Positions 1 to 34,610 of a DNA stretch of 34,610 nucleotides are shown piece by piece. Origin of the DNA: Alphaproteobacteria bacterium (GTDB taxonomy: Bacteria > Pseudomonadota > Alphaproteobacteria > Geminicoccales > Geminicoccaceae); assembly GCA_009908425.1 (NCBI GenBank), contig JAAAPF010000337.1:1-34610 (forward strand). The letters run 5' to 3'. How positions within the stretch are numbered: position 1 is the stretch's first letter; every line of letters starts with the position of its first letter. The position numbers and the translations under genes are program-made. The notes under the pieces were generated by a model. It made no database searches. It was not told the origin of the DNA and saw only the letters and a list, made by a program, of their open reading frames with translations.

Positions 1-531
1 GGCGGGCAGGCCGGCGCCGCCCTGGTGGACCAGGGCGAAGCGGCGGCGGCTGGCGCCGGCGATGGCGCGCGCGGCGACGACGGTCTCCTCGCCGGCCTCC
101 AGGCAGAACGCCACCACCGGCGCGGCGGCGCCGCGCCCCGGGCCGGGGAGGTGGATCGAGCAGGCGGCCTCGCCGACCTGCGCCAGGAGCCGCGGGTGCG
201 ACAGGAGCAGGATGTCGCGGCGCCCCAGGCGGTCCGGTTCCAGCCCCGGCGCCGCCGTCACCGCCCACGCCACGCGCCCCTCGGCGACGCGGTGCAGGCG
301 GGCTTCGAGCCGGCGTCGGGCCACCCGCACCGCCTGGTTCATGGGCGCGCCCGGCGCCGGCCGGCCGCCGCCCGCCAGCGCCGGGTAGCTCTCGACGTAG
401 TGCCAGCTGGGGTTCTCGACCAGCACGACCTCCAGCGGGACGCCCAGGCGCTCGGCCAACGTCACCGCACCGTCGAGCGGGGCGCCGACCTGGTCGACCG
501 CGAGAACGAGACGCTCGGGTTGCTCGGCCAT
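1..531 (-). CDS. Partial gene, possible universal-stress-like (UspA-type) protein
   Basis: This reading frame runs off the left edge; 177 codons are visible from an ATG at 531. The start MAEQPERLVLAVDQVG, followed by an amphipathic stretch and LEVVLVENPSW, resembles the first beta-alpha-beta unit of UspA-type nucleotide-binding folds, but no ATP-binding glycine motif is visible in this part. The codon pattern is uninterrupted. The ATG lies 4 bp after the TGA of the Lon-like protease gene on the same strand, so the two are very probably co-transcribed and translationally coupled. The UspA assignment is tentative and rests on fold-like pattern only; the C-terminus is missing. Confidence 0.6.
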   Translation of the reverse strand, partial: MAEQPERLVLAVDQVGAPLDGAVTLAERLGVPLEVVLVENPSWHYVESYPALAGGGRPAPGAPMNQAVRVARRRLEARLHRVAEGRVAWAVTAAPGLEPDRLGRRDILLLSHPRLLAQVGEAACSIHLPGPGRGAAAPVVAFCLEAGEETVVAARAIAGASRRRFALVHQGGAGLPA

Positions 532-535
532 GGCC

Positions 536-2962
536 TCACTCGCTCCGTTCGCCGCCGCCGCGCAGGGCCGCGACCTCGCCGCCGAAGGCGCGGCGCCGCT
601 CGGCGAACTCGCGCAGCCGGCGGTCGACGCGGTCGTGGACGGTGCCCTCGGGAAAGCGGCCGTCGTCACCGCGCTCGCCCGCCGCCCGGCCGGTCAGCAG
701 TTCCAGACCCTCGTCGACGTGATCGACGGCGTGGACGTGGAAGCGACCCGCCGCCACGGCGTCCCGCACCCGGCGGTGCAGCATCAGATGCCGGGTGTTG
801 GCCTGCGGGATCAAGACGCCCTGATCGCCGGTGAGCTCTTGCGCCTCGCAGAGGTCGAAGAAGCCCTCGATCTTCTCGTTGACCCCGCCGATCGCCTGGA
901 CCTCGCCGTACTGGTTGACGGAGCCGGTGACCGCGAAGCGCTGGGCGAGCGGCAGCTCCGCCAGCGCCGACAGCAGCGCCATCAGCTCGGCCGACGAGGC
1001 GCTGTCGCCCTCCACCCCGCCGTAGGACTGCTCGAAGACGAGGCTGGCCTGCAGCGACAGCGGCACGTCGACGGCGTAGTGCGCGCTCAGATAGCCCGAG
1101 AGGATCAACACCCCCTTGGAGTGGATGGGCCCGCCGAGCTTGGCCTCGCGCTCGATGTCGACGACGTGGCCGGCGCCCATCCGCACCCGCGCGGTGATCC
1201 GCGCCGGCTTGCCGAAGGCGCCCTCGCCCAGGTCCGCGACCGCGAGGCCGTTGATCTGGCCCACGACGTCGCCCTGGGTCGCGATCTGGACGGTGCCGTC
1301 GACGATCTGCTCCAGGGTCCGTTCCTTCGCCCGGGCGAGGCGGTGGCGGCGACCCTCGATGGCGTCGGTGACGGCGGCGCGGTCGACGTGGTCGAGCCCG
1401 CCGCGGCGGGCCAGGACGTCGGCCTCGCGCAGGACGTCGCCCAGGGTCTCGCGTTCGGTCGAGAGCTTGTCGCGGTCGCCCGACAGCCGCGCGGCGTATT
1501 CGGCGAGCCGGGCGAGCCCGCCCGCCGCCACCGGCAACAGCTTGTCGGCCTCGGCCTGGGCGCGGCGCTCGCGGCCGAAGGCCTCGAGCTGGCCGTCGTC
1601 GTGGCGGACCTCCTCCTCGAAGTCGGCGGCGATCTTGAACAGCCGCGGGAACTTGGGCTCGTAGGCCCGCAGCAGGTGGTAGAGCAGGCGGCTGCCGAGC
1701 AGGACGACCTTGACCTTGAGCGGCGTCGGCTGCGGCTCCAGCGTGGTGGTGGACATCAGCCCCATCGCCTGCATCGGCGGCTCGATCGCGACCTCGCCGC
1801 GCTCCAGCGCGCGGGTGAGCGCGTCCCAGGCGAACGGCCGCGCCAACAGGCGCATGACCTCGAGGACCAGATAGCCGCCGTTGGCGCGGTGCAGCGCGCC
1901 GTCGCGGATGAGGTGGAGATCGGTGGTCAGCGCGCCCTGCTGGGCGCGGTGCTCGATGCGGCCGAACAGGCGGTCGTAGCTCGGGTCGTCCTCGACGATG
2001 ACCGGCGCGCCCTCGCGCTCGCTCGAATCGACCAGGAGGTTGACCAGATAGCGCCGGATCAGGTCGTGCCCCTGCTCGACGTTCTCGGCGCGGACGTCGA
2101 AGCCCTCGTCGGGGATCTCGAGAATGGTGTCGACGTGGTCGAGGATGTCGCGGCGCACGCCGTCGAGAAAGGCGCGCACCCCCTCGTGGTCGGCGTAGCG
2201 TTCGACCAGCGGGTCGAACAGATGGCCGAGGGCGTCGTCGGCGGTGCGACGGCCGAGATCGCGGGCCTGTTCGCGGACCTCGCTCACCCATTGCGGGAAC
2301 TGGCGCACCGCGGCCTGAAGCTCGCGCTCGAGCTCGCTGATCGCCTCGCGAAACTGCTTGCGCTCGTCGTCGGGGAGTTTGTTGAAGTCGTCCGGCGGGA
2401 TCACCTCGCCGTCCTTCATCGGCATGAAGGCGAAGCCCATGGGCGTGCGCTGCAGGGCGATCGAGCGTTGCCGGGCGTGCTCTTCGACCTCGTGGATCGC
2501 CGCCTCCTGGCGATCCTTGACCCCTTGTTCCAGGGTCTCCTTCTGGGTGCGGTACTCCTCGTTCTCGAAGGCGGCGGAGAGCGACGGTTTGAGCTCGCGC
2601 ACCAGCTGGACCATGTCCTCGCGCAGGCGCCGTCCGGTGCCGGGCGGCAGCGACAGCCGCCGCGGCCGCCGGGCTTCACCGAAGTTGTTGACGTAGCAGA
2701 GGTCGAAGGGCGCGGGGTCGCCCTCCGCGTGGTTCCTGAGCCGGTCCAGCACGACGTCGCGCTTGCCGAGAGCCTCGGGACCCATCGCGAACACGTTGTA
2801 GCCGGTATCACCGAGCTGGAGCGCGAAGCTCAGCGCCTCCACCGCCCGGCTCTGGCCCAGCGGCGCGGCCGGCGGCGCCGGGGTGTCGTCCAGGCCGGCG
2901 AAGGCCGCTTCGGGACAGTCCCAGGCGAGCGCTTCCGCGCTCAAGGACTCGGGCACCGGCAT
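536..2962 (-). CDS. Lon-family ATP-dependent protease (LonB/YcbZ-like, soluble)
   Basis: An 808-residue protein of the Lon-related group with an AAA-type ATPase region followed by a C-terminal Lon protease domain. The Ser-Lys dyad is visible: Ser about 654 in GVEGDSASS and Lys about 697 in GGVNEKIEGFF. ANGGYLVLEVMRLL (about 360-373) is a conserved ATPase-region signature of this group. The P-loop is degenerate (GPEALGKRD, about 61-69, with Arg where Ser/Thr is usual). A charged, coiled-coil-like stretch covers about 120-245. No membrane segment is present, so it is probably a cytoplasmic protein-quality-control protease. The ATG at 2962 is chosen because GGAGG lies 5 bp upstream; two in-frame GTG codons precede it. 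A partial stress-like gene follows after 4 bp. Confidence 0.93.
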   Translation of the reverse strand: MPVPESLSAEALAWDCPEAAFAGLDDTPAPPAAPLGQSRAVEALSFALQLGDTGYNVFAMGPEALGKRDVVLDRLRNHAEGDPAPFDLCYVNNFGEARRPRRLSLPPGTGRRLREDMVQLVRELKPSLSAAFENEEYRTQKETLEQGVKDRQEAAIHEVEEHARQRSIALQRTPMGFAFMPMKDGEVIPPDDFNKLPDDERKQFREAISELERELQAAVRQFPQWVSEVREQARDLGRRTADDALGHLFDPLVERYADHEGVRAFLDGVRRDILDHVDTILEIPDEGFDVRAENVEQGHDLIRRYLVNLLVDSSEREGAPVIVEDDPSYDRLFGRIEHRAQQGALTTDLHLIRDGALHRANGGYLVLEVMRLLARPFAWDALTRALERGEVAIEPPMQAMGLMSTTTLEPQPTPLKVKVVLLGSRLLYHLLRAYEPKFPRLFKIAADFEEEVRHDDGQLEAFGRERRAQAEADKLLPVAAGGLARLAEYAARLSGDRDKLSTERETLGDVLREADVLARRGGLDHVDRAAVTDAIEGRRHRLARAKERTLEQIVDGTVQIATQGDVVGQINGLAVADLGEGAFGKPARITARVRMGAGHVVDIEREAKLGGPIHSKGVLILSGYLSAHYAVDVPLSLQASLVFEQSYGGVEGDSASSAELMALLSALAELPLAQRFAVTGSVNQYGEVQAIGGVNEKIEGFFDLCEAQELTGDQGVLIPQANTRHLMLHRRVRDAVAAGRFHVHAVDHVDEGLELLTGRAAGERGDDGRFPEGTVHDRVDRRLREFAERRRAFGGEVAALRGGGERSE

Positions 2963-3110
2963 CACCACCTCCGCTCACGCCGTGGGTGTGTCGAGAACGC
3001 CTGTCAAAGTGCGCGAGGCGCTCGGAGGTTGCAGCGCCGCGACGCCGCCGACTGCAACCGCCGCCGACGCCGGACGTTTCACCGCCGTCTGCGAGGAACG
3101 GGAGGTCGCC

Positions 3111-3344
3111 ATGCCGGTCTGCGAGGTCTGCGGCAACGACTACGACAAGGCGTTCGCGGTTCGAAAGGACGGGGCCGAGCACGTTTTCGACAGCTTCGAG
3201 TGTGCCATGCACGCGCTGGCGCCGACCTGTCGGCATTGCGGCGTGCGCATCGCCGGCCACGGCGTCGAGCACGACGGCCAGATCTTCTGCTGCGCCAGCT
3301 GCGCCCAGCGCGCCGGGGTGCCGGGCCTCACCGACCGCAGCTGA
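3111..3344 (+). CDS. Small Cys-rich zinc-binding protein (metallothionein/TRASH-like)
   Basis: A 77-residue protein with two CxxC knuckles (CEVC at about 4-7, CRHC at about 41-44) and further cysteines (FECAM, FCCASC), plus several His that could complete two zinc sites. A strong GGGAGG lies 6 bp before the ATG at 3111. Similar short proteins beginning MPVCEVCGNDYDK are often labelled prokaryotic metallothionein-like, but the cysteine spacing here looks more like a zinc ribbon or TRASH domain. The gene is divergent from the Lon-like protease with about 150 bp between starts. A metal-buffering or regulatory role is inference; the metal-binding cysteines are directly visible. Confidence 0.8.
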   Translation: MPVCEVCGNDYDKAFAVRKDGAEHVFDSFECAMHALAPTCRHCGVRIAGHGVEHDGQIFCCASCAQRAGVPGLTDRS

Positions 3345-3450
3345 CGGGCGCGAGCCGAGCCGGCGCGGCGGCGTGCCGGCGGGGCGCGCGCGGCGGGTCA
3401 TCCACGCTCGCGACGGCGGTCGCGGTGGCCGCGCAGCAAGAGGCGAGCCG

Positions 3451-4056
3451 ATGCGGGTCGTTTGCAGGACCGAGCGCAGTCTGTTGAGCCACGACGAGTT
3501 CGAAGCCGTGCGGCTCGGCCACCATCCGGCGGTCTACGGGTTGGCCCGCGACGAGCTGCTCGGGCTGATCGCCCGCCTGCGCGCGATGCGCGACCAGGAA
3601 CGGACGTTCGTGCGAGCCCGGCGCCGCCGGGCGCGGGGCAAGGATCGCGGCCGCGGCGACAGCTTTCCGGGCACCGCCGACCGACCACAAGAGCGCGATC
3701 AGATCTTCACCGCGGCGATGCGCCGGCTCGACGAGGAGCGCGAGCGCCAGCGCGCGCTCGCCGCCCGCACCACCAACGCCGAGGCCGCCCGGCGGGCGTT
3801 GGCGCTGCGCCGGGCGCAGGCGTTCGTCCCCCACCCGGCCGGCGGCGACAGCGCGCTCGGCGGGGTGGCGTCGATCCCCAGCTCCCGGCGCCGTCACCAG
3901 ATCGCGCCCGAGCGTATCGGCCGCGTCTCACAGCACACCAAAGTCCGCCAGGCCGCCCGCGACGCCTGTGGCGGCCGGCGCGATGATCGTCGCGGCGGCG
4001 GCGCGGTCGACGGGTCCGCCTGGACGCGTCGACCGCGGGCTCGGTCCCCGATCTAG
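3451..4056 (+). CDS. Hypothetical Arg-rich basic protein
   Basis: A 201-residue, strongly basic protein without a signal peptide or membrane segment. Visible features are an N-terminal LSHDEFEAVRLGHHPAVYGL segment, an Arg/Lys-rich helix (about 45-70), a conserved-looking GDSFPGTADRP turn (about 72-82), a long charged helix (about 88-125) and IGRVSQHTKVRQAARD near the C-terminus. I recognise this as the pattern of an uncharacterised alphaproteobacterial family but know no function; nucleic-acid binding would fit the charge. An AAGAGG precedes the ATG. Its TAG stop shares the palindrome CTAG (4053-4056) with the TAG stop of the convergent pseudoazurin gene. Confidence 0.75.
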   Translation: MRVVCRTERSLLSHDEFEAVRLGHHPAVYGLARDELLGLIARLRAMRDQERTFVRARRRRARGKDRGRGDSFPGTADRPQERDQIFTAAMRRLDEERERQRALAARTTNAEAARRALALRRAQAFVPHPAGGDSALGGVASIPSSRRRHQIAPERIGRVSQHTKVRQAARDACGGRRDDRRGGGAVDGSAWTRRPRARSPI

Positions 4057-4502
4057 TCGAGCGCGGCGCGGGCCTCTTCGATCAGCCCCTCCATGCGGCG
4101 GCCGGCGCGGCCGGGAAAGCGCTGCTCCGCCAGGGCGTCCAGGTTCGGCGCTTCGTCGCCCACCAGGATCAGCCCGACCATCCCGAGGGTGTAGTGCGGC
4201 GTGCACTTGTAGCCGTAGAGCCCCTCTTCGGTCAGCGTGACCTCGATCTCCTCGTTGATCTTGCCGTTGAAGGTCTCACCGCCCGCGGGCACCGCGCCCT
4301 CGATGGTGGCGGCGTTGTGGCCGGGATCGCCGTTCACGAACTTGATCGTGTCACCCGGCTCCACCTGCAGGAACTCCGGCGAATAGACGTAGCGCCCGCC
4401 GTCGGGGCCCTTGTTCAGCATCTCGACCGTGTGGGTCTCGGCGAGGACCGGGCTGGCGGCGAGAAGAGCGGCCGCGGCGGCGAACGCGAGCGAGCGTCGC
4501 AT
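4053..4502 (-). CDS. Pseudoazurin-type periplasmic blue copper protein
   Basis: A 149-residue type-1 copper protein with a Sec signal peptide (about 1-21, ending SPVLA) and a plastocyanin/pseudoazurin fold. All four copper ligands are visible: His62 (DPGHN), and Cys100, His103 and Met108 in YKCTPHYTLGM. Pseudoazurins carry electrons in the periplasm, typically to nitrite or nitrous-oxide reductases, but none of those enzymes is in this window, so its partner is unknown. The ATG at 4502 follows an AAGAGGTG ribosome site; a longer start 12 codons upstream would put charged residues before the signal peptide and is less likely. An imperfect inverted repeat ACACT-CA-AGTGT lies upstream at about 4554-4565. 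Confidence 0.93.
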   Translation of the reverse strand: MRRSLAFAAAAALLAASPVLAETHTVEMLNKGPDGGRYVYSPEFLQVEPGDTIKFVNGDPGHNAATIEGAVPAGGETFNGKINEEIEVTLTEEGLYGYKCTPHYTLGMVGLILVGDEAPNLDALAEQRFPGRAGRRMEGLIEEARAALD

Positions 4503-4761
4503 GCAACACCTCTTGTTGTCGTGGCGAGGCGTCGGCACTCCCGCCGACGCTCACACTCAAGTGTTGCGCCCCCATGACGGATCAGCCCCGCGCGGCCGCA
4601 CGCCGCAGCGAACGGCGACGCGGGGCGAGCGGGTCGGCGGTCGGGCGGCGGCGGCCACCGCGGCCGCGGCGACGGTCGGGTACGACGGCGCCCGCTCTGG
4701 CCTTTTGCGTCGGCGGGCTTAGCATCGCGCGACGGCGCCGCGTCCCACTGCGCGAGGTTTC

Positions 4762-6570
4762 ATGTCCGCCGACGCCCTCTACGTCCTGGTCGTGCTCGCG
4801 GCCACGGTGGCGCTGTTCGTCTCGGACCGGATCCGGCTCGAGCTGGTCGCGGTCCTCGCCACCCTCGCCCTCGTCCTCGGCGGGCAGATCGACGCCACCG
4901 AGGCGGTGGCCGGGCTCGGCGACCGCGTCGTCGTGCTGATCGCCGCCCTCTTCGTCGTCGGCGAGGCGCTGTTTCGCACCGGTGTGGCGCACCGCGTCGG
5001 CGGCTTTCTGGTCGCCCGTGCCGGTGCCGAGGAGCGCCGGCTGATCGCGCTGATGATGGCGGCGGTGGCGGTGCTCTCCGCGTTCATGAGCTCCACCGGT
5101 GCCGTCGCCGTCTTCATCCCGATCGCGCTCGGTCTCGCCCAGCGTACCGGCATCGCGCGCGAGCGCCTGCTGATGCCCTTGGCCATCGCCGCGATGATCG
5201 GCGGCATGCTGACGCTCATCGGCACGCCGCCCAACCTGGTCGTCGCCGCCGAGCTGCGCCGCGCCGGGCTGGAGCCCTTCGGCTTCTTCGCCTTCACGCC
5301 CATCGGCGCCGTCGTGCTGGTCGCCGGCATCGCCTACATGGCCGTGATCGGCGCCCGCCTGTTGGGCGCCCGCGGGGGCGAGGCCGGGGGCGCGCGGCCG
5401 ACCATCCGCGAGCTGATCGCCGCCCACGATCTGATGGACGAGGTCTTCCTGGTGCGGGTGCCGGCGGGCAGCCGGCTGGTCGGCCAGGCGGTGCGCGAGG
5501 CGCGCCTGATCCGGCGCTACGGCGTCACCGTGGTGGGCGTGCGCCGCGGCAAGGGTTTTCGCGCGGCGTCACCGGAGACCCGCTTCGAGGCCGGCGACCT
5601 GCTGGTGGTCACCGGCGAGGCCGGCGACATCGAGCGGTTCAAGGCGGTGGAGGGCGTCCTCACCCTGCCCTTCGACGAGGCCCCGCCGCGGCAGTCCGAC
5701 GACGATCTGGGCGTCGTCGAGGTGCTGGTCTCGCCGCAGTCGCAGGTGGTCGGGCGCACCGTCGTCCAGGCCGGGTTCCGCGAGGTCCACGGTCTCGTGG
5801 TGCAGTCGGTGATGCGCGGCGGCCGCCGGGTGCGCACGCCGCTCGCCGAACTCACCCTGCAGGGCGGCGACGTGTTGTTGATGGCGGGGAGCTGGGGCGC
5901 CATCCGGCGGCTGGCCCGCGAGCGACCCAACCTGTTCGTGCTGCGCCTGCCGCAGGAGGCCGACGACGTCGCCCCGGCGCGCACCAAGGCGCCGATCGCG
6001 CTCGCGGTCACGGGTCTGATGATCGCCGCGCTGACGCTCAACCTGTTGCCGAGCGTGATCGTGGTGCTGATCGCGGCGGTCGCGCTGGTGCTGTCGGGCT
6101 GTCTCGACATGCCGGCGGTCTACCGGGCGATCAATTGGCAGAGCGTGCTTTTGATCGCCTTCATGCTGCCGATGGCGACGGCGCTGGACAATTCGGGAGC
6201 GCTGGACCTGGTCGTCGACGGGCTGGTGGGCGGGCTCGGCGACGCCGGCCCGATGGCGCTCCTGGCCGTGCTGTTCCTGTTGACCTCGGGGTTGAGCCAG
6301 GTGATCTCCAACACCGCGACGACGGTGCTGGTCGCCCCGGTCGCACTCTCCGCCGCGCAGCAGCTCGACGTCTCGCCCTACTCGCTGTTGATGGGGGTCG
6401 CCATCGCGGCGTCCACCGCCTTCGCCACCCCGGTGGCCTCGCCGGTCAACACCCTCGTCCTCGGCCCCGGGCGCTACCGCTTCACCGACTTCCTAAAAGT
6501 CGGCGTGCCGCTGCAGCTGGTGGCGCTCGGGTTGTGCTTAGCCCTGTTGCCGGTGCTGTTTCCGTTCTGA
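4762..6570 (+). CDS. SLC13/DASS-type permease with two RCK_C (TrkA-C) domains
   Basis: A 602-residue inner-membrane transporter. The N-terminal membrane half (about 1-200) carries conserved STGAVAVFIPIAL and IGTPPNLVVAAELR segments. Two cytoplasmic RCK_C domains follow (about 210-290, LVGQAVREARLIRRYGVTVVG; and about 310-390, VVGRTVVQAGFREVHGL). The C-terminal membrane half (about 410-602) has SNTATTVLVAPVALSAAQ, the matching half-site motif. The family moves sulfate, dicarboxylates or other anions with Na+ or H+; substrate cannot be read from sequence. RCK_C domains usually sense a ligand that gates transport. The ATG has GAGG 6 bp upstream. No partner transporter genes flank it. Confidence 0.92.
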   Translation: MSADALYVLVVLAATVALFVSDRIRLELVAVLATLALVLGGQIDATEAVAGLGDRVVVLIAALFVVGEALFRTGVAHRVGGFLVARAGAEERRLIALMMAAVAVLSAFMSSTGAVAVFIPIALGLAQRTGIARERLLMPLAIAAMIGGMLTLIGTPPNLVVAAELRRAGLEPFGFFAFTPIGAVVLVAGIAYMAVIGARLLGARGGEAGGARPTIRELIAAHDLMDEVFLVRVPAGSRLVGQAVREARLIRRYGVTVVGVRRGKGFRAASPETRFEAGDLLVVTGEAGDIERFKAVEGVLTLPFDEAPPRQSDDDLGVVEVLVSPQSQVVGRTVVQAGFREVHGLVVQSVMRGGRRVRTPLAELTLQGGDVLLMAGSWGAIRRLARERPNLFVLRLPQEADDVAPARTKAPIALAVTGLMIAALTLNLLPSVIVVLIAAVALVLSGCLDMPAVYRAINWQSVLLIAFMLPMATALDNSGALDLVVDGLVGGLGDAGPMALLAVLFLLTSGLSQVISNTATTVLVAPVALSAAQQLDVSPYSLLMGVAIAASTAFATPVASPVNTLVLGPGRYRFTDFLKVGVPLQLVALGLCLALLPVLFPF

Positions 6571-6798
6571 GGCCGCGCGCCGACGCAGCGCGTCACCCGG
6601 CGGCCGGTCTCGCGGCTGGCCCCGGCGGGGGTGAGGCCGCGGTCGAGAGGACGCGGTCGGCGGCCGCCACGGCGTGTGCGGCGCCCACGGGCGCCCGGCA
6701 ACGGCGAGGAACTGGCCCGTCGTCGCCGACGACGAGCCCCTCCCGTGGGATGGGCTCGCCGGGCGGCCCGTGGGCCCGCACGGGTCGGCGAGGCGCGG

Positions 6799-7308
6799 TC
6801 AGCCCGCCGCGCCCTCGCCGTGCGCGATCGGAATCCGCCGCGCATCGGTTTCGCGCTGCGCCGCGGGCTTCGGCACGTGAACCTCCAGCACGCCCTCGGC
6901 ACTCTTGGCCTCGACGCGGTCGGCGTCGATCTCGAAGGGCAGACGGATGGTGCGCGAGAAGCCGCCGGTGACGCGCTCGCGCCGGTGCCAGCCGTCGCCC
7001 TCGTCGCTGCGGGTCTCCTCGCGGCGACCCTGCAGCGTCAGCCGGTCGTCGCGGACCGACAGGTCCACGTCCTCGGGCTTCACCCCGGGAAGATCGGCGC
7101 TGACGACGATTTCGTCGTCGCCCTCGCGGACGTCGATGCGCGGCTGCCACACCGCCGGTTCGCCAGCGGTGTCGATGTCGCCGTCGAGCAGTTGGCCGAC
7201 GAGGCGGTCCAACTCGCGATGGAAGGTGTCCAGTGGATCGACCCCCCGAGCCTCCCGGGCGGGCGTGGCCAGACGGCGACGAAGCGTCGGGGTTCGGGTC
7301 TCGAGCAT
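6799..7308 (-). CDS. Hsp20/alpha-crystallin small heat-shock protein
   Basis: A 169-residue cytoplasmic holdase chaperone. After a short Arg-rich N-terminus comes the alpha-crystallin domain (about 50-145) with the family signatures PRIDVREGDDEIVVSADLPG, the V-DLSVRDDRLTLQG strand pair, FSRTIRLPFEIDAD and the C-terminal EGVLEVHVPKP. A short tail with an IPI motif (RRIPIAHG), the classic IxI/V oligomer contact, follows. The ATG at 7308 is chosen because GGAGG lies 7 bp upstream. The gene is divergent from DUF2905 and convergent with the SLC13 permease. Its ribosome site is inside a small hairpin (separate entry). Confidence 0.95.
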   Translation of the reverse strand: MLETRTPTLRRRLATPAREARGVDPLDTFHRELDRLVGQLLDGDIDTAGEPAVWQPRIDVREGDDEIVVSADLPGVKPEDVDLSVRDDRLTLQGRREETRSDEGDGWHRRERVTGGFSRTIRLPFEIDADRVEAKSAEGVLEVHVPKPAAQRETDARRIPIAHGEGAAG

Positions 7309-7311
7309 CGT

Positions 7312-7325
7312 CGAACCTCCGTTCG
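7312..7325 (-). promoter_or_regulatory. Hairpin holding the hsp20 ribosome-binding site
   Basis: On the minus strand CGAAC-GGAG-GTTCG forms a perfect 5-bp stem whose loop is the core of the Shine-Dalgarno sequence, 3 bp from the hsp20 ATG. It could act as a weak RNA thermometer in the manner of other small heat-shock genes. The stem is short, so this is a suggestion only. Confidence 0.35.
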
Positions 7326-7379
7326 GTGGTTGCCGATCTCGACGGGCGGCGGCCACGGTCCGTGCGCCACCCTTATCGC

Positions 7380-7408
7380 AGATGTCGCCCCGTCGCGGCG
7401 CTGTTCAA
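7380..7408 (-). promoter_or_regulatory. Candidate hsp20 promoter
   Basis: Reading the minus strand, TTGAAC (7408-7403) and ACATCT (7385-7380) are separated by 17 bp and would start transcription about 65 bp before the hsp20 ATG. TTGAA is shared by RpoD and RpoH -35 elements, so which sigma factor is used cannot be decided. Confidence 0.35.
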
Positions 7409-7474
7409 CCCCTTCCGACCGGCGCGACGGCCCCCACCTCCGATAGGGTTCGCCTCGGCCACGAAAGGCTCGTC

Positions 7475-7675
7475 ATGGTGCGCTGGCTCGTGATCCTCGG
7501 CCTCGCCCTCGTGGTGGTGGGCCTGGCGTGGCCCTGGCTGGCCAAGCTCGGCCTCGGCCGCCTACCGGGCGACATCGTCATCGAACGCGAGAACGTGAAA
7601 ATCTACCTGCCGTTGGCGACCTCGCTCGTGGTGAGCGTCGTCGCCAGCCTGGTGCTCTGGTGGCTCGGTCGCTGA
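7475..7675 (+). CDS. DUF2905 small membrane protein
   Basis: A 66-residue inner-membrane protein with two hydrophobic helices (about 4-24 and 46-63) separated by the loop GRLPGDIVIERENVKIYLPL. The GRLPGDI...N...YxPL loop is the hallmark of DUF2905 (PF11146), a widespread family of unknown function. GAAAGG precedes the ATG at 7475. It stands alone between divergent hsp20 and convergent polysaccharide-export genes. Confidence 0.9.
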   Translation: MVRWLVILGLALVVVGLAWPWLAKLGLGRLPGDIVIERENVKIYLPLATSLVVSVVASLVLWWLGR

Positions 7676-7702
7676 GGCGGGCGGACGCCGGCGACGCCCG
7701 CC
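7676..7702. terminator. Hairpin between convergent genes, probable bidirectional terminator
   Basis: GGCGGGCG (7676-7683) and CGCCCGCC (7695-7702) form a perfect 8-bp stem with an 11-base loop. It starts directly after the DUF2905 stop and sits 10 bp before the stop of the convergent export gene. There is no T-run on either side. Confidence 0.5.
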
Positions 7703-7712
7703 CGGCTCGATC

Positions 7713-8294
7713 TCAGAAGAAGCTACCGGGCACGATCACGGTATCGCCCGCCTCGAGGAAGATGTTCTTCTGCATCTCGCCGTCACTGGCCACCGCGTCG
7801 TAGTCGAAGGCGATGCTCATCTGCTCGTCGGCCTGGGTCCGCAGGATGCGGATGCCGCCGGTACCGGCGAAGGGGGTGAGCCCGCCGGCGATGCTGAGCG
7901 CCTGCAGGACCGTGATCGGCTGCGACAGCTGGTACTCGCCCGGCTCGTTGACCTCGCCGATGACGTAGACCCGGTAGCCCTGGGCCTCGAGCAACTCGAC
8001 GGTCACCACCGCATCGGGGATGAACTCCTCGAGTTGCTCGGTGATCGTGTCGGCGACCTCGCCCGGCGTCCGGTTGGCGGCGGGCACGCTGCCGGCCAGC
8101 GGGTAGGACACCGTCCCGTCGGGCTGGATCCGCGCCTCGCGCAGCAGCTCCTCCTCGCGCCAGACCGAGATCCGAACGACGTCCCCTGGGTTCAACCGAT
8201 ACTCCGGTGCGGCCTGACCGAGCGCCGGCGTCGACGGTATGCTCCATCCCATCCCCAAGGCCAGGAGCACCACAAGCAGTTTCAATCCACGCAT
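7713..8294 (-). CDS. Polysaccharide biosynthesis/export protein (Wza/Poly_export type, short)
   Basis: A 193-residue exported protein with a signal peptide (about 1-27, ending ALGQA) followed by a Poly_export domain (YRLNPGDVVRISVWREEEL, PDGTVSYPLAGSV) and an SLBB-type segment (GYRVYVIGEVNEPGEY ... ITVLQALSIAGGLTPFA). Members form or line the outer-membrane channel for capsule or exopolysaccharide. Unlike Wza, no lipobox cysteine is present, so it is probably a soluble or peripherally bound periplasmic form. The ATG at 8294 has GAAGAGG 5 bp upstream. No glycosyltransferase, Wzc kinase or flippase gene is adjacent, so it is an orphan here. Confidence 0.9.
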   Translation of the reverse strand: MRGLKLLVVLLALGMGWSIPSTPALGQAAPEYRLNPGDVVRISVWREEELLREARIQPDGTVSYPLAGSVPAANRTPGEVADTITEQLEEFIPDAVVTVELLEAQGYRVYVIGEVNEPGEYQLSQPITVLQALSIAGGLTPFAGTGGIRILRTQADEQMSIAFDYDAVASDGEMQKNIFLEAGDTVIVPGSFF

Positions 8295-8549
8295 CGTGCC
8301 TCTTCGCCCTCGACTTGGCGACCGCCCCGCGGTCGCGTTTCCACGGTTGTTGTACGCAAACCTGGGCACCTTTGACACCCCTTCACCCGACGCATCAACG
8401 CCCGGCGGGAAGCCCGGCGCACCCGGGGACCCTTCGACGCCGGCGCGCACGTCCGGCGGCCAGCGTCGCGCCGGCGCCGGCGGCGGGCACTTGACACCGG
8501 GGCCCGGCGCGTCGACCTCGCGGTCAACGCCCTCTTCCGGAGCCCGACC

Positions 8550-9407
8550 TTGCCGGCCATGACCCGTTCCGTGCTCGCCCGCACCGCCCTCGCGCTCGCC
8601 GTCGCCGCCGCCGCGCCCGCCGTGGCCCAGGACGACCCGGTCGTCGCCCGCGTCGACGGCTACGAGATCACAAAAGACGACGTCGAGCGCGAGGTCTCGA
8701 GCCTGCCGCAGCAGTACCAGCAGATGCCGTTCGAGGCGATTTTCGAGGCGTTGCGCGACCGCGCCATCAACACCGCCTTGCTGTCCAACGCCGCGGAGAA
8801 ACGCGACCTCGATGCCGATCCGGCGGTCCGCGAAGCGATCGCCGACGCCGAGCGCCTGATCCTGCGCAACCGCCTGATCGAGACCACGGTCGAGCAGGCG
8901 GTCACCGAGGATGCCCTGCGCGAGGCTTACGCCGCGCGCAAGGAGGATCCCGCCTTCGCCCGCGAGGAGGTCAAGGCCCGGCACATCCTGGTCGACGACC
9001 GCGCCACCGCGGCCGAGATCATCGCCGAACTGGACGGTGGCGCCGACTTCGCCACGCTCGCCGGCGAACGCTCGACCGGGCCCAGTGGCGAAGCGGGCGG
9101 CGATCTCGGCTGGTTCACCCGCGAGGAGATGGTCGGCCCGTTCGCGGAGGCCGCCTTCGCGATGGCGCCGGGCGAGGTCTCCGCCGAGCCGGTGGAGACC
9201 CGCTTCGGCTTCCACGTCATCGCGGTCGAGGATCGGCGCACCGCCACCCCAAGCTTCGAGGACAGCCGTGCCGAACTCGAGCAGGAACTCGGCCGCGAGG
9301 CGGTGACGGCGCTTCTGGACGACTTGCGGGGCGATGCCGCGATCGAGCGCTTCGACATCGACGGTCGGCCCGTCGAGCCGACCGAGCCCGCCGAACCCGC
9401 GAACTGA
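8550..9407 (+). CDS. Periplasmic parvulin-type peptidyl-prolyl isomerase (PpiC/SurA-like)
   Basis: An exported PPIase of 285 codons. It has a signal peptide (to about residue 26, PAVAQ), a SurA/PpiC-type helical N-domain (VARVDGYEITKDDVEREV ... LRDRAINTALLSNAAEKRDLD) and a parvulin domain at about 135-230 (VKARHILV, GGDLGWF, FGFHVIAVED). It assists folding of envelope proteins. Two starts are possible: TTG at 8550 has GGAG 7 bp upstream, whereas ATG at 8559 would have a 16-bp spacing. I use the TTG, with low certainty. It lies 4 bp before argJ and is probably in one operon with argJ and mutT, as in several alphaproteobacteria. Confidence 0.93.
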   Translation: MPAMTRSVLARTALALAVAAAAPAVAQDDPVVARVDGYEITKDDVEREVSSLPQQYQQMPFEAIFEALRDRAINTALLSNAAEKRDLDADPAVREAIADAERLILRNRLIETTVEQAVTEDALREAYAARKEDPAFAREEVKARHILVDDRATAAEIIAELDGGADFATLAGERSTGPSGEAGGDLGWFTREEMVGPFAEAAFAMAPGEVSAEPVETRFGFHVIAVEDRRTATPSFEDSRAELEQELGREAVTALLDDLRGDAAIERFDIDGRPVEPTEPAEPAN

Positions 9408-9411
9408 GCAC

Positions 9412-10647
9412 GTGAGCCCGCAGCCCGTCTCCCCGCTGGCCCCGAGCGGGCCCTTCGAGGCGCCGCCGGTCGCCGGCGTCACCGCCGCGAGTCTGGCGCT
9501 CGGCCTGCGCTACCGCGGCCGCGACGACGTCGCTTTGATCGCGCTGCCGCCGGGCAGCGCGGCCGCCGGGCTGCTCACGCGCTCGGCGACGCCCGGCCAT
9601 CCGGTGCGGTGGTGCCGCCGCATCCTGCCCGCGGGCCGCGCCCGGGGGCTCGTGGTCAACGCCGGCAACGCCAACGTCTTCAACGGCGCGGCCGGCGACG
9701 CCGCGGTGGCGAGCGAGGTCGACGCCGTGGCGCGCGCTCTGGGCTGCGACCGCGAGGAGGTCTTCGTCGCCTCCACCGGCGTCATCGGCGAGCCCCTGGA
9801 CGGCGGCGCCATCGCCGCGGCCGTGCCCGCGCTCGCCGACCGCCTCGCCCCCACCGGCCTCGCCGACGCCGCCCGCGCGATCCTCACCACCGACACCTTT
9901 CCCAAGGCGGCGAGCGCGGTCGCCACCATCGACGGCGTCGAGGTGCGGCTCACCGGCATCGCCAAGGGCTCGGGCATGATCGCGCCCGACATGGCGACGA
10001 TGCTGGCCTTCGTCGCCACCGACGCCGACCTCGATGCCGCGGTGCTGCAGCCGCTCTTGGCCCGCGCGGCCGAGCGCAGCTTTCACTGCATCACGGTCGA
10101 CGGTGACAGCTCGACCTCCGACACCGTCCTCCTGCTGGCCAGCCGGCGCGCCGGTCACGCTCCCGCGCGCGCGGGGGACGACCCCCGCCTCGCCGACTTC
10201 GCCCGCGCGCTCGAAGCGGTCTGCCGCCGGCTCGCCCAGTTCGTCGTGCGCGACGGCGAGGGCGCGCAGAAGCTCGTCGAAATCGCGATCACCGGCGCGG
10301 TCGACGCCGCCAGCGCCCGCCGCGCCGGCCTCGCGGTGGCGAACTCGCCCCTCGTCAAGACCGCCATCGCCGGGGGCGACGCCAACTGGGGCCGGGTGGT
10401 GATGGCGCTCGGCAAGAGCGGCGAGCCCTTGGATCCCGACCGGCTCGCGCTCCGCTTCGGCGACACGCTGATCACGGCCGGCGGCGGGGTGGTCGCGGGC
10501 TACGACGAGGCCGCGGTCGCGGCCCACCTCGCCGGTCGCGACGTACGCCTGCACGCCGATCTCGGCGTCGGTGACGGCCGGGCGTGTGTGTGGACCTGCG
10601 ATCTCACCCACGGTTACATCGACATCAACGCCGACTACCGCTCCTGA
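9412..10647 (+). CDS. argJ: Bifunctional glutamate N-acetyltransferase / ornithine acetyltransferase
   Basis: A 411-residue ArgJ (cytoplasmic), which transfers the acetyl group from N-acetylornithine to glutamate and so recycles acetyl in arginine synthesis; many members also use acetyl-CoA. The autoprocessing site is intact: KGSGMIAPDMATMLAF, with the nucleophile Thr about 196 that becomes the N-terminus of the beta chain. Other signatures are NAGNANVFNG near 83-92, ASTGVIGEPL, and the C-terminal NSPLVKTAIAGGDANWGR. The GTG at 9412 is chosen because it begins 4 bp after the parvulin stop and gives the family length. mutT follows after 8 bp. Confidence 0.97.
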   Translation: MSPQPVSPLAPSGPFEAPPVAGVTAASLALGLRYRGRDDVALIALPPGSAAAGLLTRSATPGHPVRWCRRILPAGRARGLVVNAGNANVFNGAAGDAAVASEVDAVARALGCDREEVFVASTGVIGEPLDGGAIAAAVPALADRLAPTGLADAARAILTTDTFPKAASAVATIDGVEVRLTGIAKGSGMIAPDMATMLAFVATDADLDAAVLQPLLARAAERSFHCITVDGDSSTSDTVLLLASRRAGHAPARAGDDPRLADFARALEAVCRRLAQFVVRDGEGAQKLVEIAITGAVDAASARRAGLAVANSPLVKTAIAGGDANWGRVVMALGKSGEPLDPDRLALRFGDTLITAGGGVVAGYDEAAVAAHLAGRDVRLHADLGVGDGRACVWTCDLTHGYIDINADYRS

Positions 10648-10655
10648 GCGCGCCC

Positions 10656-11072
10656 ATGCCGCACCCGCCGTCGCCGCGGCTCGTCCTCGTCGTCGCCTGC
10701 GCGCTGGTCGATCGCGACGGCCGCGTGCTCGTCGCCCAGCGCCCGCAAGGCAAGGCGATGGCCGGACTTTGGGAGTTTCCGGGCGGCAAGCTGCACGACG
10801 GCGAGACCCCCGAACGCGGCCTCATCCGCGAGCTCCGCGAGGAGCTGGGGATCGACACCGAGACCAGCTGCCTGGCCCCCCTCACCTTCGCCAGCCACGC
10901 CTATGCGGACTTCCATTTGCTAATGCCGCTCTACGTCTGCCGGGTCTGGCGCGGCACGCCCGCGGCCCGCGAGGCGCAGGCGCTGAAATGGGTGCGGCCG
11001 GCGAAGCTGCGCGACCTCGCCATGCCCGCGGCCGACGCGCCGCTGATCGCGCCGCTGACGGAGCTGTTGTAG
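10656..11072 (+). CDS. mutT: MutT-type Nudix hydrolase (8-oxo-dGTP diphosphatase)
   Basis: A 138-residue Nudix protein. The box GX5EX7REUXEEXGU is complete: GGKLHDGE at about 41-48 and RELREELGI at about 56-64. RPQGKAMAGLWEFPGG before it is the MutT-specific lead-in. It removes oxidised dGTP from the nucleotide pool. The ATG at 10656 is 8 bp behind argJ, the usual alphaproteobacterial argJ-mutT pairing. The stop is 11 bp from the stop of the convergent membrane-protein gene. Confidence 0.95.
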   Translation: MPHPPSPRLVLVVACALVDRDGRVLVAQRPQGKAMAGLWEFPGGKLHDGETPERGLIRELREELGIDTETSCLAPLTFASHAYADFHLLMPLYVCRVWRGTPAAREAQALKWVRPAKLRDLAMPAADAPLIAPLTELL

Positions 11073-11083
11073 GATCGCCCCCT

Positions 11084-12976
11084 TCACGGCACCGCGGCGC
11101 CGGTGGCCCGCAGCGCCTGGTCGCGATGCCCTCGAATGGTCGCCATGACGGCCGGCGACAGTCCGCTGATCGCGCCGTAGCGGAGTGCCTGCTCGAAGCG
11201 GGTGACCGCGCGATCGATCTCGTTCGGGTCCACCCGGCCGTCGACGACCGCCCGCGCCAGCAACAGGCTGCCCTCGCTGTCGAGGGCGGTGGCGTGCTGG
11301 CCGATGGGGTGAACCGTCGTCAAGGGAACGATCGTCGGCGGCGAGGCGACGCCGCCCGCGGCGCGGCTCGCGCCGTCGTCGCCGAACACCACGATTTGCT
11401 GGATGAAGCAACCGCCCTCGTCGAAATCCTCCGCGTCCACCTCCTCGAGGAGAGCCTCGATCTGCGCGCTGGCGCGCTCGAGCACCAGGCTCCGGTCGGG
11501 GAAGTCGCGGCCGGTCATGATCTCGCGGGCGGTCTCGTAGACGATGTGGTTGCGGGCCCGCGCGATTTGATGGGTGAAGTAGCCGTAGGCGAGCCGGGCG
11601 TCGCACCGGGCCGCGTCCGCGCCGCACCCCTTCGGCAGCGGGTCCGCGCCCGGGCGGTCGACGAGCCGGCTGGTCAACTGCGCGGGGGTGAGCGCGACCG
11701 GCTCGGACGACAGCGCGGCGCATCCCTCCAGCAAGTCCGGCCGGGCGCGAAGGAGGCCCCGGCGCCGCGCCTCGAGCTGCTCGACGCCGCGGCTCCAGTC
11801 GTCGAGGTAGCGACGGGGATCGCCGCCGCTGTCGGCGACCCAGCGTTCGGCGAAACCCCGCGCGTGCTGCAGACCCGGATAGTCGACTTGGGCGGCCGGG
11901 TCGCCGCGCGGCGCCACCTGCTCCAAGTGCCGGATCATGGTGAGCGCGGCACCGGGATTGCCCGCCCACAGGAAGAACATGGTGGCGGCGTGCACGACGC
12001 TCGGCCGCCCCATGATCTCCACGATGTCGTCGGCGAAGTCCTCATGGCTGGCGGGGTCGAAGCGGGCGCAGGGGTGGGGCGAGGGCTGGGCGTCCTCCCG
12101 GTCGGCGTCGGGGATGCCGAGCGCCGCCAGCTGCCGTTCACGCCGAACGTCCAGTTCGCCCGACGCGTAACGCAGCGATGCCATGATGCCCTCGCGTCGG
12201 ACCTCCGCAGGGGTATCCGTCCGGGCGGCGATGACGACGGCCCGCGCCAGGCCCCGGCCCATGACGTGGAGACTGTCGACCAGAAGTTGGCGAACGCCGT
12301 AGAGCCGATCCACTTCGTAGACGCAGCGGGCCACCGGCTGCAGCACCTCGACGACGAACGCCAGCGCGGTCTCGGCGATGCGCTCCTCCGCCGCCCGATC
12401 CGCGCGGTTGTGGAGGTAGATCAGCTCGTTACGGGCGAGATCGAGCGGCGCCCCGAGCCCGGTGCGACCGACCCGGAAGAAGCCCTGCGGCTCGCTTTCC
12501 AGCTGGAGCCGCAGCTGGGTCTCGTTGCGAACGAACTGGGCTTCGAGGAACGGTGTCTTGACCGAGCGCAGGAAGCCCAGGTCCAAGCGGCCGTGCGGTG
12601 CGATCAGCGCGACCAGCGGCAGCGCCACGAGCGCCAGCGCCACCATCGCCGACGGCCGGGTCCACCACGGCGCCGCCGCCCCACCCTCGCCGCTCGAGGT
12701 CGAGCCGAAGCGGGTGGCCAGCGTGTCCGCCAGGGGGAGCAACCAGACCAGGGCGCCGAAGAGGCTGCCCAGCAGCAGTTGGAAGTTGCGCGCGCTCTCG
12801 AGGAAGTCGGCGTCGACGACGCGCCAAACCAACAGACCGTAGAGGCCGGCGGCGACCACCGCCGCGGCGATCGCCGCCGACCGGGGTGGACCGGCCTTGC
12901 GCCGTCGGCCGATCGGCAGCGCGCCGGCGGCGACGACGGCGTAGGCGAGCAGAGCGGCGACGAGAAACACGAACAC
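11084..12976 (-). CDS. Large membrane protein of unknown function (630 residues)
   Basis: A 630-residue protein that I do not recognise. The N-terminus has four hydrophobic segments (about 1-20, 33-50, 66-84 and 110-128). The remaining 500 residues are soluble, largely helical, and end with a region rich in short helices (LERASAQIEALLEEVDAEDFDEGG, then PNEIDRAVTRFEQALRYG), loosely TPR-like. A Cys pair (GCGADAARCDARLAYG, about 455-470) may form a disulfide. The GTG start at 12976 has GGAGG 8 bp upstream, which is why it is chosen. It is transcribed alone, convergent with mutT. Fold and function are open; a signalling or envelope role is possible. Confidence 0.75.
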   Translation of the reverse strand: MFVFLVAALLAYAVVAAGALPIGRRRKAGPPRSAAIAAAVVAAGLYGLLVWRVVDADFLESARNFQLLLGSLFGALVWLLPLADTLATRFGSTSSGEGGAAAPWWTRPSAMVALALVALPLVALIAPHGRLDLGFLRSVKTPFLEAQFVRNETQLRLQLESEPQGFFRVGRTGLGAPLDLARNELIYLHNRADRAAEERIAETALAFVVEVLQPVARCVYEVDRLYGVRQLLVDSLHVMGRGLARAVVIAARTDTPAEVRREGIMASLRYASGELDVRRERQLAALGIPDADREDAQPSPHPCARFDPASHEDFADDIVEIMGRPSVVHAATMFFLWAGNPGAALTMIRHLEQVAPRGDPAAQVDYPGLQHARGFAERWVADSGGDPRRYLDDWSRGVEQLEARRRGLLRARPDLLEGCAALSSEPVALTPAQLTSRLVDRPGADPLPKGCGADAARCDARLAYGYFTHQIARARNHIVYETAREIMTGRDFPDRSLVLERASAQIEALLEEVDAEDFDEGGCFIQQIVVFGDDGASRAAGGVASPPTIVPLTTVHPIGQHATALDSEGSLLLARAVVDGRVDPNEIDRAVTRFEQALRYGAISGLSPAVMATIRGHRDQALRATGAAVP

Positions 12977-13415
12977 CGTGACGTCCTCCGCGCGTGCCGG
13001 CCGCGGTGTCCCCGAGCGATGATCTCGACCGGCCGCAGCTCGGCTTCACGCTACCCCGTCGTCGCCGCGACCGCGGTGATCTTCTTCACCCCCCGCGCTC
13101 GCAGCGTGAAACGCGAGCGGCGCCGCGGGAGGAACGGCGCGGATCGTCGCGGCGCAGGCGCTCGCGCCCGCTCCGGAACCGTGCCCGGAGGGTCGCGGCG
13201 CGAGCGAACGTCGCCGGCGCCGTGGTTGCAACGTTTCCCCAGAGGGCGGGTCGCCAGCCGGTGCCCAGTGCGGCACCGACCCCGCCGAGCCCTGGTCTCG
13301 GTTCGGGCCCGGGCGCGGTGCCGCGGCGACGGCCGGCGCCGGCGGCGGGTGGCGTTCGGTGCTGCACCCGCCGCCGGCGGCCGCCGGGGCGGCGGCCGTG
13401 GCGTGACCGCGGCGT
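12977..13415. other. Intergenic region, nothing recognised
   Basis: About 440 bp between the unknown membrane-protein gene and the hemA stop. It is extremely GC-rich, with several Arg/Pro/Ala-rich open frames on both strands that lack ribosome sites and look like composition artefacts. I see no RNA gene or mobile element. The right end may hold the 3' region of hemA and the left end the promoter of the membrane-protein gene, but no convincing promoter elements were found. Confidence 0.5.
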
Positions 13416-14660
13416 TCAGGACGCGGCGGCGAGAACCTCGGCGTCGACCGGGTTGCGGTCGTCGAGGCGGAGTTCGTGCCAGACGTCGACGAGCGCGCGG
13501 GCGAGGTGCTCGACCAGCCCGTCCTCGTGCAGCGGCGTCGGCGTGATGCGCAACCGCTCGGTGCCCTTCGGCACCGTCGGGTAGTTGATCGGCTGGATGT
13601 AGATGCCGTGCTTTTCCAACAGCAGGTCGGTGGCCTGCTTGCAGCGCACGGGGTCGCCGACCCACACCGGCACGATGTGCGAGGGGCTGTCCATCACCGG
13701 CAGCCCGACCGCGCGCAGCCGGCGCTTGACGGCCGCGGCCCGCTCCTGGTGGCGCCTGCGCTCGGCGGTCGAGGTCTTGAGATGGCGCACGCTGGCGGTG
13801 GCGGCACCGACCACGGCCGGGGCCAGCGAGGTGGTGAAGATGAAGCCGGGGGCGGCCGAGCGCACGGCGTCGACCACCGCGGCCGAGGCCGCGATGTAGC
13901 CGCCCATGCAGCCATAGGCCTTGGCGAGCGTGCCCTGCAGGATGGTGATCCGATCCATCAGCCCCAGCGCCTCGGCGACGCCGCCGCCGCGCGGGCCGTA
14001 CATGCCGACCGCGTGGACCTCGTCGAGATAGGTCATCGCGTTGTACTTGTCGGCGAGGTCGCAGATCGCCTCGATCTCGCCGAAATCGCCATCCATCGAG
14101 TAGACGCTCTCGAACGCGATCAGCTTGGCGCGATCGTGCGGCAGGCTCGCCAGCAACTCCTCGAGGTGGGCGAGGTCGTTGTGGCGAAAGATCATCTTGG
14201 GGCAGCGGCTGCCGCGCACGCCGGCGATCATCGAGGCGTGGTTCATCTCGTCGGAAAGGATGACGCAGTCGGGCAGCAGCTGCGCCACCGTCGAGATCGT
14301 CGCCTCGTTCGAGACGTAGCCCGAGGTGAAGACCAGCGCCGACTCCTTACCGTGCAGATCGGCGAGTTCCTGCTCCAGCAGGACGTGAAGATGGGTCGTC
14401 CCGGAGATGTTGCGGGTGCCGCCGGCCCCGGTGCCGAGGCGCTCGACGGCGGCGCAGGCGGCGCCGCGGGTGGCCTGGTGTTGGCCCATCCCGAGATAGT
14501 CGTTGGAGCACCACACCACCACCTCGCCCGGCCCCACCGGCCCGTGATTGTAGGCGTAGGGGAAGCGTCCGGCCTGGCGCTCGAGATCGGCGAAGACGCG
14601 GTAACGCCCCTCGTGGCGAACCTTGGCCACCGCCTCCTCGAAAATGCCCTCGTAACGCAT
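13416..14660 (-). CDS. hemA: 5-aminolevulinate synthase
   Basis: A 414-residue PLP enzyme that condenses glycine and succinyl-CoA to 5-aminolevulinate, the first step of haem and bacteriochlorophyll synthesis in alphaproteobacteria (Shemin pathway). Clear signatures are [10 protein letters not shown] (50-59), [17 protein letters not shown] (76-92), the cofactor Asp in YLDEVHAVG (about 211-219) and the Schiff-base Lys about 247 in [13 protein letters not shown]. Length and motifs match the family. The ATG at 14660 has GGGAGAG about 6 bp upstream. The upstream region carries a TGT-N12-ACA site and a spaced TGACA pair (separate entries), suggesting control with the photosynthesis genes. Confidence 0.97.
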
Positions 14661-14773
14661 GACGGTCTCTCCCTCGCCCCGCGACCGCGGCCGTGTCGGC
14701 TCCACCATTCGATCGCTCCGCGCCCGACACGACGGCAGGTTCCAGTGCCCCTACCCTTAGTGGCGCAACCAAG

Positions 14774-14791
14774 TGTCAGGCAACCTAGACA
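14774..14791. promoter_or_regulatory. PpsR/CrtJ-like operator upstream of hemA
   Basis: TGTCAGGCAACCTAGACA matches TGT-N12-ACA, the consensus of the aerobic photosynthesis repressor PpsR/CrtJ, with extended half-sites TGTCA and AGACA. It lies about 113 bp before the hemA ATG. Confidence 0.55.
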
Positions 14792-14818
14792 TCCGATCCA
14801 TCGCCTTCGACCTACGGG

Positions 14819-14836
14819 TGACATGATGGCATGACA
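14819..14836. promoter_or_regulatory. Paired TGACA direct repeat upstream of hemA
   Basis: TGACATGATGGCATGACA carries two TGACA half-sites 13 bp apart in the same orientation. The same element with the same spacing (TGACATG-N6-TGACA) occurs in front of pucB at 23586-23603. Confidence 0.4.
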
Positions 14837-15136
14837 CGCCGCCATCACTCCGCCGCCGCGGCGGACGGCCTGCGTCCTCGTTCGCACGTAGGCGTCCCAC
14901 TCGGCGACGTCGAGGTACCCACACCCGCCGACGCCTTGCGCCAACTCGACACGACGCCGCAGCGCGCCGGGCGAAGCCATGGAGACCGGCCCTCGAACCG
15001 CTAACCCGTCGCCATCGCCCCGACGCGGCGCCGAGCCCGTCGTCGATCATGTACGGCGACACGATTGAAAAGTCTATTCCGGCCCCATCGGTGCGCGTTC
15101 GTCCGCGTCATCGCCGATTTGTCAAATTGATGGCAT

Positions 15137-15161
15137 AAATTCAGGTGCTTGTTCTGAATTT
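15137..15161. promoter_or_regulatory. AT-rich inverted repeat, possible operator of the downstream Crp/Fnr gene
   Basis: AAATTCAG (15137-15144) and CTGAATTT (15154-15161) are perfect 8-bp inverted arms around 9 bases. The repeat lies in the only AT-rich patch of the region, about 140 bp before the Crp/Fnr ATG, and overlaps the candidate -35 TTGTTC. It does not match the FNR consensus TTGAT-N4-ATCAA. Confidence 0.4.
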
Positions 15162-15296
15162 GCGTGCTTCAATATCGTTCAAATGACAACGGCCGGTGGG
15201 TGCACGGTGGGGTCGACGGATCGTCACCGGATCGTGCCCCGTGGTTCCTCCTCGCCCACGTCCCCGAGCCGTCTTCTCACGCGGGAGTGATGTCCG

Positions 15297-16049
15297 ATGG
15301 AGATCGGAGCGGCGCCGACCGTCGAGCCGCGTTACCGAGCCGTCGCGTTGGCGGCGCAATGCGCCGTGCTGCTCGAGCGCGGATGGCTGGCCGAACAGCC
15401 GCGTCGGCTGCAGGAGGAGGTGCTCGCGCGCGGTCGGATCCGGCGTTACGGGCGCGGCGACGTGGTCTTTCGGCGCGGCGATCCGGCCGGTGGGCTCTAC
15501 GGCGTCGTCGACGGCTCGGTCCTCCACCGCTTTCCGACCGCGGACCACGACAGTTACGTCGCCGACGGCGGCAGCGCGGGATCCTGGTTCGGCGAGCCCT
15601 CGTTGTCGGGGCGCCGACCCCGAACGGTGACCGTGGTGTCCAAAGCCACCACGGTGCTGCTGCACCTGTCGCTCGGCAGTTTCGACGACCTGGTCGCCCG
15701 CGAGCCGGCACACTGGCGCAGCTTCGCCGCCTTGGCGTGCCGCCATCACGAGCACTTGCTGCGGTTGCTCGCCGAGCGGCGGCCGGCGCCGCCGCGGCGG
15801 CGGCTGGCGGCACGCCTGTTGGGCCTGTTGGACGAGCCCGTGTCTGCCCGCGCCGGCGGCGGGCGCAAACTGACGCTGACCCAGTCGGAACTGGCCGACA
15901 TGACCGGCGTGTCGCGGCACACGGTCAACCGCGTGCTGTCCGAGTTCGCCGCCGAAGGCGTGCTCGCCGCCGCCTACGGTCGCATCGTCGTGCACGAGTT
16001 GGACGCCCTCGCCGCGATCGCGCGCGAAGCCGACGCCGAAGCGTCGTGA
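15297..16049 (+). CDS. Crp/Fnr-family transcriptional regulator (paralog 1)
   Basis: A 250-residue regulator with an N-terminal cyclic-nucleotide-type beta-roll (about 35-130: RRYGRGDVVFRRGDPAGGLYGVVDGSV), a dimerisation helix and a C-terminal HTH_Crp domain (LTLTQSELADMTGVSRHTVNRVLSEFAAEGVL, about 187-218). There is no N-terminal cysteine cluster, so it is not an oxygen-sensing FNR; the effector is unknown. The start CAVLLERGWLAEQP is nearly identical to that of the regulator at 32761, and the QP-containing motif recurs in the one at 20660. The ATG follows GGGAG. It is convergent with the octaheme cytochrome gene, 36 bp apart. Confidence 0.93.
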   Translation: MEIGAAPTVEPRYRAVALAAQCAVLLERGWLAEQPRRLQEEVLARGRIRRYGRGDVVFRRGDPAGGLYGVVDGSVLHRFPTADHDSYVADGGSAGSWFGEPSLSGRRPRTVTVVSKATTVLLHLSLGSFDDLVAREPAHWRSFAALACRHHEHLLRLLAERRPAPPRRRLAARLLGLLDEPVSARAGGGRKLTLTQSELADMTGVSRHTVNRVLSEFAAEGVLAAAYGRIVVHELDALAAIAREADAEAS

Positions 16050-16085
16050 CCTGGCGACGTCGCCGCCGGCCGCCGAAGCGCGGGC

Positions 16086-18005
16086 TCAGCGCACCTCGCC
16101 GTCGAGTTGGGCCCGCAACGCCCTGAGGGGGGCGGCGTTCGGGTTCGCCGCCAACGCGTCGGCCAGCACCGCCCGCGCCCGCGCGCCCTGGCCCACAGCG
16201 GCCTCGAGGCGCACGCGCATCACCCAGGCGTCGACCCGCTGCGGGTCGAGCACGGTGGCCTCGCGGAAGGCGCCGGCGGCGGCGCGCAGGTCGCGGACCG
16301 CGAGCGCGGCGCCACCGATCGCCAGGTGGGTCTCCGGATAGTCCGCCTTCGCCAACTGTGTCGCCCGCCACTCGGCCATGGCCGACCGCATCGCGTCGGC
16401 GAGCGCCGGCGGTAGGCCCCGGGTCGAGACGCCGAGAAGTGCGCGCGCGGCGGCGAACCGCACGGCGCGGCGCGGGTCCACCAGCGCCGGGCGCAGCCGC
16501 TCGGGCCGCGCCGTCGGCGGCACCGCCGTCTGCAGCGTCGCCGCCGCCGCCCGCACCGCCGCGTCGCGATCCGCGAGCAGCCCGGCCGCTCGGTCGGCGA
16601 CGCCGTGGTCGGCGACGGGTTGCAGCAGGTCGAGGGCGGTGGCCCGCACGATCCCGGCAAGATCGCCGCGCTCGGCGACGGCGAGGAGCGCCGCGACCTC
16701 GGCCCCGGGCTCCGTGCGCGCCGCGGCGAAGGTTCGCGGCCAGTCGGCGTCGCGGTGGGGACTTTCCGGGAACCGCGTCGCCACGACCGCCGCGGCCCAG
16801 GCCGCGCCCTCCTCGGCGTGGCAGTCGGTGCAGGCGTCGGGGGTGCCGATGGCGGCCGCGAGGTCGGGCCGCGGCACCCGAAAGCCGTGATCGCGGCGGC
16901 CGTCGACACCCATGTAGACGCGCTCGATCATGTGGCACGAGACGCAGCGGACGCCGGCGGAGGCCGGATCGTGGAAGTGGTGCGCCGGGTCGGTGTAGTC
17001 GGCGCGGCGCAGGCCGGGAAAGCGGCGGTCGCCGGCGGGCGAGTGGCAGCGGGTGCAGACGGCGTCGCCGTCGCGGGCGACGCGGGCGGCGTGCGGGTCG
17101 TGGCAGTCGCTGCAGCGCACGCCCCGTTCGTACATCGTCGACTGCAGGAACGAGCCGTAGACGTAGACTTCGCCCTCGATCTGGCCGTCGGCGTGATAGA
17201 GCCCCGGGCGCAGCAAAGCGAGGCGGTAGGCGTCGTGGAAGGCCGTGCCGACGGGCGGGTTGCCGTCCGTGAGGGGATCGCGGCGGGCGTGGCACTGCGC
17301 GCACTGTTGGATCTCGGCTTCGGCCGAGGCCGCGATGTCGAAGGTGAGGCCGCGGTCGCCGCCCGCGAAGGCGTCCGGTGCGGCCGCCCAGCGCAGATGG
17401 TCCGCGCCCGGACCGTGGCAGGCCTCGCACCCGACCCCGATCTCGGCCCGTTCGGGGGCGTAGGCGCGGGCGCGCGGGTCGTAGTTGCGGCGGTAGTCGG
17501 TGGCGTGGCACTCGGCGCAGCGGGCGTTCCAGGACTTGTAGGGCCCGGTCCAGTGCAGGCCGTTGTCGGGGCCCCGGACGAGCTGATCGGGGTAGAGCGG
17601 ATACCAGCGCTCGGCCGCGACGTCCCAGGCGATGTCGAGCGCCTGCACGAGGCCCGGCGCGGTCTCGATCAGGTACTGCTGAAGCGGCGCGATCCCGGCC
17701 ACGCCGCTCACCTCGAAGCGCTGCCACGGCCCCTGCGGCCCCCCGGTTTCGACCACGTAGGCGGCGCCGTCCCGGCGAAAGCGGGTGGTGACGCCGGCGT
17801 GGGTGAAGACCGCGTCGTCGAAGTCGCCGAGCACGGTGTCCGGACCGGGTTCGGTCCAGGCCAGATTGTGGTGGGAGCCCGCCCACGCCGCGTGCTCGGC
17901 CTCGTGACAGCCGCTGCAGGCGCCGCTGCCGACGAAGGCCGGCTCCGCCGCCGCGGCCGAGGCGAGGGCGAGCCAAAAGAGGCCGACGGTCAGCGCGCGG
18001 GCCAC
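16086..18005 (-). CDS. Octaheme c-type cytochrome with C-terminal HEAT/TPR-like repeats
   Basis: A 639-residue exported cytochrome. After a signal peptide (about 1-20) come eight CxxCH haem sites at about residues 30, 163, 193, 235, 298, 317, 354 and 392. About 240 residues of helical repeats follow: HEAT-like (alternating Ala/Leu-rich pairs, about 420-540), then TPR-like (about 565-635). The haem part has the layout of cytochrome c554-type multihaem proteins, which move electrons in the periplasm; the repeats suggest protein docking. The GTG at 18005 is chosen because it starts right at the signal peptide and overlaps the end of the HAD gene by 16 bp. It is the third gene of a sulfatase-HAD-cytochrome operon. 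The redox partner is unknown. Confidence 0.92.
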   Translation of the reverse strand: MARALTVGLFWLALASAAAAEPAFVGSGACSGCHEAEHAAWAGSHHNLAWTEPGPDTVLGDFDDAVFTHAGVTTRFRRDGAAYVVETGGPQGPWQRFEVSGVAGIAPLQQYLIETAPGLVQALDIAWDVAAERWYPLYPDQLVRGPDNGLHWTGPYKSWNARCAECHATDYRRNYDPRARAYAPERAEIGVGCEACHGPGADHLRWAAAPDAFAGGDRGLTFDIAASAEAEIQQCAQCHARRDPLTDGNPPVGTAFHDAYRLALLRPGLYHADGQIEGEVYVYGSFLQSTMYERGVRCSDCHDPHAARVARDGDAVCTRCHSPAGDRRFPGLRRADYTDPAHHFHDPASAGVRCVSCHMIERVYMGVDGRRDHGFRVPRPDLAAAIGTPDACTDCHAEEGAAWAAAVVATRFPESPHRDADWPRTFAAARTEPGAEVAALLAVAERGDLAGIVRATALDLLQPVADHGVADRAAGLLADRDAAVRAAAATLQTAVPPTARPERLRPALVDPRRAVRFAAARALLGVSTRGLPPALADAMRSAMAEWRATQLAKADYPETHLAIGGAALAVRDLRAAAGAFREATVLDPQRVDAWVMRVRLEAAVGQGARARAVLADALAANPNAAPLRALRAQLDGEVR

Positions 18006-18973
18006 ACCCGTTTCCAGTCCCGGACCATGTCGACCACCAGCCAGCCCTCCGCCGCGGCCGCGTCGAGGGCGGCGTCGAGGCGGCCGACATGGCTCTCGCG
18101 GTCGTAGGCGAATTCGCGCTCGCCGTCGGTGTGGTGGACCAACAGCGCGAAGCGCGGCCCCTCGCCCGCCGTCGACCATTGCGCCATGGCGAGGTCGCCG
18201 TCGGAGTTGCCGGCGACGAAGATGGGCCGGCGACCGATGTGGCGCGCGATGGCGACGGGCTTGGTGCCCTTGTCGTCGATGAAGGCGATGCCCGGGTCCT
18301 TGAGGATGACGGGGTCGCCGTCGACGATCTCGAAGCGCGCGTCGCCCATGCTGCCGATGACCTGCTCCGGCGGGATGCCGTAGGCGTCCTCGGTGAAGGC
18401 CCGCATGAAGTCGACGCCGCCGCCGGAGACGATGTAGGGCGTGAAGTCGTTGGCACGCAGGTGATCCAACAGCTCCAGCATCGGCTGGAACAGCATGTCG
18501 GTATAGAGGCGGTCGGTCGCCGGGTGTCGGGCCGTCGCGATCCAGTCGCTCACGGTCGCGGTGAAGGCGGCGACCGTCATGCCCGAATGGGTGGCGGTCA
18601 CGACTTCCAGGAGCGCGTCGTGCCCGCCCGCGACGATCGCTTCGACGTCACCCGCGGCGGCCGCCTCCAGCGCCGGCGTCGACGCCCATGCGGGGTCGGC
18701 CGCGGCCAACTCGGCGGCGCGGTCCATCGCGAACAGGAACTGGAAATAGACCGGCTGCTCGGACCACAGCGTGCCGTCGTTGTCGAAGACGGCGATGCGC
18801 TCATCCGGTGGCACGAAGTCGGCGCCAGCCTCGGTCGTCACGGCCGCGACGAAGTCCAGGATGGCGGTCTTGGCCGGGCCGTCGTGCCAGGAGGGCAGCG
18901 GCTCCGCCGCCCAGGCGCCCAGGGGCAAGGCGACCGTCCAGAGGGCGGCCGCCAGTCGTGTCGTCCACATCAT
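17990..18973 (-). CDS. Exported HAD-superfamily phosphatase
   Basis: A 327-residue hydrolase with a signal peptide (about 1-23, LGAWA). HAD motif I is DNDGTLW (nucleophile Asp about 64), motif II is in YIVSGGGVDF, motif III Lys in DDKGTKPVAI and motif IV in GNSDGDLAM; all are intact, so it should be an active periplasmic phosphatase. The long cap between motifs I and II is helical. Its ATG overlaps the sulfatase stop (ATGA at 18970-18973), and its 3' end overlaps the cytochrome start by 16 bp, so the three are translationally coupled. The substrate is unknown. Confidence 0.93.
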   Translation of the reverse strand: MMWTTRLAAALWTVALPLGAWAAEPLPSWHDGPAKTAILDFVAAVTTEAGADFVPPDERIAVFDNDGTLWSEQPVYFQFLFAMDRAAELAAADPAWASTPALEAAAAGDVEAIVAGGHDALLEVVTATHSGMTVAAFTATVSDWIATARHPATDRLYTDMLFQPMLELLDHLRANDFTPYIVSGGGVDFMRAFTEDAYGIPPEQVIGSMGDARFEIVDGDPVILKDPGIAFIDDKGTKPVAIARHIGRRPIFVAGNSDGDLAMAQWSTAGEGPRFALLVHHTDGEREFAYDRESHVGRLDAALDAAAAEGWLVVDMVRDWKRVWPAR

Positions 18974-20571
18974 CGCGCTCCCGCGGCGCCTTCCTCGAGC
19001 TTCTGCATCACATCGTCGAGGTTGAAGCTCGCCGCCTCCTGCCGCGGCGGGTACTCCTCGAACGTCGCCAGGAAGCTCGCCACGTACTGCTGCGCCGGGA
19101 CGAGCATGAAGGCGTGATCGAGCAGCCAGTCGTAGTAGGTGTTCGACGTCCGGTAGGAGCGCTCGTAAGGGTCGCGCCGGAGGTTGAACATCAGCGGCAG
19201 GCGAAGCTCGGTGAACGGCTCGGCCCAGGCCCGCAGCGTTCCCCACTCCTCCTGCTCCAGGAACATGAGCTTCCAGTCGTTGTAACGCAGCGCGGCCAGA
19301 TCGCCGTCGTCGGTGAAGTAGAAGATCTCGTCGCGCGGGCTCTCCTCGCTCTCGCCGGTCAGCAGCGGCAGGATGTCGTAGCCGTCGAGGTGCACGCGGT
19401 AGTCGCGGCCCGCCATCGCGTCGACGGTGACGCCGTCGAGCAGGTCCTCCTTCACGGTCGCGTTGCCCGCGGCGGCGAGAAAGGTCGGAAACCAGTCCAT
19501 GTGATGGACGATCTCGTTGGTGACCTCGCCCTCGGGGATGCGCCCCGGCCAGCGGACCGCCGCCGGGACACGCCAGCCACCCTCCCAATTCGTGTTCTTC
19601 TCGCTCCAGAACGGTGTCATGCCCGCGTCGGGCCACGTGTTCATGTGCGGGCCGTTGTCGGTCGAGTAGAAGACGAGCGTCTCCTCGGCGATGCCCAGCT
19701 CGTCGAGCAGGTCGAGGAACTTGCCCACGTCCATGTCGTGCTCGATCATGCCGGCGGTGTACTCGTTGACGGTGCGGCCGGCGATCTCGTCGGCGCGCTC
19801 CTGCATCTCCGGCGTGACGTGCGTACGAAAGTGCATGCGCGTGCCGTTCCACCAGACGAACCACGGGTTGCCGGCCTCCTCCTGCTCGCGGATGAAGGCG
19901 ATCGCCGCGTCCGAGGTCTCGTCGTCGACGACCTCCATGCGCTCGCGGGTCAGCGCGCCGGTGTCCTCGATCTCCTGCGTGATCGCGTCCGCGCCGTAGC
20001 TGGCCGAGGAGCGGATGACGCCGCGCGGGCCGAAGCGCTCGAGGAAGGTCTCGCCGTCCGGCAGCACCATGTCGCGTGGATAGTCCGGATGCTCCGGCTC
20101 CTCCTCCGCGTTGAGGTGGTAGAGGTTGCCGAAGAACTCGTCGAAGCCGTGGTTCGTCGGCAGGTGCTCGTCGCGATCGCCCAGGTGGTTCTTGCCGAAC
20201 TGCCCGGTGGCGTAGCCCTCCGCCTTCAACAGCGCCGCGATGGTGGGGTCCTCATCCCGCATGCCGAGTTCGGCGCCGGGCAGGCCGACCTTGGAGAGAC
20301 CGGTGCGCCGCACGCTCTGGCCGGTGATGAAGGACGACCGGCCGGCCGTGCAGGACTGCTCGCCGTAGTAGTCGGTGAACATCATGCCCTCGGCGGCGAT
20401 GCGGTCGATGTTCGGCGTCTCGTAGCCCATCAGGCCGAAGGTGTAGGCCGAGATGTTCGACTGGCCGATATCGTCGCCCCAGATGACGAGGATGTTCGGG
20501 CGGTCTTGTGCGGCGGCGGCACCCGCCGCCACCGATAGGGCGCCCGCGAGCGCCAGAAGTTGCAGGCGCAT
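18970..20571 (-). CDS. Exported arylsulfatase-family sulfatase (type I)
   Basis: A 533-residue sulfatase with a signal peptide (about 1-21, AAAAQ). The calcium-binding start NILVIWGDDIG (26-36) and the formylglycine site CTAGRSSFITGQ (Cys74) are visible; the latter is the C-x-A-x-R variant of the more usual C-x-P-x-R. Further signatures are GKNHLG (about 130) and FYSTDNGPHMNTWPD. It hydrolyses sulfate esters in the periplasm and needs a formylglycine-generating enzyme encoded elsewhere. The ATG at 20571 is chosen because it begins the signal peptide. It is first in the operon with the HAD phosphatase and the octaheme cytochrome and is divergent from a Crp/Fnr gene 88 bp away. Confidence 0.94.
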   Translation of the reverse strand: MRLQLLALAGALSVAAGAAAAQDRPNILVIWGDDIGQSNISAYTFGLMGYETPNIDRIAAEGMMFTDYYGEQSCTAGRSSFITGQSVRRTGLSKVGLPGAELGMRDEDPTIAALLKAEGYATGQFGKNHLGDRDEHLPTNHGFDEFFGNLYHLNAEEEPEHPDYPRDMVLPDGETFLERFGPRGVIRSSASYGADAITQEIEDTGALTRERMEVVDDETSDAAIAFIREQEEAGNPWFVWWNGTRMHFRTHVTPEMQERADEIAGRTVNEYTAGMIEHDMDVGKFLDLLDELGIAEETLVFYSTDNGPHMNTWPDAGMTPFWSEKNTNWEGGWRVPAAVRWPGRIPEGEVTNEIVHHMDWFPTFLAAAGNATVKEDLLDGVTVDAMAGRDYRVHLDGYDILPLLTGESEESPRDEIFYFTDDGDLAALRYNDWKLMFLEQEEWGTLRAWAEPFTELRLPLMFNLRRDPYERSYRTSNTYYDWLLDHAFMLVPAQQYVASFLATFEEYPPRQEAASFNLDDVMQKLEEGAAGAR

Positions 20572-20580
20572 GGTTCGTGT

Positions 20581-20589
20581 CCCCCCCCC
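20581..20589. repeat. Homopolymeric C9/G9 tract at the sulfatase ribosome site
   Basis: Nine consecutive C on the plus strand (G9 on the sulfatase strand) end 9 bases before the sulfatase ATG, where a Shine-Dalgarno sequence would lie. Slippage here could change ribosome-site spacing. Confidence 0.6.
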
Positions 20590-20659
20590 ATGTTGCTCCC
20601 CAGCACCGACCTCTATGCCCTGGAGCGCCGGCGAAGATTGGGTCATTGTGGCCAATGCG

Positions 20660-21331
20660 ATGGAACGGCCACTCGATCTCGCCCCGCTCGACCGGCTGGG
20701 GTGGCTCGCCGAGCAGCCGGCCGGTCTGCGCGACTGGGTGGCGGGCGTCGGCCGGTGGCGCTCGCTCGCGTCCGGACAGGTCCTCTACGAAGCCGGCGAG
20801 ACCGGGACGGGGCTCTACGGCCTCGCGACCGGCAGGCTCGACATCACCTTTCCGTCGATCGTCGACGAGCCGGTCGCCGTTCATCGCGCCGAGCCGGGCT
20901 TTTGGATCGGCGATCTGGCGCTGCTCGCCGAAACCGAACGTTTGGTCTCGGTCCACGCGGGTTCCGACGCGCGCCTATTGGCGGTGCCCGGCGCCGCGAT
21001 CCGCGCCCATCTGGACCGCCATCCCGAGCACTGGCGCTGCTTCTACGCGCTGACCCACCGCAACATGGCGGTGGCCCTCGGCCTGTTGGGCGAGGCCCTC
21101 GCCTTGCCCCCCGCCGCTCGCGTCGCCCGGCGGCTGCTGCAGCTGGCGGACGACGCGGGCGTCGTCGTCGGAACGCAGGAGCAACTCGCCGGTCTCGTCG
21201 GCGTCACCCGCACGACCGTGAAACGGGCGCTCAAGCAGCTCGTCGCCGAGGGCGCGATCGAGACCGGCTACCGCAGCCTCAAGATCACGCGCCGCGAGGT
21301 CGTCGCGGCACGCGGGGAGAGCGCCGCCTGA
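20660..21331 (+). CDS. Crp/Fnr-family transcriptional regulator (paralog 2), divergent from sulfatase operon
   Basis: A 223-residue regulator with a beta-roll sensor domain (about 25-115: LASGQVLYEAGETGTGLYGLATGRL) and a C-terminal winged helix (GTQEQLAGLVGVTRTTVKRALKQLVAEGAI, about 170-200). It lacks an FNR-type cysteine cluster. It has the GWLAEQP motif near its N-terminus that is shared with the other two Crp/Fnr proteins here. The start is uncertain: the ATG at 20660 gives the family length, but the upstream ribosome site is weak, and an in-frame GTG at 20648 is possible. It faces away from the sulfatase gene with a short shared promoter region, so it probably controls that operon. Confidence 0.9.
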   Translation: MERPLDLAPLDRLGWLAEQPAGLRDWVAGVGRWRSLASGQVLYEAGETGTGLYGLATGRLDITFPSIVDEPVAVHRAEPGFWIGDLALLAETERLVSVHAGSDARLLAVPGAAIRAHLDRHPEHWRCFYALTHRNMAVALGLLGEALALPPAARVARRLLQLADDAGVVVGTQEQLAGLVGVTRTTVKRALKQLVAEGAIETGYRSLKITRREVVAARGESAA

Positions 21332-21366
21332 CGGGGCGGGATCCGACCGAAGCGCTCTCTGAAACG

Positions 21367-21394
21367 GGCGCGAGCGCGCACCGCCGCTCGCGCC
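21367..21394 (+). terminator. Hairpin downstream of the Crp/Fnr gene
   Basis: GGCGCGAGCG (21367-21376) and CGCTCGCGCC (21385-21394) form a perfect 10-bp stem with an 8-base loop, 36 bp after the stop. There is no T-run. The remaining 230 bp up to the next gene hold no recognised gene. Confidence 0.45.
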
Positions 21395-21596
21395 GGCCAC
21401 GGCGTGTGCCGGGTCGGTCCCGAACAGCAGGGCCACGATGGCGCAAGGTTCGGCGGTCACCCGGCGGCGAACTCGAGCGCGCGTCCGATCGGTGCTGGTG
21501 GCGGGGCGGCTCGGCCCGCTCGTCGTGCCGAGGGCGACCACCGCCGTCGTACTCGCCGGCCCCTTTCCCGCCGAGCGGTCCTGCGGTATTCAACAG

Positions 21597-21623
21597 TCCC
21601 GATTTCGCAAATGCATATCGGGA
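21597..21623 (+). promoter_or_regulatory. Inverted repeat overlapping the ribosome site of the persulfide-dioxygenase-like gene
   Basis: TCCCGAT (21597-21603) and ATCGGGA (21617-21623) are perfect 7-bp arms around 13 bases that include ATGCAT. The right arm runs into the GGAGG just before the ATG at 21631. It may be an operator or an mRNA hairpin hiding the ribosome site. Confidence 0.45.
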
Positions 21624-21630
21624 GGCGAGG

Positions 21631-22503
21631 ATGGACGAAGCGGCGGGGCCCGTGGTCCGGGCGTTCTACAGTGCGGCCACCGGCAGTTGGCAGTACGTCG
21701 TCCACGACCCGGCGACGAAGCAGGCGGCGACCATCGACGTCGTCTGGAACTACGACCCGGTCCACGGCCGCACCAGCACCGAGAGCGCCGACGAGGTCCT
21801 GGCCTATGTCGAGGCGGAGGGCCTGGACGTGGTCTGGCTGCTAGACACCCATCCCCACGCCGACCACTTCATCGCCGCGCCCTATCTGCAGTCCAAGCTG
21901 GGCGCGCCGCGTGGCATCGGGGCGATGGTCACCGGCGTGCAGGAGCTCTGGCGCGCGATCTACGACCTCGGCGACGATTTTCCGATCGACGGGTCGCAGT
22001 GGGACCGGCTGTTCGCCGACGGCGACGGCTTCGCGCTCGGCGAGCTGACCGGCCGCGTCCTGTTCACCCCCGGCCACACCCTGGCCTCGATCTCCTACGT
22101 CATCGGCGACGCCGCCTTCGTCGCCGACACTCTGATGATGCCCGACAGCGGCACCAGCCGCGCCGACTTCCCCGGCGGCGACGCCGGCCGGCTCTACGAC
22201 AGCATCCAGCGCCTGTTGCGGCTGCCCGACGACACCCGCGTCTTCGTCGGCCACGACTACGCCCCCAACGGCCGCGAGCCGCGGTGCGAGAGCACCGTCA
22301 AGGTCCAGCGCGAGAGCAACCTCCACCTTGAGGGCGGCGTCTCGAAGGCCGATTACGTCCGCCTGCGCACCGCCCGCGACGCCACCCTCACCCTGCCCGA
22401 ACGCATGCTCGCGGCGCTGCAGGTGAACATCCGCGGCGGCCGCAAGCCGCCACCGCACCGCAACGGCACCTCCTATCTCCGGATCCCGCTCGACCGCTTT
22501 TGA
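21631..22503 (+). CDS. MBL-fold persulfide dioxygenase-like (ETHE1/Blh family)
   Basis: A 290-residue metallo-beta-lactamase-fold protein. The iron site is visible: THPHADHF (about 72-79), PGHT, ADTLMMPDSG with its Asp ligand, and VGHDYAPNGR. The GTSRADFPGGD loop and the C-terminal LAALQVNIRGG-x-x-PPP...YLRIPLDRF are typical of the Blh branch of persulfide dioxygenases, which oxidise glutathione persulfide to sulfite in sulfide detoxification. The ATG has an ideal GGGAGG site. It has no sulfide:quinone reductase or ArsR (BigR) partner here. In a purple bacterium it would fit sulfide tolerance. It is 234 bp before the repeat-protein gene on the same strand. Confidence 0.93.
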   Translation: MDEAAGPVVRAFYSAATGSWQYVVHDPATKQAATIDVVWNYDPVHGRTSTESADEVLAYVEAEGLDVVWLLDTHPHADHFIAAPYLQSKLGAPRGIGAMVTGVQELWRAIYDLGDDFPIDGSQWDRLFADGDGFALGELTGRVLFTPGHTLASISYVIGDAAFVADTLMMPDSGTSRADFPGGDAGRLYDSIQRLLRLPDDTRVFVGHDYAPNGREPRCESTVKVQRESNLHLEGGVSKADYVRLRTARDATLTLPERMLAALQVNIRGGRKPPPHRNGTSYLRIPLDRF

Positions 22504-22541
22504 GCACGGCCGCCGGCAGCGGTTGCGAGGGCCGCCGCGAG

Positions 22542-22559
22542 TGTCAGGCGCGGTGGACA
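22542..22559. promoter_or_regulatory. PpsR/CrtJ-like operator 1 before the repeat-protein gene
   Basis: TGTCAGGCGCGGTGGACA matches TGT-N12-ACA. It lies 178 bp before the repeat-protein ATG and 44 bp (centre to centre) from a second site, about four helical turns. Confidence 0.6.
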
Positions 22560-22585
22560 TTTTTCGAGGTCGCCGACGGTGACCA

Positions 22586-22603
22586 TGTCAAGTACAATGT
22601 ACA
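22586..22603. promoter_or_regulatory. PpsR/CrtJ-like operator 2 before the repeat-protein gene
   Basis: TGTCAAGTACAATGTACA matches TGT-N12-ACA exactly, in a small AT-richer patch. TACAAT (22593-22598) inside it could serve as a -10 element, although no good -35 is visible. Paired sites of this kind allow cooperative PpsR/CrtJ repression in Rhodobacter. Confidence 0.65.
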
Positions 22604-22737
22604 GACGATGGTCGGGTTGGACAGCTCGCCCTTTCCCGGGGCGACGGCTCCGACTATCGTAGAGGTGCGACCGTGAGGCGCGTTTGTACGGCGCCGCCAC
22701 GGCGTCCTCTCGGCGCGGACACTGCAGGAGAGCCATC

Positions 22738-23460
22738 ATGGCGAATTCGGTGGTACGGATTTTCGACACGGAGGAGAAGGCGCGCGACGCCGTCGGCAAG
22801 CTCGTCGAGGACGGCTATCCCGAGGACTCGGTCTACCTGGTGACGCCGAGCGTCGGCGGCGAGGAAGGCGGCGCGCCGGGCGCGGACGCCTTCGCGAGCG
22901 CGGTCAAGGCCGGCCAGCTCATGGGCGACTTTGCGGACGTCTACGCCGACCGCGTCCGCCGCGGCCGCTCGCTGGTGGTGGTGCCGGCCGCCTTCGGCTA
23001 CGCCCGCCGCGCCGCGGAGCTCATGGAAGAGTGCGGGCCGGTCGACACCGACATCGAACTGCCGCAGGACCCCTACGACTGGAACGTCGGCACGCCCTTC
23101 TCGTCGGCGGTGTGCCTGCCGGTGCTGCAGCGCAACCGGCCCGCCCCGGTGTCGGGGCTGATCGGCGTCACCCCGCTGGTGCGCGGCACCACCACCTTCG
23201 GCACGCTGGCGAGCTCGAAGTTCTTCCCGTCGTCGTTCTTCGCCCTCACGATCAAGCGGGCGGCGCCGCTGTCGCAGACCTTCGGGCTCAAGCTGCTGAC
23301 CACCGCGAAGCGCAGCTGGCGCTCGAGCTTCGGTCTGCCGCTGCTGTCCGGCAAGGCGTCACCGCTGTCGTCCAGCGTCGGCTTGTCGACCCTCGCGCGC
23401 AACCCGGCCCCGCTGTCGTCGCTCCTGCGCTTTCCGACGCTGGTGCCCGAAGCCCGCTGA
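22738..23460 (+). CDS. Repeat-containing protein, putative LH2-associated accessory factor (unknown function)
   Basis: A 240-residue protein with two parts. Residues 1-95 form an alpha/beta domain (VVRIFDTEEKARDAVGKLVEDGYPEDSVYLV) resembling the YflT/general-stress 17M fold. Residues 119-240 are about seven copies of a 14-18 residue motif with consensus x-A-P-L-S-S-x-F-G-L-x-x-L (for example APLSQTFGLKLL, SSFGLPLLS, SPLSSSVGLSTL, APLSSLLRFPTL), each ending with a few basic residues. No signal peptide or long membrane helix is seen. The repeats look amphipathic and membrane- or pigment-protein-binding. The ATG follows AGGAG. Two PpsR-like sites lie upstream, two terminators follow, and then the LH2 operon. 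Function is inferred only from context. Confidence 0.85.
   Translation: MANSVVRIFDTEEKARDAVGKLVEDGYPEDSVYLVTPSVGGEEGGAPGADAFASAVKAGQLMGDFADVYADRVRRGRSLVVVPAAFGYARRAAELMEECGPVDTDIELPQDPYDWNVGTPFSSAVCLPVLQRNRPAPVSGLIGVTPLVRGTTTFGTLASSKFFPSSFFALTIKRAAPLSQTFGLKLLTTAKRSWRSSFGLPLLSGKASPLSSSVGLSTLARNPAPLSSLLRFPTLVPEAR
23092..23457 (+). repeat. Protein-level repeat array of the PLSSxFGL motif
   Basis: The last 122 codons of the repeat protein. Approximate units start at residues 119, 135, 161, 175, 193, 207 and 223. The DNA copies have diverged, so the array is old and kept by selection on the protein rather than a recent duplication. Confidence 0.75.
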
Positions 23461-23468
23461 CCAACCGC

Positions 23469-23498
23469 CCGAAGCACGCCACTTTCGGCGTGCTTCGG
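23469..23498 (+). terminator. Strong hairpin after the repeat-protein gene
   Basis: CCGAAGCACGCC and GGCGTGCTTCGG form a perfect 12-bp stem with the loop ACTTTC, starting 8 bp after the stop. No T-run follows; a second, T-tailed terminator lies 33 bp further on. Confidence 0.65.
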
Positions 23499-23530
23499 CC
23501 GCCGCGGCCGCCCTCGCGACGTCCCCTCGG

Positions 23531-23552
23531 CCCGCAGCACGCGGGTTTTTTT
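23531..23552 (+). terminator. Rho-independent terminator
   Basis: CCCGC-AGCAC-GCGGG followed by seven T, the clearest intrinsic terminator in the window. With the hairpin before it, it separates the repeat-protein transcript from the LH2 operon. Confidence 0.8.
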
Positions 23553-23585
23553 GACGGCCGGCGGCGCCGCGACGTCAACGAAGGT

Positions 23586-23616
23586 TGACATGGCGAGGTG
23601 ACAACCTGCCTTGACA
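23586..23616. promoter_or_regulatory. Triple TGACA operator of the LH2 operon
   Basis: TGACA occurs at 23586, 23599 and 23612, exactly 13 bp apart and in the same orientation (TGTCA-N8-TGTCA-N8-TGTCA on the other strand). TGTCA is the half-site of the PpsR/CrtJ motif, and the N8 spacing equals that of TGTCA-N8-TGACA, but here the halves are direct rather than inverted. The third copy is inside the -35 box, so a bound protein would block the polymerase. Confidence 0.55.
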
Positions 23617-23639
23617 GCTTTCCCCCTCGACTGTACGGT
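23611..23639 (+). promoter_or_regulatory. pucBAC promoter (sigma-70 type)
   Basis: TTGACA (23611-23616), 17-bp spacer, TACGGT (23634-23639). The -35 is perfect and the -10 partial. It predicts a leader of about 195 bases before pucB. Confidence 0.6.
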
Positions 23640-23774
23640 TTTGAATAGGAGCGAAGGGGCGATCACCCGGTTCGGGCGGCGCCACCGGCTGCTCCCGACG
23701 CTTGGCCCCGCCAGGCTCGTTCGTGTCGGTGGACGGGACGTCCTCCCGCAGGTTGCCATCGGCTCGACACTTGG

Positions 23775-23792
23775 CGAGCCCCTCGGGGCTCG
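23775..23792 (+). promoter_or_regulatory. Stable hairpin in the pucB leader
   Basis: CGAGCCC-CTCG-GGGCTCG, a perfect 7-bp GC-rich stem with a tetraloop, about 50 bases before the pucB start. It may protect the LH2 message from 5' decay. Confidence 0.45.
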
Positions 23793-23842
23793 TGCGAGGC
23801 TGAGGTGGTTCGTGAAGTCGGCTTCCGTTGGGAGAATACCGC

Positions 23843-24007
23843 ATGGCCAATGATTTGGACGATCCGGACCGGGTGTGGCCAACCGGCCTGACCATCCGAG
23901 AGTCGGAAGAACTCCATAAGCACGTCATCGACGGTGCTCGGGTGTTTTTCTTCATCGCGGTGATCGCGCACATTCTCGCCGCCGCGTTTAGCCCCTGGCT
24001 GGGATGA
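23843..24007 (+). CDS. pucB: LH2 light-harvesting beta subunit
   Basis: A 54-residue single-helix antenna protein. The core [15 protein letters not shown] (21-35) and the B850-ligand His43 (IAHIL), 18 residues after His25, match the beta polypeptide of Rhodopseudomonas acidophila LH2. The end is SPWLG where known LH2 beta chains often end PWLH. The N-terminus is about 13 residues longer than the R. acidophila beta chain. It pairs with the alpha subunit, binds bacteriochlorophyll and carotenoid, and forms the peripheral antenna ring in the intracytoplasmic membrane. GGGAG lies 8 bp before the ATG. pucA follows after 10 bp. Confidence 0.96.
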
Positions 24008-24017
24008 GGAGGTAAGG

Positions 24018-24161
24018 ATGAATCAAGGTAGGATTTGGTGCGTCGTTAATCCGACCGTCGGGTTGCCGCTGTTTTTGGGTGCGGTGGCGCTGATTTCGTT
24101 CGTGGTGCACTTCGCCGTCCTGAACAACACGCCGTGGATCGGCACCTTCTGGGGCGGATGA
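24018..24161 (+). CDS. pucA: LH2 light-harvesting alpha subunit
   Basis: A 47-residue antenna protein. MNQGRIW at the start (Met1 is the B800 ligand in R. acidophila LH2), [11 protein letters not shown], and the B850-ligand His31 (FVVHFAVL) align without gaps to R. acidophila LH2 alpha. The C-terminal [11 protein letters not shown] puts Phe at 44 and Trp at 45; B850-type chains have Tyr44, and B820-type chains have Phe44-Leu45. It is shorter than many alpha chains, lacking the Lys/Ala tail. An excellent AGGAGGT lies 4 bp before the ATG and overlaps the pucB stop, favouring equal synthesis of both chains. Confidence 0.96.
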
Positions 24162-24194
24162 CGACGCCCCTCTTGTCCGAGTGATGTTGACCAA

Positions 24195-24225
24195 GGGGGC
24201 CGGGAGCGGCCGCTCTCGACCCCCC
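24195..24225 (+). promoter_or_regulatory. Intercistronic hairpin between pucA and pucC
   Basis: GGGGG (24195-24199) pairs with CCCCC (24220-24225), and the inner GAGCGGCCGCTC (24204-24215) is a perfect 12-base palindrome. Hairpins here in puf and puc operons stabilise the antenna message and lower expression of the downstream gene; that role is inferred. Confidence 0.55.
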
Positions 24226-24250
24226 ATCGGTCAGGGGGGACGCTGTCGAG

Positions 24251-25696
24251 ATGGACCGGTTCGGTCGCAAGCTGATGCGGTCGTGGGCCGAATTGGGCCC
24301 GCGCTACCTGCCCTTCGCCGACGTCGCCACGCCGGACCTGCCGCTCACGCGGTTGCTCCGGCTGTCGCTGTTTCAGATCTCGGTCGGCATGGCCCTGGTG
24401 CTGCTGGTCGGTACCCTCAACCGGGTCATGATCGTCGAGCTCGGCGTGCCGGCCTCGCTGGTCGGCCTGATGATCGCCCTGCCCGTCGCCTTCGCACCGT
24501 TCCGCGCGCTCATCGGCTTTCGCTCCGACACCCATCGCTGCGAGCTCGGCTGGCGCCGGGTGCCGTTCATCTGGAAGGGCACGCTTTGGCAGTTCGGCGG
24601 CTTCGCCATCATGCCGTTCGCGCTGCTCGTCCTCGCCGGTAAGGGCGAGGCCAGCGGCGCGCTGATCTGGCTCGGCCAGGCCGGCGCCGCGCTCGCCTTC
24701 TTGATGGTCGGCGCCGGGCTGCACACCGTCCAGACCGCGGGCCTGGCGCTCGCCACCGACCTGACCCCGCCCGAGTCCCACCCCAAGGTGGTGGGGCTGA
24801 TGTACGTCATGCTGCTGCTCGGCATGATGACCAGCGCCCTCCTGTTCGGCGCCGCCCTCACCGACTTCTCGCCGGGCCGCCTGGTGCAGGTGATTCAGGC
24901 CGCCAGTGTGGCGACCGTCGTCTTGAACCTGGTGGCGATGTGGAAACAGGAGACCCGGCGGCCGCCGCGCGGCGCCACCGCCCGCGGCCCCGATCCCTCC
25001 TTCCGCGACAGCTGGCGCCATTTCTGCGCCGGTGAGCAGACCGTGCGCCGGCTGGTCGTCGTCGGCATCGGAACCATGGCCTTCGCCATGTCCGACGTGC
25101 TGCTCGAACCCTTCGGCGGCGAGGTGCTCGACCTCAGCGTCAGCGCCACCACCAAGCTCACCGCGCTCTTCGCCCTCGGCGGCCTGGTGGGCTTCGGCTT
25201 CGCGAGCCACGTCCTCGGCCGCGGCGGCGACGCCTACCGCGTCGCCGCGGGCGGCGCGCTCCTGGGCCTGCCGGCCTTCGCGCTGGTGCTGCTCGCGGCT
25301 CCTTTGGGCGTTCCCGTCCTGTTCCCGCTGGGCAACTTCCTCATCGGCTTCGGCGGCGCGCTCTTCGGCCACGGCACCCTGACCGCGACGATGACCCGCG
25401 CGCCCAAGAACCAGGCCGGCTTGGCGCTCGGCGCCTGGGGCGCGGTGCAGGCGAGCGCGGCGGGCCTCGCCATGGCGCTCAGCGGCGGCATCCGCGACGG
25501 CGTCAACGCCGCACTCGGCGCGACCGAGGCCTTCGGCGGCCTCGGCGCCGTCGCCGGCGGCTACGTCACCGTCTACGCCCTCGAGATCGGGCTCCTGCTG
25601 GTGACCATCGCCGCCGCGGCGCCGCTGCTGCGCCGTGCCGCCGGCGCCGCCGCCGCACCGGCCCTGGCCGGCTGGCGCGGCGGATCCACGCGATGA
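24251..25696 (+). CDS. pucC: PucC-family LH2 assembly membrane protein
   Basis: A 481-residue polytopic protein with about 12 membrane helices of the PucC/LhaA/bacteriochlorophyll-delivery branch of the major facilitator superfamily. Recognisable segments are LRLSLFQISVGMALVLLVGTLNRVMIVELG (24-53 region), FRALIGFRSDTH, GWRRVPFIWKGTLWQFGG, TDLTPPESHPKVVGLMYVML, LEPFGGEVLDLSV and FGHGTLTATM. PucC is needed for stable LH2 assembly, perhaps by passing pigment to the subunits. The ATG at 24251 is 89 bp after pucA, behind a hairpin. A deformylase gene starts 9 bp after its stop. Confidence 0.96.
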   Translation: MDRFGRKLMRSWAELGPRYLPFADVATPDLPLTRLLRLSLFQISVGMALVLLVGTLNRVMIVELGVPASLVGLMIALPVAFAPFRALIGFRSDTHRCELGWRRVPFIWKGTLWQFGGFAIMPFALLVLAGKGEASGALIWLGQAGAALAFLMVGAGLHTVQTAGLALATDLTPPESHPKVVGLMYVMLLLGMMTSALLFGAALTDFSPGRLVQVIQAASVATVVLNLVAMWKQETRRPPRGATARGPDPSFRDSWRHFCAGEQTVRRLVVVGIGTMAFAMSDVLLEPFGGEVLDLSVSATTKLTALFALGGLVGFGFASHVLGRGGDAYRVAAGGALLGLPAFALVLLAAPLGVPVLFPLGNFLIGFGGALFGHGTLTATMTRAPKNQAGLALGAWGAVQASAAGLAMALSGGIRDGVNAALGATEAFGGLGAVAGGYVTVYALEIGLLLVTIAAAAPLLRRAAGAAAAPALAGWRGGSTR

Positions 25697-25705
25697 GGTG
25701 ACGCC

Positions 25706-26242
25706 ATGGCGCCTTTGACCATCCTCGCGCACCCGGACACCCGCCTGCGCACGCCGTGCGCGCCGCTGACGGCGTTCGACGCCGACCTCGCGCGCCTGGT
25801 CGCGGACCTGCTCGACACCCTCAAGGCGGCCGGCGGCATCGGCCTGTCGGCGCCGCAGGTCGGCGACCTGCGCCGGGTGTCGGTGATGGATCTCGCCGGC
25901 GATCGCACCGCGCCCGAGGTCTTCGTCAATCCCGAGATCGTCGCGCGCCGGCGCTGGGGGATCGTGGAGGAGAGCTGCCTGTCGGTGCCGGGCGTCGTCG
26001 GCAACGTCCTGCGCGCGACCCGGGTCCTGGTGCGGGCGGCCGATCCCGCCGGCGAGCCGTTCGAGCGCGAGCTCGAGGACATGCACGCCGTCTGCCTGCA
26101 GCACGAGGTCGACCATCTGAACGGCAAGCTCTTCATCGAGCGCCTGTCCCCAATCCGCCGCCTGCGGTTGCGCCTCGAGGACGCCCGGGCGCGCCGTCGC
26201 GCCGCCGCCGCGGAGCGGCAAGCGGGCCGGCGTCCCGCCTGA
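25706..26242 (+). CDS. def: Peptide deformylase (Def-type), last gene of the LH2 operon
   Basis: A 178-residue metalloenzyme that removes the formyl group from nascent N-terminal Met. All three motifs are present: GIGLSAPQVG (about 44-53), EESCLSVPG (motif 2, Ser where EGCLS has Gly; metal-ligand Cys kept) and QHEVDHLNG (catalytic Glu and two His). A basic Arg-rich tail (about 150-178) may touch the ribosome. It starts 9 bp behind pucC and is very likely co-transcribed. Chromosomal def usually sits with fmt, so this could be a second, specialised copy. It ends 31 bp from the convergent kinase gene. Confidence 0.93.
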   Translation: MAPLTILAHPDTRLRTPCAPLTAFDADLARLVADLLDTLKAAGGIGLSAPQVGDLRRVSVMDLAGDRTAPEVFVNPEIVARRRWGIVEESCLSVPGVVGNVLRATRVLVRAADPAGEPFERELEDMHAVCLQHEVDHLNGKLFIERLSPIRRLRLRLEDARARRRAAAAERQAGRRPA

Positions 26243-26273
26243 GCGCGCGGCTCGCCGGCTCGCCGGCAGACGT

Positions 26274-27266
26274 TCACCACAAGCGAAGGGCGTGGCGCTC
26301 GGCGATGGCCAGATAGGTCTTGGCACGGCGCAACCATCCCGCGGCACCGAGGCGGCCCGGCCGGGCGCGGTGGTCGAGGCAGAGCCGCGCCCGCAACAGC
26401 GCCCGCCAGGCGCGGTAGAAGCGACCGAGGACCGGCGGCGGGGCGTCGTCGAGGCGCTCGGCGAGCGCGTCGGTGAGCGCCGCCGCGATCCACGGCCGGC
26501 CCAGCCGTTCGAGGTCGACCGCCAGCAACGCCAGGTCTTCGAGCCAGTCCATGCGCCGAAGCTCGGCGTCGAAGTCGAGCCGGTCGAGCACCCGCGGCGG
26601 GCGCGTCAGGTAGACGTGCTCGGGGCGCAGGTCGCCGTGGCCGTCGACGATGCGGCCGGCGGCGGCGCGTGTCTCCAACAGCGCCCGCTCGCGCCCCGCG
26701 AAGGCCGCCAACCCGGCGGCCAGCGCCGCACCGCCCGCGAGCCCGCCGGCCAGGCGCGCCTGCAGCTCGTCGAGCGCCGCCGCGATCCGCGCCGCCCAGC
26801 TCGCGGGCGGGCCGGCGACCCGGGGCGCGCGGGCGTAGTAGCCGGCCAAGAGGTCGGCGAGCGGTTCGAGCGCGGCCGGGCCGGGCGGGTTCACCACGTC
26901 GAGGGCGCGTGCCGCCGGCAGCCGCCGCATCACCACCAACCAGTCCACCGTCGGCCCCTCGCCGTCCAGCGCCAGGCCGCCGTCCGCGCGACGGGTCAGG
27001 GGCTCCACGCCCAGATAGACGTCGGGGGCGAGCACGCGGTTGAGGCGCACCTCCTCGCGCGAGGCGGCTTCGCGACTGGCGACGGTGGTAAGGTCGAAGC
27101 GCGGGGTGCGGATCGGCTTGCGCAGCTTGCGGACGACGCGGGTGCCGAGGAAGACCCAGGCGAAGTGGGTTTCGACGACTTCGACGCCGGCGGTGTCTTC
27201 GGGATGCCCCTCGGCGCGCCGCAGGAACGCGAGCGTCTCTTCCGTTGCGGACGTCCGCTCCGCCAT
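26274..27266 (-). CDS. Aminoglycoside-phosphotransferase-like kinase (APH family)
   Basis: A 330-residue protein kinase-like fold. The catalytic loop is GHGDLRPEHVYL (about 206-217), with catalytic Asp, and His where Asn usually follows; the metal motif is LDRLDFDAELRRMDWLEDLALL. The N-terminus (THFAWVFLG-x-x-VVRKLRKPIRTP) looks like the nucleotide-binding lobe of the two-domain APH/AAA proteins, but the AAA half is absent. The substrate is unknown; antibiotic resistance is unlikely from sequence alone. The ATG follows GGAGA. It is divergent from the phosphoribosyltransferase gene and convergent with def. Confidence 0.85.
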   Translation of the reverse strand: MAERTSATEETLAFLRRAEGHPEDTAGVEVVETHFAWVFLGTRVVRKLRKPIRTPRFDLTTVASREAASREEVRLNRVLAPDVYLGVEPLTRRADGGLALDGEGPTVDWLVVMRRLPAARALDVVNPPGPAALEPLADLLAGYYARAPRVAGPPASWAARIAAALDELQARLAGGLAGGAALAAGLAAFAGRERALLETRAAAGRIVDGHGDLRPEHVYLTRPPRVLDRLDFDAELRRMDWLEDLALLAVDLERLGRPWIAAALTDALAERLDDAPPPVLGRFYRAWRALLRARLCLDHRARPGRLGAAGWLRRAKTYLAIAERHALRLW

Positions 27267-27419
27267 CGCCGTCTCCGCTCGGTTGGATGCGATCGAAGAA
27301 CGCGCGCCCGGCGACCACCGTCAAGCGCGGGCGACGTGATCTCGCTCAACGCATTCGTTCCCTACTGCGTGTAGGTGGGGACGATCGGGAGGAACGTTGC
27401 GCGCGCCGGGGCGATCGCG

Positions 27420-28100
27420 ATGGCCGTTGACGTCTTCGAGAGCCGCGCCGAAGCGGGCCGGCTGTTGGCCGCGGAGCTGGCCGAACGAGCGTGGGAGCGA
27501 CCGGTGGTGCTGGCGCTGCCGCGCGGCGGCGTGCCGGTCGGCCTGGAGGTCGCCCGCACCCTCGACTGCCCCTTGGATCTCGTCCTGGTCCGCAAGGTCG
27601 GCGCCCCCTACCAGCCGGAATTCGCCATCGCCGCGCGCCTCGACGGCGACCCGCCGCGGCTGGTCCGCAATCCCGCGCTCGGCGGGTGGGAAGGCCGCGA
27701 GTGGGAGCAGCACCTGCAGGACTCCTACCGCCGCGCCTGCGACGAGATCCGCCGGCGGCGCGAGACCTATCTCGCCGGCCGCAAGCCGGTGGCGGTGGAG
27801 GGGCACACCGCCGTCCTCGTCGACGACGGCCTCGCCACCGGCACCACCATGCGGGCCGCGGTCGAGGCCATGCGCCAGCGGGGCGCCGCGCGCGTCGTCG
27901 TGGCCGTGCCGGTGGCGCCGCCGGACGCCGCCGCCGCCCTCGGTGAGGTCGCCGACGAGGTCGTCTGTCTGCAGACCCCGGCGGCCTTCGGCGCGGTGGG
28001 GTCGTTCTTCGCCGATTTTCACCAGCTCGACGACGCCGAGGTCGTGCGCTTGATGGGCACCGCCCCGCGCGCCGGGCCAACCAACGGGAGGCCGACATGA
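27420..28100 (+). CDS. Phosphoribosyltransferase-domain protein (PRTase type I)
   Basis: A 226-residue cytoplasmic protein with a type I phosphoribosyltransferase fold. The PRPP loop is VLVDDGLATGTTM (about 137-149), and the N-terminal LALPRGGVPVGLEVA and DLVLVRKVGAPYQPEFAIAA are the other conserved parts. The family includes uncharacterised members often found near hydrolases; the base substrate cannot be told. The ATG at 27420 is used because it fits the family start. It overlaps the YbaK-like gene by 4 bp (ATGA), so the two are coupled. Confidence 0.9.
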   Translation: MAVDVFESRAEAGRLLAAELAERAWERPVVLALPRGGVPVGLEVARTLDCPLDLVLVRKVGAPYQPEFAIAARLDGDPPRLVRNPALGGWEGREWEQHLQDSYRRACDEIRRRRETYLAGRKPVAVEGHTAVLVDDGLATGTTMRAAVEAMRQRGAARVVVAVPVAPPDAAAALGEVADEVVCLQTPAAFGAVGSFFADFHQLDDAEVVRLMGTAPRAGPTNGRPT

Positions 28101-28582
28101 TGGCGCTGGACACCAGCCTCGCCCCCAACCTCAAGTCGCACCTCGACACCGCGGGTGTCTATTACGACGTCCGCGCGCACCCGTGGGCGCCGACCGCGAG
28201 CCAGGTCGCGCAAGCGGCGCACGTACCCGGCGACCGGCTCGCCAAGGCGGTCCTGCTCCACGACGGCGCCGGGCCCGTCCTGGCGGTGCTGCCGAGCACC
28301 CATCAGGTGAGCGAGGAACTCGTCAGCCGGGCGCTCGGACGCTCGCTCGAGCTGGCGCCGGAGGACCAGATCGCGGTCTACTTCGCCGACTGCGCCACCG
28401 GGGCGGTGCCCGCCCTCGGCACCGCCTACGGCGTCGAGACCGTGGTCGACCGCTCGCTCGACACCAGCGAGACGGTGTTCTTCGAGGCCGGCGATCACCG
28501 GCATCTGGTGGCGATGAACGGTACCGCTTTTCGCCGCCTTCTCGGCACCGCCCGCTGGGAGAACTTCAGCATCCACCGCTGA
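28097..28582 (+). CDS. YbaK/EbsC-type aminoacyl-tRNA deacylase-associated protein
   Basis: A 161-residue single-domain protein of the YbaK/ProX editing family, whose members hydrolyse misacylated tRNA (for example Cys-tRNA-Pro or Ala-tRNA-Pro). Visible features are YYDVRAHPWAPTASQVAQAAHVPGDRLAKAVLLHD (21-55 region) with the conserved Lys, VLPSTHQVSEELVSRALG, and a C-terminal GDHRHLVAMNGTAF. It sits behind the phosphoribosyltransferase with a 4-bp overlap. Exact tRNA substrate is unknown. Confidence 0.92.
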   Translation: MMALDTSLAPNLKSHLDTAGVYYDVRAHPWAPTASQVAQAAHVPGDRLAKAVLLHDGAGPVLAVLPSTHQVSEELVSRALGRSLELAPEDQIAVYFADCATGAVPALGTAYGVETVVDRSLDTSETVFFEAGDHRHLVAMNGTAFRRLLGTARWENFSIHR

Positions 28583-28624
28583 GCCGGTGGGCCGGTTCGC
28601 GTTCCGCGGGTCGCGCCCGGGTCG

Positions 28625-28655
28625 TAACGCGGCCCTCGCGGGCCCGAAGGCGTTA
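28625..28655 (+). terminator. Possible terminator hairpin after the YbaK-like gene
   Basis: TAACGC (28625-28630) and GCGTTA (28650-28655) flank an inner GC-rich palindromic loop (GGCCCTCGCGGGCCC). No T-run follows. Confidence 0.4.
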
Positions 28656-28827
28656 ATCGCGCCCCGGATCGAGGTCGGCACGGCGGCGGGCCCGCTCGGA
28701 TCGCGCGGGTGAGCGCGGCGGTGGGGACGAGTGGGCCACGTTCCGGCATCGGCTCGGTGGCCGACGACAAAGGACCGTTGACCTCCACGGCCGTCGTCGC
28801 GCACGTCGTTGTGCCCGTGCCTTGTGG

Positions 28828-29814
28828 ATGAGACGAGTTCCCCCGGTGCCCGTCAGCCTGCCGCTGCGTCGTTTCAACGTCCTCTCGACGGCCGACCCGG
28901 ACGTCGCGCTCGAGAGCGTGCGTTCGCGCCAGCCGGGCTCGCGGTCCATCGTTCCCCTCTCCGGCCCGTCCTGGTCGCTCGTTTCGAACGCGATCATGCT
29001 CGGCCCGTTGACGCTGGTGGCGACCATGTCCGGCGGCTACACCATCGACAACGAATTCGATCGCTACGTCCGACTGTTGGTGCCGCTGCACGGCGAGTTG
29101 ACGCTGGCGACGGGATCCGACACCGCCGATCTCGGCCGCGCCGAGGCGGCGTTCGTTTACGCCAGCCGTGGGCGCACCATCTTTCAGCCGAACAGTGCGC
29201 TCGTCCTGGTCTCGGCCCGGGCCGACGCGACGGCCGAGGCGATGCGGCTCCTGGACTGCGAGCTCGACCCGGTCGTTCTCGCCGACCGCGTCGCCGGTCG
29301 GACGACGTTGCCGGGGATCGCCGCTCTACGGCGCGCGGTGATGACCGCCGTCCGTGACCTCGAGGACACGCCGGCGCCCCTGCTCGGCCTCGAGCGCTTC
29401 CGTCGCGCCCGGGCGGAAACGCTGCTCTTGAACGTGGCGAGCGTGCTGGTCGACGCGACCGGCAGAGGCGGCAGCTCGACGGCACCCCGAAGTCGCGTGC
29501 TGCGCCGGGCGCTGGAGTATCTCGAGGCGACGGAGCCGGACGCGTTCTCCTACGCCGACCTCGCGGCGGCGGCGGGCACCAGCCTGCGCACGGTGCAGAG
29601 CGCGTTCCGACGGGAACTCGACATGTCGGTGAGCGCGTACGTGCGTCGACACCGGCTCGCCCGGGCGCGGGCGTTGCTGCGCGCCGGCGGGAGCGCGCTC
29701 ACCGTCCTCGAGGTCGCGCAAGCGGTGGGATTCCCCCATCCCGGGCGGTTCGCGGCGGCCTATCACGCCGCCTTCGGCGAGTATCCGTCGCAGACCGCGA
29801 GGCGCGGGGGCTGA
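28828..29814 (+). CDS. AraC-family transcriptional regulator
   Basis: A 328-residue regulator. The C-terminal AraC HTH domain (about 225-325) shows the first helix-turn-helix SYADLAAAAGTSLRTVQSAF and the second VLEVAQAVGFPHPGRFAAAYHAAFGEYPS. The N-terminal 200 residues resemble the AraC-type ligand-binding/cupin region (VPLHGELTLATGSDTADLGRAEAAFVYA). The start is uncertain (ATG 28828, TTG 28822; weak ribosome site). It precedes the Tat-exported AttH/CrtC-like gene on the same strand by 188 bp and may regulate it. Confidence 0.92.
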   Translation: MRRVPPVPVSLPLRRFNVLSTADPDVALESVRSRQPGSRSIVPLSGPSWSLVSNAIMLGPLTLVATMSGGYTIDNEFDRYVRLLVPLHGELTLATGSDTADLGRAEAAFVYASRGRTIFQPNSALVLVSARADATAEAMRLLDCELDPVVLADRVAGRTTLPGIAALRRAVMTAVRDLEDTPAPLLGLERFRRARAETLLLNVASVLVDATGRGGSSTAPRSRVLRRALEYLEATEPDAFSYADLAAAAGTSLRTVQSAFRRELDMSVSAYVRRHRLARARALLRAGGSALTVLEVAQAVGFPHPGRFAAAYHAAFGEYPSQTARRGG

Positions 29815-30002
29815 GCCTCCCCGGCCGGCGACGCGGCGGAAAAAAACTTCGCGCAGCGGATGGATTGCGTCCGGCGGACAGACGGCCTCGGCGACAACCG
29901 ATAACTGTTGAGTTCGAATCGTGACCAGCGACCCGATCGGGCCGGCGATCATCGCCGCGCACCCGGTCGGGCCGTACCGACACAGAAGGCATCGACACCG
30001 AC

Positions 30003-31352
30003 ATGAAGCTCCCGACACCGCCTGCTTCTCCGACCGACGCGGGTCCGACCCGCCGCGATCTGTTGCGCACCGCGCCGGCGGCGAGCTTCGCCCTCGGCGG
30101 CCTGGGCGGTATGGCGAGCGCCGTCGCCCCGACGCGCGCCCACGCCTCGGACGGCCCGCCACCCTTGGCCGGTGCCGGCGTCGAGACGTCGAGCGGGCAG
30201 GCGCTCTATTCGCTGCCGCGCGACCACGCCTGGCACGGCGGGGCCTTCTACCAGACCAACGATTTCAACGAGTGGCACTACATCACCGTGCTCGGCCGCG
30301 ACCTCGACACCGGCGAGCGCGTGTCGGTGTTCTGGGTGCCGCTCAGCCAGGGCTGGGTCGCGGCGGAGGGCCGGCCGCTGCACAACGTGCTGTTCGCCTT
30401 CCACAACCTCGACACCGGCGAGTTCCACACCGCGCTGCTCTACATCACCGGTCCGATGACCACGGAAGGCTCGGGCCCGGACGCGGAGGATTTCCACTTC
30501 CGCTACGAGATCGACGACGGCAAGAGCGGCTTCACGACCGCCTACACCCACGCCACCGAGACGTGGGAATTCGGCGGCTATACCACCGAGAAGGACGAAT
30601 GGAACGAGCCGTTCCGCCTCGCGATGACGTCGCGGGCCCGGGCGCCGGGCTATGCGCCGATGGCCTATTGGGGTCTGGAAAGCATCGGGGTCGATCCGCA
30701 GCAGCGCCAGAACCCGGAAACGATGTACGGCCTCACGATCTATTATACGGCGCCGGACATGGCCACCACGGGCGACCTCGAAGTGGCCGGCCGCACCGTC
30801 CGTTTCGACGGCACCGGCTGGTTCGAGCACCAGTGGGGCAACTTCCGCAACACCTACCAGTATCGCTATTTCTGGGCTTGGTTCCGGTTCGAGGAGAGCG
30901 GAGACCTGATGACCTTCCGCCAGTACTACGAAGGCGAGGAATTCCGGAATCCGAATTACAACGTGAACCGCTACTTCTACATGGACGGCGATACCTTCGA
31001 GCGGAGCTACGCCTTCGGCCCGGCCTTCAAGCTGATCCCGGAGCGGATGTGGACCTCGCCGAAGTCGGGCAAGGTCTATCCGTGGTGGGGCCGGATCGAG
31101 ACGCCGCACGGCACGTTCTGGTACGAGCCGACCATCCCCGACCAGGAGGGCCTCGGTTTTGCCGGCCCCTATATCGAGGGCGTGATCCAGCTGCGCGAAG
31201 GTGGGCCGGACGGGCCGATCGTGGCGACCGGCTTTTGCGAGATGATCATGTTTACGGGGTCCTACGACGACGGCACCGACCATTCGATGGGCCCGCCGAT
31301 GTCCCGCGGGCTGCCCGAGGACGAGGACGGTCCCTGGACGCCCGAGCTCTGA
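30003..31352 (+). CDS. Tat-exported AttH/CrtC-like (lipocalin-type) protein
   Basis: A 449-residue exported protein with a twin-arginine signal (TRRDLL, Arg17-Arg18, then a hydrophobic stretch to ASA). The mature part shows the AttH / carotenoid 1,2-hydratase N-terminal lipocalin-like pattern: NDFNEWHYITVLGRD (compare EWWY in the family) and GTGWFEHQWGNF. CrtC proper is cytoplasmic/membrane-associated and hydrates carotenoids; this secreted version more likely acts on or binds a hydrophobic compound in the periplasm. Tat export suggests it folds before export, perhaps with a cofactor. The ribosome site before the ATG at 30003 is weak, so the start may move slightly. Confidence 0.85.
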   Translation: MKLPTPPASPTDAGPTRRDLLRTAPAASFALGGLGGMASAVAPTRAHASDGPPPLAGAGVETSSGQALYSLPRDHAWHGGAFYQTNDFNEWHYITVLGRDLDTGERVSVFWVPLSQGWVAAEGRPLHNVLFAFHNLDTGEFHTALLYITGPMTTEGSGPDAEDFHFRYEIDDGKSGFTTAYTHATETWEFGGYTTEKDEWNEPFRLAMTSRARAPGYAPMAYWGLESIGVDPQQRQNPETMYGLTIYYTAPDMATTGDLEVAGRTVRFDGTGWFEHQWGNFRNTYQYRYFWAWFRFEESGDLMTFRQYYEGEEFRNPNYNVNRYFYMDGDTFERSYAFGPAFKLIPERMWTSPKSGKVYPWWGRIETPHGTFWYEPTIPDQEGLGFAGPYIEGVIQLREGGPDGPIVATGFCEMIMFTGSYDDGTDHSMGPPMSRGLPEDEDGPWTPEL

Positions 31353-31423
31353 GCGTTCGAGCCGGGTGGAACGCGGCGCGACCGTGCACCCGCCCGGCGC
31401 CTGTCGCCGTCGATGAGGGGTCG

Positions 31424-32572
31424 ATGAGGGATCGCCAGCCGATGTGGGCAAAGATCGACACGACGACCGGCGCGACGTCGCCGAACAGGGTGGCGTGTTC
31501 CGGCGGCCCCGCGAACCGGGCCGACGGGCCGGGGACGGGCGCGGCCGCCGCGCCGTCCCGGGCGCCGCGCGAACCGTCGGCCGAGGCGCCGGGCGTTCCG
31601 GGCGGATCGGGAGAGCGCACGGATCCTCCGCCGGACGAGGTCTTCCGCCACCTGATCGAGCGCCTCGACGACGCGGTCATCGTCACCAAGGCCGCGCCGG
31701 TGAGCGCCCCGGGCCCGGAAATCGTCTTCGTCAACGCGGCCGCGACGGCGATCACCGGCTATCGCGCCGACGAACTCGTCGGGCGCACCCCGCGCATGCT
31801 CCAGGGTCCCGGCACCGACCCGGCCGCGCTCGGCCGCATCCGCGCCGCGCTGGAGGCCGGCCGAGGCTGCCGCGAACAGCTGTTGAACTACGGCAAGACC
31901 GGCGCGCCCTACTGGTTCGACATCCGGATCGTGCCGATCGAGAGCGCGGCCGGCGCGCGCTATTTCGCCGCGGTCCAACGCGACGTCACGCGCGAGCGCG
32001 CCGTGCTCGCGCGCCTGAAGCGGACGGCCGAGCGCGACGTCGTGACCGGGCTCGCCAACCGCAACGGGTTCGAGCGGCACCTCGCCCGTCTCTTGGACGG
32101 CACGCGCCGCGCCGATGCGAGCAACGCCCTCGTGATGGTGGACGTGGATGCGTTCAAACACGTCAACGACACCTACGGCCACCGCGTCGGCGACGAAACC
32201 CTGCGCGGCGTGGCGGAAGGATTGAAAGAGCGGTGCCGTGACCAGGACCTGGTCGCGCGTTTCGGCGGTGACGAGTTCGCGGTGCTGGTCCGGGACGTCC
32301 GGGCGGGCGAGTTGGCGGGCCTGGTGGCGCGCCTCGACGGCGCGGTGATCCACCTCGACGGCGCCGCGCCGCTGGCGGTGCGGATCAGTGCCGGCGTGAT
32401 CCACCTCGACGGCGCCGCGCCGCCCGCGGTGCGGATCAGTGCCGGCGGCGCACTCTTCGCGCCGGGCGATGACGCCGGCGCCGTCATCGCGCGCGCCGAT
32501 CGTGCGCTTTATCGCGCGAAGGCCGCCGGCAGGTCGCGGGTCGCGGTTGTCGACGGCGGGGACGGGCGCTGA
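31424..32572 (+). CDS. PAS (LOV-like) - GGDEF diguanylate cyclase with internal duplication
   Basis: A 382-residue soluble protein. A disordered Pro/Ala-rich N-terminus (1-70) precedes a LOV-like PAS domain (about 75-192: GYRADELVGRTPRMLQGPGTD ... NYGKTGAPYWFDIRIVPI) and a GGDEF domain (about 200-370) with active site RFGGDEF (279-285) and inhibitory I-site RDQD (272-275). It should make cyclic di-GMP. The flavin-adduct Cys of photoactive LOV domains (GRNCRFLQ) is replaced by Thr-Pro. A 17-residue segment VIHLDGAAP(L/P)AVRISAG is repeated in tandem at 308-341, inside the cyclase core. The start is uncertain between ATG 31424 and ATG 31442. Confidence 0.92.
   Translation: MRDRQPMWAKIDTTTGATSPNRVACSGGPANRADGPGTGAAAAPSRAPREPSAEAPGVPGGSGERTDPPPDEVFRHLIERLDDAVIVTKAAPVSAPGPEIVFVNAAATAITGYRADELVGRTPRMLQGPGTDPAALGRIRAALEAGRGCREQLLNYGKTGAPYWFDIRIVPIESAAGARYFAAVQRDVTRERAVLARLKRTAERDVVTGLANRNGFERHLARLLDGTRRADASNALVMVDVDAFKHVNDTYGHRVGDETLRGVAEGLKERCRDQDLVARFGGDEFAVLVRDVRAGELAGLVARLDGAVIHLDGAAPLAVRISAGVIHLDGAAPPAVRISAGGALFAPGDDAGAVIARADRALYRAKAAGRSRVAVVDGGDGR
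32345..32446 (+). repeat. 51-bp tandem duplication inside the GGDEF domain
   Basis: Copies 32345-32395 and 32396-32446 are 49/51 identical (CTGGCG versus CCCGCG) and in frame, duplicating 17 residues ahead of the RISAGGALF strand. Near-identity shows the duplication is recent. Confidence 0.95.
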
Positions 32573-32760
32573 CGCGGCTTCGAGCTCACGGCACCTGCCG
32601 GGCGCCGAGCGTCGGTCTCGCTCCCGGCGGGATCGAGGCGCGGCCGTGAGGCGAGCCATGGGCGGTGGCACCGAACCGATCGAGATTTCGCTCCGTCGAT
32701 GGTGACGCCGCTCGACCCGCTAAGGGCGCGGTCGCCCGATGCGAACGAGGGAGGAGACGC

Positions 32761-33648
32761 ATGCGGAACACACTCGGGGTATGGCGCGGCGGCAACGGTG
32801 GCGCCGGAGCGTGCAACGCCGTCGCCCGCCCGACGGTCGGCGCCGGCGGCGAACCGGCCGGCGGTAACGGCGGCACTCACGCCGGCGCGTTGCCGGCACG
32901 GTGCGCGGTGCTGTTGGAGCGGGGCTGGCTGGCCGGCCAGCCCGCGAGCTTTCAACGCGAGGTGTTGGAGCGCTCGCGCATCCGCCGCTACGGCCGCGGC
33001 GAGACGGTGATCCGCCGCGGCGAGCCGGCCGGCGGGATCTACGGCGTGATCGGAGGCAATGTCGAGTACCGCTTGGCGGGTCACGACGACGAGGAGCACC
33101 CGGCGCTGTTCGGCCTGCCCGGCGCCTGGTTCGGCGGCACCTCGGTGCTGAGCGGCACCCCCCAGGAGATGACGGTGGCCCTCGGTGCGCCGGCGGTGGT
33201 GGCGCAGTTTCCGGCCTCCGCCTTCGAGTTGGTGGTGGGGCGCGATCCGGCGGCGTGGCGGCGGTTCGCCACCCTGGCGGCCCGGGAGTGCGAGCTGTTG
33301 GTGCGCCTGCACGCCGACCTCAAGCCCGCCGGTGGCCAAACCCGCATCGCCTCCCGCCTGTTGGGGCTGCTCGACAACGACCCGTGCGGCTTCGCGCGCC
33401 CCGGCCAGGAGCTCGCGCTGACGCAGTGGGCGCTGGCCGAGATGAGCGCGGTTTCCCGCCACACCGTCAACCGCTTCCTGGTGAAGCTGCGCGGCGAGGG
33501 CGTGCTCTCGGTGGGTTACGGCCGGATCGTGGTGCACGACCTCGACCGCCTGCGCGCCCTCGCCGGCCGCACCGCGCCCGCCACCGGGGACGTGGCCGAG
33601 CCGGTGGCGGCGCGCCGTCGGTCGTCCGCGGCGGCACGGCGCCGGTGA
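32761..33648 (+). CDS. Crp/Fnr-family transcriptional regulator (paralog 3)
   Basis: A 295-residue regulator with a Gly-rich N-terminal extension (1-45), a beta-roll (about 70-170: RRYGRGETVIRRGEPAGGIYGVIGGNV) and an HTH_Crp domain (LALTQWALAEMSAVSRHTVNRFLVKLRGEGVL). CAVLLERGWLAGQP and the HTH are closely related to paralog 1 at 15297, so the two arose by duplication. An Arg/Ser/Ala-rich tail follows. No FNR cysteine cluster. GGGAGGAG precedes the ATG at 32761. Its stop is 7 bp from the stop of the convergent DUF3365 gene. Confidence 0.92.
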   Translation: MRNTLGVWRGGNGGAGACNAVARPTVGAGGEPAGGNGGTHAGALPARCAVLLERGWLAGQPASFQREVLERSRIRRYGRGETVIRRGEPAGGIYGVIGGNVEYRLAGHDDEEHPALFGLPGAWFGGTSVLSGTPQEMTVALGAPAVVAQFPASAFELVVGRDPAAWRRFATLAARECELLVRLHADLKPAGGQTRIASRLLGLLDNDPCGFARPGQELALTQWALAEMSAVSRHTVNRFLVKLRGEGVLSVGYGRIVVHDLDRLRALAGRTAPATGDVAEPVAARRRSSAAARRR

Positions 33649-33655
33649 CGCCCCT

Positions 33656-34269
33656 CTACCCACGAGGCGGCTGACGGCGCCGGCCGTCGACGTCGACCCG
33701 CGCGGTGTAGGCCTCGCCCGCCGGCCGGGCGGGATCGAGCAGCTGCGTCTCGATGACCTCGAGTTCCCAGGGATCGGGGCGGGACTTGCGCTTGCGGATG
33801 AGCTCCGGCGGCGCGGTGACCCGGACCCGGGTGTCCTTACCGGCGATGGCGGCGAACTCCTCCTTGGTGACCCGCGCGAACACCGCCGGGATGAAGCCCT
33901 TGAAGCCGACGCCGGGGCGGTTGATGTCGTCTTGATGGGCGTCGACGGTGCGGCGCATCGCCCCGGTCATGACGTCGAGCAGCGCCCGGTCGCGCGCGAC
34001 GCGCCCTCGAGGTCGAACGTCTCGCCGGCGCGCAGCTCGAAGACCGCACGCACTTGGCGGACCAGCGCGTCGCCGTCGAGCCCATTGTCGGCGGTGTCGG
34101 GATCGTTGATCAGCGCTTGGTAGCTGGAGATGACGTCGCGCCCCGAGCGCAGCAGCTCGGCGAGCTTGATCGCCGTGTTGTAATCGGAAGAGGTGTCGGC
34201 GACGACTGGGCCGCTCGACAAGCACGCGATTATCACAGCAACCATTGGGCATTTGATCCCGAGCATCAT
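33656..34269 (-). pseudogene. DUF3365 (Tll0287-like) periplasmic haem protein, frameshifted
   Basis: Two frames join into one DUF3365 protein. The start (MMLGIKCPMVAV signal, ...KLAELLRSGRDVISSYQALINDPD) runs from ATG 34269 to a premature TGA at 33967. The rest (RALLDVMTGAMRRTVDAHQDDINRPG, GFKGFIPAVFARVTKEEFAAIAG, VRVTAPPELIRKRKSRPDPWE) continues in another frame to 33656. Removing one CG unit from the (CG)4 tract at 33991-33998 restores a continuous frame reading SRDRALLD. It could be a true pseudogene, a slippage-switched gene or a sequencing error. Family members are single-haem periplasmic sensor-like domains; no CxxCH is visible here. Confidence 0.85.
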
Positions 34270-34477
34270 CGGTACAATCCCGCTTGGAAATACGCGCGCC
34301 TAAATTCATACAACAGGGGCGACCGCAGACAAGCGCGAAGAACGATGACGCGTGTGAGCGCTCGGCGCGACGACCGCAGCGTGAGCCGCGGCCGGGGCCG
34401 TCGTCGCCCGGCCGGCGGCGTCCGCCCCCGTCGCTCGCAGCGCTGGACCCGCCGCCCTCCCTCGCCGCCCGCGAGCG

Positions 34478-34610
34478 TCAGCCCGCGCCCTCGAGGTGGA
34501 CGATCGGGGCGTCGGGATGGAAGGCGCGAAAGGCGAAGGCGAACGGAAGGTCGTAGACCGCGGGCTCGGTCCCGCCCCGGATGCGGCGGACGACAGTGAC
34601 GTTGCCGACG
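34478..34610 (-). CDS. Partial gene, C-terminus of unknown protein
   Basis: The window's right end contains 43 codons of an open frame on the minus strand ending in TGA at 34478. The tail VRRIRGGTEPAVYDLP, then FAFAFRAFHPDAP and IVHLEGAG, has balanced composition and reads as a real protein, but I cannot assign a family. The DUF3365 gene starts about 208 bp downstream on the same strand, so the two could share a transcript. Confidence 0.6.
   Translation of the reverse strand, partial: VGNVTVVRRIRGGTEPAVYDLPFAFAFRAFHPDAPIVHLEGAG

Follow-up and report, generated by a model that had tools for sequence, protein, structure and literature searches.

The question raised by this locus is whether gene X, which codes for a repeat protein next to the LH2 antenna operon, belongs to the photosynthesis regulon governed by PpsR/CrtJ, and what its product might do. 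The whole stretch of 34,610 nt that was analysed is referred to as the window, and its features are collected in Table 1. The original prediction was based on two TGT-N12-ACA motifs in the 234-bp gap (22504-22737) between a gene for a protein of the metallo-beta-lactamase fold and gene X. Both motifs are present at the positions claimed as exact matches, with centres 44 bp (44.0) apart and a gap of 26 bp between the sites. One or two such motifs per window had been estimated; dinucleotide shuffles gave 1.34 and the genome-wide frequency (208 motifs in 3.36 Mb) about 2.1 per window, versus eight found, several of which are intragenic. When the gap itself was shuffled, the probability of at least one motif was 0.022 and that of two or more 0.0002 (0.02% of the shuffles).

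Table 1. Features of the window discussed in the text
Feature	Coordinates	Strand	Remarks
hemA, 5-aminolevulinate synthase	13416-14708	minus	
PpsR-type box upstream of hemA, TGTCAGGCAACCTAGACA	14774..14791	.	score 18.3; 65 bp before longest hemA ORF
Second PpsR-type box upstream of hemA, TGACATGATGGCATGACA	14819..14836	.	score 14.5; centres 45 bp from first
Upstream TGT-N12-ACA site, TGTCAGGCGCGGTGGACA	22542..22559	.	exact match; weak PpsR-type box, GC-rich core, function doubtful
Downstream TGT-N12-ACA site, TGTCAAGTACAATGTACA	22586..22603	.	exact match; strong PpsR/CrtJ-type box
Promoter-like element of X, GACTATCGTAGAGGTGCGAC	22652..22671	+	possible -10 TATCGT; common to relatives at same position; putative function
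Gene X, 240-aa repeat protein	22738..23460	+	PII-like N-terminal domain (1-105), basic C-terminal 16-residue repeats
Strong hairpin just 3' of X	23469..23498	+	12-bp stem, possible X transcript end; folding
Terminator-like hairpin then T7	23529..23557	+	between X and puc promoter
PpsR-type box before pucB, CGTCAACGAAGGTTGACA	23573..23590	.	first of 8-bp-gap pair; score 18.0
PpsR-type box before pucB, TGACAACCTGCCTTGACA	23599..23616	.	second of pair; score 17.5
pucB, LH2 beta subunit	23843..24007	+	PF00556
pucA, LH2 alpha subunit	24018..24161	+	PF00556
pucC, LH2 assembly protein, major facilitator superfamily	24251..25696	+	PF03209, E=6.6e-147

In order to judge the two sites separately, a scoring matrix was built from 12 boxes upstream of puc genes, all from bacterial families other than that of the window. 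The matrix proved valid on 20 puc loci outside the training set: 18 had a box in the 400 bp preceding pucB, and the density of boxes was 3.75 per kb there versus 0.046 per kb in the remainder of these loci. Wherever such a locus had several boxes, the spacing from one to the next was 13 or 26 bp. At L119 (3077-3120), L118 (5483-5526) and contig C129 of G000 (4399-4442), three PpsR-type boxes overlap with a spacing of 13 bp, the TGACA end of each being common to it and the following one. The analysis thereby provides a PpsR box model that can be used for this group of uncultivated phototrophs. In the window the highest score, 18.7, was that of the site at 22586, ahead of the first hemA box, the two pucB boxes and the second hemA box in that order, and it was attained in none of 20,000 shuffles of the gap. 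In contrast, the site at 22542 scored 9.3, a value attained in 3% of gap shuffles and expected about 1.6 times per window, which is near chance. The 44-bp spacing also differs from the 13/26-bp register of multi-box puc promoters in the 20 independent loci. Of the two PpsR/CrtJ operators that had been proposed, the downstream one is a good box, while the upstream one would be at most a weak auxiliary site.

The lack of a PpsR/CrtJ gene had been named as grounds for dropping the prediction. The genome encodes an intact ppsR at C163:7897-9243 (TIGR02040, 500 bits versus a cut-off of 275.4), with a helix-turn-helix at the C-terminus of its translation. A clustering of motifs at photosynthesis genes had also been anticipated. 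The bare TGT-N12-ACA motif showed no genome-wide enrichment, with 208 matches versus 203 when the pattern was reversed, and by itself it is therefore weak evidence. For this reason we adopted the extended box TGTCAA-N6-TTGACA, a longer consensus taken from pucB-upstream boxes of relatives, and searched for it with up to two mismatches. It was found at 22 sites in the genome versus six for the reversed control. Photosynthesis genes hold 13 of the 22: one box each at bchF, aerR-ppsR and hemA, and two each at crtE/crtC, bchC (8-bp gap), crtI, X and pucB. The names bchC and hemA were assigned by family matches, and those of the other bch genes, the crt genes and aerR from translations and gene order. 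The anticipated clustering is seen with the extended box.

The original prediction overlooked the pair before pucB and the pair upstream of hemA, both of which are better placed than the pair before X. Both pucB boxes and the second of the boxes at hemA escaped attention because they are one base off TGT/ACA; the pucB pair reads CGT-N12-ACA, an 8-bp gap and TGA-N12-ACA. Its first box has a single mismatch to the extended consensus and is among the three best in the genome. The last six bases of its second box, TTGACA, resemble the -35 element of puc and form part of a putative promoter, TTGACA-N17-TACGGT, that is conserved in a relative of the same genus (G001), so occlusion of the -35 element is plausible at pucB. 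About 49 bp separate the end of the strong box before X from the GACTAT element downstream of it, and simple blocking of RNA polymerase is therefore not obvious at X. The segment from 23461 to 23560 has a predicted folding energy of -49.7 kcal/mol (z -3.5), and the two hairpins between X and pucB suggest that transcription does not simply run on from X into puc. Three genes for Crp/Fnr-type regulators are found in the window (15297-16049, 20513-21331 and 32665-33648). The gene upstream of X (21631-22503), which comes after one of them, matches the dioxygenase part of Blh, a bifunctional sulfur transferase/dioxygenase (NF040641, 437 bits, with a match confined to profile positions 140-423).

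We also examined how closely X is linked to LH2 in other genomes. X lies beside pucBA/pucC and carries a tail of 16-residue repeats, the two features by which the family is defined here. An alignment of four relatives matched 30 named contigs, while X alone as a query matched none. Genome searches yielded 14 genomes, six of them common to both sets, giving 38 genomes after removal of duplicates. X and pucBA occupy the same short locus in 35 of the 38, X being mostly between pucA and pucC; the exceptions are two Rhodopila contigs, read for 4 kb on each side, and L117. LH genes were present in 27 of 385 genomes sampled from the class. X was found in 11 of the 12 genomes assigned to LH2 by puc copy number or position, versus none of the 15 genomes that had one LH pair each and were taken as LH1 only (Fisher p 9e-7). 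One LH2 genome, G158, has pucBA-pucC but lacks X, and X is thus not essential to LH2. Weak matches to X in six genomes (G152, G176, G211, G274, G378 and G384) were not counted as members, these genomes having no LH genes and no adjoining pucBA. The bins assigned to Myxococcota, Longimicrobiales, Gemmatimonadales and Anaerolineae may be mis-binned, and the layout of the Anaerolineae locus (L128) is nearly that of the alphaproteobacterium G177.

The position of the boxes varies with the arrangement of the genes. Most other genomes have PpsR boxes at the head of a single cluster in which X comes after pucBA, and control through the puc promoter would follow there. X genes detached from such a cluster have boxes of their own in two Rhodopila bins (L123 and L126), in L117 (a Competibacteraceae bin, with a pair at an 8-bp gap) and in G126. 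Each of the two Rhodopila bins carries three X genes in tandem, of which the first and the second are preceded by PpsR boxes. X is on the strand opposite to pucBA in L063 (G129, convergent) and in L064 (G126, divergent), and in G126 boxes are near both genes in the gap shared by X and pucB. The X protein of G126 has almost lost the repeats, at most one being left. Two gammaproteobacterial loci have X-like frames of about 400-550 residues upstream of pucBA (547 and 444 codons in L118, 407 codons in L121), with several X matches along each of the long frames.

Structure prediction gave an alpha/beta domain with good confidence for residues 1-105 of X, while the C-terminal part is predicted to be disordered (pLDDT <50 in two family members). 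The tail is basic and has a period of 16 residues, in which APLSSxLGLxxL alternates with SSFGLPLLS. The hydropathy profile shows no transmembrane segment, and X is probably soluble. No Pfam or NCBIfam family matched X above its cut-off, and Foldseek alone gave no significant match. The best Pfam match, to YflT (PF11181), had an E-value of 0.0044 and 17.9 bits versus a gathering cut-off of 26.2. In local alignments the repeats matched the LH2 alpha subunit with a score of 28.0 versus 22.8 (sd 1.2), above all 200 shuffles, which the reversed alpha sequence did not do; this match is mostly GLPL and the repeats are not independent of one another. The excess for the beta subunit was milder, with 4 of 200 shuffles attaining it. 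Mimicry of the alpha subunit by the repeats is kept only as a lead. The open literature that we searched holds no description of such a family, and X belongs to a real and apparently undescribed one.

Comparison with the nearest relatives, G001 (same genus), G008 and G010 (both same family), bears on whether the motifs before X are used at all. The order X-pucB-pucA-pucC-def is common to all four genomes, and each has kept the PpsR pair in the interval from X to pucB. No PpsR-type box was found before X in the three relatives, G008 being readable for only 138 bp upstream of X. What they share with the window there is the GACTAT element, with GGACTATnnT...GTGCGAC at the same place in the window, G001 and G010 and in part in G008. 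In the five loci in which X comes first (L112, L118, L121, L124 and L125), the boxes are likewise between X and pucB. These observations would fit motifs before X that are due to chance or are decaying and unused, the pucB pair being the real operator and X answering to other promoter control. We regard this as a minor though real possibility, since the shuffles of the gap yielded no box equal to that at 22586 and since this box scores at least as high as the puc and hemA boxes of the window. If the box is used, its absence from the three relatives makes direct control of X by PpsR a feature of the window's own lineage within this group. The strong box might also serve a different regulator, one that reads the perfect 11-bp inner palindrome GTACA-A-TGTAC contained in it, and Crp/Fnr-type genes are close by, among them the one at 20513. 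Sites of Crp/Fnr regulators differ in form from a box of this type, however, its TGTCAA half sites agree with the PpsR boxes of the genome, and a near-identical box, TGTCAAGTTAAGTTTACA, occurs in the puc promoter of G058 without the inner palindrome. A role for another regulator is thus very improbable.

A further alternative accepts X as a member of the photosynthesis regulon and concerns its function. X could be a stress protein resembling YflT/GSP17M, or a regulator, that protects cells during LH2 synthesis and is not an assembly factor. The weak YflT match of the N-terminal domain, which is seen in 8 of 14 members of the family, points in this direction. X tracks LH2, however, and not phototrophy in general, and the repeat tail occurs in proteins linked to LH2. 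We consider a protective function unlikely.

The original prediction is supported in part, and its wider conclusion gains strength from the LH2 linkage of the X family. The proposal that the repeat protein is in the photosynthesis regulon is favoured by the presence of ppsR, by the clustering of boxes and by the linkage to LH2. It is weakened by there being a single good box, by the 44-bp spacing and by the lack of conservation of the boxes. As judged from sequence, membership of X in the regulon rests on several independent lines. We find it reasonably probable that the site at 22586-22603 is a PpsR/CrtJ operator of X and that X is a soluble helper dedicated to the assembly or packing of LH2. 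We infer that PpsR binds this site under oxidising or high-light conditions and that transcription of X is then lowered, in parallel with that from the hemA, bch, crt and puc promoters bearing the same box. The product would be soluble, would reside in the cytoplasm and would serve the LH2 antenna specifically. The PII-like domain at its N-terminus, of the ferredoxin fold, would probably oligomerise or sense a ligand, and its basic disordered tail would probably bind LH2 polypeptides or PucC multivalently at the membrane. Binding by the tail would help LH2 assembly or packing. Since the gene accompanies LH2 genes in many unrelated bacteria, X is probably an overlooked helper of this antenna.

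A bolder version can be offered tentatively, and we think it rather unlikely to hold. X would be the first member of a widespread and undescribed family whose proteins scaffold or assemble LH2; the disordered repeat tail would mimic a GLPLL-like segment near the N-terminus of LH2 alpha, would so bind PucC or the ring neighbours of alpha and would set the number or packing of LH2. The family would have spread with puc operons in Alphaproteobacteria and Gammaproteobacteria, and also in Myxococcota and Gemmatimonadota provided that these bins are correct. The operator itself is ordinary; what the locus offers is a conserved gene that tracks LH2 across lineages and is absent from apparent LH1-only phototrophs.

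The candidate operator before X would be a further example of a well known kind of site. Its half sites are the same as those of the PpsR/CrtJ operators of Rhodobacter and Rubrivivax, which are pairs of TGT-N12-ACA. The pair before X differs from these pairs in its 26-bp gap, in having one strong and one weak member and in not being conserved. Published gaps between PpsR sites vary, being 9 or 240 bp at pucB and 8 or 76 bp at crtI (PMC4452267). In gel shift experiments PpsR bound the crtI promoter of Rubrivivax gelatinosus, (TGa-N12-ACA)-N8-(cGT-N12-ACA) (PMC4452267), and the pucB pair of the window matches it both in its one-base departures and in its 8-bp gap. With regard to the protein, residues 1-105 of X superpose on many GlnK/PII chains with Z up to 8.7, although at 7-15% identity, with no family match and with no sign of the PII ligand site; middling Z values of this kind are typical of a common fold. 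The likeness to YflT/general stress protein 17M is weak and covers residues 5-36, X being below the gathering score and its repeat tail outside the YflT model. The assembly and arrangement of LH2 rings with PucC are poorly understood. In Rba. sphaeroides almost no LH2 is left when pucC is deleted, and the authors of that work state that the way in which PucC acts is not known to them (PMC4949548). PucC is encoded in the same cluster as X and is unrelated to it in sequence, X being soluble by hydropathy and without a transmembrane helix; a soluble partner whose gene lies between pucA and pucC would provide a direct genetic handle on LH2 assembly.
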